Positions 1 through 64,000 of a stretch of DNA of 64,000 bases are shown one piece after another. The stretch covers positions 1 through 64,000 of the forward strand of contig MEOG01000105.1 in NCBI GenBank assembly GCA_001769125.1, in the 5' to 3' direction. Below the pieces are notes generated by a model. It searched no databases, was not told the origin of the DNA, and saw only the letters and a list, made by a program, of their open reading frames with translations. Position 1 is the stretch's first letter, and the number at the start of each line of letters is the position of its first letter. This DNA comes from Bacteroidetes bacterium GWF2_35_48. GTDB lineage: Bacteria > Bacteroidota > Bacteroidia > Bacteroidales > GWF2-35-48. A program made the position numbers and the translations under genes.

Positions 1-99
1 CTCGTTTTTTTCTCGAAGATAAAATATTACTTTTTAGAAGAATACTCTGAATGTCCCTTTTTATCAACAAAAGATAGTTTATGGACAGACACTAACTAG

Positions 100-275
100 T
101 CCATAAAGTCAATGTTTGAGGCAGAATATTCGAATTCAAAGCCTGTACCGCTTGCGGGAGTTTACGAAATAATAAAAATTAAGCGTCCTGCAAGGCGATA
201 TGATTTATTTTTATTAAGAGCATAACGCAGCTACTTGCCTGCCAGCAAGCAGGTCGGACATTATAGACAAACACT
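100..275 (-). repeat. Divergent copy of structured trailer element (family R1)
   Basis: On the minus strand this element starts with AGTGTTTGTC about 9 bases past the terminator of the tRNA-Phe gene. It keeps the family box CTGCGTTA followed by a CTC, here at 217-230 on the plus strand as AAGAGCATAACGCAG. It then has a 10-base perfect inverted repeat (TAATAAAAAT at 170-179, ATTTTTATTA at 207-216) around a small inner hairpin CG-CCT-TGC-AGG-CG. Stem sequences differ completely from the other copies but the architecture is the same. The exact right end near 100 is uncertain. The rest of the first 330 bases shows no gene. Confidence 0.5.
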
Positions 276-284
276 TGTATTCAC

Positions 285-316
285 AAAAAAAAGCAACCGT
301 TTAAAGTTGCTTTTTT
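285..316 (-). terminator. Rho-independent terminator after tRNA-Phe
   Basis: The stem AAAAAAGCAAC pairs with GTTGCTTTTTT across an 8-base loop, with runs of A and T on both sides. It lies 14 bases past the 3' end of the minus-strand tRNA-Phe gene and could work in either direction. Confidence 0.8.
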
Positions 317-330
317 CCTGATTTTATTTG

Positions 331-403
<73 letters not shown>

Positions 404-630
404 TTTTTATCATTTCAGGTTTGCAAAAATATAAAAAAAAACTATCCTTCCAAAAAATTTATTCAATTTTAATAAAATACTGATAAGCATCTAAAAAACA
501 ATCAAATAATTTGTAAGTTTCGCTTATGCCTGTTAATAAAATACTTGTTTTCTTAACTTTAACTTAACATTGAATTAAAATTAAGGTAATTTCAATAGCT
601 TAACATTGCAAAAATTTATACAGAAAAATT

Positions 631-2037
631 ATGTTTGGATTGGATACTGGTTTGACCATTTTATTAATTGCGACTTTAGTTGCTGCTTGTGTTTTTGAAT
701 TTATTAATGGCTTTCATGATACAGCAAATGCTGTGGCTACAGTTATTTATACAAAATCATTGAAGCCGTATGTAGCGGTTGTTTGGTCGGGTATATGGAA
801 TTTTATAGGCGTATATTTTGGAGGAATTGCTGTAGCAATGGGAATTGTAAACCTGCTACCCATGGAGGCGCTTGTTGATCAGAACGTGTACCACAATATA
901 GCAATGGTGCTGGCTCTTATCATTACTGCAATCGCGTGGAATCTGGGAACCTGGTATTTTGGCATTCCCTGCTCAAGTTCACACACGTTGCTGGGCTCTA
1001 TTTTTGGCGTTGGAATTGCATACATGTTTGTCAGTGTTGATGGTGAAATGGGATTAAACTGGAAAAAAGTAGGCGATGCAGGATTAGCTCTCATGTTATC
1101 TCCCCTTTTTGGATTTGGGTTTACAATGCTATTTATGTGGATATTCACAAAACTGATAAAGAAAAAAAGATTTTTTAAAGAACCGGAAACAAATAAAAAA
1201 ACGCCTTTCTGGATTCGCTTCGTTTTAATTCTTACATGTACAAGCGTTAGTTTTTCTCATGGTTCTAATGACGGACAAAAAGGAGTTGGTTTGATAATGA
1301 TTATTCTGATTGCCCTTCTCCCAACGCATTTTGCTTTAGACTCTTCAAAGAATACGACAAACATGATGGGAAATATTTCTCATATTGAAAATTATCTTGG
1401 AAAAATAGACACTACTTCTTTGGAGGAATCAACAAAAAAATTATATCATAATGTAAAAAATGATGCAACAGCGTTGGGAACGGTAATTTCTAATTCTATA
1501 GGACCCGATGAAATTCCAAACAAAGAACGTTTTGAAGTGCGCAAACATATTCTCGGTTTATCTAAAGCATCTGAAAAATTATTGAAATGCGAGGACTGCA
1601 AAATTACCCTTGATGAAAAAGAAACAAAACATTTTAAGAAAAATATTTCTGAATTGAAGACATATACCGAGTATGCACCATGGTGGGTCATTCTGATGAT
1701 TGCTTTATCTCTTGGAATTGGAACTATGGTTGGATGGAAACGTATAGTTGTTACAATTGGAGAAAAAATTGGTAAATCACATCTGACTTATGCGCAGGGA
1801 GCAAGTGCTGAGATAACGGCAGCCTGTACTATTGGTGTTTCTTCGGGTTTGGGCTTGCCTGTAAGTACAACGCATGTTTTATCATCAGGAATAGCGGGCA
1901 GTATGGTTGCTAGAGGGGGTCTGCGTAATTTACAATATGGAACCGTTAAAAATATTTTGATAGCATGGCTCATTACAATACCAGTTACGGTAGTTCTTTC
2001 GGGAGGATTATTTTTATTGCTCCGCTGGCTTATGTAG
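631..2037 (+). CDS. pit: Inorganic phosphate transporter, PiT family
   Basis: This is a 468-residue polytopic membrane protein of the PHO4/Pit family, which imports phosphate (or metal phosphate) coupled to protons or sodium. The two inverted-repeat halves are clear. The N-terminal half has the signature around NGFHDTANAVATVIYTKSL (residues 25-45) and a second conserved SSSHTLLGS. The C-terminal half has ITAACTIGVSSGLGLPVSTTH, with the matching STTH motif. Between them lies a hydrophilic stretch of roughly 110 residues (about 235-345) rich in K, E and N, presumably cytoplasmic. No Shine-Dalgarno site precedes the ATG, as is normal in this phylum. The gene stands alone between tRNA-Phe and the convergent response regulator. 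Its stop codon touches a fragment of the R1 element. The alkaline phosphatase 5 kb away could supply its substrate, but no shared regulation is visible. Confidence 0.93.
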   Translation: MFGLDTGLTILLIATLVAACVFEFINGFHDTANAVATVIYTKSLKPYVAVVWSGIWNFIGVYFGGIAVAMGIVNLLPMEALVDQNVYHNIAMVLALIITAIAWNLGTWYFGIPCSSSHTLLGSIFGVGIAYMFVSVDGEMGLNWKKVGDAGLALMLSPLFGFGFTMLFMWIFTKLIKKKRFFKEPETNKKTPFWIRFVLILTCTSVSFSHGSNDGQKGVGLIMIILIALLPTHFALDSSKNTTNMMGNISHIENYLGKIDTTSLEESTKKLYHNVKNDATALGTVISNSIGPDEIPNKERFEVRKHILGLSKASEKLLKCEDCKITLDEKETKHFKKNISELKTYTEYAPWWVILMIALSLGIGTMVGWKRIVVTIGEKIGKSHLTYAQGASAEITAACTIGVSSGLGLPVSTTHVLSSGIAGSMVARGGLRNLQYGTVKNILIAWLITIPVTVVLSGGLFLLLRWLM

Positions 2038-2090
2038 AAGTGCTTGCAAGAAAACAGCAATTGTTGTGTTACGCTGTGCAAAACTGTAAA
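2038..2090 (+). repeat. Truncated copy of structured trailer element R1
   Basis: Directly after the pit stop codon the plus strand reads AGTGCTTGCAAGAAAAC and then TGTGTTACGCTGTGCAAAAC. This aligns to the first third of the full R1 copies (AGTGTTTGCAAGAAAAC, then TGCGTTACTCTC). The element breaks off in the central hairpin, 1 base before the stop of the convergent response regulator gene. It is in the same orientation as pit. Confidence 0.6.
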
Positions 2091-2091
2091 T

Positions 2092-2754
2092 TCAGCCTTC
2101 TACAATATTTGTTCTGATAGCAAATTTTATCATTTCAACAGTACTTTTAAAATTATATTTCAGCATGATATTGTTTTTGTGTGTTTTCACAGTCCTGTCG
2201 CTGATATGAAGTTTTTCAGCAATTTCATTATTTGAAAAACCTTCAACATATAATTTTAAAATTTCTTTTTCACGTGCCGTTAAAGTATGTTTTTTTGCCA
2301 AATCAGAAATTCCTGTTTGTTTGGCATTCAAAATATAAGATTTCATTACAATTTTTGAAATACTCGGGCTGAAATATTCTTCACCTGAATAAATAGTGCG
2401 AATGGCTTCCAGTAAAATATCCGTTGTTGAGTCTTGCTTGGGGAGATAACCTTTCGCTCCGGCTTTTACTGCGCTGAAAATATAATCTTCATTATTAAAC
2501 ATCGAAAGAATCAGGATTTTTATATCAGGATAAAGCTGCAATGATTTTTGAGTGAATTCTATTCCCGACATTCCGGGCATTGACAAATCTGCTATTATAA
2601 TATCAAGTGTGTTTTTCTTTATAAATTCTAAAGCTTCTTTTGCATTACCCAAAGAACCGCATAATTCTAAATCAGATTCGTCTGCAATCATTTTTTGTAG
2701 TCCTTCTCTAACAATCTGATGATCGTCTACCAAAAGAATTTTTATTTTTTTCAT
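2092..2754 (-). CDS. NarL/LuxR-family response regulator
   Basis: A 220-residue two-component response regulator. The receiver domain (residues 1-120) has the acidic pair D10-D11, the phospho-acceptor D56 in IADLSMPGMSG and a conserved lysine in GYLPKQD. The C-terminal LuxR/GerE helix-turn-helix (about 155-215) contains LTAREKEILKLYVEGFSNNEIA and the recognition helix DRTVKTHKNNI. It is expected to bind DNA as a dimer after phosphorylation by the kinase encoded 11 bases upstream. It is the last gene of a leftward run of putative porin, Amt, kinase and regulator. The targets are not known; autoregulation of the ammonium transport unit is an inference from position. Confidence 0.93.
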   Translation of the reverse strand: MKKIKILLVDDHQIVREGLQKMIADESDLELCGSLGNAKEALEFIKKNTLDIIIADLSMPGMSGIEFTQKSLQLYPDIKILILSMFNNEDYIFSAVKAGAKGYLPKQDSTTDILLEAIRTIYSGEEYFSPSISKIVMKSYILNAKQTGISDLAKKHTLTAREKEILKLYVEGFSNNEIAEKLHISDRTVKTHKNNIMLKYNFKSTVEMIKFAIRTNIVEG

Positions 2755-2765
2755 TTCCTATAAAA

Positions 2766-4562
2766 TTATTTGTCACTATTTTTACGTGGGATTTTTATAC
2801 GTATAGTCGTACCAAAGCCCTGTTCCGTTTCAACAACAAATGTTCCATTCAAAAGTGCTGCTCTTTCTTTCATGTTGAACATTCCGTTTCCTGCTTCTGA
2901 ATTTTTATTTTCAGGAATAAACCCCTTGCCATTGTCTTCAACAATTAAAATCAGGGAATCTTTATTTCCTATTAATTGGACTTCTATTTTATTTGCTTCT
3001 GAATGTTTTATTGCATTGGTTAGCGCTTCTTGTGCAATACGATAAATATAAAATTTTGCTTTCGGATGATCGGCTTCCAATTCTCCATGTGTTGAAAAAT
3101 CAATATAAAGATTAGTTGTGCGGCTTAATGAAGTACATAAATTTTTTAATGCAATATCCAATCCTGATTCATACAAAATATTTGGCGCAAGATTATTAGA
3201 AATTTGCCTTAATTCATCAATAGCTTTTGCAAAATTTATTTTAGCTTCTTCAATTGTTTCTCTTACTTTTTCTTCATTTTGTTTATTTGTACTTTCCATT
3301 GCAAGCTTAAGGGCAACCATTTTTTGCCCCAGCCCATCATGCAACTCTCTTGAAATGCGCTGTCTTTCTAACTCCTGACCATCATACAGCGCAATCATTC
3401 TTTGTTCTTTTTCTACTTTAAGCTGTGCAGACATTTTATTAAATGTATCTGTAAGCATTCCTATTTCATCATTTGATGATACGGTTACGTTTTCATCGAA
3501 TTTTCCTTCTCCTATACTTTGAGCTGCTTTTTTTAAACGTATTACAGGTTGTGAAATCGTTCGGGAAATAATATGAGCTAAACTAAACAATAAAATACAG
3601 ATTAACAATGAAAGGAATAAAATATCATTGCGAATTGAAGAGATAGGAATCATTGCTTCCTCGTAGTCTATTTCAGCTATAATAACCCAGTTCAGACCCT
3701 TAATATCGGCTTTGCTATAAGAACTCAATACAGATATTGTACGGTAATCATCAATCAAAGCTCTGCCGATTTTATCTTTAAAAGCATTGAGAACACTTGT
3801 TGTCTGAACCTTTGTATTAAGAACCGAATTTTTAATAAACCGTGAATTGCTACGCATCAGATAATCCTTACCTACCAAATAAATTTCACCGGAATTTCCA
3901 AGACCATTTTCCCTGTTGTCTTCTAACATTATATTATTAACAGCACTAATTGGAATTTGCAAGACTAAAATTCCTGATAACTCAGATTCATCGCAATTCA
4001 GCCTCATTCCTATTAAACATACAGGCATCGTGTCTGTTGCATGTCTTTTTGTGAAATCTATAATGTAAGGTTTATTGGTGTTTTGAGTTGAATCAAACAT
4101 ATTTTTCAGTAAGGAAAGCGTAACGGCATCTTCATTAAATTCATTAATTGTTGAGTCTCCGGTTTTAAAGATTTTCATTTCATTTTTATGTCCTTTTATC
4201 AGAAAAAACATGTTGTTAAATCCATACAGGCGGAAATCGGTTTTATTCAATTTTTTTAAATGAAAATCATGATACAATAATTTCGGTAATGATTGTTTAT
4301 AAGAGTAATTATACAAGTCTAAAAAAATAGCTTTTATTCTGTTGTCATTTACAAAAAATAAAAGATTATTAAATCGTTCCTGAAAAAATGAACGGATTTG
4401 TTCATTTTTAATAACTTTGATAGAAGTTAACTGGTCAAGAGTTCGGTTAAGAATAGCAGTTTTAGCATTGAAGTAGGAGTAAATTCCAATTACAGAAAGT
4501 GATGAAACTCCAACAAGGAAGAAGAGAATCATTAATTTTCTGATGATAGAATTTTTCAGCAT
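2766..4562 (-). CDS. Membrane sensor histidine kinase (HisKA_3 type)
   Basis: A 598-residue NarX/DegS-like kinase. One membrane segment lies at residues 10-31. A long extracytoplasmic region (32-312) of the size of a dCache sensor follows, then a second membrane segment at 314-333, a HAMP domain (333-385) and a HisKA_3 dimerisation helix with the phospho-acceptor H408 in RISRELHDGLGQ. The HATPase domain has the N-box EALTNAIKHS and the G-box VEDNGKGF. The partner is the LuxR-type regulator 11 bases downstream. A hairpin terminator at 4596-4616 separates the gene from amt, so it may be expressed mostly by read-through or from its own promoter. The sensed signal cannot be read from the sequence; the neighbouring ammonium transporter suggests nitrogen. 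Confidence 0.92.
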   Translation of the reverse strand: MLKNSIIRKLMILFFLVGVSSLSVIGIYSYFNAKTAILNRTLDQLTSIKVIKNEQIRSFFQERFNNLLFFVNDNRIKAIFLDLYNYSYKQSLPKLLYHDFHLKKLNKTDFRLYGFNNMFFLIKGHKNEMKIFKTGDSTINEFNEDAVTLSLLKNMFDSTQNTNKPYIIDFTKRHATDTMPVCLIGMRLNCDESELSGILVLQIPISAVNNIMLEDNRENGLGNSGEIYLVGKDYLMRSNSRFIKNSVLNTKVQTTSVLNAFKDKIGRALIDDYRTISVLSSYSKADIKGLNWVIIAEIDYEEAMIPISSIRNDILFLSLLICILLFSLAHIISRTISQPVIRLKKAAQSIGEGKFDENVTVSSNDEIGMLTDTFNKMSAQLKVEKEQRMIALYDGQELERQRISRELHDGLGQKMVALKLAMESTNKQNEEKVRETIEEAKINFAKAIDELRQISNNLAPNILYESGLDIALKNLCTSLSRTTNLYIDFSTHGELEADHPKAKFYIYRIAQEALTNAIKHSEANKIEVQLIGNKDSLILIVEDNGKGFIPENKNSEAGNGMFNMKERAALLNGTFVVETEQGFGTTIRIKIPRKNSDK

Positions 4563-4595
4563 AAAGATAAAAATAAATACAAAAATAGTAAAAAG

Positions 4596-4616
4596 AAAAG
4601 GCCATTACAGCCTTTT
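4596..4616 (-). terminator. Hairpin terminator between amt and the kinase gene
   Basis: AAAAGGC pairs with GCCTTTT across a 7-base loop and is followed on the minus strand by a T-rich run. It lies after the amt stop and before the kinase start, so it should lower transcription from amt into the two-component genes. Confidence 0.65.
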
Positions 4617-4681
4617 CAAAATTAAAAAACAGAACAAACTCATTTTTTTCTATATAATGTCTGTCGCTGTTGAGACAAACA

Positions 4682-5938
4682 CTATAAAGCTCCTTCATCG
4701 TAAGCTTTTTCACCATGAATCGAAACATCAAGCCCTTCTTTTTCTGCTTCAGGTTTTACGCGTACAGGTGTAATGAAATTAATAACTATGAGCATAAGAT
4801 ATGTAAATACGAACCCATAGATTGCCGCGCCTATTGTTGCAACAATTTGTTTTCCGAGAAAAGCACCGCCACCGAAAATAGCTCCATCAGCGCCTGCCCC
4901 ATTTACCATTTTAGATGCAAATACACCCAGTAAAATAGAACCAAGAACGCCACCAACACCGTGCACACCCCATACATCGAGCGCATCGTCCCATTTCATT
5001 TTATTTTTTAACTGAACAGCGAGATAACACACTCCGCCTGCCAGAATACCAATAATCGGAGATGCCCATATTGGTACAAAACCTGCACAGGGAGTTATGG
5101 TTGCAAGCCCCGCGATAGAACCTGTTAAGAGCCCTATGAGCTTAGGTCTTCGCTCTCGTGTCCACTCAATTATCAGCCATGTTATTGTTGCAAACGAAGC
5201 AGCTAAGTCGGTATTTAAAAATGCAAGAGATGTTATAAAATCAACCTGAACCTCGCTGCCTGCATTAAAGCCATACCACCCAAACCATAAAAGACCACTA
5301 CCAATTGCAACTAAAGGAATGCTGTTAGGCGTTGAATTTTTATCTGATCTGGCACCTACATAAAATACAGATGCTAGGGCAGCAAAACCTGCTGTAGCAT
5401 GAACTACAATGCCTCCTGCAAAATCAAGTACGCCCCACTGCGCTAACAATCCTCCGCCCCAAACCATGTGTACAAAAGGATAATAAACTAAAATCTGCCA
5501 TACTGTTAGGAAAATAAAATAGGCTTTAAAGCTTACCCGATTTACAAATGCGCCCGTTATTAAAGCGGGAGTAATAATCGCAAACATCATCTGATAAGCA
5601 AAAAATACAAATTCAGGAATTTTTCCATTTCCTGCGTAGATTGTATCAAAAGATACACCACTTAAAAAAGCTTTATCAAGATTACCTATTATTCCACCTT
5701 CTCCACCGCTAAAACATAACGAGTATCCAAATATAAACCATAAAACCGTAGTCCATGCTAATGAAACAAAGCTTTGAATCATGATACCGAGGATGTTTCT
5801 TTTTGAAGCAAGACCGCCGTAAAAAAATGCCAGACCGGGTGTCATAAGCATTACAAGGCTCGTTGCAAGAAGCATAAAAGCTGTAGATCCTGTGTCAATA
5901 GCAGGAGCAATCTGTAATAAAATTGAATCTAATACCAT
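4682..5938 (-). CDS. amt: Ammonium transporter, Amt family
   Basis: A 418-residue Amt/MEP/Rh channel with 11 predicted membrane segments. Both pore histidines are present: H180 in GGIVVHATAGF and H326 in WGVHGVGG. The C-terminal tail ends GLDVSIHGEKAYDEGAL, which is the conserved cytoplasmic GLD-HGE motif that contacts PII proteins in other members. No glnK/PII gene is adjacent, which is unusual for amt. Instead a putative porin lies 24 bases upstream and a two-component system follows. Directly past the stop codon the minus strand reads TAGTGTTTGTC and folds into a short hairpin (4658-4677). This resembles the opening of the divergent R1 element at 100-275 and may be a remnant. Confidence 0.95.
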   Translation of the reverse strand: MVLDSILLQIAPAIDTGSTAFMLLATSLVMLMTPGLAFFYGGLASKRNILGIMIQSFVSLAWTTVLWFIFGYSLCFSGGEGGIIGNLDKAFLSGVSFDTIYAGNGKIPEFVFFAYQMMFAIITPALITGAFVNRVSFKAYFIFLTVWQILVYYPFVHMVWGGGLLAQWGVLDFAGGIVVHATAGFAALASVFYVGARSDKNSTPNSIPLVAIGSGLLWFGWYGFNAGSEVQVDFITSLAFLNTDLAASFATITWLIIEWTRERRPKLIGLLTGSIAGLATITPCAGFVPIWASPIIGILAGGVCYLAVQLKNKMKWDDALDVWGVHGVGGVLGSILLGVFASKMVNGAGADGAIFGGGAFLGKQIVATIGAAIYGFVFTYLMLIVINFITPVRVKPEAEKEGLDVSIHGEKAYDEGAL

Positions 5939-5962
5939 ACATTTATTTTTTATGATTAATAA

Positions 5963-6745
5963 TTAGAAAGTAATTCCAAACACTATATACATTTTTTCAG
6001 CCTCAGGATTCGCTATAAATGAACATTGCACAGGCAGGCTGTAGTTCTCTGTTATTTTTATTTCTTTAGAAGCTTTTACTCCCAGATTTATTATACCGGC
6101 TGAATTGTTGAAAAAATATCCAGCTTCTCCTTTTTCTTCATCAGGATCATCAAGAGCAGCTCCAATAAATGCATTGAAGTCTACTCCCTTGATATTTTTT
6201 TTGTAACCTGCTTCAATATATTTACTCATGAATAAACCTCCGGAAGTACCATCATCTTTAATTTTTGAAGCATCATTTCCGTAAAAATTAATTGCAAACA
6301 TCAGGGTAAACGGAATTTTTTCTGTTCCGTTAAATGCAAGTATTCCTTCAAAAACATGACCGGTACTGTCTTGTTTGTAGATAAAATATTTATCTTTTTT
6401 TCCAGTATTATAGCCCGGGAAAAAATAGTCGGTAACAGTAAGGCTTACCATATCTTTAAATGTATAGGTCAAAAATACATCTGCCTCCTGATTTGACGTT
6501 GGAGAAAAAGTATACGCGCCCCACGCTCCTATTTTAAGTGCGTGGCTTGTATCTTTTGTTGACCAGTTTAAAGAAATAGAGGGTTGTAAACTTGGGCTGT
6601 TTCCACCAAGATCAACTCCGCGCCAGATATAGCGGCTCATCAAATCTGCTCCGAATTGCAGGGGTGATTCATCTTGAGCAAAGCAGGAAAAGCTAAATCC
6701 GCTTAACAAGATCAGTACAAATAATTTTACAGAATTAATTTTCAT
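5963..6745 (-). CDS. Putative outer-membrane porin (TorF/Gcw_chp-like)
   Basis: A 260-residue exported protein. A signal peptide covers about residues 1-23 (ends SFSCFAQ), followed by an amphipathic beta-strand-rich body with the family pattern FGADLMSRYIWRGVDLGG and PSLQPSISLNW. It ends in a typical aromatic outer-membrane strand (MYIVFGITF). Proteins of this putative-porin family often sit beside amt genes in this phylum, which suggests that it lets ammonium or another small nitrogen compound across the outer membrane. That role is inferred. It is the first gene of the leftward unit, 24 bases upstream of amt. Confidence 0.75.
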   Translation of the reverse strand: MKINSVKLFVLILLSGFSFSCFAQDESPLQFGADLMSRYIWRGVDLGGNSPSLQPSISLNWSTKDTSHALKIGAWGAYTFSPTSNQEADVFLTYTFKDMVSLTVTDYFFPGYNTGKKDKYFIYKQDSTGHVFEGILAFNGTEKIPFTLMFAINFYGNDASKIKDDGTSGGLFMSKYIEAGYKKNIKGVDFNAFIGAALDDPDEEKGEAGYFFNNSAGIINLGVKASKEIKITENYSLPVQCSFIANPEAEKMYIVFGITF

Positions 6746-6769
6746 TTTTTATAAAATTTTAGTTAGACC

Positions 6770-6783
6770 CTGCAAAATTGCAG
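6770..6783. promoter_or_regulatory. 14-base perfect palindrome upstream of porin-amt
   Basis: CTGCAAAATTGCAG lies 25 bases upstream of the porin start codon, in the 213-base gap shared with the divergent alkaline phosphatase gene. Its perfect two-fold symmetry and position make it a candidate operator for the porin-amt unit. No known motif is recognised. Confidence 0.35.
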
Positions 6784-6958
6784 ATAAGAAGCACTAACTA
6801 AAATAGGATACAAAATGAAATTGAACTAATACTTTGTATTAGGAAATGATATAGCCACGGTATCAAACTAAGTCTTCTTTATGATAAATAACCATGAGCA
6901 TTTAATCTCAAAGTGAAGAAATTTTATTATCAGGATTTTCATAAATATTTATTTTATT

Positions 6959-8638
6959 ATGAGCGAAAAGAATAATTTTACAAAAAAAACAATGATGAAA
7001 CAAATAGTATTAATTCTGCTATCCGTTGGTTTAATACAAACCTTATCCTATTCTCAGAAGAAAAATGAATCTGTGAAAAATTGTATTTTAATGGTTCCCG
7101 ATGGAACGAGCGCAAGTATACTAAATTTTACACGCTGGTACAATGATAATAAACCTCTTTCATTTGATTCTTTGCTCTGCGGATTTGTCAGAACACATTC
7201 TCTTGATGATAAAATTACAGATTCTGCTCCTGCTGCTACAGCAATGGCTACGAGCCAAAAGTCCGGTTCCGGATTTATAGGAATGTCATTAGATTCCGTA
7301 CCGCTGATTACAGTATTAGAACTTGCAAAAATTCAAGGCAAAGCAACGGGTATTGTTGTTTCATGTGAGCATCCACATGCAACACCGGCAGCATTTACAA
7401 GCCATGCAGCAAAGAGAAGCAATTATGAAACAATAAATGAACAGCAGGTATACAATCATCTTGATGTTGTATTTTCAGGTGGTGGTAATGATTTTTTGAA
7501 TAATGGAAAATACAGTAAAAAGGAAAAGAAAAATATTAAAAGAAAAGATGAAGAAAATTTAAGGGATACATTAATAAAATCTTTAAATTACAATTTTATT
7601 TCTACTACAGATAAATTTAATTCTCTGAATGAAAAATCAAAGGTATGGGCATCATTTGATACAGATACAAGTTTTTTATTGAATCATTTCGACAATCTTA
7701 CATTGAAAAAACATCCCACACTTGCAGAAATGACGGATAAAGCTATTAAAATTTTGTTTCAAAATAAAAATGGATTTTTTCTTCTTGTAGAAGGAAGTAA
7801 AATTGACTGGGCTGCGCACATGAATGATCCGCTCGGAGTGATATCTGAATTTTCAGGTTTTGAAGAAGCAGCAAAAGTTGCTTTAGATTTTGCAGTAAAA
7901 GATAAAAATACTGCGGTAATAATATGCCCGGATCATGGTACGGGAGGTATTGCTATAGGAAGTAAAAATACGAATAAAAATTATGATGACACAAAATATG
8001 CAAGCTTTACGAACCCTCTCAAAAAAGTAAAGCATACTCCTGAATATACAAGTACGACTTTAAAAAAAATGCTTCAGAAAAATCATTCAGATACAACTAA
8101 AATCCGAGATATACTTTCAATTCATCTGAATTTGATTTTAAGTCCTGCTGAATTGAAAAAAATATACGCGATGAATCCTGCTGATAATGGTTACGAAGAC
8201 AATTTGTACTATGAACTCGCAAATTTACTCAACCTTAGAACCGGTATTGGCTGGACTACTTATGGCCATACGGGAGAAGATGTTTTTCTTGCAATGTATC
8301 ATCCGAAAAATTATATTTTGAAAGGAGTTATTGATAATACGGATATCGCAAAATATATAGCAAGAATATTAAATTTAGATGATTTTAAAGAATCAACGAA
8401 AAAATATTTTGCCCCGCATACCGAGGTTTTTCAGGGGCTGACAATCTCAATACATAATATAGATACCAATCCGGAATTAATAGTTTCTGACGGAAAAAAA
8501 ACGCTGCGTGCAAAATCAAACAAGAATTATATAACCTTATCAGATAATATTACTACAAAAAAAATTGAATTGAAAACTGTAATTGTGTTTTCAAAAAATA
8601 CATTTTATTTACCTGTGAATTTAAGGCAGGTGTTCTAG
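6959..8638 (+). CDS. Secreted alkaline phosphatase
   Basis: A 559-residue PhoA-superfamily phosphomonoesterase. The nucleophile S89 lies in TDSAPAATAMA, with the upstream metal ligand D48 in MVPDGTSAS. Further ligands are visible: CEHPHATPAAFTSHA, the E-D-H set in EGSKIDWAAHMND, CPDHGTGG, and the C-terminal histidine in TYGHTGED. The body shows a normal full set of zinc/magnesium ligands, so it should be active in the periplasm or outside. The N-terminus has a signal peptide. Starting at M12 or M13 (6992 or 6995) would give a more compact signal sequence than the first ATG. The gene is divergent from the porin-amt unit. No Pho-type operator is recognised. Confidence 0.93.
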   Translation: MSEKNNFTKKTMMKQIVLILLSVGLIQTLSYSQKKNESVKNCILMVPDGTSASILNFTRWYNDNKPLSFDSLLCGFVRTHSLDDKITDSAPAATAMATSQKSGSGFIGMSLDSVPLITVLELAKIQGKATGIVVSCEHPHATPAAFTSHAAKRSNYETINEQQVYNHLDVVFSGGGNDFLNNGKYSKKEKKNIKRKDEENLRDTLIKSLNYNFISTTDKFNSLNEKSKVWASFDTDTSFLLNHFDNLTLKKHPTLAEMTDKAIKILFQNKNGFFLLVEGSKIDWAAHMNDPLGVISEFSGFEEAAKVALDFAVKDKNTAVIICPDHGTGGIAIGSKNTNKNYDDTKYASFTNPLKKVKHTPEYTSTTLKKMLQKNHSDTTKIRDILSIHLNLILSPAELKKIYAMNPADNGYEDNLYYELANLLNLRTGIGWTTYGHTGEDVFLAMYHPKNYILKGVIDNTDIAKYIARILNLDDFKESTKKYFAPHTEVFQGLTISIHNIDTNPELIVSDGKKTLRAKSNKNYITLSDNITTKKIELKTVIVFSKNTFYLPVNLRQVF

Positions 8639-8691
8639 TTTTTAAGACTCCAATTTTTGGCTAATAACATTAAATTTATTAAAAATATTCT

Positions 8692-9054
8692 TCAAAACAT
8701 ATTTTCAAACATTTTCTGTATATGTTTTCCGATATACGGTACGGGTTTTTGTTCTCCATTAATAGCGCTCATTAACCCCAGCAACCAGAAAATAAAAATA
8801 CTTATACTGAGACCAAGCTGCACGAGCCATCCTAAAAAGGGAATAAATGCAAGAATAAAACTGCAAAGAGAAATCCCAAATGCAATAATCATCAGTCCCA
8901 GCATTTGTCTTAAATGAAAACTGCCAAGTTTTGTTTTATTGCCAGAGTGCATTACCAGTGCAATTATCCATCCGATTAAGGTTATGTAACTTATAACAGC
9001 AACGGTTTTTCCGTCATCTTCATTATTCGAATTTTGATTAGAATTCATAAACAC
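8692..9054 (-). CDS. Small membrane protein, DUF4870/Tic20-like
   Basis: A 120-residue protein with a hydrophilic, N-rich start and then about four hydrophobic segments (residues 18-35, 50-68, 70-85 and 84-100 approximately). The patterns SFHLRQMLGLMI and LGLMSAINGEQKPVPYIG are typical of the DUF4870 family of small four-helix membrane proteins. M3 is an equally good start. The biochemical role is unknown. It is convergent with the alkaline phosphatase gene and divergent from smpB, so it is likely a single-gene unit. Confidence 0.75.
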   Translation of the reverse strand: MFMNSNQNSNNEDDGKTVAVISYITLIGWIIALVMHSGNKTKLGSFHLRQMLGLMIIAFGISLCSFILAFIPFLGWLVQLGLSISIFIFWLLGLMSAINGEQKPVPYIGKHIQKMFENMF

Positions 9055-9065
9055 AATTTATTTAT

Positions 9066-9073
9066 TAATTTTG
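9066..9073 (+). promoter_or_regulatory. Possible -7 promoter box for smpB
   Basis: TAATTTTG fits the Bacteroidota -7 consensus TAnnTTTG and lies 35 bases upstream of the smpB start. No good TTTG box is found at the usual 19-base spacing, so the assignment is weak. Confidence 0.35.
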
Positions 9074-9107
9074 TAAAATTAAAGAAAACAGGTTTACAAA
9101 GCAGAAA

Positions 9108-9563
9108 ATGGCGGGAAAAATTAATATTAAAAATAAAAAAGCTTCTTTTGAATTTGAATTATTAGATGTTTTTAGTGCAGGAATTGTGCTAACCGGAACA
9201 GAAATAAAATCAATAAGATCAGGAAAAGTAAGCTTTGTAGATCCTTTTTGTATTATTAAAGACCGGGAAATTTGGGTTAAAGGAATTCATATTGCAGAAT
9301 ATGAAAACGGAGGTTATCAAAACCATGAGCCCAAGCGCGACCGCAAATTACTTTTAAACCGAAAAGAAATCAATAAAATTGAGAAAAAAATAAAAGATAA
9401 AGGATTTACTGTTGTCCCTATCCGCATATTTATTGATGAAAATGGACATGCCAAATTAGAAATAGCACTTGCCCGAGGTAAAAAACAATTTGATAAAAGA
9501 GAAAGCCTGAAAAAACAAGATGCTAAACTTGAAATGAGCAGACAGGGAAAGAGAAACCTGTGA
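9108..9563 (+). CDS. smpB: SsrA-binding protein SmpB
   Basis: A 151-residue protein that binds tmRNA and delivers it to stalled ribosomes for trans-translation. It has the OB-fold core with [21 protein letters not shown], the conserved HIAEYENGG segment and the basic tail [17 protein letters not shown], which in SmpB becomes ordered in the decoding centre. Its length is normal for the family. The last codons run into a copy of the R2 repeat, so CTG-TGA of the gene end is also part of that element's outer stem. The tmRNA gene itself is not in the window. Confidence 0.97.
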
Positions 9564-9609
9564 GAATATCCAACGCACTTGCCCACCCATAATACCTCAC
9601 AGGATTGCT
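9554..9609 (-). repeat. Stem-forming trailer element R2, copy a
   Basis: On the minus strand it begins AGCAATCCTGTGAGGTATT, 13 bases past the stop of the M16 peptidase gene, and ends CTCACAGGTTTC, which overlaps the last codons of the convergent smpB gene. The arms CCTGTGAG and CTCACAGG pair perfectly. Other copies are at 28025-28092 and 40571-40629. Confidence 0.65.
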
Positions 9610-9622
9610 CTCTCACTAAAAA

Positions 9623-12415
9623 TTATTTCGCCGGCATTAAAATAAATTTTGCAACATTTGTTTTGCTGAAATATTTGTTTGCAGCAGCTTTCAGTTGATC
9701 TGAACTTAAATTGTCAACAAATTTATCAAAATCATAGATTTCACGTACATCCTCTCCATTGTCATAAGAGCTGGAAATAACATTGATCCAGAAATAATTT
9801 TCTTTAAGGCTTGTTTCTCTTTCTTTGCGTAATATTTCCTTTACTTTTCCGAGATCGGCTTCATCAGCTCCATTTGCCTGAATTTTTTCTATCACTTCCC
9901 ATGCTGATTTGATAAGCTCATCTACTCTTTCTGGATTACAACCCCACTGAATATAAGTTGTAAACATTGAAACCGGATATCTTGCCGGACTTGTGTACGA
10001 GTATATTCCATAAGTACCGCCTTTTTCTTCACGTACAGCATCGCGAAGCTTAATGTTTACAAGTTGTGTCAGCGCATTGGTTTCAACCCTGTTGTTTCTT
10101 GTCCATTCGAATTCGCCTGTTAATGCTATCATTACAGAGGACTTTGGTTCTGTTCCCTTGAATATCGTTCTTTCAAAATTCCCTTTAACAGAGCGCACAT
10201 TCTGATCTTTCCATGCATCGTTACGTTTTGCAGTAGGTAATCCTCCAATATACGTCTCAACAAGCGGTTTGAATATTTCGGGCTTGATATTTCCTACAAA
10301 ATAAAAAGTAAAATCCGAAGCATCTGTAAAACGATCTCTGAAAATTTCAAATGCTTTTTTTAAATTAATTTCCTTCAACATTTCTTCATTCATGGGTCTT
10401 TCACGATATGCTTTCTGATTAAGCAAATATCTTACAGAATCTCTGAAAACAACTTCTGGTTTTGCCGATTTATTTTGCAGCCCTGTACGCTGTCTTTCTA
10501 TATAAGATTTAAAAGCAGTTTCATCTTGTCTTGGCGCAGTAAAATACATGTAAATTAATTGCAAGGCTGTTTCAATATCAGCAGGTGCGGCATTTCCATA
10601 AAAACCTTCTTTTGTTTCAGAAATATAGGGACTGATATTCGCAATTTTTCCTGTCAGATATTTGTCGAGCTGAATTTTTTCAAAATCCCCAAGCCCTGAA
10701 TTGGAAATAATTCCCGCAGCATTAGAGGCCGACAAGTAATCTTGTTCCGGATACCGTGACCATCCACCATAACTGGAAACGGAAATTTGAATTTCATCAT
10801 TTTGAAAATCGGTAGGTTTAAAAATAACTTTAGCTCCGTTTGCCAGAACCCATTCTGTTATGCCGGTTTCCTTAATTAATTTTTCTGAATTTACTTTTGA
10901 AGGTGTCGGTTTTTTGCTTACAAGGGGCTTTGTTATTACATTGTCAACATAAGGCTTAATGTCTTTTTTTGAAATATCTTTAAAAATGGAAATGATTTTA
11001 TCATCCTCGGGCATAAGCACGCCTTCTTTTTCAGGAGCCTGAATTACAACCACCAGATTTTCTCCATTTGTAACCCATTTTTTTGCAAGCGCATTTATTT
11101 CTTCCAGCTTTACAGAAGGCAACAATTGCTTGTAGAGTTCATATTCTTTCTCAATTCCTAATTGAGGGTTATCATTAAGAAAATGATATACATAATTAAA
11201 TGCTAAATTCCCTGATTCTGTTTTGTCCCGTTCATTGTAATATTGCTCCATCTGACGAAGAATATCTTTTTTTGTTCTCTCAAATTCAGTTGCTGTAAAG
11301 CCATGCCGTTTCACGCGTTCGTTTTCAGTTGCCAGAGTTTCAATACCACGCTCAATACCCTTATCGCTAACCATTGCATAAGACACATATTGGTCTTTTG
11401 TTTCTGCCATACCTCCATAATAGGTATAGCCATAATTGAATGGAGGATCTGCTTGTTTTTTTAATTCATCTAAGCGATTATTCAACATTGTATTGTAAAT
11501 ATTATGTGTCATTGATTCACGAAAATCGCCCATTGTTTTTTCATTAAATTTTGGATGCTTGTATGAAAGCATAATAGTAGTGCGGGATGCTTCCTTGTCT
11601 ACTACTTTTGCAATGCGGGTTTCTTTATGGTCGGGGACTTCGTAAACGCCAAACTTACGAGGGCTTGAAGGCATGACTCCCGATGAAAACTTTTCTTTAA
11701 TCATTTTTTCTACTTTTTCTAAATCGAAGTCGCCAACTGCAATAACAGCCATCATATCGGGGCGGTACCATTCTTTGTAAAACCTACGCAGTGTGTTGTA
11801 TTTGAAATTATCCAGAATTTCTTTTTTCCCAATAGGTAATCTGTCTGCATAACGTGAACCTTTAAAAAGAACCGGACGATACTTATTTCGCATACGCTCT
11901 TCTGCTCCCTGTCCAAGCCTCCATTCTTCAATTATAACACCACGCTCTTTATCTATTTCAACGGAATCCATTGTAAGATTATATGCCCAATCTTCAATAA
12001 CAGTCATACATTTTGAAAAAACATCTTCATTATCTGTAATTGCTTCGAGCATATATACAGTCATGTCAAATCCTGTAAATGCATTGAAATTTCGTATTCC
12101 AACAGATTCAAGGTATTCATCAAGTTTATTGTTAGGGAAATTTTTTGTTCCATTGAAGGCCATGTGTTCGCAAAAATGGGCTAGTCCTAGCTGGTCATCG
12201 TCTTCCTGAATTGAACCCACATTTACGGCAAGCATAAATTGCGCACGCTTCTCAGGCTTTGAATTTTTCTGAATATAGTACGTCATGCCATTGTTTAATT
12301 TTCCGTATTTTATTTTCGGATTAAGTGGCAGCGCATCCTTTGGATTGAATTGTTTTTGCGCATTTGCAAATAAAAATACACACAAGGACAGGTAGAATAA
12401 AATTAATTTCTTCAT
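9623..12415 (-). CDS. Secreted M16 family zinc peptidase
   Basis: A 930-residue pitrilysin/insulinase-family protease. A signal peptide occupies residues 1-19 (FLFANAQ). The inverted zinc motif HxxEH is present as H80-F-C-E83-H84, with the third ligand expected in the glutamate-rich stretch near VIIEEWRLGQGAE about 75 residues later. The second M16 half lacks the motif and forms the inactive half of the clamshell, as is usual. It should degrade peptides in the periplasm or on the surface. It is a single gene, convergent with smpB and divergent from the SPFH gene. Confidence 0.93.
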   Translation of the reverse strand: MKKLILFYLSLCVFLFANAQKQFNPKDALPLNPKIKYGKLNNGMTYYIQKNSKPEKRAQFMLAVNVGSIQEDDDQLGLAHFCEHMAFNGTKNFPNNKLDEYLESVGIRNFNAFTGFDMTVYMLEAITDNEDVFSKCMTVIEDWAYNLTMDSVEIDKERGVIIEEWRLGQGAEERMRNKYRPVLFKGSRYADRLPIGKKEILDNFKYNTLRRFYKEWYRPDMMAVIAVGDFDLEKVEKMIKEKFSSGVMPSSPRKFGVYEVPDHKETRIAKVVDKEASRTTIMLSYKHPKFNEKTMGDFRESMTHNIYNTMLNNRLDELKKQADPPFNYGYTYYGGMAETKDQYVSYAMVSDKGIERGIETLATENERVKRHGFTATEFERTKKDILRQMEQYYNERDKTESGNLAFNYVYHFLNDNPQLGIEKEYELYKQLLPSVKLEEINALAKKWVTNGENLVVVIQAPEKEGVLMPEDDKIISIFKDISKKDIKPYVDNVITKPLVSKKPTPSKVNSEKLIKETGITEWVLANGAKVIFKPTDFQNDEIQISVSSYGGWSRYPEQDYLSASNAAGIISNSGLGDFEKIQLDKYLTGKIANISPYISETKEGFYGNAAPADIETALQLIYMYFTAPRQDETAFKSYIERQRTGLQNKSAKPEVVFRDSVRYLLNQKAYRERPMNEEMLKEINLKKAFEIFRDRFTDASDFTFYFVGNIKPEIFKPLVETYIGGLPTAKRNDAWKDQNVRSVKGNFERTIFKGTEPKSSVMIALTGEFEWTRNNRVETNALTQLVNIKLRDAVREEKGGTYGIYSYTSPARYPVSMFTTYIQWGCNPERVDELIKSAWEVIEKIQANGADEADLGKVKEILRKERETSLKENYFWINVISSSYDNGEDVREIYDFDKFVDNLSSDQLKAAANKYFSKTNVAKFILMPAK

Positions 12416-12489
12416 AAATTTTTCATTTAATTTTTATTGATGATGTGGTGTATAAATACAAACAGAATTATTTTTCAAAATTAATAAAT

Positions 12490-12520
12490 TTTGCTTGATA
12501 GTTAAAAAAAAATAACTTTG
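12490..12520 (+). promoter_or_regulatory. Bacteroidota-type promoter of the SPFH gene
   Basis: TTTG at 12490-12493 and TAACTTTG at 12513-12520 are separated by exactly 19 bases, which matches the known -33/-7 consensus of the primary sigma factor in this phylum. The expected start site near 12527 gives a leader of about 100 bases. This gene also has an unusually good Shine-Dalgarno sequence (AAAGGAG about 9 bases before the ATG). Confidence 0.7.
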
Positions 12521-12625
12521 TACTATAAAATGTGGAGTCCAGAAACCATAAAAAAAACGGAGCAAAACCTGAAAAGTTAAAAAAAACAGGGGTAAATTAT
12601 TAATTTAAACAAAGGAGAAAGTATT

Positions 12626-13471
12626 ATGGCGAATCCGGATATTTACATAAATGAAGTTCGTAAAACATTTAAAAAATGGCGATTATTAATAATTGTTGGG
12701 GTCATGCTGTTGGTTTTATTGCTACTTAAACCATGGGTTCAAATTGGTGCGGGAGAGAGAGGTGTTGTTCTAAATTTTGGTGCTGTTCAAGATAAGGTAC
12801 TTGATGAAGGAATATATTTCAGAATACCTGTAATGCAAGAAGTTGTTCTAATGAATGTTCAAGTTCAGAAGATACAGACAGATGCTTCATCGGCATCGTC
12901 TGATTTGCAGGATGTAACCTTATCCGTTGCGCTTAATTATCATGTTATTCCCGATAAGGCAAATGTAGTTTATCAAACCATTGGGAAAGAATTTAAAGAA
13001 CGCATTATAGACCCTGCAATACAAGAAGTAACAAAAGCTGTATCTGCAAAATATTCAGCAGAAGAACTTATCACGAAGAGACCAGCCGTTAGCACTGCAA
13101 TGAAAGAAGCGCTTACTGAAAAACTAATGGCATCAAATATAGCCGTTGATGCAGTTTCAATTGTAACATTCAGTTTTTCAAAAGTATTTATGGATGCTAT
13201 TGAAGCCAAGCAAACAGCAGAGCAGCACGCTCTAAAAGCAAAGAGAGACCTTGATAGAATTAAAATTGAAGCTGAGCAGACAATTGCAGCAGCTACAGCT
13301 GAAGCAGAAGCATTGCGATTACAAAAGATGAATATTTCACCCGACCTTATTGAACTTAGAAAAATAGAGGCAAATCTAAAGGCCATAGAAAAATGGAATG
13401 GAGTTATGCCACAAGTTACAGGAAGTGGCCCGGTACCTTTTATCGGAGTAAATGATTTACAAAAAAAATAA
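12626..13471 (+). CDS. SPFH/prohibitin-family membrane protein
   Basis: A 281-residue protein with one N-terminal membrane helix (about 18-36) followed by an SPFH domain (GAGERGVVLNFGAVQDKVLDEGIYFRIP) and a long alanine/glutamate-rich coiled coil (about 185-240), as in prohibitins and HflK/HflC. Such proteins oligomerise into membrane scaffolds and often modulate proteases such as FtsH. It is preceded by a canonical promoter and a strong ribosome-binding site. The zinc-ribbon protein gene starts 23 bases later and is probably co-transcribed. Confidence 0.9.
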   Translation: MANPDIYINEVRKTFKKWRLLIIVGVMLLVLLLLKPWVQIGAGERGVVLNFGAVQDKVLDEGIYFRIPVMQEVVLMNVQVQKIQTDASSASSDLQDVTLSVALNYHVIPDKANVVYQTIGKEFKERIIDPAIQEVTKAVSAKYSAEELITKRPAVSTAMKEALTEKLMASNIAVDAVSIVTFSFSKVFMDAIEAKQTAEQHALKAKRDLDRIKIEAEQTIAAATAEAEALRLQKMNISPDLIELRKIEANLKAIEKWNGVMPQVTGSGPVPFIGVNDLQKK

Positions 13472-13494
13472 TAATTTTTAAAGTATAAAAACCA

Positions 13495-13734
13495 ATGATA
13501 AGATATATAATTTTTATTGTTGTTGCAGGGATAGTTGGTGCTCTTATAGCAAGACCGAAAGGTCGTAATCCGATTTTGTGGTTTGCATTATGTGCATTTG
13601 TTCCAATCCTTGTAATTGCCATCCTGTTGCTGCCATCTGTAGCAACTAAAGGAGTTACAAAAAAATGTCCCCACTGTGCAGAGATAATTAAAGAAGATGC
13701 CTCTGTTTGCAAATACTGCGGAATGGGAGTTTAA
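13495..13734 (+). CDS. Small membrane protein with C-terminal zinc ribbon
   Basis: A 79-residue protein. Two hydrophobic segments (residues 2-17 and 25-45) are separated by a short basic loop RPKGRNP. A C-terminal zinc ribbon with paired CPHC and CKYC knuckles follows (C-x2-C, 12 residues, C-x2-C). Similar small proteins are common and of unknown function. The position 23 bases after the SPFH gene suggests an operon and perhaps a role as a partner. Confidence 0.8.
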   Translation: MIRYIIFIVVAGIVGALIARPKGRNPILWFALCAFVPILVIAILLLPSVATKGVTKKCPHCAEIIKEDASVCKYCGMGV

Positions 13735-13750
13735 CGCATATTCATTTTAT

Positions 13751-13793
13751 AAAATCAGATGGAAAATACATGCGTTTGCTCTGATTTTTTTTT
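13751..13793 (+). terminator. Terminator after the SPFH/zinc-ribbon unit
   Basis: AAATCAGA pairs with TCTGATTT across a 20-base loop and is followed by a run of T. On the minus strand the same hairpin is followed by TTTTATAAAA, so it may also serve the convergent amylase gene. Confidence 0.65.
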
Positions 13794-13816
13794 CGAGAGA
13801 ATGAACTGTTATAATA

Positions 13817-16732
13817 TTACTCGTTTGAGAAAAGTATTTTTCCGGTTTCAGATTTTTCTTTGCTGATAATTTTATAAAAATAATATCCTTCCGGAAGTTT
13901 AGTTCCTGCATGGTTAGACCCATTCCAGTTTATGTAATGTATTCCTGCAGGTTTTTTATTTGCATGCAACGTGCTTACTTCTTTGCCAAGTTTGTCATAA
14001 ATTTTTATTACAATATTTTCTTCTTTTAACAGGTTGTAACAAATTGTAACTTCTCTGTTAAAGGGATTCGGATAAGCAAACGAGTTTTCTGCTTTTGCCT
14101 CTGCTGTTATTTCCTTTTCTTCTGTAATAACAGATAAATCGGGCAAAGGAAGCCTCTGGTCTGTATACACATGAAATTCACCGGGCTGATATTGCATATT
14201 AAATCCACTGCCTGTTGTTTGTCCGTTTTCAACTAGAATACTGTCTCCGGTAAGGTAATCGTACCAATAGCCCGTGTGAGAAAACTCTGGCCATACGGGT
14301 TTTTGTGCCACATCAAAATTTCCAACAATAATACAAGTCATATTTGAACCGGTATTTCCATCATCAAAAAGGCGAATACGTTTATCTGCGCCTGCTGTAT
14401 TCATATCATAATTCGATGTGCGGAACAAATGATATTGCGTTCTTAATTTAATCAGCGCTGCATACGTTTTCCATAATTTTAATCTGAAAGGATTTTGCAT
14501 ATAGTCCCACTTCGGTGGTTTTTTATCGGTGCGCGACTCATCAGTCATAGAGGGCCAGTTGATAGAATAATCATACCCGCGCTCTCCAAATTGCCACATC
14601 ATTTTTGGACCAGGAACTGTGAAGAAAAATGCTGCCGCCTGCGCCATACGTTCCAGTGCTGTTTGTAAATTTCTGGTATTATAAAGCGTGTCTGATCCTT
14701 GAACATTCATATTTCCAAAAGTGAGATTGCGATACATCATACGTTCTTCATCATGACTTTCCATATAACCAACAAGATTATGATAGATCCATGAACGCGC
14801 TTTATAAGACACAGCCCATTCAAAATTGGAGTTGTCGTTCCACCATCCCATGCTTGCCTGACTGTATTGCACATTTGCACTCATTCCTGCCCATATCATA
14901 AAACCAAAAAGATACAATTCGGTTTCTTCAGTATTATCCGCAAAATGTTCGAGAATCATAAATGTCCCTGGATGGAAACTCCATAAACGTGTAGCCATTC
15001 TTTGAAGAAAATAAATCCGGTCGGAATCATACGCAGCCCAAGCGCCAAGATCCGTCCAGTTAATGTTTCCTTGGCTGTCATAGCTTACAGATACACGATT
15101 TGTAAATCCTTTTGAAAGATCGAAGCGAAAACCGTCTACGTGGTAAATGGTAGTCCAGTAATTCAATACGCTGTCGAAAAAAGCCTGTGTATGATAGCTG
15201 GCGTGGTTAAAATCATTATGATATCCGTAAGGGTGCGGTATCAATTCATTAAACCAGGGATTTCCCGAAGACGGTCTCCCCCTGTCTTTATTGTAATACA
15301 AACGCGCCATCGGATTCTGACCTGATGCATGATTTAAAACAATATCAAGAATTACAGCTATTCCATTTTCATGGCATTTGTCCACAAATTGCTGAAGCAT
15401 GGTTTTTGTTCCATAGCATTTATCGGGTGCGAAGAAATTATTGGGCATATAGCCCCACGAATCGTTCCCATCGTATTCCATCACGGGCATGAGTTCAATA
15501 CAGTTAATTCCGAGTCTTTTGAAATAATCAATAGAGTCCATTACGGTTTTATAATTGTGCCACAAATGCCAGTCACGGACTAATAATTCATAAACAACTA
15601 AATCTCTGCCGTCCGGTTTCTGAAAATTTTGATCTGTCCACACGTATTGTGTTTGCGCGGTTTGAAAAACTGAAACAAGTTCGGATGTTTTATGAACAGG
15701 ATATCCGATAAGATTGGGATAGATTATGGGATGAATCTGCGGGTCGCCCCAACGGTCAAGAAATTTCTCGGCATAGGGATCTCCAATGTTTACATCGCAA
15801 TCAACAAAATACTGATATCTGTATTCCTGAAGCGGCGTAAGATTATTCAGTTGAATCCAATAGCGCAATCCATCGGGTGTTTTAGTCATTCTGTATGCTG
15901 GTTCAAGTTCCCAGTTACTTAAATCAGAAATAAGATATACGAAATTTTTATTGGGTGCTAATAGTTGTAAAATTACGGTTGAATCATTCAAATAATTAAT
16001 TCCATCATGTATTCCGGTAGGCGGATTCGCTGTGTTTTGAGTTTCTTCAACAATGAAGTAAGTGCTGTCGCTGATCGTTTGTCCGCTTTGTTCTGCTATA
16101 AACCAGTAGCGGTGTTTTCCATAACTTGTAACCGGCATGGTAAAATTTAAGACACTGTCATAGGTTTGGGCAATTAGGTTTCCTTCATAAAATAAATTGA
16201 TCATGGAATTTCCGATACTTGTTACCTGAATCTGCAATTGGCTTCCATAGGAAGGTCTCAGGGGGAAATTTACGGGTGATGTAAAACGGGCAAAGCGGTT
16301 ATCGCGCCAGGTATGAATGAAAAAATCGCTATCGTCTGCATTTTTTCCTGCAAGCGTACCATCTGCATTACGAAAAACAAAGCAAAGCTCTTTCAGTATT
16401 TCCAGAGAGCTTAATCCATAAAAATTTTTAATAAAAAATTTTGCTTTATGAATGTTGCTTCCCATATTTTCCATTAGCACATTCGTATCTGCTTCTCCCC
16501 AAACAGAAGGCTTGTGCAGCCAGTCTCCCTGATTTACACTTTCCGACGTAATTACTCCCGTGTGCATATACACATCCTGAACATTGTTCAGCGCAGCGTT
16601 ACCAAGCGAAGCATTGTAGTAGATAGTAATTGTGTCATTCATTTTAGGGTACAAAGGCGACCATGTAAGAACCTGCGCATTCAACTGTATGCAGGAAACA
16701 ACAATTAAAAGCAAAAAAAATAAATTACGCAT
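13817..16732 (-). CDS. Secreted GH13 alpha-amylase-family enzyme with T9SS sorting domain
   Basis: A 971-residue enzyme. I chose the ATG at 16732 because it gives a clean signal peptide (MRNLFFLLLIV...LNAQ); an upstream in-frame ATG adds 24 implausible residues. Order of domains: a putative glycan-binding module at about 20-125 (VYMHTG, VFRNADGTLAGK), an E-set/CBM48-like region at about 240-340, and a GH13 barrel. The GH13 regions are complete: DIVLNH near D463, GFRFDLSKGF with nucleophile D538, LEHF with acid/base E595, and SHDEE with D661. The C-terminus (about 890-971) is a T9SS type A sorting domain starting AYPNPFNREV. It should hydrolyse starch or glycogen at the surface. The two genes upstream encode proteins with the same binding module. 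Confidence 0.93.
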   Translation of the reverse strand: MRNLFFLLLIVVSCIQLNAQVLTWSPLYPKMNDTITIYYNASLGNAALNNVQDVYMHTGVITSESVNQGDWLHKPSVWGEADTNVLMENMGSNIHKAKFFIKNFYGLSSLEILKELCFVFRNADGTLAGKNADDSDFFIHTWRDNRFARFTSPVNFPLRPSYGSQLQIQVTSIGNSMINLFYEGNLIAQTYDSVLNFTMPVTSYGKHRYWFIAEQSGQTISDSTYFIVEETQNTANPPTGIHDGINYLNDSTVILQLLAPNKNFVYLISDLSNWELEPAYRMTKTPDGLRYWIQLNNLTPLQEYRYQYFVDCDVNIGDPYAEKFLDRWGDPQIHPIIYPNLIGYPVHKTSELVSVFQTAQTQYVWTDQNFQKPDGRDLVVYELLVRDWHLWHNYKTVMDSIDYFKRLGINCIELMPVMEYDGNDSWGYMPNNFFAPDKCYGTKTMLQQFVDKCHENGIAVILDIVLNHASGQNPMARLYYNKDRGRPSSGNPWFNELIPHPYGYHNDFNHASYHTQAFFDSVLNYWTTIYHVDGFRFDLSKGFTNRVSVSYDSQGNINWTDLGAWAAYDSDRIYFLQRMATRLWSFHPGTFMILEHFADNTEETELYLFGFMIWAGMSANVQYSQASMGWWNDNSNFEWAVSYKARSWIYHNLVGYMESHDEERMMYRNLTFGNMNVQGSDTLYNTRNLQTALERMAQAAAFFFTVPGPKMMWQFGERGYDYSINWPSMTDESRTDKKPPKWDYMQNPFRLKLWKTYAALIKLRTQYHLFRTSNYDMNTAGADKRIRLFDDGNTGSNMTCIIVGNFDVAQKPVWPEFSHTGYWYDYLTGDSILVENGQTTGSGFNMQYQPGEFHVYTDQRLPLPDLSVITEEKEITAEAKAENSFAYPNPFNREVTICYNLLKEENIVIKIYDKLGKEVSTLHANKKPAGIHYINWNGSNHAGTKLPEGYYFYKIISKEKSETGKILFSNE

Positions 16733-16784
16733 ATTAAAAATTTTATTGTTACATTTTTTGTAAATACAAGAATAAATGTTTCTG

Positions 16785-16870
16785 TTGCAGGTTGCACGTT
16801 GCAAGTACCATCCGTGGACTGAGCTGAGTCGCTGCGGCGAAGAAGTCCACGTTGCAGATTATCGGTTGTA
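16785..16870. repeat. Intergenic repeat words and palindrome
   Basis: The gap between the amylase gene and the next T9SS gene contains GTTGCAGGTTGCACGTTGCA-type heptamer-like words. It also has an inverted pair GTGGACT/AGTCCAC around a GAGCTGAGTCGCTGCGGCG core. Related words recur at 39031-39070, 47570-47743 and 60417-60530. Confidence 0.5.
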
Positions 16871-16886
16871 AATTTCACAACAACAT

Positions 16887-17849
16887 TTATTCAACAACAA
16901 TTCTTTTTCTTTCAAGAACTTTTCCATTTGCATTTAAAATTGCAAAATAAATTCCTGAAGAAACATCTTGTTTATTCCAGTTAATACTATAACTTCCAGC
17001 TGCTTTTTGTCCATTGTAAAGTTTGATGATTTCTTTTCCTGTCAGGTCAAATAAAGAAACTTGCACTTCATTCATTTTTTCAGTTACAGTATAAATAATT
17101 TGTGCTTCATTTTTTACAGGGTTTGGAAAAACATTAATGTAATGTACCGAATTATCAATAATAACCGGGGTTGAGGTTGTGTTTGTTACAAAGGTTATCG
17201 CGGGGAAAGAAGTTCCAGGATCGCTTCCCTGAATTACCATCGGGTTGGTTGTAAGATCAATAATAAAGAGGTCTTTGCCCAAATCATCACGACCCGTTAG
17301 GGTTGCATCTTCGTTTCTGAAAACCATGCCAATAGTGTGAGGAGCACCTCCATCAGATGAACTCCATACTGTTGATTGAACAACAGGTTGTGGATCGTTC
17401 GGGTCAATAAACGATGTTGTGTTGACCAATGCAGCGTTAGTAAAATAATCTTCAATAATGAATTCTATGGAATACACACCATCGCCAAGGTTTGTCATAA
17501 GCCCTACACCATCGTCCTGAGGATTTTCTCCCCAATTGCCAACAACATGCTGCCATACATTAGAGCGATAGGGCAATATCTGTGCAAGGCAGAAATATAA
17601 ATTGGAATCTTGTGTCGCACAATCGCGGTCAAACGAATTTCCATTCCAGTCTAAATCGCAAGTGCAAAGACCTAAATGCGCATAAACCTTTTGACATGTA
17701 GATGGAAAACCTACTCCACCGCCCAGACTGTAATCAAGACTGTTCATCAGTTTGGTGTCGAGAGTAATTTTCAAGTAATGATTTGCTTTATTCTGAGCAA
17801 AAACTGTGGTGGCATAAGCCACAAGAATAATAAATACAAAACGTTTCAT
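16887..17849 (-). CDS. T9SS-exported protein with putative glycan-binding module
   Basis: A 320-residue protein. A signal peptide ends at VFAQ (residue 19). The body (about 25-215) contains the same motifs as the amylase N-terminus: VYAHLGLC, HVVGNWGENPQDDGVGLM, then GMVFRNEDATLTGRDDLGKDLFI. The last 80 residues (VFPNPVKNEAQIIY to the end) are a type A T9SS sorting domain, so the protein should be secreted or anchored to the cell surface. No enzyme domain is visible. I infer a binding protein that works with the amylase, from the shared module and the position. It lies 12 bases downstream of the 688-residue gene and is probably in its operon. Confidence 0.75.
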   Translation of the reverse strand: MKRFVFIILVAYATTVFAQNKANHYLKITLDTKLMNSLDYSLGGGVGFPSTCQKVYAHLGLCTCDLDWNGNSFDRDCATQDSNLYFCLAQILPYRSNVWQHVVGNWGENPQDDGVGLMTNLGDGVYSIEFIIEDYFTNAALVNTTSFIDPNDPQPVVQSTVWSSSDGGAPHTIGMVFRNEDATLTGRDDLGKDLFIIDLTTNPMVIQGSDPGTSFPAITFVTNTTSTPVIIDNSVHYINVFPNPVKNEAQIIYTVTEKMNEVQVSLFDLTGKEIIKLYNGQKAAGSYSINWNKQDVSSGIYFAILNANGKVLERKRIVVE

Positions 17850-17861
17850 AGCTTTTATTTT

Positions 17862-19928
17862 TTAATTTATTTTAATTATTTTTTTAACTGTATTTAAAGA
17901 ACCATCAGAGATTTTAAGGAAATAAATTCCGGGAGTAAATGTACTGATATCAAGCTCCAAAATTTCTTCATTGATATTTTTTTTTCTTAAAATTTCTTTT
18001 CCTGAAATATCTGATAAAGATATAAAAATATTTTGAATATTTTCTTTTGATATTTGAATGAATACCTTATCGCTTGTTATAGTAGGATACATAGCAATTG
18101 ATTCGTTCATGTTAGATTCCTGCATACCAACCGTTACAAAAATTGTTTCCTGATAGGTACTGGACGTACAAGCATTAGACACAGTGAGGCGGACGTTGTA
18201 TTGTCCCTGCAAAAGATAATTCCAGCTTACGTCTCCGACAACGTTGCTTTGCGGTGTTGAGCCACCTGTAAAATACCATGCATAATTCACAGCATTTTCA
18301 GATAAATCAAAAAAAGTAACATTCAACCCATTTGCCTGATAAGAGAAATTGGCAACAGGAGTATCGGCAAAAGTGATATTTACAAAATCAAAACCTGTGC
18401 AACTACTGCTGTTTGTTACGGTTACAGAATATATGCCCGTAGTGTCAACAGTTATTTGCTGTGTTGTAGCGCCGGTTGACCAATTGTAGGAAGTGAAATT
18501 TCCGGCATCAAGAGTAACATTTTCGCCATAGCAATGTCCCTGATCGTTTCCAATGTTAACATAAGGAATGGAGCCAATAGTTACATTTACTGTATCAGAA
18601 GCTTCGCAGCCACCTGTAGTATTGAATACTTTTACCCAATATTCACCGCTTGCTGATACCGGAAGAAATGTTCCGTGCGAGCCATCCGACCATATAATTG
18701 AATCTACAGGATTGGGAAGAAATGTTGGTACTACTCCTGAAAATGAAGAAACAGGAGGACTAAGTTTCATGTCAATCCATATATCATTACCATTATCGTC
18801 TTTACCAATTAGTGAACCATCTTCATTTCTGAACACGAGTAAAATTCCATTTAATACACTGTCTGCAGGATAACCAAAGTATGTAACAGGATTAATTGTT
18901 TTCCGCCATTGATTGCTGCCGATATTTGACATTTCACCCACACCATCATCTATTCCCCAGTTTCCAATCGTGTATTGCCACCCACCATTGGTATGTAATT
19001 CTGCTCCGGCGTGCATATAAACCTTGCTTACTCCAGCAAGTTCGGCTTGTCCCTGTGTTGCATTATAAGTGATAATCAGCGAATCGCCATAAGGTGAAAT
19101 TGTGATGCCCGGATCAAGAATCAAAGAACCAAATCCGCAAATAGACGTGTCGTTCCCAAGCGTAACAACGATGGGGCAACCCGAAGTCTGCGAAACAACA
19201 TACGAATAATTCATGTTTGCATGATTGTTGATTTTTAACGTGAAAAAATCAATATCTGCTGCAAGTGGCGTGGCTTGTAGTGTTGAGAAAGCGTAATAAG
19301 AAACAATAATTCCTGCATTTTGACCGGGAATAATTGCACTTCCAATGTTGCTTCCATCAAATGAAGTTATTTCAGTAAATGTTGAAGTAGCCCAATTGTC
19401 ATTCGACCAGCGCAGAAATATTTTTTCGATAGCATCCTTTGTTCCGCTCAAAGCAACATTTACTGTTACATCTGATGAAGCAGTAACTAACGTTGGTGTC
19501 TGAGCTACATTCACAATATCAACTGGATTAAAATCTGTTTCAAGAATGGAAATATCATTATTTGAAACTGAATTTTCAGAAGTAATAATGGTGTAGTATT
19601 TACCAATGGCAATGGGTATGGTTAAATTATTATCCCATGTACCTGTTGTGAAATAATACGAGGCATCGCTCAATTTTTGATTCAGCGCCCGTTCATAATT
19701 TGTAGTACTTCCGCACCACTTGGGATTGTAACTCAAATCGCGTGTAAACACAAAACCTGCGGCTGTGTTTGAAGCTGTAGCACTTATTGTGATACCTTTT
19801 ACAATGCCCCGGTCAATAAGTTCATAATCGTTCCATCCCGCTCCGAAATCGCCACGGATATAAGCAGGTTGAGCATTTAATAATTGTAAAGAAATCAGTA
19901 ATAAAAAGAATGAGTATAATTTTTTCAT
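17862..19928 (-). CDS. T9SS-exported multi-domain protein with PKD domain and glycan-binding-like module
   Basis: A 688-residue exported protein with a signal peptide (1-19). The N-terminal beta-rich region ends near residue 240. The putative glycan-binding module (about 285-400) contains VYMHAGAEL, GNWGIDDGVGEMSNIG and LVFRNEDGSLIGKDDNGNDIWI. A segment with Ig-like features follows (VNIGNDQGHCYGENVTLDAG). A PKD domain (about 515-590) has FSYQANGLNVTFFDLSENA and YNVRLTVSNAC. A type A T9SS sorting domain ends the protein. It is the first gene of a three-gene run ending in the GH13 enzyme, so the group looks like a surface alpha-glucan use cluster. The substrate is inferred, not shown. Confidence 0.75.
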   Translation of the reverse strand: MKKLYSFFLLLISLQLLNAQPAYIRGDFGAGWNDYELIDRGIVKGITISATASNTAAGFVFTRDLSYNPKWCGSTTNYERALNQKLSDASYYFTTGTWDNNLTIPIAIGKYYTIITSENSVSNNDISILETDFNPVDIVNVAQTPTLVTASSDVTVNVALSGTKDAIEKIFLRWSNDNWATSTFTEITSFDGSNIGSAIIPGQNAGIIVSYYAFSTLQATPLAADIDFFTLKINNHANMNYSYVVSQTSGCPIVVTLGNDTSICGFGSLILDPGITISPYGDSLIITYNATQGQAELAGVSKVYMHAGAELHTNGGWQYTIGNWGIDDGVGEMSNIGSNQWRKTINPVTYFGYPADSVLNGILLVFRNEDGSLIGKDDNGNDIWIDMKLSPPVSSFSGVVPTFLPNPVDSIIWSDGSHGTFLPVSASGEYWVKVFNTTGGCEASDTVNVTIGSIPYVNIGNDQGHCYGENVTLDAGNFTSYNWSTGATTQQITVDTTGIYSVTVTNSSSCTGFDFVNITFADTPVANFSYQANGLNVTFFDLSENAVNYAWYFTGGSTPQSNVVGDVSWNYLLQGQYNVRLTVSNACTSSTYQETIFVTVGMQESNMNESIAMYPTITSDKVFIQISKENIQNIFISLSDISGKEILRKKNINEEILELDISTFTPGIYFLKISDGSLNTVKKIIKIN

Positions 19929-20066
19929 AAGCGTATATTTTTAATCTGTGATGAGAAGCTAATATTTTGAATTTTAATTTTAGACATAATTTAATGCTTG
20001 CTTTAATCTTAACACAAATTTACAATTTTTAATTTGATAAAAAAAATGTAGGCTTTATGATTACAT

Positions 20067-20176
20067 TTAGAATTCAATCATTTCATAATTTGTACTTCTT
20101 CCTCCTGATTCTTCTTGTTTTAATATTCCTTTTTCAATTAAATCCTTTATATCTCTAAGGGCTGTATCTACAGAGC
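20067..20176 (-). pseudogene. Relic of the C-terminal winged helix of a Fic-like protein
   Basis: On the minus strand a short open frame reads TALRDIKDLIEKGILKQ and then EESGGRSTNYEMIEF and a stop. This is the usual winged-helix end found in Fic/DOC-family proteins and some related regulators. Nothing recognisable of the Fic catalytic core is present in the remaining 460-base gap. The bases just before it contain repeated GGAGAAT/ATTCTCC words. I read it as the remains of a decayed gene; the rest of the gap holds nothing else I recognise. Confidence 0.45.
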
Positions 20177-20388
20177 AGAATATTCTCCGCAAATTTAAGG
20201 AGAATACTCGAATTATTCTCCGCATTAGCTTTTCTTTATATTTTAATATGAAAATTGAATCTTTTCCGAAAAGTATTATTTTGCGATATTTTTAATTTAT
20301 GGGTTTTTTGAGTAGACTCAAAATTATATTTTTCATCTATCCAAAATTGTAGAATTATTTCAGGATAAGACACGGACTGATTATTGGA

Positions 20389-21093
20389 TTATTTTTCCTC
20401 GACCTCTAATTTAAATCCGGTACCATGGATATTTTGAATTGACACGCATGAATCGTTTTTCAGATACTTACGAAGTTTTGTAATGTAAACATCCATGCTT
20501 CTTCCCATAAAATAATCATCAGTTCCCCAAACCTTTTTTAATGCAGTTTCTCTTTTTACTACGGAATTAATATTTAAACAGAGCACTTTTAGCAATTCCG
20601 CTTCTTTTTTTGTCAGGGTAATTAAGTCTCCATTATGAAATGCAAGGGTTTGATTTTCGGCATCAAATATAAACGCCCCTATCTGAAATACTGAATTCAT
20701 TTTGTCAGCTTCAGCATTAATTCTATATCTTCTAAGGATAGCCTGAATGCGTAAATTCAACTCTTCGGTACTAAACGGTTTTGTTATGTAGTCGTCGGCC
20801 CCTATTTTAAAACCTCTGATTTTATCTTCTTTAAATTCTTTTGCTGTTAAAAAAATTATTGGAATGTTTTCGTTGATTTCTTTAATTTCAGTTGCAAGAG
20901 TAAAACCATCTTTTATCGGCATCATAATATCAAGCAGACATAAATCAAATTTTTTTGCTTTAAATGCAAAAAGTCCTTCTGCTCCGTTCTTACGTAAATC
21001 AACCATATAATTTTGCATTTCGAGAAAATCTTTCAGAATGAAACCAAGGTTTTCATCATCTTCAACTAATAAAATGTGTATTTTAGAATTCAT
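20389..21093 (-). CDS. OmpR/PhoB-family response regulator
   Basis: A 234-residue regulator. The start at 21093 lies 10 bases after the kinase stop; an in-frame ATG at 21132 would overlap the kinase and add a hydrophobic stretch without family support. The receiver domain (1-120) has the acidic pair E11-D12, the phospho-acceptor D55 in LLDIMMPIKDG, and K in DYITKPF. The winged-helix DNA-binding domain (about 135-232) has LTKKEAELLKVLCLN and the recognition region SMDVYITKLRKYLK. It resembles the RprY branch of regulators in this phylum. It is co-transcribed with the kinase upstream. Confidence 0.94.
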   Translation of the reverse strand: MNSKIHILLVEDDENLGFILKDFLEMQNYMVDLRKNGAEGLFAFKAKKFDLCLLDIMMPIKDGFTLATEIKEINENIPIIFLTAKEFKEDKIRGFKIGADDYITKPFSTEELNLRIQAILRRYRINAEADKMNSVFQIGAFIFDAENQTLAFHNGDLITLTKKEAELLKVLCLNINSVVKRETALKKVWGTDDYFMGRSMDVYITKLRKYLKNDSCVSIQNIHGTGFKLEVEEK

Positions 21094-21103
21094 AAATTTA
21101 ATT

Positions 21104-22366
21104 TTAAAAAGGTAAAAAAATAGTAAATTCACTACCGGAGTTCATTTCACTTTGTACAGATACTGTTCCTCCATGCATTTCAACAATACTTTTTACATAA
21201 AACAATCCTAAGCCAAACCCTTTTACATCATGCCTGTTTCCGGTATGCACACGGTAAAATTTCTCAAAAACATGTTTCTGCTGTTCCGATGAAATTCCAA
21301 TTCCGTTATCTTTTACAGAAATAAAAATTCCTTTATCATTATTTTTCGTGGTTATCGTAATTTCGGGTTGCTCTTTTGAATATTTATATGCATTATCAAC
21401 TAGATTATTTATAATGTTTGAAAAATGAATAAAATCAACAGAAATAGTATACTTCAGTGCATTCAAATTAAAATTCAGGTTGACATTTTTAGAACATTGT
21501 TCCATGCATAATTTAGAAACCGTTTGCGGAATCAATTCATGTATATCTACAACTTCTTTATGTAGTTCATATTCTTTTTTATCAAGTTCGGATGTCTTCA
21601 AAACACGATCTACCAATAATAATAAACGTTTATTTTCTTCAAATATCACTTTGGAATATTTTTCAATTCTGTCTTTAGGGGTATCTTTTTTCATTAGTAC
21701 TTCACTTGCCATAGAGATAGTAGAAATGGGCGTTTTCAGCTCATGGGTCATATTATTGATAAAATCATTTTTCATTTCCGACAATTTTTTTTGCCTTATA
21801 ATTGTGAAAACAATATAAGAAAAACAAAAAATTACAATCAGTAAAAATACGATAGATACAGACATCCATAATGCCATTCGTACAAAAATAAATCTCTTTT
21901 TGCACGGAAAATATACTTCAAGATGATAAGACCCGGCTTGTTTCAGACACGATAAACCTGTTATATGACAGGAAGTGGGAAACCCTTGAGTAATGGCTCC
22001 TTTCTTGGCAAAGAGCAATGAGTCGTTTGTGGATTTGACAATTGCGAATTCATAAATCGAATCTAGGTTTTTATAATAAAAATGCTTTTTAAGCAAAGAA
22101 TCTAAAACATCTGTCTGAATAAATTCTCGTGTTTTAATATGAGTTTTACATGGAAAGTAACAACAACTTTTTAAAGAATCAGCTTTCGTGTTATTATGCA
22201 TTTCTATATCTTTCATAACATCCTGCAATGCTTCAGAAACCCTGTGGTCATAATGTTGTCCAGCAAGGTCAAGCGCATTTTTTATCCAAAATAACTGCAT
22301 TAGAACAAGCCCTATAAGTGAAAGCGCAGTAAGCAGAACAATGATTTTAATGGTTTTATTTTTCAT
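21104..22366 (-). CDS. Sensor histidine kinase (HisKA, RprX-like)
   Basis: A 420-residue membrane kinase. Membrane segments lie at residues 6-28 and 162-190, with a periplasmic region of about 130 residues that is unusually rich in cysteine (SCCYFPCK, SCH, SC, PCKK). The HisKA domain has H208 in NNMTHELKTPIS. The HATPase domain has N-box NIINNLVDNAYKYS, G1 KDNGIGIS and G2 GFGLGLFYVKSIVEMHGG. The regulator gene follows at 10 bases. The clustered periplasmic cysteines could bind metal or form disulphides and may be part of the sensing mechanism; this is inference. The pair is divergent from the phosphopantetheinyl transferase gene. Confidence 0.93.
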   Translation of the reverse strand: MKNKTIKIIVLLTALSLIGLVLMQLFWIKNALDLAGQHYDHRVSEALQDVMKDIEMHNNTKADSLKSCCYFPCKTHIKTREFIQTDVLDSLLKKHFYYKNLDSIYEFAIVKSTNDSLLFAKKGAITQGFPTSCHITGLSCLKQAGSYHLEVYFPCKKRFIFVRMALWMSVSIVFLLIVIFCFSYIVFTIIRQKKLSEMKNDFINNMTHELKTPISTISMASEVLMKKDTPKDRIEKYSKVIFEENKRLLLLVDRVLKTSELDKKEYELHKEVVDIHELIPQTVSKLCMEQCSKNVNLNFNLNALKYTISVDFIHFSNIINNLVDNAYKYSKEQPEITITTKNNDKGIFISVKDNGIGISSEQQKHVFEKFYRVHTGNRHDVKGFGLGLFYVKSIVEMHGGTVSVQSEMNSGSEFTIFLPF

Positions 22367-22475
22367 CGCTTAAATATTAATACAAATATATAAATTCATT
22401 ATTGATTATTAAACAATTAACAAAACTTTAACAAGCACTTAACTTAAAACTTGCACTTCACTACCTGCAAACCAT

Positions 22476-22514
22476 ACAGCCTGTTTACAACAGGTAAACA
22501 ATCAGGTCGGCTGT
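22476..22514. promoter_or_regulatory. Nested palindrome between kinase and PPTase genes
   Basis: ACAGCC (22476-22481) pairs with GGCTGT (22509-22514). Inside it TGTTTAC and GTAAACA form a perfect 7-base inverted repeat around AACAG. It lies just upstream of the promoter of the rightward gene and 110 bases from the leftward kinase gene, so it is a candidate operator. Confidence 0.4.
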
Positions 22515-22536
22515 AAACTGTAGTAAAATATAAAGA

Positions 22537-22567
22537 TTGTAAATCAATATTAAAATTAATACTTTTG
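22537..22567 (+). promoter_or_regulatory. Promoter of the PPTase gene
   Basis: TACTTTTG at 22560-22567 fits TAnnTTTG, and an imperfect -33 box (ATTG) lies 20 bases upstream. The predicted start point is only a few bases before the ATG, so the mRNA would be nearly leaderless. Confidence 0.45.
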
Positions 22568-22578
22568 TTTTTATTTTA

Positions 22579-23220
22579 ATGCCGATAATTTCTACAAAAA
22601 TATTAGCAGACGGATTAAGCATTGGTTTCTGGAAAATGACAGAATCTGTTGATGCATTAGAACAAAATATTCGATTTACTACAGATGAAAAGATTGAATT
22701 TTCTGCTTTTTCAATAGATAAACGTAAAAAAGAATTTATATGCACGCTTCTGCTGGCGCAACATTTGTTAAAAGAACGTATTTTTATTTTACATGATGAG
22801 CACGGAAAGCCTTTTTTAAAAGGGCATGCAGAAAACATTTCAATATCTCATTCATCAGAATTTCTTGCAGTGATGGTATCCACACAAAATATTGTACCAG
22901 GAATTGATGTTGAGTATATTTCAGATCGTGTTGAAAAGATTAAACATAAATTTTTAAGCGCATCTGAACTGGAATTTATATCAACAGAAAACAGATCAAA
23001 ACATCTCCTAACTTGTTGGTGCGTTAAAGAAGCAATATTAAAAATTTATGGAAAAAAGGATTTAGATTTTAAAGAAAATATCAAAATTTGTCCTTTTCAT
23101 TCAGAGGATACGAGAATTTCTGCTTATTTATCAAAAGATAATTTGAATACAAGGATTCAACTTGATGCTTGTATTATAGATAATTACATGGTAGTTTGGG
23201 GTTGGCAAAAGGAGAAGTGA
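22579..23220 (+). CDS. 4'-phosphopantetheinyl transferase (Sfp/AcpT superfamily)
   Basis: A 213-residue enzyme that moves phosphopantetheine from CoA to a carrier-protein serine. The magnesium-binding motif GIDVEYI has D110 and E112, and the second motif WCVKEAILKIYGK has E151 and K150. The HSSEFLAV segment before it is also typical. The length is that of the Sfp subfamily rather than the short AcpS. No carrier protein, fatty-acid or polyketide gene is adjacent, so its target could be the general ACP. It has its own promoter and ends 49 bases before tRNA-Leu. Confidence 0.9.
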   Translation: MPIISTKILADGLSIGFWKMTESVDALEQNIRFTTDEKIEFSAFSIDKRKKEFICTLLLAQHLLKERIFILHDEHGKPFLKGHAENISISHSSEFLAVMVSTQNIVPGIDVEYISDRVEKIKHKFLSASELEFISTENRSKHLLTCWCVKEAILKIYGKKDLDFKENIKICPFHSEDTRISAYLSKDNLNTRIQLDACIIDNYMVVWGWQKEK

Positions 23221-23269
23221 AAATTTTCTTGCAAATTGCAATTTAATATTTATTTTTGCAATCCCAATT

Positions 23270-23353
23270 GCCCAGGTGGTGGAATTGGTAGACACACCAG
23301 CTTGAGGGGCTGGCGCCGTCAAAAGCGTGCAAGTTCGAGTCTTGTTCTGGGCA
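23270..23353 (+). tRNA. tRNA-Leu (GAG)
   Basis: An 84-base class II tRNA. The acceptor stem is GCCCAGG/TCTGGGC with discriminator A. The anticodon stem is CCAGC/GCTGG around loop TTGAGGG with anticodon GAG at 23304-23306. A long variable arm (CGCCGTCAAAAGCG) and a T arm with GTTCGAGTC follow. No CCA is encoded. Confidence 0.97.
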
Positions 23354-23354
23354 C

Positions 23355-23383
23355 AAAAGGCTACTCCAAAAGAGTAGCTTTTT
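23355..23383 (+). terminator. Terminator after tRNA-Leu
   Basis: GCTACTC pairs with GAGTAGC across a 5-base loop, flanked by AAAA and TTTTT, directly after the tRNA 3' end. Confidence 0.85.
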
Positions 23384-23472
23384 GCTTTCAGAGATATTAC
23401 AACATATTTATTTCTTTATATTTTTCACAGAAAATTTCATTTTTATCGCTCTTTTGTAATAATCATCATAAC

Positions 23473-23620
23473 TAGTGTTTGCAAGAAAACGCCAACTACT
23501 GCGTTACTCTCGTCATGAAAACAGTCATTTACAAAAGTAAACTCCTTGGTTTTCATGACTTTGAAAGCCTTGTATTTGACGTTTTCTTTATCAAACACAT
23601 AGTTTTCTTGCGGACACTAA
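23473..23620 (+). repeat. Structured trailer element R1, copy B
   Basis: A 145-base core differs from copy A (40635-40779, opposite strand) at only two positions. The plus strand begins TAGTGTTTGCAAGAAAACG and ends GTTTTCTTGCGGACACTA, so the ends form inverted repeats of about 15 bases. The centre is a perfect 11-base stem (GTCATGAAAAC/GTTTTCATGAC) enclosing the inner hairpin TTTAC-AAAA-GTAAA. The family box CTGCGTTACTCTC precedes the centre. It lies in the 430-base gap after tRNA-Leu; the rest of that gap holds no gene I recognise. Confidence 0.85.
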
Positions 23621-23815
23621 CTAAAGAAAAAGATTTATGTTAAGCGGAAAGAGAGGTATTGATTCCACGAACAAAAATTGTCAGTTTTATTTCTTTTCTT
23701 ATTGCTTGTAAATATTATAGGAAACGGCTCTATTACTGAATGTGTTAAAGTTTTTTTTTCATTCGTTTCTCTTTTGGCTTGCAGATTTGTTTCAGTATCT
23801 GGATTAGGTGGAAAA

Positions 23816-24334
23816 TCATTCTTTTATTAATTGCAGCGTTAACTCATTTTTCCAATCATTGCAATACTTTAGCCAGTCTATTTTACAGCCGGTTTGCACA
23901 AAGCCAGCTTTCGTAAAAAGTTCAATACTTGCTACGTTGTCTTCTGTTATGTTGCAATAAAGCTGGTGCAAACCAAGTGTGTTAAAACAATAGTTGATTA
24001 ATACATTCAGTGCCTCCTTTGCATAACCCTTACTGCGGTCTTCTTTTTCATAAATAAGAATTCCTACACCTGCACGTTGATGGAAGGGTTCAAAATCGAA
24101 AAGGTCTATGCAGCCTATTGTTTTATTCTGGTCTTTGGCAACAATCATCAATCGCAATTGTTTGGTATCGAATATGTCTTCGTGCGCATTTTCGATGTAT
24201 CTTTTTAAAGTGTATTTAGAAAAGGGTGCAATGGTATTGCTTACTTTCCATAGTAAGGTATCATTTTCCCAAGTATAGAGAAGTTCTATATCTTCTGGTT
24301 CTAATGCGCGTAATTTGATTATGTTGTTTTCCAT
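23816..24334 (-). CDS. GNAT acetyltransferase (RimJ/RimL/SpeG-like)
   Basis: A 172-residue N-acetyltransferase. The acetyl-CoA loop region reads VGILIYEKEDRSKGYAKEAL, followed by HQLYCNITEDNVASIELFTKAGF, the conserved C-terminal part of the RimJ/SpeG group. The substrate (ribosomal protein, polyamine or other amine) cannot be told from sequence. The start codon overlaps the fmt stop codon by one base (TAATG), which indicates translational coupling with fmt. Confidence 0.9.
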   Translation of the reverse strand: MENNIIKLRALEPEDIELLYTWENDTLLWKVSNTIAPFSKYTLKRYIENAHEDIFDTKQLRLMIVAKDQNKTIGCIDLFDFEPFHQRAGVGILIYEKEDRSKGYAKEALNVLINYCFNTLGLHQLYCNITEDNVASIELFTKAGFVQTGCKIDWLKYCNDWKNELTLQLIKE

Positions 24335-25308
24335 TAGTTTGAAAATTTTATTTTAAAATTTTCCATTCGCAATCCTCTCAGTAATTCTTCCACATTCAAT
24401 CTTTTTTTTCCGGCAAGCTGAACCGATTTTAGTAACACGAATTTATCAAAACATGCTACTTTAATAAAATTTTTATTGTCGCTTATTATCATGCCTGCTT
24501 CTCCATTGCTTGGCTCTTCTGATATTTCGCACTCAAAAATTTTCATGCTGGTAATTTCATTTTTTTCAGAAATAAGTTCTGTCCAAGCAGCAGGGTAGGG
24601 GGAGAGACCCCGAATAAAATTGTATATTTCACTTGCCGATTTATTCCAGTTTATTTTGCAGTTTTCTTTAAAAATTTTTGGCGCAGGTTTTATAATTGGA
24701 TTTTCTTTTAATAAATCATCTTGTAAGATGCTCTGAATGGAATTATTTTCTATTGCAAGAACTGTTTTAACTACAAGATATGCACCAAGCTCCATGAGCT
24801 TGTCGTGCAGTGTTCCTGCATTATCTGTTTCTTCAATTTCAATTTTTTCTCTGAAAATAATTTTGCCTGTATCAATTTCGTGTTGCAGAAAAAAAGTAGT
24901 AATTCCGGTTTCTGTTTCTCCGTTAATTATTGCATGGTTAATAGGTGCGGCGCCTCTGTACTGGGGCAGGAGGGAGGCATGCAAATTGAATGTTCCTTTG
25001 GAAGGCATGTTCCATACAATTTCAGGGAGCATACGAAAGGCTACTACAATTTGTAAATTTGCATTCAGTTTTTTTAGTGTTTCTATAAATTGCGGGTCTT
25101 TTAATTTTTCAGGCTGCAGCACAGGAATATTGTTTTCTTCTGCATATATTTTTACAGGTGATTTTTGAATTTGTTGTCCTCTGCCAGCGGGTTTATCGGG
25201 TACAGTTACTACGGCAACGATATTGCAATGTGAATCTACCAGAGCTTTTAACGAAGCAACAGCAAATTCGGGAGTACCCATGAATATGATACGAAAACTT
25301 TTTTCCAT
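24334..25308 (-). CDS. fmt: Methionyl-tRNA formyltransferase
   Basis: A 324-residue enzyme that formylates initiator Met-tRNA with 10-formyl-THF. The N-terminal domain starts IIFMGTPEFAVASLKAL and has the catalytic stretch FNLHASLLPQYRGAAPINHAI with the Asn, His and downstream Asp (HEIDTG). The OB-like C-terminal domain (about 205-320) has NFIRGLSPYPAAW. Full family length. It starts 1 base after the marC stop and overlaps the GNAT start, so the three leftward genes form a tight operon. Confidence 0.97.
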   Translation of the reverse strand: MEKSFRIIFMGTPEFAVASLKALVDSHCNIVAVVTVPDKPAGRGQQIQKSPVKIYAEENNIPVLQPEKLKDPQFIETLKKLNANLQIVVAFRMLPEIVWNMPSKGTFNLHASLLPQYRGAAPINHAIINGETETGITTFFLQHEIDTGKIIFREKIEIEETDNAGTLHDKLMELGAYLVVKTVLAIENNSIQSILQDDLLKENPIIKPAPKIFKENCKINWNKSASEIYNFIRGLSPYPAAWTELISEKNEITSMKIFECEISEEPSNGEAGMIISDNKNFIKVACFDKFVLLKSVQLAGKKRLNVEELLRGLRMENFKIKFSN

Positions 25309-25309
25309 T

Positions 25310-25951
25310 TTATATTCCGGCTTTAAAGATACCTTGTAAAATTGGTTTCATCCCACTAAAGAAAAATTCAACGGCAATAACCATAACAATCAACCCCATT
25401 AACCGCATCATGATTTTATTGCCGGTTTCTCCTATCAATTTTATTATTTTTGTTGAACTGAACAGAATAAAAAAAGTAAGTAAATGTACTAATAGAATTG
25501 CTGCAAATAATATGATTTTTTTTAATGCACTGTTTGCATCTTCCATAAGTACAATCGAATTTGTAATTGCGCCTGGTCCACATATCATTGGTATTGCCAG
25601 GGGTGTTACAGAAATATCATTTACATATTCTTTTATATCATTTTCGTCGTGTTTTACTTTAACGAGTCTTGCTTGAAGCATGTCCCAACCCATCATAAAA
25701 AAAATTATTCCACCAACTACACGAAAACTATCAACCGAAATTCCAAAAAAACGAAAAAGTAATTGTCCGCTAAATGCAAAAACAATAAGTGCTACGAACG
25801 AAACAATTACAGCTTTTTTGGCGGTTTTGACTCTTTGTTCGTTTGAAATGGAACCTGTCATCGTCATAAATATTGGCATTACCCCAAGTGGGTTTATTAA
25901 AGTGAAAAAAGAGGTAAAGCATAAAAGAGCAAAAGAAATATTTTCAGTCAT
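25310..25951 (-). CDS. MarC-family integral membrane protein
   Basis: A 213-residue protein with six predicted membrane helices. The family pattern is clear in FTSFFTLINPLGVMPIFMTMT and in TPLAIPMICGPGAI. I use the ATG at 25951; another ATG six codons upstream (25969) is possible but would start next to the dnaA terminator. The substrate of MarC proteins is unsettled. It is the first gene of the marC-fmt-GNAT operon. Confidence 0.9.
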   Translation of the reverse strand: MTENISFALLCFTSFFTLINPLGVMPIFMTMTGSISNEQRVKTAKKAVIVSFVALIVFAFSGQLLFRFFGISVDSFRVVGGIIFFMMGWDMLQARLVKVKHDENDIKEYVNDISVTPLAIPMICGPGAITNSIVLMEDANSALKKIILFAAILLVHLLTFFILFSSTKIIKLIGETGNKIMMRLMGLIVMVIAVEFFFSGMKPILQGIFKAGI

Positions 25952-25966
25952 AATCAAATTAATAAA

Positions 25967-26002
25967 CAAAAAAAACAGGTCTCCGGAAATACGGACACCT
26001 GT
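25967..26002 (-). terminator. Terminator after dnaA
   Basis: On the minus strand ACAGGT and TCCG pair with CGGA and ACCTGT (one mismatch in the stem), followed by eight T. It separates dnaA from marC. Confidence 0.75.
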
Positions 26003-26029
26003 ATTATTTTAAATGAATAATCAATCACT

Positions 26030-26051
26030 TGAGTTTTCTTGCTGACACTAA
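26030..26051 (-). repeat. End fragment of trailer element R1 at the dnaA stop codon
   Basis: On the minus strand, directly after the dnaA stop TAA, 22 bases starting TTAGTGTCAGCAAGAAAAC are identical to one end of copy C (34898-34919). The rest of the element is missing and the dnaA terminator follows. Confidence 0.65.
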
Positions 26052-27491
26052 TTACAGTTTCAGTTTATTTTCAATTTCGTCAATGTAAACTCTGAATGTT
26101 TTATCTGTATCAATAAGATTATTGACGGTTTTGCATGCATGCAGCACAGTCGCATGGTCTTTCCCTCCAATGCTGGAGCCGATAGTAGCGAGTGAGGCCT
26201 TGGTAAGACTTTTTGCGAAAAACATTGCAATTTGTCTTGCCTGAACAATTTCACGTTTTCTTGTTTTAGAAGTGAAAATATCCATGGGAAGATTGAAATA
26301 GTCGCAAACAATTTTTTGTATGTAATCAATAGATATTTCTCTCTTGGTATTTTTAACAAGCTTGTCTATCATTTGTTTTGCAAGCTCAAGTGTAATTTCT
26401 TTTTTGTTCAGTGTTGACTGGGCAAGCAGAGAAATAAGTGCTCCTTCGAGTTCGCGGACATTGGTTGTTATATGTGAGGCAATATATTCTGTAACATCCT
26501 GTGGAAGCTCGATTCCGTCGTTATAGGTTTTCTTTTTCAGAATCTGAATTCTTGTTTCATAATCCGGAGTCTGAAGATCGGCTGCTAATCCCCATTTAAA
26601 ACGGGAAAGAAGTCTTTGGTCTAAACCCTGCATTTCAACAGGTGCTTTATCGGAGGTAAGGATAAGTTGTTTTCCAGACTGGTGCAGGTGATTGAATATC
26701 TGGAAAAATATATCCTGTGTTTTTTCTTTACCTGCAAATTCCTGAACATCGTCAATAATCAATACATCTATCATCTGATAGAAATGAATGAAATCGTTTC
26801 TTGTATTATTTCTTGATGCTTCTGTGTATTGAGTTTGGAAATTGTGAGCCGTAACATACAGCACTGTTTTTTCGGGTAATTTTTCTTTAACTTCAATACC
26901 AATAGCCTGCGCAAGGTGTGTTTTTCCGAGACCAGAGCCACCATAAACCAATAGAGGATTAAAAGCAGTTCCTCCAGGGCTGTTTGCAACAGCATATCCT
27001 GCAGAACGAGCTAAACGATTACATTCTCCTTCAATAAAATTTGCAAAAGAATATTCGGGATTTAGCTGTGGATCTACGGTTAATTTTTTTAATCCTGGAA
27101 TAATAAACGGATTTTTGATACCAGGGTTGTCATCAACATTCAGAGGAATGGAGACAGGTTTGTTTTTAAGTTCTTTTTTAATGTTGGCAGATCCAGGCAT
27201 TTTTACAGTATAGGGCTGCTTACTGAAATACGGGTTGTTTTCCATAACAACATTGTATTCGAGTTTTGTATCGGCACCTAATTCTTTACAGAGCGTTTTT
27301 CTCAGTAAATCTATGTAATGTTCTTCAAGATATTCGTAAAAGAATAAACTTGGCACCTGGATTGTAAGAACTTTATTTTCTATCTTCAGGGGGACAATTG
27401 GTTCAAACCAGGTTTTAAAGGTAATGGTTTGGACATTATCCTTTATTATCTGGAGGCAGTTTCCCCATATCACTTCATGATTCTTACTCAT
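26052..27491 (-). CDS. dnaA: Chromosomal replication initiator DnaA
   Basis: A 479-residue initiator. Domain I (1-85) has WGNCLQIIKDNV, and a variable linker covers about 90-140. The AAA+ domain has Walker A GGSGLGKT at 184-191 and Walker B VLIIDDVQ. The sensor region contains LILTSDKAPVEMQGL, then RLLSRFKWGL. The C-terminal DNA-binding domain IV (about 385-479) has the helix-turn-helix and signature IGGKDHATVLHACKTV. The upstream gap carries repeated DnaA-box-like nonamers. A terminator and an R1 fragment follow the stop. Confidence 0.97.
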   Translation of the reverse strand: MSKNHEVIWGNCLQIIKDNVQTITFKTWFEPIVPLKIENKVLTIQVPSLFFYEYLEEHYIDLLRKTLCKELGADTKLEYNVVMENNPYFSKQPYTVKMPGSANIKKELKNKPVSIPLNVDDNPGIKNPFIIPGLKKLTVDPQLNPEYSFANFIEGECNRLARSAGYAVANSPGGTAFNPLLVYGGSGLGKTHLAQAIGIEVKEKLPEKTVLYVTAHNFQTQYTEASRNNTRNDFIHFYQMIDVLIIDDVQEFAGKEKTQDIFFQIFNHLHQSGKQLILTSDKAPVEMQGLDQRLLSRFKWGLAADLQTPDYETRIQILKKKTYNDGIELPQDVTEYIASHITTNVRELEGALISLLAQSTLNKKEITLELAKQMIDKLVKNTKREISIDYIQKIVCDYFNLPMDIFTSKTRKREIVQARQIAMFFAKSLTKASLATIGSSIGGKDHATVLHACKTVNNLIDTDKTFRVYIDEIENKLKL

Positions 27492-27539
27492 TTTATAATG
27501 TATATTTTAAATGTCTTGATTCTTTTCTGATTTCAGAGG

Positions 27540-27910
27540 CAATATTGTTATAAAAAAAATTAAAAAAAAAATCATTTTGCTATTGTATTTTAAAAATATT
27601 CTTTAAGGATTTTTTTTTTTGCTGAATCAATTGATAATTAGAATACATTTCTTAAAATACTGATTATTTGATTATTAACAATATTGCTTTTTGTTTACTC
27701 TTATTTCACAGGTTATTAACATGAAATTGTTTATAAAAAGGAAATTGTTAATAACTTTGAAAAATGTGAAACAACGTAAATTAATGAATACACAATGAAT
27801 TCAAAAGGCATGTAAATTTATTAATTATTTGTTATAAACAAAAATTATTAACATTTTTTTTAAGAAATGACTTATTTTTTTTTAGTAGAATGATTTTGTT
27901 AATATGTTGA
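27540..27910. other. Candidate replication origin (oriC) upstream of dnaA
   Basis: The 614-base gap upstream of dnaA is very AT-rich, with long A and T tracts at 27545-27625 that could unwind. The nonamer TTATTAACA occurs exactly at 27672-27680, 27713-27721, 27845-27853 and, inverted, at 27746-27754. The variant TTATAAACA occurs at 27832-27840 and, inverted, at 27728-27736. Both differ at two positions from the E. coli DnaA box TTATCCACA. Sites at 27713 and 27746 form part of a long inverted repeat that also includes TTTCACA/TGTGAAA. No gene is present in the gap. Skew data would be needed to confirm an origin. Confidence 0.5.
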
Positions 27911-28024
27911 TTTTCAGTAGTTACTCGTTTTGAAAAGACTCATATATCATAATAAACTTCTGAAAGCGGGTTTAAAATATATTTTTAAACATAAAATGAG
28001 GCGTTTTTTATTTCCCATCGCCGT

Positions 28025-28092
28025 AAACCTGTGAGCCTGCCTTCAGGGATACCCTACGCACAGGCTTTCCCACAATACCTCATAGGATTGCT
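28025..28092 (-). repeat. Stem-forming trailer element R2, copy b
   Basis: On the minus strand it starts AGCAATCCTATGAGGTATTG, about 13 bases after the stop of the exported protein gene at 28106, and ends CTCACAGGTTTAC. The arms CCTATGAG and CTCACAGG pair with one G-T wobble. The interior shares GGGAAAGC, TGTGCGTAGG and TATCC with copies a and c. Confidence 0.65.
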
Positions 28093-28105
28093 TTACCCTA
28101 AAATA

Positions 28106-30508
28106 TTATTTCCCCTTACAAACTTTGCAGTAATGCTCTTTTACATCATAGTTATCGAACACCTGAAAATTCAATTGTTGTGGATTAACCATTTTACAGA
28201 ATCTGTCTTTATCAAGTTCGCTGGCTTTTATCATTGTTTTTAAAAACAACGATGAGCTGAGGCGATGCTGCGCTTTTGAGCACAATCCAATATAGGTAAA
28301 TAACAATTCATCAAAAACATTATCTTCATCAATAAAGGGTTCAATAAGATTTATTGCAAAATCAAAATCTTTTTGATCAATAAAAATATAGGCTAATTTC
28401 AGCGCGCTTTGCCAGTTAGCATCATTAATGTTAACTATTTTTTTAATTTTTTCAAGGCTCGAAATCATATTCGGGTGGGGGGTTGGCAAAGAATCGTAAT
28501 GATGAATAATTTTAAATTGGTATTCAATATTAAGATTATCTACAGTGGGTTTGCTCAGCGTTGTTTTATAGAGTTCATCAATCATTTTCTGCCGATCGCG
28601 CATCGTTTTTTCATTACCAAAATCACTCAACAGAATGTCGAAATAAATATAATTATATTGGATGTAAGGATTACTTGGATCAAGTGTATGCAGTTGTGTG
28701 ATTTTGCCAAAAAGCTCTTTATTTTCTTCTATTTTGTTAAGATATTTTTCAAGCCATAATTTATTCATGAGTAATCCTGCGAAATCTTTTTCAAAAGGAA
28801 TATTCATTAATTCAACAACTTTTACATTGTATTTTTTATCCATTATTTTTTTGAAAATAAACTTCTGAATTGAGAGTGCAAGCGGCAAATCACGTTTCTT
28901 TATGGCTTTATTAAACATACTTGCTGCAAATACTTGTTCTTTGTCTCCTGTAATATCATAAGTAACTGTCATTTCAACATCTGCATATCTTTGTTTTGAG
29001 AGTATGGGTTCTAATTCTTCATGAATTCTTTTCTCACGTATATAATCCTGAGCTTCTTTTATTGTTTTTTCAGCAAGTTCAGCATATTTTGTTTCTTTTA
29101 TATCATTCTGAAACATTTCCCAATTATCTTTTGTGATAATATTTGTTTTGATATTATCTTTCTGACGCGACTCAAGAACTTTTACAATGCTCTGAGCCCT
29201 GTCTTTCTGAAGCTGCGCATTTTTTTCTTCACTTCCTTCAATGGATGAATATGCAGTAATATTAACTTCGTTTATAATATAATCGGGTTCATCAAGCTGT
29301 TTGAGCAAGGGTTCTACATCCTGCGCTTTATAATTCACTTTACTTTTTTCAAAAGGGATATTAAAGTTAATTTTATTCGCAGAAACCTGAGGCATGTATT
29401 TCCCGGCACCAGCAGAAATTGTATCAGCAAGGAGTTCCACTTTGTTTGAATATTCTAGTCCTGCTTCCATTACAAAAGAGCGCATGATATTTTTGCACAC
29501 TCTTCTTTCCTTAATAATAAGCAAATTTAACTCATATTCTCCTTTAATGTTTTCCGGGAATTTACCGATTTTTACTTCAATTTCATCTTTCTTTTTGTCT
29601 TTGTTCATATTTTTTTTGAACAGCTTTCTGCTCCAGAAGCGCTTTACAAGAATACCTTTGCCTGGCAGATTGTTATCAAGAATATTGTCGCCAGTGCATG
29701 GATACTGATCTTTTTGCACAACTTCAACAGCAATGCCATCTTTAGGGTCTCTTAGTAATCGCTTAAGGTCTCTCAGTCTGTTATATTTAAAATAAATGTA
29801 CCCGTCTCTCACGGATAATCCCGATTGCAAATCAATCATGTTTCTGAAATCGCGACATTTCTTGCAGGTTTTTTCTTCATAGGGCCACAAACCGAATAAT
29901 CTTGTTGTATAGGGAGCATTCAATTCATTTCTCCTGTTTGCTCCGGCATTTAAAGAACGGTAATTCCCCATTACCATAGAAATATAAATTTTTTTCCCTT
30001 TAGCATCAATGCGGGTGCCTATTCCGCAGAAAATATTTTCAGGGTTCATAATAATATCAACCGTTTTTTTATTGCTGAGCCACTTTGAGACAATTGTGTA
30101 GGCAAGTTCTTTGTAGGAAAGTACATCGCTTCCTTTTTGCAGTGGTTCTTTTGTTACTATTTCAACGGCATTTCCTGCGCCACCGTAAAAATTCATGCGG
30201 TCTTCAAGTGTCTTTTTCTTACCGCTGCTTTGTTCCTGAACCGCATCTTCAATAGCTGCCATAAATTCAGCCTGATCTTCTGATGCAAGTTTTAAAATTT
30301 TATGTATCCGAAGTTCATCATGATTATTAAATGTAAGATGTTTGTTGATTCCTTCAAGAATCAGATAGCTTAAAGTATCTGAATTGAAAAAGCGAAGGTC
30401 TATTGGTTCGCTGAGAATGGATTTTGATTTATTATCCTGCCCGATTGTGTAAAAACCCTGTGATAGTATAAAAAATACAAAAAGGATTCTTGTAATGAAT
30501 TTCCTCAT
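28106..30508 (-). CDS. Exported protein with OmpA-like domain, function unknown
   Basis: An 800-residue protein. I use the ATG at 30508, which gives a clear signal peptide (MRKFITRILFVFFILSQGF, cleavage near TIGQ); an ATG 11 codons upstream gives a poorer one. The N-terminal third has no domain I recognise, though it has a CGIGTRIDAKGKKIYISMVMG segment and a C-x2-C-like KTCKKCR. Residues about 425-455 (VNITAYSSIEGSEEKNAQLQKDRAQSI) match the core of OmpA-type peptidoglycan-binding domains. The C-terminal part is helical and TPR-like and ends in a cysteine pair (YCKVCKGK). It probably acts in the periplasm at the cell wall. It is a single gene, divergent from mrdA. Confidence 0.6.
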   Translation of the reverse strand: MRKFITRILFVFFILSQGFYTIGQDNKSKSILSEPIDLRFFNSDTLSYLILEGINKHLTFNNHDELRIHKILKLASEDQAEFMAAIEDAVQEQSSGKKKTLEDRMNFYGGAGNAVEIVTKEPLQKGSDVLSYKELAYTIVSKWLSNKKTVDIIMNPENIFCGIGTRIDAKGKKIYISMVMGNYRSLNAGANRRNELNAPYTTRLFGLWPYEEKTCKKCRDFRNMIDLQSGLSVRDGYIYFKYNRLRDLKRLLRDPKDGIAVEVVQKDQYPCTGDNILDNNLPGKGILVKRFWSRKLFKKNMNKDKKKDEIEVKIGKFPENIKGEYELNLLIIKERRVCKNIMRSFVMEAGLEYSNKVELLADTISAGAGKYMPQVSANKINFNIPFEKSKVNYKAQDVEPLLKQLDEPDYIINEVNITAYSSIEGSEEKNAQLQKDRAQSIVKVLESRQKDNIKTNIITKDNWEMFQNDIKETKYAELAEKTIKEAQDYIREKRIHEELEPILSKQRYADVEMTVTYDITGDKEQVFAASMFNKAIKKRDLPLALSIQKFIFKKIMDKKYNVKVVELMNIPFEKDFAGLLMNKLWLEKYLNKIEENKELFGKITQLHTLDPSNPYIQYNYIYFDILLSDFGNEKTMRDRQKMIDELYKTTLSKPTVDNLNIEYQFKIIHHYDSLPTPHPNMISSLEKIKKIVNINDANWQSALKLAYIFIDQKDFDFAINLIEPFIDEDNVFDELLFTYIGLCSKAQHRLSSSLFLKTMIKASELDKDRFCKMVNPQQLNFQVFDNYDVKEHYCKVCKGK

Positions 30509-30742
30509 ATAAACAAAGATTAATGCAAATTTGGTTTCCAAAGTAGTAATTTTTTTATTTTATAAAAAAATATTTTATGATAATATCATCAACAGAATAC
30601 GCTTATAGTCCTCAATTGAGTACAAATTGGCTGTTTATAAATTGTTGTGGGAGGGTAAATGGTATGTGGTAATTGAGATTGGCAGTCGTTAGTCTACAGT
30701 CGGCAGTCGGCAGTCAGTAAGTCGGCAGTCAGTAAGTCCGCA

Positions 30743-30875
30743 GACTGTAGACTGTAGACTGTAGACTGTAGACTGTAGACTGTAGACTGTAGACTGTAGA
30801 CTGTAGACTGTAGACTGTAGACTGTAGACTGTAGACTGTTGACTGTTGACTGTAGACTGTTGACTGTTGACTGTT
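30743..30875. repeat. Heptamer tandem repeat (GACTGTA)19
   Basis: Nineteen consecutive 7-base units: 13 GACTGTA, then a mix of GACTGTT and one GACTGTA. Related words (GGCAGTC, AGTCAGTAAGTC) extend to the left as far as about 30683. The unit length is not a multiple of three and no gene spans it. It lies 110 bases upstream of the mrdA start. The rest of the 480-base gap holds only a possible promoter (TTTTG, 18 bases, TAGTTTTA at about 30917-30947). Confidence 0.95.
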
Positions 30876-30987
30876 GACAATAATAAAAGAAGCCTGTTCA
30901 AAACATTGTGAAAAAAGTTTTGTCGGAGCGAATACCAAATTAGTTTTATGTATAATTTCAACACCGGAAATTTATTATAAAAAATAA

Positions 30988-32868
30988 GTGAAGAATCCTT
31001 ACTCTGACAGGAAATTAAGTATTGCCGTGATAATTTTGATTATTGCAGTAATCTTTATTATCCGACTTTTTTATTTGCAGGTTATAGATAAAAGCCTGAA
31101 ACTTTCTGCCAATAATAATGTGCTGCGTTATGTAACAATATATCCCGCACGCGCTTTTATTTTTGACCGCAATGGGGAAATGATGGTAGAAAATCAGGCA
31201 GTGTATGATCTTTTAGTAATTCCTCTGCAAATGCCAAGGGGAAAATATCCTGGGATTGATACGCTTGAACTGACAAGTATGTTGGGCGTATCGGTTGAAG
31301 AATTCAGAGATGCGCTTGGCAAGGCAAAAAAATATTCTCAATACAAACCTTCCGTTTTATTCAAGCAAATTTCATCCATGCGGTATGCGACGCTACAGGA
31401 AAAACTATTCAAATATCCAGGATTATTTACACAGGCGCGTACGCTTCGTACGTATCCCCGAAAATCAGCAGCGCATGTTCTTGGATATATCGGCGAAGTT
31501 GATGAAGCCAAGACAAAGAAAAATCCTTATTACAAATCAGGAGATTATATTGGAATAAGCGGATTAGAATTGTCTTATGAAGAAGTTCTCAGGGGTAAAA
31601 AGGGAGTGCAGATTCAAATGGTGGATGTACACAACCGACCAAAAGGTTCTTTTCAGGATGGTAAATATGATACAACCGCGGTTGTGGGACATAATCTCAA
31701 AACCTCCATAGATTTAGATATTCAGGAATATGGAGAAAAACTTATGGAAAACAAAGTGGGTAGTATTGTGGCTATAGAACCCGCGACAGGAGAAATTCTC
31801 TGCATGGTAACCAGCCCTTCTTATGACCCGAACCTGTTAGTGGGAAGCGAACGTTCTAAAAATTATCCTGTTCTCGCAAAAGATATCTCAAAGCCATTAC
31901 TGAACAGAGCCCTGCAAGCCAAGTATCCTCCCGGATCAATATTTAAAGTTATTCAGGCCTTAATAGGATTGCAGTTAGGCGTTATACATGAAAATACAGG
32001 ATTCCCCTGCGATAAAGGACTCGTAAATTGCCATAATCATCCTACCTGTACGAGTGTAAAACAATCCATCCAACATTCTTGTAATCCTTATTTCTACAAA
32101 GTATTTCAACGAATTATTCAACAGGGTAAATCGAGAAGTATTTTTACTGATAGCAGAATAGGATTTCAGGCGTGGTACGATTTGGTTACACAATTCGGTC
32201 TTGGAAAATCTTTTGATTCGGATATTAAATATATGAAAGGCGGTCGTATTCCAACAATTAATTTTTACGATAAATGGTATGGCAAAGGGAGATGGGCATT
32301 TCAAACTATTTATTCATTGAGTATCGGTCAGGGAGAAGTTGAAATTGTTCCTATGCAGATGGCTAATTTTGCAGCCATTGTTGCGAACAAAGGATTTTAT
32401 TATACACCACATTTAGTTAAGGAAATAGGAGAAGAAAAAATAAAAGACCCGCGCTTCTATAAGAAAAATATCGTACCAGTAAATGCAAATTATTTTGATA
32501 TGATTATAGAAGGAATGAGCAACGTTGTTTCAGCAGGTACAGCCAGACTTGCACAAATTAAAGATATTGAAGTTTGTGGAAAAACAGGAACAGCGCAAAA
32601 TCCACGAGGAGAAGACCATTCTGTTTTTGTTGCATTTGCTCCTAAAGAAAATCCTAAAATTGCAATTGCCGTTTACGTTGAAAATGCTGGATTTGGAGGT
32701 GTATGGGCAGCGCCCATCGCAAGTCTTATTATAGAAAAATATCTGACAAGAAAAATTTCAGACCCAAATAAGGAATTAAGAATACTTGAATTTAATAATT
32801 TAGAAAAATCATTAAGTTTTGATAAAAAGCGCGACAGACTCAACAAGAAAAGTCAATCTGCTGATTAG
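30988..32868 (+). CDS. mrdA: Penicillin-binding protein 2 (elongasome transpeptidase)
   Basis: A 626-residue class B PBP that cross-links peptidoglycan during cell elongation. A membrane anchor covers residues 10-32 and a pedestal domain about 50-230. The transpeptidase domain has all motifs: S317 in PPGSIFKV, S364-C-N366 and K532-T-G. The start is GTG at 30988. An in-frame TAA directly precedes it and the next ATG would remove the anchor. It overlaps rodA, its partner. The usual upstream mreB-C-D genes are not here; the unit starts after a heptamer repeat. Confidence 0.95.
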   Translation: MKNPYSDRKLSIAVIILIIAVIFIIRLFYLQVIDKSLKLSANNNVLRYVTIYPARAFIFDRNGEMMVENQAVYDLLVIPLQMPRGKYPGIDTLELTSMLGVSVEEFRDALGKAKKYSQYKPSVLFKQISSMRYATLQEKLFKYPGLFTQARTLRTYPRKSAAHVLGYIGEVDEAKTKKNPYYKSGDYIGISGLELSYEEVLRGKKGVQIQMVDVHNRPKGSFQDGKYDTTAVVGHNLKTSIDLDIQEYGEKLMENKVGSIVAIEPATGEILCMVTSPSYDPNLLVGSERSKNYPVLAKDISKPLLNRALQAKYPPGSIFKVIQALIGLQLGVIHENTGFPCDKGLVNCHNHPTCTSVKQSIQHSCNPYFYKVFQRIIQQGKSRSIFTDSRIGFQAWYDLVTQFGLGKSFDSDIKYMKGGRIPTINFYDKWYGKGRWAFQTIYSLSIGQGEVEIVPMQMANFAAIVANKGFYYTPHLVKEIGEEKIKDPRFYKKNIVPVNANYFDMIIEGMSNVVSAGTARLAQIKDIEVCGKTGTAQNPRGEDHSVFVAFAPKENPKIAIAVYVENAGFGGVWAAPIASLIIEKYLTRKISDPNKELRILEFNNLEKSLSFDKKRDRLNKKSQSAD

Positions 32869-34267
32869 TGTTGACTGGACTACGATTATACTGTATTTTT
32901 TACTGGTAATTATAGGCTGGGTTAATATTTATGCGGCTGTGTATAATAACGAATACCAGAGTATTTTTGATATCAGTCAGAAATATGGGAAACAAATGCT
33001 TTGGATAGGTGCGGCTTTATTCATAATTCTGCTTATCTTTATTACAGATAGTAATTTCTTTTCCTTTTTTGCCATTTTTGTTTATATAATAACAATAGGA
33101 TTGCTTATTGCTGTATTGCTTTTTGGAAAGGAAGTAAACGGAGCCCGCGCATGGTTTGAAATAGGCAGTTTCAGGCTACAACCTGCTGAATTTGCCAAAT
33201 TAGCAGCCTGCCTGACAATAGCTAAACTTCTAAGTTTTCTTAATCCAAAAACACACATAATAAGAAATTGGGTTTTGATTTTGGGAATGATTGGAATACC
33301 GGCAGCACTGATTATTCTGCAAAATGATACTGGGACAGCATTAGTTTACGGAGCTTTTGTTTTTGTGTTATTCAGAGAAGGATGGGTCTCTACAAAATTT
33401 CTTTTCTTCGGAGTTCTTGTTATAGTTCTTTTTATAGCGACATTAATTACAGATCCTCTTTTTCTAGTTATTTCTTTAATTGTTTTGTCATTGATAATAT
33501 TTGGAGCCATGAGACGAAGACTTAAAGAGTTTTCAATAGTTACAGGAATTTTTATTGTTTCAGGAGTTTTGTTTTATGCAATAAATTACGCGCTTAAAAA
33601 ACCATTTGAACTGCATTATGTATTTGCTGCTTCAGCATTGTTAGCCAGTATCGTTTGTGTCATTATTAATATCCAGATAAAAATTGCAAATGCAATAACC
33701 ATAATAGCTATGCTTATCGCGTCTCTTTCATTTACCTTTACTGTTGATTATATTTTTGACAAAGTTTTATCTGAACATCAGCGTTTGAGAATATCTGTAT
33801 TGTTAGGAATGGAAACAGATTTAAAGGGAGCTGGGTATAATGTTCATCAATCGAAAATTGCTATTGGTTCCGGGGGTTTTTTGGGAAAAGGATTTCTGAA
33901 AGGGACACAAACAAAATATGATTTTGTTCCTGAACAAAGTACCGATTTTATTTTTTGTACAATTGGTGAAGAATGGGGCTTTCTGGGGTCAACAATTGTC
34001 ATTGGTTTATTTGTTGCCTTGCTGTTACGAATTATTTTTTTAGCAGAAAGACAACGATCGCATTTCAGCCGTATTTATGGCTATGCTGTTGCATCCATTA
34101 TATTCTTTCATTTAACCATAAATATAGGAATGACCATCGGGCTTGCTCCTGTAATAGGAATACCTCTGCCTTTTTTCAGCTATGGTGGTTCTTCGCTCTG
34201 GGCGTTTACAATGCTTTTGTTTATTTTTATTCGCTTGGATGCAAGCAGGCTGGAGTTATTGGCTTAA
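32819..34267 (+). CDS. rodA: Peptidoglycan glycosyltransferase RodA (SEDS family)
   Basis: A 482-residue polytopic membrane protein that polymerises lipid II with PBP2. SEDS motifs are clear: FRLQPAEFAKLA, NDTGTALVYG, GFLGKGFLKGTQTKYDFVPEQSTDFIF (in two parts around the conserved glycines), and the end IGIPLPFFSYGGSS. A non-standard start is required. TTG at 32819 is the best choice and overlaps mrdA by 50 bases; no ATG or GTG precedes the conserved VDW. The extra length relative to E. coli RodA is an additional pair of helices near residues 200-310. It is convergent with, and ends 5 bases from, the first FISUMP gene. Confidence 0.94.
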   Translation: MIKSATDSTRKVNLLISVDWTTIILYFLLVIIGWVNIYAAVYNNEYQSIFDISQKYGKQMLWIGAALFIILLIFITDSNFFSFFAIFVYIITIGLLIAVLLFGKEVNGARAWFEIGSFRLQPAEFAKLAACLTIAKLLSFLNPKTHIIRNWVLILGMIGIPAALIILQNDTGTALVYGAFVFVLFREGWVSTKFLFFGVLVIVLFIATLITDPLFLVISLIVLSLIIFGAMRRRLKEFSIVTGIFIVSGVLFYAINYALKKPFELHYVFAASALLASIVCVIINIQIKIANAITIIAMLIASLSFTFTVDYIFDKVLSEHQRLRISVLLGMETDLKGAGYNVHQSKIAIGSGGFLGKGFLKGTQTKYDFVPEQSTDFIFCTIGEEWGFLGSTIVIGLFVALLLRIIFLAERQRSHFSRIYGYAVASIIFFHLTINIGMTIGLAPVIGIPLPFFSYGGSSLWAFTMLLFIFIRLDASRLELLA

Positions 34268-34272
34268 AATTT

Positions 34273-34881
34273 TCATTTTTTTTTCAAACAACGGACACTG
34301 CATCCGGTAGGTTTTGATCCGTAATTATTTCTGTAAATGGCAGGATCGTCACAATACATATATTGAAACCATGCATGAGCTTTACTTTCTTCTGTGGCGC
34401 TCCACCATGCACATGTATTTCCTTTCCCCTCAAATGTTTTTTCTTCAGCATTGTAAGAACCTCCGGGAAAAGCAGAAAAGCCACTACTGTTGCTTGCTTC
34501 CGCATTAGGGCAATTCCAGTTTTGGCTTCCTTTATTTTTCATTTTATCGCCACCTACAGCCATTCCTCCCAGATACTCTGTTAAGGCTCTCCACTCATCG
34601 GTTTCCGGCAAATGCCATCCGTCAGCTGATGGACATACTATTTTAGCCGTTTCCCAGTCGTAAAGGCGACCAAACTTCTTGCAATTTTCGGTTGAATCAT
34701 TATAACACCAAGAGCCGGATTTTGTTTCAAAATTCAGATTTTCTGCCATCCAAATTTGTTTTCCGATAGTTATCGTTTTGTATTTTTTTCCATCGCGGGA
34801 ATCTTTAAATGTGGCTGTTTGCTGGGCATAGCAAATACAATACTGTCCTCCAAAAAATAAGAAAAGAATAATGACTTTCAT
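34273..34881 (-). CDS. Exported FISUMP-domain protein (1)
   Basis: A 202-residue protein with a signal peptide (1-19) and one Fibrobacter succinogenes major paralogous (FISUMP) domain, a C-type-lectin-like surface fold. Typical motifs are TITIGKQIWMAENLNF, CKKFGRLYDWETAK, GWHLPETDEWRAL, SGFSAFPGGSY, WWSATEES and SVRCLKKK. The ligand is unknown. The second FISUMP gene lies just upstream on the same strand, with the R1 element copy C between them, so the pair probably arose by duplication. Confidence 0.88.
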   Translation of the reverse strand: MKVIILFLFFGGQYCICYAQQTATFKDSRDGKKYKTITIGKQIWMAENLNFETKSGSWCYNDSTENCKKFGRLYDWETAKIVCPSADGWHLPETDEWRALTEYLGGMAVGGDKMKNKGSQNWNCPNAEASNSSGFSAFPGGSYNAEEKTFEGKGNTCAWWSATEESKAHAWFQYMYCDDPAIYRNNYGSKPTGCSVRCLKKK

Positions 34882-34897
34882 GGTTTAATATTGTTAT

Positions 34898-35066
34898 TTA
34901 GTGTCAGCAAGAAAACTCATGTTTTTTGTTTGACAGTGTCAGTGCTTGATAAGAAAACGTCAAGGTCAAGGCTTTCGAAGACCTGAAAATCAGGAGTGTA
35001 CTAATGTACATGACTGTTTTTCAGGTCGAGAGTAACGCAGAAATTGACGTTTTCTTGCAAGGACTA
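34898..35066 (-). repeat. Structured trailer element R1, copy C
   Basis: This is a diverged full-length copy between the two FISUMP genes. Read on the minus strand it starts with the stop codon TAG of FISUMP 2 itself (TAGTCCTTGCAAGAAAACG). It has the same architecture as copies A and B but with compensated stem changes: GACCTGAAAA (34980-34989) pairs with TTTTCAGGTC (35018-35027), and the inner TGTAC (34997-35001) pairs with GTACA (35006-35010). The outer stem GAAAACGTCAA/TTGACGTTTTC is perfect. An extra 25 or so bases are present near the distal end. The boxes GAGAGTAACGCAG and AAGGCTTTCGAAG are conserved. Confidence 0.85.
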
Positions 35067-35735
35067 TTTATTTTCTTTTACGCACCTAACAGAATGCATA
35101 GAAATGCTGCTATCGGTTAAACGACCTATCTGAATTTTATCTGCATCTAAAGCTCTGATAAAAACATACGAAATATCTTCCTCTGTTGAAGTAATCCAAG
35201 AGCCCGATATCCCAATAGATTTGTATTCTCCGTCGTTTGTACGCCAGCCTCCTGGTAATGCAGAAAAGCCACTGCTGTTTGTTACTTTTTTATTAGTTTT
35301 TTTCCAACTCAAATTCCCTTTCTCTTTCATAATTCCACCAATTAATTTTCCTGAAAAATCAATTAAAGTAGTATCAACAGAATTGTCAAGAAATTTAGCA
35401 AGGATATTCCATTCACTATCACTTGGCACATGAAATCCGGCAGGACAAATTCCAATTTTTTTTGTTATGGAAAACCAGTTATATAAGCGTCCATACAAAT
35501 TTGAATTGTCAGGATTATTGTTGTAATCGCAATATCCTCCCTGATTTGTCGGTTCTAAAATATTTTCCATAGGCGTTCCGTCTGCAAATTTTGTTGTCCG
35601 AAGATTTTCTTTCATCCAAATCTGTTTACCGATTACTACAGTATTATATGTATTTCCATCAGCATCAGAAACTGTTTGGGCTCTGGCTGAAAAAAATATC
35701 AGAATATAAAATAATAATAACAATAATAATTTCAT
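35064..35735 (-). CDS. Exported FISUMP-domain protein (2)
   Basis: A 223-residue paralogue of the neighbouring FISUMP protein. It has a signal peptide (1-19, ends SARAQ), VVIGKQIWMKENLRTTKF, DGTPMENI, NLYGRLYNWFSI, GFHVPSDSEWNIL, SGFSALPGGWR, SWITSTEE and SVRCVKENK. It is closer to the family consensus than protein 1. Its stop codon is the first codon of R1 element copy C. The FGE-like lipoprotein gene lies 34 bases upstream on the same strand and may be in the same operon. Confidence 0.88.
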   Translation of the reverse strand: MKLLLLLLFYILIFFSARAQTVSDADGNTYNTVVIGKQIWMKENLRTTKFADGTPMENILEPTNQGGYCDYNNNPDNSNLYGRLYNWFSITKKIGICPAGFHVPSDSEWNILAKFLDNSVDTTLIDFSGKLIGGIMKEKGNLSWKKTNKKVTNSSGFSALPGGWRTNDGEYKSIGISGSWITSTEEDISYVFIRALDADKIQIGRLTDSSISMHSVRCVKENK

Positions 35736-35769
35736 AAGGAATCAAATCTATATTGAATATTAAATATCA

Positions 35770-36786
35770 TTATTTGTGTTCTCTGAGCTTACCTTCATCG
35801 TCAAAATACATTTTAGTTGTACTGATGTCCACAACTTCAGCTATTAAGCGAAATCCGAGCCATTTTTCAGGTTTTTCATATTTCTGAATAGCATCAGGAA
35901 GACATTCTTTTGCTGTATTCAAATAGGAACCGCCTTTTGCAATTCCCTTTTCATTGGTCATTTCAGCAGCATTTCCCTGTACATCCATCAGGCCGATAAA
36001 ATTCGGTGAAAAAATGTTAACGGTATAAAGAGATTCTTTGCCAAACATTTCATCAACCTGCTTATTTGTTTCGCAAACAGGCTTTCCGGCACAATTGCAT
36101 AAAGCGCATCCTTTTGGGTTTGCACATTCTTTCCATGCTTTCCTGTTTATCTCACAGTATTTATCACTTTCAAAATCGCAATCTTCCATTCCCCGCTTTG
36201 AAATATTTGTAAATTCAGCAGGAGTAGGTAATCTGAAAATAATTATTCTATTCCCATTTTTAATTAAATCCTGTTCCTTGTTAAAATAAAAAGTACACCA
36301 TGCAGCATATTCTTCAGCCTGATCGAAACTTATTCCTGTTATCGGTTTTTCAAATTCATCAATAAAAGCAACGGGATTTTTCTTAGCATACATTTTTTCT
36401 TTAAATGCATCCACATCAAGCCAAATCATTTTTTGATCTTCCTCCTCGCTTTTCAAACCCTTTTCTAAACGGAGATACGGAAATAAAGCACACTCATTTG
36501 AAGGAATTAATTCTTTCAAATATTCCTCTGAACTATCCTTCGAAACAGTTTCAAGAAAAAAAAGGTAATCGTTTACTGTAACTTCTGTTATTTTGGCTGC
36601 AAGCACACCTTTGTCTATCCATTGAAACATTGCGGGTGGATTTTCCGGTAAAGAAAAAATATAATAATTTCCATTTTTAATAACATGACAGGAAAAACTG
36701 AAAAATAAGGCAAATAGCGGTATGAAAAATATAATTTTGTTATTAAAAATAAAAGAATTTCGGAGCAAAATCTGATTTTTTTTCAT
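35770..36786 (-). CDS. Lipoprotein with FGE/sulfatase-modifying-factor-like domain
   Basis: A 338-residue predicted lipoprotein. I use the ATG at 36786, which gives a signal peptide ending in the lipobox FSFSC (cysteine about residue 33); the longer frame from 36846 adds 20 unlikely residues. The body has the SUMF1/FGE fold pattern: AKITEVTVNDYLFFL, ITGISFDQAEEYAAWC, FRLPTPAEF, GLMDVQGNAAEMTNEKGIAKGGSY and KWLGFRLIAE. A cysteine-rich insert (CANPKGCALCNCAGKPVCE) is unusual. Related proteins take part in gliding/T9SS assembly (GldJ/GldK type) or have lost enzyme function; which applies here is not clear. Confidence 0.75.
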   Translation of the reverse strand: MKKNQILLRNSFIFNNKIIFFIPLFALFFSFSCHVIKNGNYYIFSLPENPPAMFQWIDKGVLAAKITEVTVNDYLFFLETVSKDSSEEYLKELIPSNECALFPYLRLEKGLKSEEEDQKMIWLDVDAFKEKMYAKKNPVAFIDEFEKPITGISFDQAEEYAAWCTFYFNKEQDLIKNGNRIIIFRLPTPAEFTNISKRGMEDCDFESDKYCEINRKAWKECANPKGCALCNCAGKPVCETNKQVDEMFGKESLYTVNIFSPNFIGLMDVQGNAAEMTNEKGIAKGGSYLNTAKECLPDAIQKYEKPEKWLGFRLIAEVVDISTTKMYFDDEGKLREHK

Positions 36787-37147
36787 GCAGATGAAATTTG
36801 GTTTTAATAATGGCAAATATACAAAGTTTTTAAATTCAGAACTCATGAGTTTTCTAAAATTCTATTTAGGGGTACATTATACTTTGAGTTAGCACTTACC
36901 AACCTGCTTATTGCTCGCAAGTTTTGCATTATACTCCACAACTTCTAATTATCACAGCTTCGTAAACTTTTTTATTGTCTCTCTGCCTTCTGGAAAACCA
37001 AAATTTCTATCAGTTAATTTTTACAAAAGCTGAATTTATGGTCATCACAGCGACAAACACTGCAAATAAAAAATATCTTAAAATTTATACATTTATTCTT
37101 TCAAATTAATTCAATATATTTGTTGGTTAAATAATTTATAATTTATT
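36787..37147. other. Intergenic region with possible plsC promoter
   Basis: This 361-base AT-rich gap lies between divergent genes. TATATTTG at 37115-37122 fits the -7 consensus TAnnTTTG and lies 26 bases before the acyltransferase start, without a clear -33 box. I see no gene or stable hairpin in the remainder. Confidence 0.35.
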
Positions 37148-37948
37148 ATGAGTACTGATTTTATACAAATTAAACCAAATAAAAAAAGGAATTTCCTGCA
37201 TTATTTTTTTCTCCCTTTCCGGGTTATATATAAAATTCATATTTTTTTATCTTTTTCGCTATCACTTCTTTTGTTTTACCCTGTTTTGTATTTTTTTTTA
37301 AAAGATTCAAAACGACTTCGTACAGCATTTAAAATACTTAAAGTTTATACCCATGTATTTCATACGTTGGCATTAATTCCACCACGTGTAAAAGGAGTTA
37401 AAAATATACCTGCTTCCGGTCCTTATCTTGTTTGTTTCAATCATAGCTCTTTTCTTGATATTACTAATGCATATAATACACTTCCCTTTTATTTCATATT
37501 TGTAGGAAAAAAGGAATTAAAAAAATGGCCTTTGTTTCAGATTTTCTTTTTGTCTGATATGAATATTCTTGTTGACAGGCAAAGCAAAATTGCAGCGTAT
37601 AAATCATTTTTACAAATAGGAGAACAACTCGAAAAAGGTAATCCTGTGGCATTATTTCCGGAGGGAACCATGACTAAAAATGCTCCGCACATGAACCCCT
37701 TCAAATCGGGTGCATTCGTAGTCGCTATACAAAAGCAGGTTCCAATAATTCCCGCAACTTATGTTACCCATTGGAAACGCATTGAAAACGGAGGTTTCTG
37801 GCACGGGAAAGTAAGCCCGGGATTCAGTTTTGCAATTATTCATGAACCAATTTCTACAATAGGTTTAAAAAAGGGTGATGAAGATGCTCTTTCTGATAAA
37901 GTATGGGAAGCTATCAATGCGCCGCTTAAAGAAAGGTATGGAGTATGA
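37148..37948 (+). CDS. 1-acyl-glycerol-3-phosphate acyltransferase (PlsC-like)
   Basis: A 266-residue membrane-bound lysophospholipid acyltransferase. The catalytic H-x4-D motif is NHSSFLD, the substrate-binding motif is FPEGTM, and a block IPATYVTHW follows. One or two hydrophobic segments (about 30-50) anchor it. It should add the sn-2 acyl chain to lysophosphatidic acid or a related lipid; aminolipid substrates are possible in this phylum. Single gene, convergent with the WYL regulator gene with a gap of 22 bases. Confidence 0.9.
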   Translation: MSTDFIQIKPNKKRNFLHYFFLPFRVIYKIHIFLSFSLSLLLFYPVLYFFLKDSKRLRTAFKILKVYTHVFHTLALIPPRVKGVKNIPASGPYLVCFNHSSFLDITNAYNTLPFYFIFVGKKELKKWPLFQIFFLSDMNILVDRQSKIAAYKSFLQIGEQLEKGNPVALFPEGTMTKNAPHMNPFKSGAFVVAIQKQVPIIPATYVTHWKRIENGGFWHGKVSPGFSFAIIHEPISTIGLKKGDEDALSDKVWEAINAPLKERYGV

Positions 37949-37970
37949 AAAAAGTTGCAGGTTGGGAGAG

Positions 37971-38972
37971 TTATCTCTTATATTTTTTCACAGCCGTTTC
38001 CAGTTTCTTTTTAATTGTATCCCGAAGACTTTGAGGTTGGATGACTTCAACATTTGGTCCCCAGCCAAGAATAAGATTTATTAGTTCGTAAGTAGGAGCA
38101 AGTTTGAATTTTATTATTAAAAAATCTTTAGTTTCTTCAATTATTTTCTGGCTTTCATGCAAAGGCAGACTTTTTAAATACTGACCTTCTTCGTATGCAA
38201 ATTTTAACAAAATATCTTCCACTTTTCCGTCTGCAACAAAAACACCAATTGTATCCTGAAAATATAATTCAGGATGAAAAGGAACCTGAAAAAAAGTTGC
38301 CAGATGTTCTGTTTTAATATCTTTAATTCGGTCAAGTCCAAATGTACGAAGCTCGCTGTGGCTCTCGCTGTATGCTATAAGATACCAACGAAATCGGTCT
38401 TCTTTTAAAAACAGAGGATGTAGAATATATTTATTCGGCTTTGGATTGTAAAAACTTTGATGCGTTATGTTTATAACTTTCTTGTTTTTTATTGCATCAA
38501 TAAGAAACTCAATATGCTCAATCCCCTTAAATCGGGGCACTTTCTGAAAATCAATTATATTTTTTCTTTGATTGTCTGATAAACCTTGTTTTGTCTTTAG
38601 TATTGTGATAAGTCTTTCTATTGTGCCTCGCGAGTTTTCAAAAACAGGGATTACAGAAAGGTTTTTCAGAAAGTCAGCATTAAAGTGCAAAGCTTCAAGC
38701 TCCTCTTCAGAAATGGGTAATTCGTCAATCGAATAGTTTGAATCGCTGTAATAATAGCCCTTTTCAGAGGAATCGTATTCAATGGGAGCGTGAAAATTAA
38801 GTTCTGAATTGTATCGCATATCCTGAATATCTTTGGCAATCGTTCTTGTCGCAACATTTTTACATGTTACATTAAATATTGCATCTTTTATTTTTTCTAT
38901 ATCAGGATATTTTTTATCAACCAATAATTGATTAATTATTTTGTATCGGATATATGCGTCTTTATTGTGCAT
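37971..38972 (-). CDS. WYL-domain transcriptional regulator
   Basis: A 333-residue regulator. The start at 38972 gives an N-terminal winged helix-turn-helix (IRYKIINQLL, then VATRTIAKDIQDMRY); a longer frame from 39065 would translate repeat sequence. The WYL domain (about 155-250) has a variant core in FKEDRFRWYLIAYSESHSELRTFGLDRI, with RWYL in place of WYL, and a WCX-type C-terminal part (about 255-333). WYL domains bind ligands such as nucleic acids or nucleotides and often control stress or defence genes. It is divergent from the AAA ATPase gene, which is its most likely target. Confidence 0.88.
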   Translation of the reverse strand: MHNKDAYIRYKIINQLLVDKKYPDIEKIKDAIFNVTCKNVATRTIAKDIQDMRYNSELNFHAPIEYDSSEKGYYYSDSNYSIDELPISEEELEALHFNADFLKNLSVIPVFENSRGTIERLITILKTKQGLSDNQRKNIIDFQKVPRFKGIEHIEFLIDAIKNKKVINITHQSFYNPKPNKYILHPLFLKEDRFRWYLIAYSESHSELRTFGLDRIKDIKTEHLATFFQVPFHPELYFQDTIGVFVADGKVEDILLKFAYEEGQYLKSLPLHESQKIIEETKDFLIIKFKLAPTYELINLILGWGPNVEVIQPQSLRDTIKKKLETAVKKYKR

Positions 38973-39030
38973 TTTGCAAGATTTTTGATGTAAAAGTAAT
39001 GAAAATAATTGTAAATCGTAATCAGTAATA

Positions 39031-39070
39031 AGTAATCGGTGGCTTCGACTCCGCTCAGCCACCAATTACT
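39031..39070. repeat. Hairpin-forming repeat with TTCGACTCCGCTCAG core
   Basis: AGTAAT-c-GGTGGC pairs with GCCACC-a-ATTACT across the core TTCGACTCCGCTCA. The core is a word found with variations at 16815-16850, 47591-47612 and 60447-60462. It lies in the gap between the divergent WYL and AAA genes. Confidence 0.6.
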
Positions 39071-39164
39071 AATAGAATTTCATATCCGATGTTATATTTT
39101 TCATTTTATTACGTATATTTATAAAATCTTATTTACAAACATAAAATTTTTCAATTTATTAAAT

Positions 39165-40301
39165 ATGAGCAAGAAAGATAATAGTACATTAAAGGGATTT
39201 CATCTGGATGATAATTTTTTGCAGCGTACCAATATGGATTTATTCGGCAATGACAATGAGCAGTACTTGCATTGGGGGAAAATTTTTCTTCAGATGTTCC
39301 GCGAATTTTATTCTATTTATCGCATAAATCACGATATTAATTCTGAAGCACTTCTAAAAGAAATGATAATAAAATACAATCTTAAAGAGTCTCAGATTAT
39401 AAGAATTGAAAGAGCAAACCGTGAAAAATTTTCTGAACCGGATTTTCACGAACATACAGAATATCTGTTAATGATAAAAGAAGGTTTCTTTGTCGCTTTT
39501 CACAGACATGTTGTAATTATTATGTATGGAAGCAAAATCACAAAAGAAGAAATTAAAAATATTGCTTTACATGCAGAAGCTTTCAAGATTTTACCGGAAA
39601 ATAAAGAAAAGAAATTCTATATGATTTCACGCTCAGAATATTCTGAACATGGTCTCACTCTTACAGATTTTGATGTTAAACCCCATGATATTGACATTGA
39701 GCAAAACTATAACGACGACTTTAAGGAAGTTCACACATTAATAAATGATTCACTTAATGAAAAAAAGAAAAACGGTTTGATTCTTTTACATGGAAAATAT
39801 GGAACAGGAAAAACCTATTATATCCGCCATCTGGTGTGCTCTATAGATAAAAAATTTATTTACCTGCCCCTGCACATGATAGATTCTTTAAGTGCTCCAA
39901 ACTTTTTGCCTTTTATGACTGAAAATTCAGACTCTGTATTAATTCTTGAAGATTGCGAAACCATTTTGATGCCCCGCTCTGATGGAAACCCGAATGTTAC
40001 TGCCTTATCAAATTTATTGAACCTTGGCGACGGGCTTCTTGCAGATGCCTTATCTATAAATGTTATCTGCACTTTTAATTCTGATTTGAAAAAAATTGAT
40101 GATGCGATTCTTAGAAAAGGTAGGTTGATTGCACGTTACGAATTTAAAGAATTAGAGACTGCAAAAGCACAGAAATTAGCCGATAAATTGAATAAGGGCT
40201 GCACTATTGAAAAACCTTCCACGCTTGCCGACATTTACAACATTGATGCAAAAAGTTTTTCAAATACTGATGACCGTAAAAAAATTGGATTTGGACAATA
40301 A
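39165..40301 (+). CDS. AAA-family ATPase, function unknown
   Basis: A 378-residue protein. The ATG at 39165 is preferred; an in-frame ATG at 39039 would add 42 residues from the repeat region. The N-terminal 180 residues have no domain I recognise. The AAA core has Walker A GKYGTGKT at 210-217, Walker B SVLILEDCE (about 248-256) and a sensor region with NVICTFNSDLKKIDDAILRKGR, including the arginine-finger-like end. The lid ends in a basic segment. It resembles the classical AAA proteins that remodel other proteins. It is divergent from the WYL regulator and followed by a strong terminator, so it is a single gene. Confidence 0.85.
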   Translation: MSKKDNSTLKGFHLDDNFLQRTNMDLFGNDNEQYLHWGKIFLQMFREFYSIYRINHDINSEALLKEMIIKYNLKESQIIRIERANREKFSEPDFHEHTEYLLMIKEGFFVAFHRHVVIIMYGSKITKEEIKNIALHAEAFKILPENKEKKFYMISRSEYSEHGLTLTDFDVKPHDIDIEQNYNDDFKEVHTLINDSLNEKKKNGLILLHGKYGTGKTYYIRHLVCSIDKKFIYLPLHMIDSLSAPNFLPFMTENSDSVLILEDCETILMPRSDGNPNVTALSNLLNLGDGLLADALSINVICTFNSDLKKIDDAILRKGRLIARYEFKELETAKAQKLADKLNKGCTIEKPSTLADIYNIDAKSFSNTDDRKKIGFGQ

Positions 40302-40331
40302 AAAAGTCCGGACTTTTATTACCGGACTTTT
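40302..40331 (+). terminator. Terminator after the AAA ATPase gene
   Basis: AAAAGTCCGG pairs perfectly with CCGGACTTTT across a 10-base loop, starting at the base after the stop codon. Confidence 0.88.
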
Positions 40332-40570
40332 AATTGAAACCCTAATGTATACTTGTGATTTGAAATTTATATATGATTTGTTTTTTCATTACAAATCCTA
40401 AATCCTTTCGCTGGGGCGAACAAATATTTTTCTCTCATTTATCAAACTTAAATTTAATTTGGATTTAGGTTTAGGAGTAAGATTAAGGATTAAAGAAGAT
40501 TACTACGAAGTCTTTACTTTTGCTCCTATTCTTAATCCTACTCCTTAATCCATTATTTTCTCCTATTTCA

Positions 40571-40629
40571 AGCAAACCTGTTAGGATAGCCTCCTCACCT
40601 GCTTTCTCGCAATACCTCACAGGATTGCT
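40571..40629 (-). repeat. Stem-forming trailer element R2, copy c
   Basis: On the minus strand it starts AGCAATCCTGTGAGGTATTG and ends CCTAACAGGTTTGCT. The ends AGCAA.CCTGT and ACAGGTTTGCT form the outer stem. It directly follows R1 copy A downstream of the WG-repeat gene, so the two families are in tandem here. Confidence 0.65.
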
Positions 40630-40634
40630 AAATT

Positions 40635-40779
40635 GTGTTCGCAAGAAAACTATGTGTTTGATAAAGAAAACGTCAAATACAAGGCTTTCGAAGTCATGAA
40701 AACCAAGGAGTTTACTTTTGTAAATGACTGTTTTCATGACGAGAGTAACGCAGTAGTTGGCGTTTTCTTGCAAACACTA
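40635..40779 (-). repeat. Structured trailer element R1, copy A
   Basis: 145 bases that are nearly identical (two differences) to copy B but inverted relative to it. On the minus strand it starts TAGTGTTTGCAAGAAAACG, 2 bases past the stop codon of the WG-repeat gene. The central stem is GTCATGAAAAC (40693-40703) with GTTTTCATGAC (40730-40740), and the inner stem is TTTAC (40711-40715) with GTAAA (40720-40724). Confidence 0.85.
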
Positions 40780-40781
40780 AA

Positions 40782-42230
40782 TTAAAAGGTAAGCCCCATG
40801 CCAATAGTAAATGGATATAATTCGGGACCTTTTTTCTTTTCAAACAAAGTAATAAAACTGTAATTTGCAAAAACATTAAAACCTCCGTAACCCATTCTGA
40901 ACGTAGCTTCTGCTTTAAAGGGCGACAACCTGAAGTCTTCGCGTACAATATGCTTTTCGTCATTATCGTAAACTTGTTTGTGGCGGGAACCGATTTTAAC
41001 ACTCCCAATTATTCCGGCAGCAAAATGAATTCGTGCATGACCGGCGGGTATTTGATATTCCAGCAATAAAGGAAGTGTAAGATAGGTAACAATTAATTTG
41101 TTCTTTTTAAATTTATGAATAGTATCTAATGTAAACTGAATAGGATTTGAATCAGGAACAAAAATTATTTTTTTGTCAAATGCATAATTATTCAGAGCAA
41201 GCCCAAGACCTGTAACAAAGCCAAATCTGTCTTTATATATTGAAAAACTCTGATGTAAAAAATTCAAATTAAACTGCCATGATTTTCCTGTATTCAAATC
41301 CATCATTTTACCATCAGCAGGCAATTCCATTTTAAAATTTTTATCAAGAAAATTATTCATTCCCATTTCTACACCCGACCAGTTTCCTTGAAATCTTGGT
41401 TTACGGTAACGTGGAAAATCGCTGCCATATTCCCAATTTAATGTATCGCCAAAAGGAAAATCATCTTTATCTGAAATTATCAGAATCTTGCCCTTTTTGA
41501 AAATTATTTTTGTTGTATCTTTTCCACCTTTGTTCTTTTCTGTAATGAAAATACTGTCTTTATTAATGATTACAGTACCCGAACCATCAGAAACTTGAAT
41601 GCCATCGTCCGTTATTATTAAGCCTTTGTCTTTTTTCGTTTCTTTATCCTCTATTTCCGGAAGGTTTGCCAGATTGCTCAGCAAAGAAACACTGCCATCT
41701 TTGTAGCACTTAAATGTTCCATTGTCTTCATATTTTATATCATCATACTTATTCGGAATAAAAATAGTTCCGTCTTTCCCAATCAGACCTTTGTTGCCAT
41801 CTTTCCATGTCCAGAACAAATTTTCTCTGAAGTGCGCAATTTCGTCATATTTGCCAGGAATTAATACAACACCATCTTTTGATATCAAGCCCTTTTGACC
41901 ATCTTTATAAGTCCAGGCCATTCCTTTTTTAAAATTTGTAATTTCATCGTATTCGTTTGGAATAATAATTTTTCCGGATACATGTATCAAACCTTTATTC
42001 CCATCTTTATATGTCCACGCTAAGCTGTCTTTAAAAGCTGTTATTTCATCATATTTATTAGGAATTATAATGACTCCGCTTTTATCACATACTCCTTTCA
42101 ATCCGTCTTTCCATGTCCAGCTATAATTTTCATCAATTTTTTTGATTTCGTCAAACTGATTTTCTTGCTGAGCAAAAAGATTTACGATTCCTAATCCCAG
42201 CAACATTGCTATTAATACTATCTTTTTCAT
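40782..42230 (-). CDS. WG-repeat protein with C-terminal outer-membrane barrel
   Basis: A 482-residue exported protein. A signal peptide (1-20, ends NLFAQ) is followed by five WG (tryptophan-glycine/KDG) repeats between about 32 and 190, each close to WTWKDGNKGLI, then G-III-P-KYDEI. A spacer with IIITD-type strands covers 200-260. From about 280 to the end it is strand-rich with alternating aromatics (FHSF-type strands, final FTIGMGLTF), which is typical of an outer-membrane beta-barrel of the PorT/OmpA group. The function of WG repeats is unknown; surface binding is an inference. R1 and R2 elements follow the stop. Confidence 0.8.
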   Translation of the reverse strand: MKKIVLIAMLLGLGIVNLFAQQENQFDEIKKIDENYSWTWKDGLKGVCDKSGVIIIPNKYDEITAFKDSLAWTYKDGNKGLIHVSGKIIIPNEYDEITNFKKGMAWTYKDGQKGLISKDGVVLIPGKYDEIAHFRENLFWTWKDGNKGLIGKDGTIFIPNKYDDIKYEDNGTFKCYKDGSVSLLSNLANLPEIEDKETKKDKGLIITDDGIQVSDGSGTVIINKDSIFITEKNKGGKDTTKIIFKKGKILIISDKDDFPFGDTLNWEYGSDFPRYRKPRFQGNWSGVEMGMNNFLDKNFKMELPADGKMMDLNTGKSWQFNLNFLHQSFSIYKDRFGFVTGLGLALNNYAFDKKIIFVPDSNPIQFTLDTIHKFKKNKLIVTYLTLPLLLEYQIPAGHARIHFAAGIIGSVKIGSRHKQVYDNDEKHIVREDFRLSPFKAEATFRMGYGGFNVFANYSFITLFEKKKGPELYPFTIGMGLTF

Positions 42231-42325
42231 ATTATTATATTTTAAATTTTATTATTAATTATTTTTTTGCGTTTTTTTTGTGACAATCTTGTTATCTGAC
42301 GTTACTCAACATGTTTTTTTTTATC

Positions 42326-42410
42326 AGTCGGAAGCTCGAAGTCGGAAGTTCGAAGTCGGGAGCTGCTTCAACTTCTGACTTCCATCTTCTGACTTCTGAC
42401 TTCTGACTTA
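42326..42410. repeat. GAAGTCG/GACTTC heptamer-like inverted repeat
   Basis: The left part repeats GAAGTCG and GAAGTTCG words and the right part repeats TCTGACT and GACTTC words, so the two halves can pair. It lies about 100 bases upstream of the WG-repeat gene. It resembles the GACTGTA heptamer tract at 30743 in style but not in sequence. Confidence 0.6.
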
Positions 42411-42711
42411 AATCTTCCATCTTCAACATCAATTTCCACAATTTGCGTAACATCATTTATTAATTTATATCAGCTGAATATTTACAGTCGTATGACGAAC
42501 AGGGTTAGGGAAAAGTTACAGAGAAGGAAAAATAATCACAACAAAACTCATTTTGCTAAAGATGACGCAGGTTTACGAAAGTTAATAACTGAACTTTGCT
42601 TAAATTAATTTGTTAAAAATATGATCAGCATATTTTCAAGAGAATAATAAAAATAATTTTTCCTTTATCCATTTAAAAAAATCAAGTATGAAATCAAAAT
42701 AATAATATTCC

Positions 42712-42915
42712 GGTGCGCTGCACCTTTGAATGCAACGCAGCTATAGCTGCGACAAATGTTATCGCTGCTCTGCAGCTTCAAAATAATAATTACAGCATAA
42801 CCTTGGTAACATTTGAAGCAGCAGAGCTGCATAATATTTGTAAAAAAAATGTTATGTATAGAGAAACCAAGGTGCAGAGTACCGTAATATTTACTGCTCT
42901 AACGCAGACTTGATA
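42712..42915. repeat. Multi-palindrome intergenic block
   Basis: Within 200 bases there are several stems: GGTGC/GCACC (42712-42724), the perfect 16-base palindrome CGCAGCTATAGCTGCG (42736-42751), GCTGCTCTGCAGCTTCAAA (42764-42782) against TTTGAAGCAGCAGAGCTGC (42812-42830, two mismatches), and CCTTGGT/ACCAAGG (42801-42807 with 42866-42872). No protein is supported here. The surrounding gap (42231-43118) is otherwise empty of genes. To the right are direct repeats of the kind TAGCGATGTACTG and TGGCGATGAACTG (42940-43010). Confidence 0.65.
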
Positions 42916-43118
42916 TTATTTCGTAACCTTGTTTAGCGATGTACTGCGTTGTGTTGAGCTTGCAGAAACAAGCTTGCCGAAGTGAGCAAATTGTCGTGGC
43001 GATGAACTGTCAAAATACTTCCTACCGAAGGCACTACAATAGCAGATGTACGAAAATATAATTATGATTTTTATACGAAAATTCAAAAAAATGTAAATCT
43101 TTGATGCAGTCTCAAAAA

Positions 43119-44240
43119 TTATTTTTTTACCGGTTTTATAAACTGAAAATTTTCAGATTTAAAAGCCAGAACTTCAACGCTTCCTTCATCGTTGTAGGTT
43201 TTTTCTATGCGGATATTTTTTCCTGTGCGTTTATTGAAGCTTCGTACAGCTGCTTCGGCAACATCAAGAAATGTAAGTGAGGTTTCTTTCAAACGATCTT
43301 CCTGCTTCATGAAAATTTTACGTATTTGTTTTTTTGCAAGCTGCGCAAGAGAGGGATGCTCTTCTGCTATTTCATTTTTAATAATAGGAAAAATACAGGT
43401 TGCGTTACGTAATTCAAGCTCTGTTCCTGCGCTTTCAGTATATGCTATGAAAGATTTACGCAACTTCATTTTTTCAAGAGGAATAAAATCTTTTTTGATA
43501 TTTGTTATATTATTTAATGTATCTGTTAAAGGTGTATTAAATTTTTGTATATGCTTTTGTGCTGGTAATTTTTTCTCTGTATATAATTTATTTTTTCGAG
43601 TCTTTTCTGTACTTTGATTTTTCTCATTAACATCTACAGTAGTGCTGTTTTGAATGTTATTAGATTTGTGAACAGAATTAGAAGTGTCTTTTATTTCAAC
43701 AACATTTGCAAGCTGCTTTTCATTTGATGTTTTAGAATTATTATTAGTAATATATACGACTATAAAAAGAATTACAGATGCAGCTATTCCGACAGCAGGC
43801 AATAAATATTTTCGATAATTTTTTTGAATTTTATATTTTTTCAGAGATGATTTTTTATCAAAAATAATATTATAATCGGGCTGCAGGCGTGTCTTTGCAA
43901 ACAAACCATAGTCGTTAATTTTTTCGGGATGTGTAAAAAGATAACGATCGAATTCTTTTTTCTGTTCTGTATTCAAATCTCCCTCAATGCGTGCGATGCA
44001 GGTTTCATCGAAGTTTTCGTTATTGAGAACAAGAGATTTTTGTGGAATTTCTTTTAATGATTCTTTCGCCTCAAATGAGATTTGTTCAGCAACAAGAAAG
44101 GTATCTCCCATACCTTCAAGTTCTGCTGCAAGATCTGCATTTTCTTTAAGGAACAGCATGAGCTGGCTTATCTGAAAGGGGCTTAACTTCCCGTCAAGAT
44201 AATCTATAAACCATATTTCATAATTGCTGCGTGTTATCAT
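43119..44240 (-). CDS. Putative membrane anti-sigma factor
   Basis: A 373-residue protein with one membrane helix at about 145-165. The cytoplasmic part carries two similar helical motifs, FIDYLDGKLSPFQISQL (11-27) and CIARIEGDLNTEQKKEFDR (81-99). Both fit the N-terminal pattern of anti-sigma factors without zinc ligands. The outer part is a lysine/asparagine/threonine-rich linker (about 170-245) and then a small folded domain. The gene starts 2 bases after the stop of an ECF sigma factor gene, so it is almost certainly its regulator. The outer-domain signal is unknown. Confidence 0.78.
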   Translation of the reverse strand: MITRSNYEIWFIDYLDGKLSPFQISQLMLFLKENADLAAELEGMGDTFLVAEQISFEAKESLKEIPQKSLVLNNENFDETCIARIEGDLNTEQKKEFDRYLFTHPEKINDYGLFAKTRLQPDYNIIFDKKSSLKKYKIQKNYRKYLLPAVGIAASVILFIVVYITNNNSKTSNEKQLANVVEIKDTSNSVHKSNNIQNSTTVDVNEKNQSTEKTRKNKLYTEKKLPAQKHIQKFNTPLTDTLNNITNIKKDFIPLEKMKLRKSFIAYTESAGTELELRNATCIFPIIKNEIAEEHPSLAQLAKKQIRKIFMKQEDRLKETSLTFLDVAEAAVRSFNKRTGKNIRIEKTYNDEGSVEVLAFKSENFQFIKPVKK

Positions 44241-44242
44241 TT

Positions 44243-44728
44243 TTATAGTACAGTTTCCATGTGTCCGATATATTGTTTCAAATACAACCTTGCCCTGTAA
44301 ATATATACTTTTACCTGCGATTCATTCAGCCCCGTTATTTCTCCGATTTCTTCGTAAGAATAGCCCTCGTAATCCCTCAGAAGAATAACGCTTTTCTGAT
44401 CTTCCGGAAGATTATTCAGGGCTCGGTGTAAAATTTCATTCAAATCTGAATATTGTTCCGAATGAGAAAAATCATCGGGTTTCACAGAATTAAAATCCGC
44501 CTTTTTCTTTTCCTTACGGAATAAATCTATCATCGTATGATAAGCTGTAGAAAAAAGATAAGAGCGTGATTTTTCAAAATCAATATTTTCATGATTGATC
44601 CACATCTTCTCATAACTGTCTTGTATAATATCATGTGCCTTGTCTTTATCTTTTACAGATTTTAAGACAAAACGGTACACCCGGTCTGAAAAACGGTCTA
44701 CACAAATATTATATTCTTTTGCAGTCAT
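44243..44728 (-). CDS. ECF RNA polymerase sigma factor
   Basis: A 161-residue sigma-70 factor of the extracytoplasmic function type. Region 2 has DIIQDSYEKMWINHENI and RSYLFSTAYHTMIDLFRK. Region 4 has LNNLPEDQKSVILLRDYEGYS, YEEIGEITGLNESQVKVYIYR. It is paired with the anti-sigma gene directly downstream. The outer-membrane receptor gene is divergent from it, and a perfect inverted repeat (44949-44965) lies before that gene. The receptor is therefore a likely target, by position only. Confidence 0.93.
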   Translation of the reverse strand: MTAKEYNICVDRFSDRVYRFVLKSVKDKDKAHDIIQDSYEKMWINHENIDFEKSRSYLFSTAYHTMIDLFRKEKKKADFNSVKPDDFSHSEQYSDLNEILHRALNNLPEDQKSVILLRDYEGYSYEEIGEITGLNESQVKVYIYRARLYLKQYIGHMETVL

Positions 44729-44948
44729 TCTGTAAAACGGACTCCTCTAAAAATTTATTCTGATACTATGACGTTTCTAAAATGCTAAATGTTACAGCAA
44801 AATTATTTATTTTTTGTTATGATATGTAAGTAGTTGTTTTTTAGATTCTTTTGAATAGTGATTTTTAAGCAACAAAAAACAAATCGCAGACTATTACATT
44901 CTTGATTTTTTTTATCATCCTCAATTAAACCTTTTTTTAAAACATTAG

Positions 44949-44965
44949 TCTAAACACTGTTTAGA
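44949..44965. promoter_or_regulatory. Inverted repeat 15 bases before the receptor gene
   Basis: TCTAAAC-act-GTTTAGA has perfect 7-base arms and lies between the divergent sigma factor and receptor genes, close to the receptor start. It is a candidate binding site for a regulator. No known motif is recognised. Confidence 0.45.
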
Positions 44966-44980
44966 TTTTAAATTTCATTT

Positions 44981-47551
44981 ATGTATAGAAGATTATTAGT
45001 AGCAGGGCTGGTTTTGATGTTTTCAATTTCGTTAGAGACTTTTGCGCAGGAAAATAAAGATCAGAAAAAAGATACAGAAAAAAGAAGAGAAGGGGGCAAG
45101 GGTGGTCCCGGTGGTATGAAGAACATGGCTATTGGGAAAATTTATGGCTCTGTAATTGATAAGCAATCGGAAGTTCCTATTGAATATGCAAATGTGATTT
45201 TGCACAGAGTAAAAGACTCCTCTTTGGTTACAGGAGGCATTACCGACAAGAAAGGTCGTTTTGTAATAGACAAAGTTCCACCCGGAAATTTTTACCTCAA
45301 AGTTCAATTTATCGGATACGCTCCTATAATTGTTCCGGGAATAAAAATTAATCCCCGTAGCCCTGAATATAATGCAGGAGTTATTCAGTTCAGCCCGTCA
45401 TCACTTGATTTATCTGAAGTAACTGTAACATCTGAGAAAAAACTTATAGAATACCATTTGGATAAAAAAGTGGTAAATGTTGAGAAAAATTTAGCTGCCA
45501 CGGGTGGTACGGCAATTGATGTGTTGAAAGATGTACCTTCTGTTGTTGTTGATGCAGATGGAAGTGTGAGCCTCCGTGGCAACAGCAATTTTACTATTTT
45601 AATTGATGGGAGACCCTCCCCTTTTTCGGGTGCAGATCAAACAGCCATTCTTGAGCAAATACAAGCCAGCGCGATTGAAACCATTGAGATTATTACAAAT
45701 CCCTCTGCTCGCTATCAGGCTGAAGGTATGACAGGAATCATAAACATAAAGCTAAAAAAGAAAATGAGTCAGGGCTTGAATGGTATTCTATCTCTGAATG
45801 CAGGAACAAGCACAATAATTCCTGGATCAGAAAAATTAAACGGTTCAGTAAATATGAATTATAATTTTGGAAAGGGAAATGTATTTTTTAGTTACGATGG
45901 TAGTACTAGAAAGATTAACGGATGGGGAGAAAGCGATCGCACAAATACATTATGGGATACGATCAACAATCAATATGTGTCAACCGATTATAAGCAATGG
46001 AGTCAAACATTTAAAGAAAGATTGAACAACTCTGTAAAACTTGGTACTGATTATTTTATTAATCAACAAAATTCTATTACAGGTTCTGTCTTATATAATT
46101 CCAGCAAAGGCTCAGGAAATGATAATGACTACTCTCATTCCTATAATAATGGATTGACGACAGACTATTTTCATAACAAAGAAAATGAACATGAAAATGA
46201 TTACTCCTTAAATTATTCTCTTTTCTATAAGAAAAAATTTGATGAAAAAGATCGGGAATTAACATCTGATATTACAATAAATACATCAAGAAACAAAGAA
46301 GACAATGAAACACTTTTGCAGTATTACCTTTCAGATACCATAACGCCTACTGGTTTTCCAGAAAATGAACTTAATAATACAGATTACAAAAGTTACAACA
46401 TAAATGCGCAGGCCGATTACGTCCATCCTCTTGATACTACAGCCCGTTTTGAAACCGGATATAAATATTCCAACAACAACATTGACATGGATTATATATT
46501 TAATACGTATGATTACGCATCAGATGTGTGGGATGTAGATTCTAATTATACCAATCATTTTATTTATAACCAGCAGATACACGCAGCGTATGGAATATTT
46601 TCAAAAGTATATAACAAATTTACTTTTCAGCTTGGATTAAGAGCAGAATATACAATCGTTAATTCTGATCTGAAAACAACAAATATTAAATCGAACGATG
46701 AGTATATAGGATTGTTTCCGAGTGTGCATGTAACAAGAAAAATCAATGAACAGAATGACATTCAGATAAGCTACAGCCGAAGAGTAAACAGACCTCGTAT
46801 GTGGTCATTGAATCCGTTTGTAAATAAAATGAGTCCGCTTCAATATAGAATGGGAAATCCAGATCTAAAACCGGAATATGTCAATTCTATTGAAATTGGG
46901 CACAGCTTCTCTTTACCTAAAATTGTAAATGTAAATTCTTCGATTTTTTATAAGCAGATTAATGATGTAATAAAGCATTACAGCAGGTTAGATTCAATTA
47001 CAAATATTACGTATTCAACCAGTAAAAATTTCACGAATGCAGATTCTTATGGAATAGAAATGCAGGCAGACGGACAGATTTTCAAATGGTGGAAAATTAT
47101 TGGAAGCGGCAGTTTTTTCAGAACAATTATATATGGAGACGCAGAGAGCAATACAACCACCACAGACAATTTCAGTTGGACATCCCGCTTGTCTTCAAAC
47201 ATGAAATTCTGGGAAAATTTTGACATTCAAATTTCAGGCAATTTCAGAGGTCCGATGCTTACGCCACAGGGGCAAATGAAACCATCTTACGGTGTTGATA
47301 TTGCAATGAAAAAAGATATTATGAAAGAAAAAGCTTCTGTAAGTTTGCGTGTGAGCGATGTCTTCAATACACAAAAATTCGGCATAGAACAAAGTGGGGA
47401 AGGTTTTACATTTAATCACACCCGCAAACGAGAATCACAGGTTTTTTATGTAAGTTTTACATATAAAATCAATGAAGGAATGAAACAAAAACAACGCCGC
47501 AAACCACAGGAAGGCAGCGGTGGCGGTGGAGATGAAGGCGAAATGTTTTAG
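44981..47551 (+). CDS. TonB-dependent-receptor-like outer-membrane protein
   Basis: An 856-residue protein of the outer-membrane beta-barrel family (OMP_b-brl_3 type). A signal peptide (1-22) is followed by a charged glycine-rich linker (EKRREGGKGGPGG), a carboxypeptidase-regulatory-like domain (about 48-130, IYGSVIDKQSEVPIEYANVIL) and a plug domain with GTAIDVLKDVPSVVVDADG and LRGNSNFTILIDGRP. The barrel ends in aromatic strands. The tail is again glycine-rich (EGSGGGGDEGEMF). No SusD partner follows, so it is not a typical glycan-uptake pair. The ligand is unknown. It is divergent from the ECF sigma/anti-sigma genes, which may control it. Confidence 0.85.
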   Translation: MYRRLLVAGLVLMFSISLETFAQENKDQKKDTEKRREGGKGGPGGMKNMAIGKIYGSVIDKQSEVPIEYANVILHRVKDSSLVTGGITDKKGRFVIDKVPPGNFYLKVQFIGYAPIIVPGIKINPRSPEYNAGVIQFSPSSLDLSEVTVTSEKKLIEYHLDKKVVNVEKNLAATGGTAIDVLKDVPSVVVDADGSVSLRGNSNFTILIDGRPSPFSGADQTAILEQIQASAIETIEIITNPSARYQAEGMTGIINIKLKKKMSQGLNGILSLNAGTSTIIPGSEKLNGSVNMNYNFGKGNVFFSYDGSTRKINGWGESDRTNTLWDTINNQYVSTDYKQWSQTFKERLNNSVKLGTDYFINQQNSITGSVLYNSSKGSGNDNDYSHSYNNGLTTDYFHNKENEHENDYSLNYSLFYKKKFDEKDRELTSDITINTSRNKEDNETLLQYYLSDTITPTGFPENELNNTDYKSYNINAQADYVHPLDTTARFETGYKYSNNNIDMDYIFNTYDYASDVWDVDSNYTNHFIYNQQIHAAYGIFSKVYNKFTFQLGLRAEYTIVNSDLKTTNIKSNDEYIGLFPSVHVTRKINEQNDIQISYSRRVNRPRMWSLNPFVNKMSPLQYRMGNPDLKPEYVNSIEIGHSFSLPKIVNVNSSIFYKQINDVIKHYSRLDSITNITYSTSKNFTNADSYGIEMQADGQIFKWWKIIGSGSFFRTIIYGDAESNTTTTDNFSWTSRLSSNMKFWENFDIQISGNFRGPMLTPQGQMKPSYGVDIAMKKDIMKEKASVSLRVSDVFNTQKFGIEQSGEGFTFNHTRKRESQVFYVSFTYKINEGMKQKQRRKPQEGSGGGGDEGEMF

Positions 47552-47569
47552 TGGAGTTATGTTGTTTAA

Positions 47570-47743
47570 GGTTGCAGGTTTAAGGTTTCAACCGCTGATT
47601 GAGCGAAGTCGAAGTCAAGGTTTAAGGTTGTTGAATATTGAATGTTTGTTCGTTAAAAATATTCAATAATCAACATCAAATAATCAATAATCAACAACCC
47701 GCAACACTCACAACCTGCAACTTGCAACCCTTTCAACTTGCAA
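47570..47743. repeat. Palindrome- and heptamer-rich convergent spacer
   Basis: This spacer lies between the convergent receptor and TPR genes. The left side has AAGGTTGCAGGTTTAAGG and GATTGAGCGAAGTCGAAGTC words. The right side has CAACCTGCAACTTGCAAC words that can pair with the left ones. The centre is GTTGAATATTGAAT against ATATTCAATAATCAAC. It may act as a bidirectional terminator. Confidence 0.55.
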
Positions 47744-48376
47744 CTATTTAATATACCCCAAACCTTCTATAGCAGACTTATCATCGGGAGAAATTGTAAG
47801 AACTTTGTTAAATAATAATTTTGCTTTCGCGAAATCGCCTTTTTGGTAATTTGTCCATGCAAACATTAACAAACCATCGTAATCAAAAGGATAGAGGTTA
47901 ACAACCATTTCAAAATATCTAAAGGCTTTATCATAATCTTTTTTACCATAATAAATAAGACCTAGTCTGTAATTCGCTGTTGAATTGGATGGGTCAACAC
48001 TAATAATTTTCTCATACTGTAGCTGCACCTGATCCCATTTTGCAAGCTGAGAAGCAGGATAAACCATACCAAGGCGAGGCTCTACTGCAAACGGTTTCAG
48101 GTCAATTGCTTTCTGATAATATGCTACAGATTCTGTAAACCTTCCCGAAGAATAATTCAACCAGCCCAGTCGCAAATTTACTTCGTATTTGTAATTAAAT
48201 TCATTTTCTACTTTTTTTAGCTCATCAATTGCTTTGTTGTACTCGCCCTTTTTCTCCATAGCATAGCTTTCCTTAAAAGCATTAATAACTTTTGTATCCT
48301 GACTGTAAGTCTGTAATGCAACAGACATTATCAATACAAAAATAAAACCGATGTTTGTTTTTTTTAAAATTTCCAT
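47744..48376 (-). CDS. Exported TPR-repeat protein
   Basis: A 210-residue protein with a signal peptide (1-25, ends LQTYSQ) and four to five tetratricopeptide repeats (about 30-205). Examples are KKGEYNKAIDELKKVENEF, SSGRFTESVAYYQKAIDLKP, GKKDYDKAFRYFEMVVNLYP and QKGDFAKAKLLFNKVLTISP. TPR arrays act as protein-protein scaffolds. Its start overlaps the end of the 506-residue gene by 13 bases, so it is the last member of the urea-transporter operon. Confidence 0.88.
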   Translation of the reverse strand: MEILKKTNIGFIFVLIMSVALQTYSQDTKVINAFKESYAMEKKGEYNKAIDELKKVENEFNYKYEVNLRLGWLNYSSGRFTESVAYYQKAIDLKPFAVEPRLGMVYPASQLAKWDQVQLQYEKIISVDPSNSTANYRLGLIYYGKKDYDKAFRYFEMVVNLYPFDYDGLLMFAWTNYQKGDFAKAKLLFNKVLTISPDDKSAIEGLGYIK

Positions 48377-49884
48377 TTTATACCTCCTGTTAATGTGTGA
48401 CTAAAATATTTATAACTGTATTTTGAATACGCTTCCGGTTCAGACCATGATTGGTATGTATTTTCGAGTTCTTTTATCCCATATCGTAATGAAACTTCAA
48501 TATTTGGTTTTAGAATTACGAACAAAGATACTGTATATTTTTGTTTTATTTTTTCAATATTATTATAAACAATATATGCATTGCGCTCATGGAAGTTGGA
48601 AATCGTACCAAAAGTAGCAGACAATTCTGTCCATAATTTCGAGAAAATTTTAAATCCGGCAATTTGCTCATAAATCAATCTGCTTTCTGTAGTGCGCGTT
48701 GTAGTGGCTCTTCTTCCTCTTCCGCTTGTTGTTGATGTTATTTCATTCCAATTTGTAAGATTTCCGATGAAGTAAAGATTTTTATTTCCAAGTGGCATAT
48801 ATAAGGCAGAAAGTCCAAATTGCTGTTGCTGCTTTGCATTAATTTTTGAAAGAGCTGCATAAACGCCAAAATTAAATTTAGAAATTGCTTTTGAGTAGCT
48901 AAGTCCTATAATAAAATCTGTAAAACCGGTATCTGTTTTTGTTATATTTACAGAAGGGTAAGACATGTTTATCGTGTTGTAATTTGTATCTCCGGATGCC
49001 GTAATAATTTGAACTAAAGCAGGAGAGGTTTTTATCACATTGGCTTCATGATAAGCTGGATACTGAAGATTAATAATATGCAAAAACGGAGACCATGTAT
49101 TGCCCTTTCCAGGGTAAAAAGAAAAATTCAGATAATACTGTTTCTGATTTAATTTATAATCTTCAAATGTGGAATTCACTTTTTTCTTTATTGTAGTATC
49201 TGTTATCTGTCCATTATTAATCGTTTTTACCGGAAAATTAAAATCCGGTTGTACATTTTGAAACTGGTAATTCTTTGAAAAAATAAAATTTGAAAAAGCA
49301 TGAAAAATTTTAACCGCTTTTGAAGGAATATGCGAAATTCCAATTGTATAGAAAAAAGTTGTATGAATAAAATCATTTTTCCCCATGATACTGTCTTCAC
49401 GAAGCAGGTTTAAATCTTTTGAAAAATCGTATGCTTCTGATTTGCTATATCCTCCTTCAGGATGAACACCAGCAAGAAAAGCCGGAATTTTTAATCCGAG
49501 ACGCTTTTTCATTTCGGGAGAAAATGTATACGCTAATTTTTGCGCATCTCCATCCCTTCCTGAAAACAGATAGCTGAAATACATGTATTCAAGCGCAGTT
49601 TCGTTGGATGGGTCGAATTCAAGAGCTTTCTCAAAATGATTTTGTGCTGCAACATAATTTTTCTTTTCGTAATATGCAATGCCGATTCTCATACGCAAAA
49701 AATAATAATCAAGACCATTTGCAATAGCATTAAGACCAGTTTTTATTAAAGCATTCCAGTTTTGTTCATTGTATTGCTGATAGCTTATCCTGTCAACATA
49801 AGCAAAGCTTGTAGTATCCTGCGCGAATAAAAAACGAACGGATATAGCAAAAAAGAAAGCTGTTATTGCGACAATTCTAAACAT
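48364..49884 (-). CDS. Exported TPR/outer-membrane beta-barrel protein
   Basis: A 506-residue protein with a signal peptide (1-21, FLFAQ). Two or three TPR-like units at about 35-125 include AYYEKKNYVAAQNHFEKALEFDP. From about 160 to the end there is a strand-rich region with the alternating pattern of an outer-membrane barrel and a C-terminal strand TLTGGIKWKF. It overlaps the upstream transporter/peptidase gene by 22 bases and the downstream TPR gene by 13 bases, so the three proteins are probably made together and may form an envelope complex. The combination of TPR and barrel suggests an anchor or channel; its function is not known. Confidence 0.75.
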   Translation of the reverse strand: MFRIVAITAFFFAISVRFLFAQDTTSFAYVDRISYQQYNEQNWNALIKTGLNAIANGLDYYFLRMRIGIAYYEKKNYVAAQNHFEKALEFDPSNETALEYMYFSYLFSGRDGDAQKLAYTFSPEMKKRLGLKIPAFLAGVHPEGGYSKSEAYDFSKDLNLLREDSIMGKNDFIHTTFFYTIGISHIPSKAVKIFHAFSNFIFSKNYQFQNVQPDFNFPVKTINNGQITDTTIKKKVNSTFEDYKLNQKQYYLNFSFYPGKGNTWSPFLHIINLQYPAYHEANVIKTSPALVQIITASGDTNYNTINMSYPSVNITKTDTGFTDFIIGLSYSKAISKFNFGVYAALSKINAKQQQQFGLSALYMPLGNKNLYFIGNLTNWNEITSTTSGRGRRATTTRTTESRLIYEQIAGFKIFSKLWTELSATFGTISNFHERNAYIVYNNIEKIKQKYTVSLFVILKPNIEVSLRYGIKELENTYQSWSEPEAYSKYSYKYFSHTLTGGIKWKF

Positions 49885-52061
49885 TTTAACTGAATTAATT
49901 TTTCTTTATCTGTAATGATTATTTTACTAAAACCCTTTTCTGTGATTTCTACTTCATAGCTTATTTTTCCAACAACTTTATTAAAAATACTTTTCTCAAC
50001 AACAGACGAAATTTTAATAAGAGAAGGACTCAAATCATTATCCGCAGATTCATAAATTACATCGTATTTTGCTTTATAAAAAATATAAAACGGCGCAATA
50101 AAATCCTGAAAAAACAGAGAAGATTTTTTGAATAAATGGTGTAAAGGAAAAGCATCTGTCAGTTTCAAGCCTTTATAAAAACCTGTTTGTATTTTGTAAA
50201 AGCCCAGGAAAAAATAGTACAATAGGGATGATTTATCTCCTACGAAATTTTTAAAATAAAATACATACCCGTCGAAAAAGAAATATGCGAAAGATTCTGT
50301 GTCCTTACAATAAATATAAGAATTATTATGAATATCCGTAAACACTTCCCATTCTATCTCTCGGGTATTCTCATTTTCTTTAACTTCAAATTTCAATTTC
50401 TGACCAGGAATAAAATGAAATGTTTTATATAATAATGTATTCTTTTCAATATTGGAAACCCTTTCGAATTGTTTTGGAAAAGTAAAAGATTCAAGAGAAA
50501 AAGTTTCTTTAAAATGCCGGATATAAGAACTAACCGGATATTTAATAGTCTTTGAGCCTATAAAAGGAGTAGCCTGTAGCTGAAAATGAAGATGCGGCTG
50601 GGGCGACCTGCCTGAATTTCCGCAAGAAGCAAGCTGCTGACCCTGTTTTACATTTTCACCTATATATACCTTAAACGAGTCGGGTTGCAAATGGCACAAT
50701 TTGGAATACAAAAATTCAGAATGTTTTATAATAATTGTGTTTCCCCAGTTTTCTGTTGTATTGATATCGCCAATATTATTGTCAGGAATTTTGTCTTCAA
50801 TCTGTACTACCGTTCCTGGTGCAGGAGCAAGAATCATCTTTCCATAACAATGGTAATCCTCTGCCTTTGTACCCATTCCCCGAAAGGGTCTGTTTTCATC
50901 GTCTAAAATTTCAAAGTCCCATGCATATTTCCACTCTTCTTTATGCGTATGCTTTCCATCATGCCCCTGCGTAACCGACCAAACACCCCAGAAAGGAAGT
51001 TTGATGGGGAAATGCCATGCTTTATCAAATCGTTGATTGGCGTTATGAAAAGTATAAAGATTAGCTTCAGGCGTGCTTTGCATGATATAAGGTTCGGCTA
51101 ATAATGCCGATTTATACAGCCTCATTTTTATTGTGTATACAAAAAGAAGCACTACAAAATTAAATGGCAATGAGAAAATAGAAAGCTGCCATACTTCCAG
51201 TATTTTCGAGAAACTTATGCTGATAACAATAACAAGAGGAACCAACAGAATTGTCCATAAATACGACATTCTGGATGGAATAATAAAGACTCCGCCTACA
51301 GCAATGGATGTCAGAATAAAATTAAAACCGATATGATTATAACTTAAATCTGTGATTTCAGCGCCCGTAAAACCATATACAAGGTATGCAGTAAAAAACC
51401 CAAACAATGAAAGAGTAAACGCAATTCTTGAAAAATATAACAAGCCAATAGCAATCAATATTCCTGCGAGTAAATTATATTGAAAAAAGATAGCGCCCAA
51501 AGAAATAAAATATACTTTCAAGGGAAGATATAAACCCAGATTTGTCCACCATGTGTAGAGTTCAACAAGCGATTGTCCTCCGATATCGTACAATTCATTA
51601 AGTTTATACAGACCTCTGCTGCTCAGCTCCAGTGCCTGAAAATCGCGCATTGATAATGTTATCATCCATAACGAAAGCAGAAAAGGAATACTGAGATAAG
51701 GAAGATAGTATTTACCAATAACTGCTTCAAGCAATACACTAATAAAAAAAGTAAGAATTGCAGCCGCGATAATTACAAGCAAAAGCGGATAGGATGGCGC
51801 ATAAAAAATTCCAATTCCTAAGCCAACAAGAAGACTGTTGAAACTGTAATAACCTGATGTAATTTTATATTTATCGTAGCCAAGCCAGTAAGCTAAACCG
51901 ATAGATAACACAACAGAAGCAATGCCACACAAGCCCGCGAACCAATCAAAAAAAGATACAACTAATAAAATAAAAGCAAAGGCTTTTTTGTCTGAAAAGA
52001 AAATCTGGGAGTAACTGTTGAATATTCCCGAAATAATATTTTTAAATTCAATTCGCTGCAA
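49863..52061 (-). CDS. Urea transporter fused to M23 peptidase domain
   Basis: A 732-residue fusion. Residues 1-315 form about ten membrane helices with the urea-transporter (UT) pattern: GLCGIASVVLSIGLAYWLG, then YYSFNSLLVGLGIGIFY and a repeat-related second half with YNHIGFNFILTSIAVGG. A soluble part follows, with an M23 (LytM-like) domain at about 345-515. Its expected zinc ligands are the His of THKEEWKYAWDF, the Asp of the same segment, and HLHFQ; GNSGRSPQPHLHF is the usual glycine-rich lead-in. The C-terminal 200 residues have no domain I recognise. The fusion links urea uptake to cell-wall or envelope binding or cleavage. It is the first gene of a three-gene overlapping operon. No urease gene is in the window. 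Confidence 0.85.
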   Translation of the reverse strand: MQRIEFKNIISGIFNSYSQIFFSDKKAFAFILLVVSFFDWFAGLCGIASVVLSIGLAYWLGYDKYKITSGYYSFNSLLVGLGIGIFYAPSYPLLLVIIAAAILTFFISVLLEAVIGKYYLPYLSIPFLLSLWMITLSMRDFQALELSSRGLYKLNELYDIGGQSLVELYTWWTNLGLYLPLKVYFISLGAIFFQYNLLAGILIAIGLLYFSRIAFTLSLFGFFTAYLVYGFTGAEITDLSYNHIGFNFILTSIAVGGVFIIPSRMSYLWTILLVPLVIVISISFSKILEVWQLSIFSLPFNFVVLLFVYTIKMRLYKSALLAEPYIMQSTPEANLYTFHNANQRFDKAWHFPIKLPFWGVWSVTQGHDGKHTHKEEWKYAWDFEILDDENRPFRGMGTKAEDYHCYGKMILAPAPGTVVQIEDKIPDNNIGDINTTENWGNTIIIKHSEFLYSKLCHLQPDSFKVYIGENVKQGQQLASCGNSGRSPQPHLHFQLQATPFIGSKTIKYPVSSYIRHFKETFSLESFTFPKQFERVSNIEKNTLLYKTFHFIPGQKLKFEVKENENTREIEWEVFTDIHNNSYIYCKDTESFAYFFFDGYVFYFKNFVGDKSSLLYYFFLGFYKIQTGFYKGLKLTDAFPLHHLFKKSSLFFQDFIAPFYIFYKAKYDVIYESADNDLSPSLIKISSVVEKSIFNKVVGKISYEVEITEKGFSKIIITDKEKLIQLKCLELSQ

Positions 52062-52597
52062 AATTTCTATTTTATTAACGGATACAAATATTCAAAAATA
52101 GGTTTTAATTTTGTTATATAATTAAGAAATAAAATTACAAAATTTGTTTGAAAAAAAAAGTACCATCCCTGCAAGTAAGGCATTCGTACTCTAAAATAGA
52201 GACTGTGCAAAAAAATATACAGAAAAAAATACTCTGAAATGGTTTCGAATTTAAAGAATATTCAAATAAGTTAATATGATATTCCGAAAAAACAGAAATG
52301 CGTACAAAATATAAAGTTGTATCTTCACTGTCGGACTAACAGCAAATTTAGAAAGAAATTTTTCAATCAGAAATGCAGATTTTTCAATTATTGACTTGAA
52401 AAAAACACTGCTGTGTATTTTAAATGTAAAAACAATAAACAAAAAAATCAACAAGCATTGAATGTTAAATATCTTTTAATCAATAACTTATAATTTTAAG
52501 ATTAAAATAAATGTAGTTATCTCATTTTAAAAAGTAAAAAAAAATATGGAGATTGATGTTTTTTGTATAATTTTGGAAAAACAAAAAACGATAAAAC
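52062..52597. other. AT-rich intergenic region
   Basis: A 536-base gap between divergent transcription units. TAATTTTG at 52568-52575 fits the -7 promoter consensus and lies 23 bases before the lipoprotein start. GAGACTGTGCAAAAAA at about 52200 resembles a word seen at ends of some insertion sequences, but no transposase remains are recognisable. I see no gene. Confidence 0.4.
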
Positions 52598-53482
52598 ATG
52601 AAGAGATTCGTTATTTTATTTAAAGTATTTGCTGTAAGCATTATTTTTTTTGCTGTGAGCTGTACCAGTGATGAACAGAAAGAGTCATCTAAAAAAGACA
52701 CTACTAAAACTGAAGATGATGCAGAACTGGCTGAAAATGTTTCATACCAGATTCCATCGCCGGAAGAATTATTTATTATTATTAAGCAACACAAGTTGCC
52801 CTACAAAGAAAATCTGTTGAACTCAACAGAAACTTCTTATACAACTACCATAGCGAAAGAAATTAATCTGGGAATTTATGTGGCAGATTTGTCCTATAGT
52901 TCTGTTTTCAATATGAATCAGAATACGCTTAAATATTTTCAGGCTATTTATAAGTTATCTGAAAATTTAGGAATATCAAGCGTTGTTAGCGGAGCTTTTC
53001 TTGACAGGCTTAAAAACAACCTGAATAATCCGGACTCTATGTCTTTTATTTCAAATGGTTCTTATTATTCAATTATTCAGGATTTGGACAATGCAGGAAA
53101 AGGAAAAACCATTGCTGTTGTTGCGACAGGCGGTTGGGTTGAAGGTTTGTATATTTTAACGAATCTGGTTGATAAATATAGTGAAAATAATCAGACAATA
53201 AATAAACTCGCAAGCCAAAAAGTTATTTTTAATAATTTGTATAGTAATCTTGAAAAATACAGCTCTGATGCAAATGTTGCAGATGTAAAAAAAGATATGG
53301 ATGAGATCAAAGCTATATTTGATCAGTTAAAAGCCGAGAAAAAAGACGATGGCGGTTCTTCAAAAAATAAAGAAGGTGTGATTGTTCTGGGAAACAAGGA
53401 AAAATTCTCTTTCAGTGAAGCGCAATACAATGACCTTAAACTGAAAATTAAGGAAATAAGGACAAAATTTATCAAGCAGTAA
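52598..53482 (+). CDS. Putative lipoprotein, function unknown
   Basis: A 294-residue protein with a lipoprotein signal peptide ending in FFAVSC (cysteine 22), followed by an acidic/lysine linker (TSDEQKESSKKDTTKTEDD). The mature part is mostly helical, with NLGIYVADLSYSSVFN, LSENLGISSVVSGAFLDRL and VATGGWVEGLYILTNLV. This looks like a uncharacterised Bacteroidota lipoprotein family; I cannot name a function. A likely promoter lies just upstream, and the next gene follows after 30 bases, so the two are probably co-transcribed. Confidence 0.7.
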   Translation: MKRFVILFKVFAVSIIFFAVSCTSDEQKESSKKDTTKTEDDAELAENVSYQIPSPEELFIIIKQHKLPYKENLLNSTETSYTTTIAKEINLGIYVADLSYSSVFNMNQNTLKYFQAIYKLSENLGISSVVSGAFLDRLKNNLNNPDSMSFISNGSYYSIIQDLDNAGKGKTIAVVATGGWVEGLYILTNLVDKYSENNQTINKLASQKVIFNNLYSNLEKYSSDANVADVKKDMDEIKAIFDQLKAEKKDDGGSSKNKEGVIVLGNKEKFSFSEAQYNDLKLKIKEIRTKFIKQ

Positions 53483-53512
53483 TAATATTGACCAAACTTA
53501 AATATTTATACA

Positions 53513-54265
53513 ATGAAACATCTTAGTTTAATTTTAGCCATATTTATTACAGGATTTTCAAATTACAGTTGGGGTCAGTGTTCTGACTATATTTTGAAAT
53601 TTGGAAATGACCGAAAAGGTGGTTATTCAAGAGACGTACAGTCGAAAAGCGGATTATTTAAAAAAGGACAATCACATAAACTGAATATCGTTTTTTCAGA
53701 AGGAAAAGATTATGAGATTAGATTTTATAACTCAAACCCAAAAAATAAGGTACAGTATAAAATGACCGCCGGAGGCGATGTTCTTTTTAACTATGATAAT
53801 TTTCATCTACAGCAGGAACTTGCAGTCCAAAAGGAAGAGATGAAAAAGCAAAAAGATGTGCTTGAAGAGAATGATGGATTTGATGATGAGGAGGGTACGA
53901 TGAAAAAGAAAATGCAGGAGATTGCTAAAAAAATTGCAGAGATTAATGCTGCTATACTAAAAGATAATAACACAGTACCTTCATGTCCTTTTAGTATTAC
54001 TTCTACTGTTAATGTTGAAGTAGAAGTTACATTAGTAGATACAGAACCCAAAACTCCGACAAGCTGCATTGCTGTTTTAGTTCTTTCAAAAAATTCTGAA
54101 GGCGAAGGATTTCAGGACGATGCTTTTACAAAAGGAAAAAAGATGAAAGAAAAACAAGAGGAGGAAGCTAAAGCGAAAAAAGAAGCAGATGCAAAAGCCA
54201 AAGCTGACGAAGAAGCAGCAAAAAAGGCTGCAGAGGCAGATAAAAGTAAAAAGAAGAAAAGATAA
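53513..54265 (+). CDS. Exported coiled-coil protein, function unknown
   Basis: A 250-residue protein with a signal peptide (1-21, ends YSWGQ). A small beta-rich domain (about 22-100) is followed by a helical coiled coil (about 100-150, QQELAVQKEEMKKQKDVLEE). A second beta segment contains SCPFSITSTVNVEVEVTLVD, and a highly charged K/E/A tail (about 205-250) is made of EEEAKAKKEADAKAKADEE-type repeats. The tail may be extended or bind acidic surface polymers. No family is recognised. It is downstream of the lipoprotein gene and ends at a strong shared terminator. Confidence 0.65.
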   Translation: MKHLSLILAIFITGFSNYSWGQCSDYILKFGNDRKGGYSRDVQSKSGLFKKGQSHKLNIVFSEGKDYEIRFYNSNPKNKVQYKMTAGGDVLFNYDNFHLQQELAVQKEEMKKQKDVLEENDGFDDEEGTMKKKMQEIAKKIAEINAAILKDNNTVPSCPFSITSTVNVEVEVTLVDTEPKTPTSCIAVLVLSKNSEGEGFQDDAFTKGKKMKEKQEEEAKAKKEADAKAKADEEAAKKAAEADKSKKKKR

Positions 54266-54279
54266 AATAAAATATCAAC

Positions 54280-54311
54280 AAAAAAGGCTGCCTGAAAAGA
54301 CAGCCTTTTTT
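54280..54311. terminator. Bidirectional terminator between convergent genes
   Basis: AAAAAAGGCTG pairs with CAGCCTTTTTT around a 9-base loop. It serves the rightward coiled-coil gene and starts at the last base of the leftward amidohydrolase stop codon. Confidence 0.88.
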
Positions 54312-55510
54312 CATTCTTTTATGAATGCGTATGCAAGCCAGGCCATTAATCCCATTCCTGTTTTTAAAGAAGACTCATCAACATTAAACGTAGAGGTATG
54401 TATGGCCGAGGTAATATTTCTTCTTTCATTTTTTATACCAAGTCTGTAAAAACTTGATGGGAATTTTTGTGCAAAATAGGCGAAATCTTCTGCTGTCATT
54501 TTTAAATCCAAAGTTTTTACTTTCGTTTTGCCGAGATATTCATAAGCTAATAATTCTGCCTTTTCTGTAACCTGAGGATTATTCACAAGCACCGGGTATC
54601 CTTTCAAAATACGAAATTCGCAATGCCCTCCCATACCCTCTGCAATGGAACGCGCCATCATTTTCATTTTCAGATGTGCATCTTCACGCCAGATTTCATT
54701 GGTTGTTCTGAAAGTCCCTTCAATTTTTACCTCATCAGGTATTACATTGGTAGCACCATTTCCAATTATTTTACCAAATGAAAGTACACTTGGAATTGCA
54801 GGGTTGGAAAATCTGCTTACAATCTGCTGCAGAGCAACAATAATATGCGATGCAATCAGAATTGAATCAATATTCTGATGTGGCATAGCCGCGTGACCTC
54901 CTTTACCTTTAACTGTAATATAGATTTCATCGGTAGAAGCCATATATGTTCCTGACTTAAATCCTACTTCTCCCGACTCTAACGCTGATTCTACATGCTG
55001 AGCGAGAATAACATCCGGTTTGCATTTTTTAAAACAAGACGATTCAAGCATTTCTTTAGCGCCACCAGGAACTCTTTCTTCAGCTGGTTGAAAAATAAAA
55101 TACACGATTCCTGAAAATTCTTTCTCAAATTTTTTTAAGATTTTTACTACTCCCAGCAAAGAGGCAGTATGGACATCATGACCGCAGGCATGCATCACTC
55201 CATTATTTACTGACTTATATTCTACTTTGTTTTCCTCCTGAATAGGTAAGGCATCCATATCTGTTCTTAGTGCGACAGACTTTAATTTAACGCCGATTTT
55301 ATTTTTCTTTTTTCCTTCCAGAATAGCCACAATTCCATGTTGTGCAATTCCGGAGTGATAAGGGATACCTGTCTCCTTGAGAATTTTTTCTATATAAGCG
55401 CTGGTTGCTGTTTCATGAAATGAAAGTTCTGGATGCTTGTGAAGATGCCTGCGAATTGCAACTATTTCTTTATAAATTTTACCTGCCTCTGTCTTAATTT
55501 TATTTATCAT
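54311..55510 (-). CDS. M20-family amidohydrolase (aminoacylase/hippurate-hydrolase-like)
   Basis: A 399-residue metallohydrolase of the M20D group, which cleaves N-acyl or amide bonds of amino acids and related compounds. Metal and catalytic motifs are RTDMDALPIQEE, MHACGHDVHTASLLG and IFQPAEERVPGGAKEM, and a late histidine in AIHTSTF. The dimerisation domain (about 185-300) has KGKGGHAAMPHQNIDSI. There is no signal peptide, so it is cytoplasmic. The exact substrate cannot be told. Its neighbours do not form an obvious pathway. Confidence 0.92.
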   Translation of the reverse strand: MINKIKTEAGKIYKEIVAIRRHLHKHPELSFHETATSAYIEKILKETGIPYHSGIAQHGIVAILEGKKKNKIGVKLKSVALRTDMDALPIQEENKVEYKSVNNGVMHACGHDVHTASLLGVVKILKKFEKEFSGIVYFIFQPAEERVPGGAKEMLESSCFKKCKPDVILAQHVESALESGEVGFKSGTYMASTDEIYITVKGKGGHAAMPHQNIDSILIASHIIVALQQIVSRFSNPAIPSVLSFGKIIGNGATNVIPDEVKIEGTFRTTNEIWREDAHLKMKMMARSIAEGMGGHCEFRILKGYPVLVNNPQVTEKAELLAYEYLGKTKVKTLDLKMTAEDFAYFAQKFPSSFYRLGIKNERRNITSAIHTSTFNVDESSLKTGMGLMAWLAYAFIKE

Positions 55511-55576
55511 TCGGGTTATTTAAATGTAATTTATAATCCGTTTTTTAAATATTGATTTCATTATTTGTCAACTAAA

Positions 55577-58500
55577 TTATCTTACAATAGTTACTGTCCC
55601 ATTATAGGGTTCATATCCATTGTTCAAATTTAAAATATAAACATAAGAGCCAGTTGGCACTTCGGTTCCTTTATATATTCCATCCCAGGGCGTGGTGTAG
55701 CCTTTCGATTCAAACATCAGTTGTCCCCAGCGATTATATATTTCAACACTTACCAAAGGATAAAACAGAATCCCTTTTATTTCCCACTTATCGTTTTTTC
55801 CATCACCGTTAGGGGTAAAAGCAGAAGGGATTTCAAGGCAAATGTTTGACAGGGTTGGTACAATTACTGTTTCCACAACCGAACACAAATGGCTATCTGT
55901 TATTGTTACAGAATACGTTCCTCCGGGTAGCGAAATAAAAACAGAATCAGCAACAGGAGTTCCTGACAGATTATACATGTAAGGAGGTGTTCCCCCTGAA
56001 GTACTCAAATAAAATTTCCCGTCATTAGCATCAATACAACTGGTTGAATCAGCAAGTATGCTTACTGCGAGCATTGATGGTTGACTTATTGTAACCGAAA
56101 TAATCGTATTACAAGCATTGGAATCTGAAACTGTTACCTGATACGTACCAGCAGACAGTCCGCTTGCAACAGAATCTGTAACTCCGACTGTACCACCCCA
56201 GTTATACAAATGTTGCCCTGTTCCTCCTGTTGACCATAAATTTGCTGTTCCATCACTGCCATTAAAACATAAAGCGGCTGTTGTACCTGTAACTCCGGCT
56301 GTTATTGCAGCAGGGGCGAAAAGCATTACACTGTCTGTAACTGTACACAAATTATCATCTATAACAACTACGTGATAATATAAATTAGGAGAGAGCCCTG
56401 TAACACCGGGTGTTTGAGTTGTGTTGTTATCACTCCAGGTATATTCGTAAGGAGAAGTTCCTCCGCTCACAACAGCTAACGCAGAGCCATCATTTGTATT
56501 AAAACAGGAAACACTGTCTGCTGTAATTAAAAGAGAAAGTTGCGCAGGTTCAATAATATTAATCGTACCGGCACTCTGGCAGTTGTTCCCATCGGTAAGT
56601 GTAACAGAATAAAGTCCCTGTGTCAAATTCGTAATCGTATCATTTGTTGAAGAATTGGACCAGTTAAAAGTAACAGGAGGAACAGATGTCAAAACAATGA
56701 CCCATGCAGTGCCATTCGTTTCTCCATGACATTTAATATCCGATTTTGATAAAACGAAAACCGGAACAGGATTAACAGTAACAGCATAAGCTACCGTATC
56801 TCCCGAACCACATGAATTAACACCGCAAACTGAAATAATTCCGGTTGTTGCAGCACTTGAAAAATCTACTGTAATTGCGTTTGTACCCGACCCTCCTGTA
56901 ACATTAAATTCAGCCGGAAGACTCCATTGATAACTGCTTGCCCCTGAAACAGGAGGAATGGCAAAAGTTATTCCCGTTTCATTCTGGCAAACGACCGGAT
57001 TGCCAACAATAGCTCCCGGCTTTCCCGGAAGCGCAGAAACAGTAACAGGAAAATAAACAGTATCGCCGTTTCCACAGGAATTAACGCCAAATACGGCTAT
57101 ATTTCCTGTAATGGCAGTATCAGAAAAACTGACTGTAATTGTATTGGTATTTGTACCTGCAGTAATGTTTGCGCCCGAAGGTACCAGCCATGTGTATCCG
57201 CTCGCATTAGGTATGGAACTTACAGAATAAACAATATCCGACTCATTTTGGCAAACCTGATTATCTCCGGTTATACTACCCGGTGTTTGAGGAAGAGGAT
57301 CAATCGTTACAATATAAGATGAGGACATTCCATTTCCACAATTATTTATTCCATAAACAATGACATTACCCGAAACAGCCTGAGTCGAAAAATCTACGGT
57401 AATTGTATTCGTGCTGTCTCCATTAATTATTGAAGCTCCTAAAGGAAGACTCCAAATATAATAATCTGCATCTGCAATTGCAGGAACAGAAAATACAATG
57501 CTTTCACTACTCTGACAAACAGTGGCAGTGCCAGTAATTGTTCCTGCATCAGCTGGCAACAGCAATAATTCTACAGCCATTGAAGTAGAATCGCCCATAC
57601 CACAGAAATTAGAAGCATAAACAGAAATAATTCCGTTTGATGCGTTTGCGGCAAAATCAACATAAATTGAATCTGCGCCTGAACCGCTTGCAATACTTGC
57701 ACCCGAAGGCAAATTCCATATATATGTATCTGCGCCAGCAATAACGGGAACAGAATAAATAACTCCTGATTGTCCCTGACAAACGGTATCTTCACCAGCA
57801 ATAATTCCCGCAGCTCCGGGTAAAAAAGAAACAGTAACAGGTAAACTCACAGATACCCCGTTGCCACAGTCATTTGTCCCATAAACAGTAACATTACCTG
57901 ATATCGCGGTATCTGAAAAATCTACAGTTATGGAATTCGTGTTTTGACCACCGGTAATAGTTGCTCCCGAAGGAACGGTCCACACATAACCGGTTGCTCC
58001 GGCCAAAGCCGGAATGGAATATATTATTCCGGTTTCAGTCTGGCAGACTTCATTATCTCCTGATAATTCTACAGGAGTAGCAGGCAATGAATTTACGGTT
58101 ATGTTTAAAGAAAAAGGCTCCCCGTTTCCGCAGGCATTTGTTCCATACACAGAAATAGTTCCCGATATTGCAGAACCCGAAAAATCAACTGTGATAGAAT
58201 TTGTATTGTCTCCCGATGCTATTGTGGTGCCTGTGGGTAATGTCCATACATAACCTGTTGCTCCACTAATAGCAGGAATTGTATATGACTCTCCTGATAT
58301 TCCCTGACAGACTGTTGCCGAACCCGTTATTGTACCTGCCGAAGCGGGGAGGGTTTCAACTGCTACAGGCAAACTTGAGGAACTGCCATTTCCGCAGGAA
58401 TTACTGGCATAAACGCTTACGTTCCCTGATGTTGCGCTTGCAGAAAAATCTACAGTAATTGTATTTGTACCGCTACCACTCACAATAGTAGCTCCTGTAG

Positions 58501-60292
58501 GAACAGTCCAGTTATAAGTTGTTGCGCCTGTTATTGCAGGTACTGAATAAGTAACCGTGTTTTGCCCCTGACAAACAGGCGTAGTTCCAGTGATTGTTCC
58601 GGCTGCAGCAGGAATTGCATTTACTGTAATATTAAAAGTGGAAGAACCGCCAACACCGCAATTATTTGTTCCATATACAGTAATTGTACCTGAAACAGCA
58701 CTGGCAGAAAAATTAACTGTTATTGAATTCGTGTTAGTACCGCTTGCAATGCTCGCACCGGAAGGTAATGTCCATGTGTAACCCGTTGCATTTGTTATTG
58801 CGGGAATCGAAAATGCCACACCATTTTGTCCCTGACAAACAATGGCTGTTCCTGTTATTGTTCCTGCATTGTCAGGTAAAGGAGCACAACACAAAATATC
58901 TTCTGAAATGGTTACATCATTAATAATTGCATCAATAGCAGTTGCCGTAGTACCCGTGTAATTCGTGTAAATAGGAGTTTCAGGTGTAAAAGCGCATGCT
59001 TCTTTTACAGGCTCGATATCCGTTTCATTACAGCCACTAGATCCTGTATTATCAGTTTTAATAAGACCAAAATCCCATGCTGCAACTCCGGGTCCCATAT
59101 TTCCAATAACATAACCTCCGTCACTGGTTTGTTGTCCACTGCTGAAAAATTGCATTCCCATGAAACCATTATTAAAACCTTTCGCTAAAATAATTGCGTC
59201 ACCGGTTGCATCTGTTTTCATCAATACACTATAAGCCCCACCAAGCATGTTAAAAGAAAAACCCATGATAACAATCCCTCCGTCACTGGTATTGCTTACA
59301 GTGTGTCCTTCATCGTTCACACTTAGAAAACCTGTAAAATAGCTTACTGAAGACACAACATTTCCGTTGGAAGGATTAATTTTCATTAATAATAAATTGT
59401 TGTAACCTGATGGTTGGTTGGTATATCCGGTAACAAATAAATTTCCTGTAGATGTAGAATATTTAATATCAAAAATTCGTTCATCATCGGCATTATTACC
59501 ATAAGTATTAATCCATGTAAGCGCACCTGTTGTTTTATTTAGTTTTATCAAAGTCATATCAGCTGTAGTATCAGTGCCATTAATTTGTCCTGTATAACCG
59601 CCAATAATAAAACCATCGCTTACTTCTTCTGCTGTAACAGCAGCATCATGATCCACGGAACTCAACTGAAATGTTTTCTCCCAACTCATGGCCCCTGTAC
59701 TTGTTGTTTTGAGAATATAAATATTCGTGGAATCTTTTGCAGAAAAACTATTTGTAACGCCTGCAATCAAATACCCTCCGTCAGATGTTTGTTTCACATA
59801 ATTACCGGTTTCGCTGTCAGATCCCCCGTAATGATAGGTCCAGTTAACTACACCTGCACTAGTTAATTTTGTTAAAAAAACATCCCTGTAATTTACCTGA
59901 GTACTTACCAGGGCTGGAGCAATTTGACCAGTTACAACATATCCGCCATCTGAAGTTTGCTGAATATAATTAGCAGAATAGCTGCATTGGTCATTCAAAT
60001 ATATTCCAAACCCCAGATTTATTCTAACACCAAATAAAGTTTTTTTCCATGACAAATCCCCATTTGGGAGTGTTTTAAGAATCAGTCCACTGAAGTCAAT
60101 TCCATAGTTCTCCATTGACTGCCCTGTCATAATAAAGCCGTCATCGCTGGTTTGTTTCACACTGGTGTAAAAATCCATCATGCTGTAGCCATAAGTTCTC
60201 TGGAAAGTAATTTGTCCTATCAGATATAAAGAAGTAAAAAGAAAAACAAACAGGAATATTGCAGTTTTAAAAAGATGATTGTTCATAATCAA
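55577..60292 (-). CDS. Large T9SS type B surface protein with Ig-like and SprB-like repeats
   Basis: A 1571-residue exported protein with a signal peptide (ends LYLIGQ). Residues about 30-430 form a propeller-like region with repeated QTSDGGYVVTGQ/GGFIIGGYT motifs. Eight Ig/PKD-like repeats of about 85-88 residues follow (475-1174). Each has the pattern AGTITG..-VCQGQ-..YSVPAI..ATGYTW.LPSGA..-GTNTNSITVDFS-..ISVYG.N.CGNG. Then come four SprB-type repeats (1175-1485) with conserved C, DG and YSVTVTD. The C-terminus (about 1487-1571) is a CHU_C/type B T9SS sorting domain beginning FTPNGDGKNDKWEIKG, with VEIYNRWGQLMFES. It is expected to be carried to the surface and to act in adhesion or motility. 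M3 (60286) is an alternative start. Confidence 0.9.
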   Translation of the reverse strand: MIMNNHLFKTAIFLFVFLFTSLYLIGQITFQRTYGYSMMDFYTSVKQTSDDGFIMTGQSMENYGIDFSGLILKTLPNGDLSWKKTLFGVRINLGFGIYLNDQCSYSANYIQQTSDGGYVVTGQIAPALVSTQVNYRDVFLTKLTSAGVVNWTYHYGGSDSETGNYVKQTSDGGYLIAGVTNSFSAKDSTNIYILKTTSTGAMSWEKTFQLSSVDHDAAVTAEEVSDGFIIGGYTGQINGTDTTADMTLIKLNKTTGALTWINTYGNNADDERIFDIKYSTSTGNLFVTGYTNQPSGYNNLLLMKINPSNGNVVSSVSYFTGFLSVNDEGHTVSNTSDGGIVIMGFSFNMLGGAYSVLMKTDATGDAIILAKGFNNGFMGMQFFSSGQQTSDGGYVIGNMGPGVAAWDFGLIKTDNTGSSGCNETDIEPVKEACAFTPETPIYTNYTGTTATAIDAIINDVTISEDILCCAPLPDNAGTITGTAIVCQGQNGVAFSIPAITNATGYTWTLPSGASIASGTNTNSITVNFSASAVSGTITVYGTNNCGVGGSSTFNITVNAIPAAAGTITGTTPVCQGQNTVTYSVPAITGATTYNWTVPTGATIVSGSGTNTITVDFSASATSGNVSVYASNSCGNGSSSSLPVAVETLPASAGTITGSATVCQGISGESYTIPAISGATGYVWTLPTGTTIASGDNTNSITVDFSGSAISGTISVYGTNACGNGEPFSLNITVNSLPATPVELSGDNEVCQTETGIIYSIPALAGATGYVWTVPSGATITGGQNTNSITVDFSDTAISGNVTVYGTNDCGNGVSVSLPVTVSFLPGAAGIIAGEDTVCQGQSGVIYSVPVIAGADTYIWNLPSGASIASGSGADSIYVDFAANASNGIISVYASNFCGMGDSTSMAVELLLLPADAGTITGTATVCQSSESIVFSVPAIADADYYIWSLPLGASIINGDSTNTITVDFSTQAVSGNVIVYGINNCGNGMSSSYIVTIDPLPQTPGSITGDNQVCQNESDIVYSVSSIPNASGYTWLVPSGANITAGTNTNTITVSFSDTAITGNIAVFGVNSCGNGDTVYFPVTVSALPGKPGAIVGNPVVCQNETGITFAIPPVSGASSYQWSLPAEFNVTGGSGTNAITVDFSSAATTGIISVCGVNSCGSGDTVAYAVTVNPVPVFVLSKSDIKCHGETNGTAWVIVLTSVPPVTFNWSNSSTNDTITNLTQGLYSVTLTDGNNCQSAGTINIIEPAQLSLLITADSVSCFNTNDGSALAVVSGGTSPYEYTWSDNNTTQTPGVTGLSPNLYYHVVVIDDNLCTVTDSVMLFAPAAITAGVTGTTAALCFNGSDGTANLWSTGGTGQHLYNWGGTVGVTDSVASGLSAGTYQVTVSDSNACNTIISVTISQPSMLAVSILADSTSCIDANDGKFYLSTSGGTPPYMYNLSGTPVADSVFISLPGGTYSVTITDSHLCSVVETVIVPTLSNICLEIPSAFTPNGDGKNDKWEIKGILFYPLVSVEIYNRWGQLMFESKGYTTPWDGIYKGTEVPTGSYVYILNLNNGYEPYNGTVTIVR
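56765..58875 (-). repeat. Eight in-gene tandem repeats of about 260 bases
   Basis: The DNA encoding the Ig/PKD-like repeats of the large surface protein is arranged in eight consecutive, diverged units. Units 1-3 and 5-7 are most alike. The repeat could support slipped-strand or recombination changes in length. Confidence 0.75.
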
Positions 60293-60416
60293 AAAAATTA
60301 GGTAATAACGGGTGGAATTTTATTCAATAGCAAATATAAACTTTTTAATAAATTATTCAAAAAAAATTACATTTTCTGATAGTGAAAAAAAATATAATTT
60401 TGAAGATGCAATCTGG

Positions 60417-60530
60417 GGTTCGTTGCTCCGCTGCGGCGGAGGCGATTCCGCTCAACCTCCGGTAACCCTGAAACTTCAACACTCAACATTCAGAATTCAA
60501 TACTTACCACACCTGCAACCTGCAAAATAA
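60417..60530. repeat. Intergenic repeat words
   Basis: The gap contains CTCCGCTGCGGCGGAG (a perfect palindrome), ATTCCGCTCAACC, then ACACTCAACATTCA and CACCTGCAACCTGCAA words. They match the word families at 39031, 47570 and 16785. A 72-codon frame across it is not a gene. Confidence 0.5.
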
Positions 60531-60544
60531 TACAATAACAAAAT

Positions 60545-60913
60545 TTATTTTCCAAGAATCATCTTCAATGCAACGATAATAAGGAAACCACCAAATATTT
60601 TCTTCATCATTTTTTCCGGTATATTAACAGCAAAAAGTGATGCAATGTAGCTTCCAATAACAAATGCAATCATGAGAACAATGGCATATTTAACATTCAC
60701 ATGACCTGCTTTGTAAAAACTCCAGGTCGCCATTACACCTATTGGTGGAAGCATCATAAACAAATTTGTTCCAATAGCTTGATGTTGACTCACTCCCATA
60801 AAATATACAAGTGCGGGTATAACTATAGCACCTCCTCCCAAGCCGGTCATTCCTCCTATAATTCCAGCTGCAAGACCTATTATCCCTAATGTTATTAATT
60901 CATTAATTGCCAT
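60545..60913 (-). CDS. Half-size TSUP (TauE/SafE-like) permease
   Basis: A 122-residue membrane protein with four predicted helices. It matches one half of the normal 250-residue TauE/SafE fold: AAGIIGGMTGLGGGAIVIPALVYF, then ASHQAIGTN-like SQHQAIGTNLFMMLPP, and GSYIASLFAVNIPEKMMKKIFGGFLI. Full-size members carry this block twice and transport sulfite, sulfoacetate or other organic anions. A single half must dimerise or pair with another half, and none is in the window. It is flanked by intergenic repeats and is a single gene. Confidence 0.85.
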   Translation of the reverse strand: MAINELITLGIIGLAAGIIGGMTGLGGGAIVIPALVYFMGVSQHQAIGTNLFMMLPPIGVMATWSFYKAGHVNVKYAIVLMIAFVIGSYIASLFAVNIPEKMMKKIFGGFLIIVALKMILGK

Positions 60914-61058
60914 ATTTCAAAGTTTAATTTATGAGCAGTTATAATTGTCTTAATTATGTTATATATTATGTTTCGACAAGCTCAACATAACCTTTTCTTC
61001 AAACACACTTACCATCACACATTCATAAACTTTCACAAAAGTTTATGAATAGAAAAGA

Positions 61059-64000
61059 TTAAAAATCGAGACTTAAAGAAAGATAAAAAATTTTTGGAAG
61101 CTGAATATTGCTGTCAATACCCCATGCCCAGTCAGCGCGAATGAAATATCCTAAAAGCTTACTTCGAACTCCAAAACCATATCCAACCACAATCGGGTCG
61201 CGTTGTTTATCAATAATAATTGTTAAAGGATTGTTATAAATAATTTCTGTATTGTATGCATTTTTTTTAGAATAAGGGCTGGGACCAGTCCATGCAGTAC
61301 CAATATCAGCAAAGCCTATTAGCTGTAAGTTTGCAAGGAATTCAGAATTCAGGGGGCGGTTAGCAAGATAACTGATAATCGGCCAACGCAATTCATTATT
61401 CATAACAAAAAAACTGTTTCCATTGCGGATATTCTGAGTAAAACCTCGCATATTGGTAGCAAGGGTCTGATAGGCGTAATTCTGAGTTGTATCAATCGGA
61501 ATGGTATTATCAAACGTCGGTATTTTTGTAGAAAAATTCATCCAGTTATCAACACTACCAAGGTAATAAACAAGGCGGGTGTGGCCAAAAGAAGTGCTTA
61601 TTGCAAATCTTGTAGCAAAAATAAGGTTTCTGTGTAATTGCTGATAATGCCTGAAATCTGCGCCCACAACAAAAAGATCCGTCTTCCACTTATCAACCTG
61701 ATTGTAAAATTCGCTAAAAATTTTGAAACGGGAACCATAGTAAATATTAATACTTCGTTGACGTGTATTATCAAAAATATATTCCAATTTCAAACCTGCC
61801 CAGGTGTTAAACTCATTCTTTCTGTTTAAATTTTGAAAATCTGTTGATAAAAATACATTGCGGTCATTACGTAAGCTTACCGTGCCTTTCACTGCCAATA
61901 CCTGATTAAAAGGATATTTCAAAGAGTACATTACATCGTGTGAATGCGTTTTTATCAACGCGTTTTCTGTAAAGCTGGTAAAAGCTTGACGATGGAAAAT
62001 ATATTGTTTATCGAGCCTTTTTCTTAAATCTTCATAACTTATGAGATATTCATTACTATCAAAATTACCTGCAAAACGAAAGCCTCCGGTAATTTTATAA
62101 TCTTCAAACAAATCGTTAGTCCCAATTTTAAACAAAACATTAAACCCTGGATTAAAATAAAACGCACCCCCATTATAGACCTGGTAAGAAGAATTTAAAA
62201 ATCCGAAGTCAACCTGATTCACGATGTAATTTGTGTAGAAAGTTTTAAAATACATCATTTGTTTAGGAATTTTAAGCTTACCGTTTTCATCATATTCACT
62301 GATGCGGTTTTCATAGAATTGATTTCCCTTTTTTTCTACTTCGAAAATATAATTCCGGATGTCAATAATGGAAGTATCCTTACTAACTTCAGGAACAGAG
62401 TCCTGTTTCACATTTTTCAGGCTATCTTCAAGTTCCATTTTTTTATTAAATCGTTTTCTGTAATCCGATTCAATAAAAGAGCCACCATGCAAATCTTTTT
62501 CACTCACAAAATCTTCAAGAAAAAGATTGTGTTTGCCGTTCTCAAGAATTATTCGTCCGATTTTATTATCTTTAGGATTTAAATCGTAATCTAAAATATT
62601 CCTTGTAAAATTTGTTACAGGATACATATTTGTAAAAAAGCGATAATGCGTTGAAGTATCAATATAATTAACAGTACTGTCATATTTCGCTATAAACTGG
62701 TTAAATACGCCATTGTGGTCAGATAAAAAAGAATATTTATTTTTTGAAATCTGCTGTGGCTGTATTTCGTTAATGTATTTTGTGTCTGTAATACGTTTAA
62801 GTATTTTAGATCGGTTTGCAAAATCATAAACAAACACATCATTGAATTTGCTGACATTTTCATCACTTTTGCTTTTCGACAGTAACGTATCGCTTAAACG
62901 GTTGGAAGTAAAAATAATTTCCCGTGACCAGTTGTTGAATTTCGGATTCAAATCGTCCGCAAGATCGTTTGTTATACGCTCACTTGTATTAGCGGCAATG
63001 TTATGAACAAAAATATCTGTAATACCATTTTTTACAGCAGACATGACTATTTTAAAACCGTCATGAGAATAAGAATAATCAAGGACTTTATCGTATCCGA
63101 AAAGGCCTGTTGTTTCTATTTCTTTTGTTTCCAGATTGTAGAATGATAAGAACGTTTTTCCCTCGCGTTCTGTGACGAAAGAAAACAATAGTCCGGAAGG
63201 ATGCCAGGCTAAAACAGGGTAAGAATAATCGGTTATCTGATCAAGTTTGTGTTCGCTTTTTAATATTTTTTTATGCTTATTTTTCTCTATATCATAAAAC
63301 CATATTTTATATTGCCCAAGCTCATTGGTGGTATAGATAATTTTTGAATTATCGGGACTTATTTTTATTTGATTGTATACTCTTGCTTTCTTAGGTCTTT
63401 TTAAAATTTTATTCTCTTTTGGAGATACAGCCTTTTTATTTGGTGCATAGAATTTTTTATCGTAGAAATCTATCCAGTCATAAGCAAGGTATTTAAGAGG
63501 AGTACCGAGAACAAATAAAAAACCGCTTTCAATATTTTTACTTATTCGCGTTACGTAAATAATAGTTGGAATAACCGAGCGCCCATAAGAATTTGCAATA
63601 AAATTCCAGATTGAATGACCTGCATATATAGCATCATCTCCGCTCAGGCGATTAAATTTTTCATATTTTTTACTTAAAATACCATCTTTAACTCTGTTCT
63701 CCATTTCAAAATCCCAGTTACGGGATACATAGGAAACAAGACCTTTGAAATACCAATCGGGAAGAGAAATTAAAGTGGAATTAGCAACCTTATTCTTAAA
63801 ATCATTGCCAAACAACATTTCTTTAAGCATTACTTCTGCAATTGCAGCACTAATTTGTTGTTCCAGCTTTTTATGGTCTCCTTCGTTATAAAGAAAAACT
63901 TTATTGTCAACAATTTTTGTAACCCCTCCGATGTTATATTGGTTGTCTCCGGTAATAAGACCTATATTGCTTTGACGAAGATCAGAAAGGTTGTTATAAA
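61059..64000 (-). CDS. TolB-like propeller protein with C-terminal outer-membrane barrel (partial)
   Basis: An open frame runs from the right window edge to the stop at 61059, at least 980 residues, so the N-terminus is missing. The first visible part (to about 60 residues after the M at 63830) looks like a degenerate peptidase-MA-type domain: IISLPDWYFKGLVSYVSRNWD-like text without an HExxH. The middle (about 150-480 from that M) has TolB/WD-like propeller strands (KISPDNSKIIYTTNE, YSHDGFKIVMSA). The last 350 residues form an Omp85/surface-antigen-like barrel with AIGFADIGTAWTG-type and VVGYGFGVRSKLLGYFIRADWAWG motifs and a terminal strand FYLSLSLDF. It is probably a large outer-membrane protein; its function is unknown. 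Confidence 0.8.
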   Translation of the reverse strand, partial: YNNLSDLRQSNIGLITGDNQYNIGGVTKIVDNKVFLYNEGDHKKLEQQISAAIAEVMLKEMLFGNDFKNKVANSTLISLPDWYFKGLVSYVSRNWDFEMENRVKDGILSKKYEKFNRLSGDDAIYAGHSIWNFIANSYGRSVIPTIIYVTRISKNIESGFLFVLGTPLKYLAYDWIDFYDKKFYAPNKKAVSPKENKILKRPKKARVYNQIKISPDNSKIIYTTNELGQYKIWFYDIEKNKHKKILKSEHKLDQITDYSYPVLAWHPSGLLFSFVTEREGKTFLSFYNLETKEIETTGLFGYDKVLDYSYSHDGFKIVMSAVKNGITDIFVHNIAANTSERITNDLADDLNPKFNNWSREIIFTSNRLSDTLLSKSKSDENVSKFNDVFVYDFANRSKILKRITDTKYINEIQPQQISKNKYSFLSDHNGVFNQFIAKYDSTVNYIDTSTHYRFFTNMYPVTNFTRNILDYDLNPKDNKIGRIILENGKHNLFLEDFVSEKDLHGGSFIESDYRKRFNKKMELEDSLKNVKQDSVPEVSKDTSIIDIRNYIFEVEKKGNQFYENRISEYDENGKLKIPKQMMYFKTFYTNYIVNQVDFGFLNSSYQVYNGGAFYFNPGFNVLFKIGTNDLFEDYKITGGFRFAGNFDSNEYLISYEDLRKRLDKQYIFHRQAFTSFTENALIKTHSHDVMYSLKYPFNQVLAVKGTVSLRNDRNVFLSTDFQNLNRKNEFNTWAGLKLEYIFDNTRQRSINIYYGSRFKIFSEFYNQVDKWKTDLFVVGADFRHYQQLHRNLIFATRFAISTSFGHTRLVYYLGSVDNWMNFSTKIPTFDNTIPIDTTQNYAYQTLATNMRGFTQNIRNGNSFFVMNNELRWPIISYLANRPLNSEFLANLQLIGFADIGTAWTGPSPYSKKNAYNTEIIYNNPLTIIIDKQRDPIVVGYGFGVRSKLLGYFIRADWAWGIDSNIQLPKIFYLSLSLDF

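Follow-up and report, generated by a model that had tools for sequence, protein, structure and literature searches.

Three copies (A, B and C) of a short sequence, in which terminal inverted repeats enclose two conserved boxes and a set of nested helices, are present in the window analysed here, a stretch of 64,000 bp that forms the first 64 kb of contig C105 in a draft genome of 6.0 Mb. The locus raises the questions of what kind of element this is, how it came to be dispersed, and why its fold has been kept. Copies A, B and C are very probably MITEs (most of the family being 145–170 bp) with the ends of ISNCY insertion sequences and a core that is phylum-wide and kept on one strand, and they are likely to have been mobilized in trans.

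Copy A is a full element of 147 bp on the + strand (40633..40779), with 18-nt terminal inverted repeats and a flanking duplication AAAT. The 5' arm of its outer helix (40664..40676) is a second, degenerate version of the terminal repeat, and the 3' arm (40757..40769) lies partly within the right terminal repeat. Inside this helix are the conserved left box CAAGGCTTTCGAA (40680..40692) and right box GAGAGTAACGCAG (40741..40753), a covarying central stem (40693..40702 with 40731..40740) and an apical hairpin, GTTTAC-loop-GTAAAT (40710..40725), with GA on either side as a tandem G.A. Copy B (23473..23619, - strand, 147 bp) has the duplication AGTT, read in the orientation of the element, and copy C (34899..35066, + strand, 168 bp) has ATTT; the TAG stop of the gene at 35064-35735 on the - strand comes from the right repeat of copy C. 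The boxes, terminal repeats, outer stem, central stem and apical hairpin that an earlier note had described in A, B and C are all present as claimed. All three match a covariance model of the family with E values of about 1e-35, and copy C also gives an echo on the reverse strand, as is to be expected of a nearly palindromic element.

The region at 100-275, for which the same stem layout had been proposed, does belong to the family (97..275, + strand, outer limits by eye), but it is a degraded member with TAGTGYNNGTCCATAA-type ends, of which the left is broken, and its model match is partial, at 160-229 (E = 1.1e-4, model positions 26-95 only). To its left, at 1..94 on the - strand, is one end of a multi-copy insertion sequence that by eye resembles the left end of the ISNCY element on contig C133 of the same genome. 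Two half elements are additional to those in the earlier note. The one at 2038..2075 (- strand) has the right terminal repeat and right box, directly past the stop of the ORF at 631-2037, and the one at 26028..26050 (- strand), where the ORF at 26052-27491 (- strand) stops, consists of the left terminal repeat alone.

Other repeats are also present in the window. A 7-bp unit, AGACTGT, forms a tandem array at 30707-30902, and a second dispersed repeat, ending AATACCTCACAGGATTGCT, is found at 9554-9609, 28037-28092 and 40574-40629, with one copy directly adjoining element A.

Distribution of the family and origin of its ends

Covariance-model searches of this genome and its relatives place A, B and C in a dispersed family that is larger than had been claimed. 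A DNA search with copy A finds 57 matching stretches in its own genome, including fragments and reverse-strand echoes, and the model gives at least 130 matches there (E <= 0.001), a lower bound because 150 of the 3788 first-look candidates were scored. The core is present in at least 59 of 198 genomes of the order, the own genome counted, again a lower bound, as 18 candidates at most were scored per genome; GCAAGAAAAC-type ends occur in 23 genomes, 21 of which also carry the core. A scan of named genomes for the apical motif gives at least 113 stretches. Among the 80 matches listed, 76 carry Bacteroidota names (Bacteroidales, Flavobacteriales, Saprospiraceae, Chitinophaga and others) and 2 carry Chlorobiota names; two matches (L282, L295) look accidental. 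One of the matches is in Cryomorpha ignava. Only two of the named hosts, Coprenecus and Cryptobacteroides, suggest a gut source. A blastn search of plasmids and phages with copy A gives no match, and neither does an exact-pattern search of viral contigs for the apical motif. Over the elements in the window and at 8 further loci, no Rfam match attains the gathering score of its family; at relaxed E-values there are weak lines below gathering, some of them over the element at L096 (E 0.7 and 2.2). No account of this element was found in a search of the openly accessible literature.

Two types of terminal repeat, TAGTGYNNGCAAGAAAAC and TAGTGYNNGTCCATAA, occur in the family, 16–18 nt in length, and both surround one core, which is exactly 73 nt in 81 of 108 core matches. 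In copies with the 73-nt core, the 121-nt right part aligns without gaps across the two end types, in which the outer stems are unrelated in sequence. In each the outer helix is formed where the right repeat pairs with a second, degenerate version of the left one. There are 76 pairs of ends of the same type, mostly 145–170 bp apart (range 39–228), and these have identical 4-bp flanks in 50/58 cases for the first kind and 16/18 for the second. Taking the own genome and its relatives together, 92 of 116 two-ended elements have identical 4-bp flanks, where shuffled partners would give 19.7 (maximum 32 in 2000 shuffles), and the other 24 have no identical 4-bp duplication. The target consensus is T-ANNT-A; as the A and T are fixed in the target, the length of the duplication is ambiguous at 2–4 bp. 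One copy interrupts an ORF whose rejoined frame is open over 276 codons. The elements have transposed. The earlier note had named a miniature mobile element among its candidates, a proposal that the terminal repeats and 4-bp duplications support. They are short and non-coding, with terminal inverted repeats, a target duplication and ends in common with an autonomous element, as is the case for MITEs. Two unusual members are a chimera on contig C82 (L064), with a GCAAGAAAAC-type left end, a GTCCATAA-type right end and a broken central stem, and a 40-bp minimal element on contig C27 (L082), in which two terminal repeats stand back to back, with the duplication AAAT.

The ends of the elements match those of DDE insertion sequences of the ISNCY family, in their terminal repeats. 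Full insertion sequences with TAGTG ends and ISNCY transposases are present in five genomes (G125, G086, G047, G038 and the own genome). That of G125 has the left end TAGTGTCTGCAAGAAAAC, a right end with two mismatches, unequal flanks (AAGT, ATTT) and a transposase in two overlapping frames; those of G086, G047 and G038 have ends that are TAGTG...AAGAAAAC variants; and the own-genome copy, at C133, has the ends TAGTGTCTGTCCATAA and the duplication AATT. At the own, G047 and G038 insertion sequences the 4-bp duplications lie in T-ANNT-A. All five transposases are recognised by the ISNCY model NF033593, and four score above its curated cut-off of 325, with the own transposase at 331.7 bits and the two-frame transposase of G125 below the cut-off. 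The two frames are at L119:428-1724 and, as the first frame on G067:C378 is also 171 aa, a programmed frameshift is possible. More distant ISNCY elements have TAGGGTCTG ends with AAAT duplications (L231, L236) or unequal flanks (L246).

No insertion sequence with the end type of copies A–C (GCAAGAAAAC) was found in the own assembly, where the sole full ISNCY copy is of GTCCATAA type; a parent insertion sequence in the same genome is seen only for the GTCCATAA end type. About 16 contig edges in this assembly, including 1-94 of the window, bear ends of such insertion sequences, which suggests a multi-copy insertion sequence whose active copies have probably collapsed out of the assembly. Indeed, own-genome contigs break about 60–100 bases inside these ends. 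Two other candidates were set aside. The ORFs between widely spaced ends at G000:C67:16589-18557 and on C53 include by eye no transposase of an autonomous element, and by eye none is seen among the neighbours of single ends in relatives (L111, L098, L126). Derivation of the core by internal deletion of an ISNCY insertion sequence was rejected because none of eight IS loci has a model match to the core (E <= 0.1). Across the 198 genomes, co-occurrence of core and ISNCY does not exceed chance (both in 21 genomes, the separate totals being 62 and 59; odds ratio 1.3, p = 0.41). The possibility raised earlier that a known IS end would explain the element thus holds for the ends, which match ISNCY, and not for the inner fold. 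The ISNCY-like ends together with the 4-bp duplications point to MITEs moved in trans, and not to Y1/RAYT movement. An ISNCY-type DDE transposase would bind the ends of the elements and so move them.

A core maintained by compensatory change on one strand

The paired changes claimed between A and C are real: GTCATG/CATGAC becomes GACCTG/CAGGTC in the central stem, and TTTAC/GTAAA becomes TGTAC/GTACA in the inner. Copies A and B are 99% identical, however, so that covariation within the window is that of A/B against C only; it becomes convincing with copies from across the genome. Folded as single-stranded DNA, copy A is more stable than 200/200 dinucleotide shuffles (z = -5.76).

Among 55 distinct ungapped sequences, 7 column pairs covary at E <= 0.05 under our own tree-based null, in which columns are re-evolved on the tree; 6 of these lie in the drawn structure and the seventh (1-115) can be read as extending the outer helix. 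As many as all four Watson-Crick pairs occur at one position of a helix: at columns 37/80 the 55 rows include CG in 30, AT in 12, TA in 9 and GC in 3. From the 108 core matches, 64 rows were taken, 55 of them distinct; five false or broken matches, cores other than 73 nt, sequences with N or short flanks, and rows with a 21-bp insert or another replaced arm were left out. The apical helix scores poorly in the ungapped frame (paired in 30–54 of 55 rows) because its register differs by one base between subfamilies; it is intact in a gapped, phylum-wide alignment of 26 sequences. These were hand-picked for equal length and diversity, mostly from a set of 77, a few of them false, and one row (L136) has a replaced outer arm. 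In this alignment 93.6% of cells are paired, 26/39 pairs have changes on both sides, and both-side changes occupy 178 cells against 23–51 in slid controls. RNAalifold arrives unprompted at a nearly identical fold.

Some positions are conserved as mismatches. A G.A beside the central stem is kept in 54/55 rows and an outer-helix G.A or A.G in 53/55, while a second mismatch by the central stem is A.G in 27/55 rows only. The tandem GA/GA beneath the apical hairpin is nearly invariant, the outermost apical pair is G.U in 25/26 phylum-wide rows, and U.G is a standing pair at columns 15/103 in 17/26. The unpaired boxes are also conserved across the phylum. The own genome (L016, L017, L062, L076, L150) also has many inserted copies of a palindrome that resembles REP and is about 21 bp long (CCTGCCTTGCCGGTAGGCAGG and variants), mostly at two fixed points in the core, CAAG^GCTT and GGAG^TTTAC.

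The constraint is also on one strand. In the orientation of copy A, 29 pairs, counted without the apical helix because of register shifts between rows, have G.T in 113 cells and A.C in 4, and the changes from Watson-Crick pairs are estimated at 18.5 to G.T and 4.3 to A.C. The mean RNA folding energy is -44.0 kcal/mol for the + strand and -30.5 for the - strand, the + strand being the lower in 55/55. That the fold has been kept by matched base changes would suggest that the fold itself matters. The stems of copies throughout the genome do covary, and the 7 significant pairs and the one-strand bias bear out the earlier proposal that selection acts on a single-stranded fold. The helices of the core are maintained by compensatory change, on one strand.

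The same architecture occurs with other outer stems in further Bacteroidales, referred to here as the other-end type, a label coined in this analysis. There are 56 model matches of this kind (E 4e-22 to 2.5e-6), 55 of them full length, and in none of the 56 was a TAGTG/CACTA end pair found. Covariation is seen in 443 cells against 74–115 in slid controls, in an alignment that was fitted to the model and is so biased towards its structure. The outermost apical pair is G.U in 56/56 rows, and the + strand folds better in 47/59. In two of these genomes the apical motif (<=2 mismatches) occurs 43 and 44 times, with some copies in tandem every 120–131 bp. Some cores of this type (L304, L315, L320, L423, L430) adjoin tRNA genes, and their outer stem is different again (GAAGTTTATTTT...AAAAGAAACGA). 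The core gives the impression of a passenger that has been joined to a variety of ends, and not of the deletion relic of an insertion sequence.

Stop codons and the nature of the folded strand

Of the 92 duplication-bearing elements, 72 have 330 bp on both sides. The right end lies within 5 nt of the stop of an opposing gene (ORF of at least 100 codons) in 24 of these and the left end in 4 (p = 1.8e-4), and in all 24 right-end cases the rejoined site encodes a protein of unchanged length. A larger, less strict set has a stop at 47/127 right ends and 5/82 left ends. By comparison, 2 of the 184 TAWWTA sites in the window are likewise placed at a stop, and 145 are within genes. Among the TAGTG-like right ends of other species, 9 of 43 are at a stop; of the 85 matches from which these come, 20 have no readable right box and 8 are too short, and right ends alone were used as the left edge is approximate. 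Among 31 other-end copies, 13 have the stop of an opposing gene at a single, constant position of the right arm, and the 3' end of a gene lies no more than 150 nt to the right of 25 copies and to the left of 12 (p = 0.047). Ends of insertion sequences abut a stop in 4 of 24 examined.

Since opposing genes stop at the right ends, host mRNA at most of the stop-codon copies would carry the strand that folds less well. This bears upon the suggestion that the element works as a structured 3'-UTR or as a terminator within the transcript of the abutting gene. Copies do often begin right at a stop codon, 28 of the 72 well-bounded copies within 5 nt, as do the other-species and other-end copies noted above, but the better-folding strand is then antisense. 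In 24 of the 28 it is the - strand that enters the mRNA, on which each G.U of the + strand is an A.C, and in the larger, less strict set stops at 6–150 nt have no orientation bias (right 19, left 18), so that this part of the earlier proposal is improbable. It is more improbable still that these are ordinary MITEs in which hairpins are kept by template-switch correction of imperfect palindromes, with no selection on the fold. Quasipalindrome correction can yield paired changes without selection, and the terminal repeats are palindromic in any case. Such correction should, however, remove mismatches of the kind kept here in 54/55 and 53/55 rows; it is blind to strand, and neither double-stranded palindromes nor template switching would readily account for the strong asymmetry; and the unpaired boxes are conserved as well. 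As the only cause of the covariation it is disfavoured by the kept mismatches and the strand asymmetry.

That the fold acts as single-stranded DNA, as in attC or REP, with the + hairpin the substrate of a transposase, a recombinase or a process linked to replication, is rather unlikely, although it has points in its favour: the fold is strand-specific, some genomes have many copies and clusters, and the placement at stop codons, in which the strand able to fold is antisense to the gene, is reminiscent of integron attC sites. The short duplications, in contrast, point to staggered double-strand cuts, and the standing U.G pair is more RNA-like. The attC boxes, GTTRRRY ... RYYYAAC, occur in order in 1/26 rows on either strand, and identity with attC was rejected. 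The narrower proposal, made in the earlier note, of a REP/REPIN element of a Y1 (RAYT) transposase is exceedingly unlikely. The own genome has 10 PF01797 matches, GGAG stands beside the apical hairpin, and the truncated right half of an element lies about 290 nt from a Y1 gene at one locus (L034); yet the eight Y1 loci examined give no model match (E <= 0.1), which also counts against a single-stranded DNA substrate, and REP/RAYT elements are not known to make a target duplication. Terminal inverted repeats and duplications of 4 bp are at odds with Y1 chemistry. Five of the ten PF01797 matches lie in frames of 153–165 aa (loci examined L031-L038). The Y1 genes are possible partners of the 21-bp palindrome.

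The family is probably one of MITEs with a conserved, strand-specific structured core, a putative RNA. The standing U.G pairs and G.A mismatches favour RNA, and the folded + strand is most likely, with modest confidence, a putative RNA made from the element; single-stranded DNA is otherwise the possible, less expected, identity. The core would be kept because the + strand folds, and the best guess is that the fold benefits the element itself or restricts antisense transcription where genes end. A more speculative reading, put forward tentatively, is that the core is an independent, phylum-wide parasite of structured RNA or single-stranded DNA, which would take the ends of any available transposon, TAGTG ends of ISNCY type here and other long stems in further Bacteroidales, and use the + fold to insert, or to be tolerated, one way round exactly at stops.

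The interior of a MITE is usually seen as filler between ends that bind transposase, and here the interior is the conserved part, with the core unchanged while the ends vary and scores of copies across the Bacteroidota. If the folded strand is RNA, this would be an unlisted class of structured RNA spread by transposition; if it is single-stranded DNA, it would be a substrate of a new type. The one-way placement on stop codons gives a direct handle on which strand matters.

Comparison with known mobile and structured repeats

Integron attC sites have one strand that folds, stems that vary while the boxes persist, and a fixed orientation at stop codons, all of which are paralleled here; unlike attC, these elements have terminal repeats and 4-bp duplications, and the attC box order is all but absent. 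With the ISNCY insertion sequences (NCBIfam NF033593) they have in common the TAGTG... terminal repeats and the 4-bp duplications in T-ANNT-A, but only the ends are common, as the eight loci searched do not contain the core.

Among structured mobile repeats, those of the bcr type are to our knowledge the closest precedent, and bcr1 has RNA structure. The bcr repeats of the Bacillus cereus group are dispersed, 100–400 bp in length and have features of mobility (PMC6542083), and in these general traits they are like the present family. Their mobility is tied there to TTTAT motifs (PMC6542083), whereas the elements here have the terminal repeats of a DDE element.

The bacterial MITEs RUP, Correia/NEMIS and ERIC (PMC2229807), MITECca01 (PMC9769881) and BrickBuilt (PMC4596501) are likewise short and non-coding with IS-like terminal repeats, and a stable stem-loop is reported for several bacterial MITEs (PMC2229807, PMC9769881, PMC4596501). 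The present family differs from them in a core that is phylum-wide, strand-specific and strongly covarying, and that is also found with unrelated ends.
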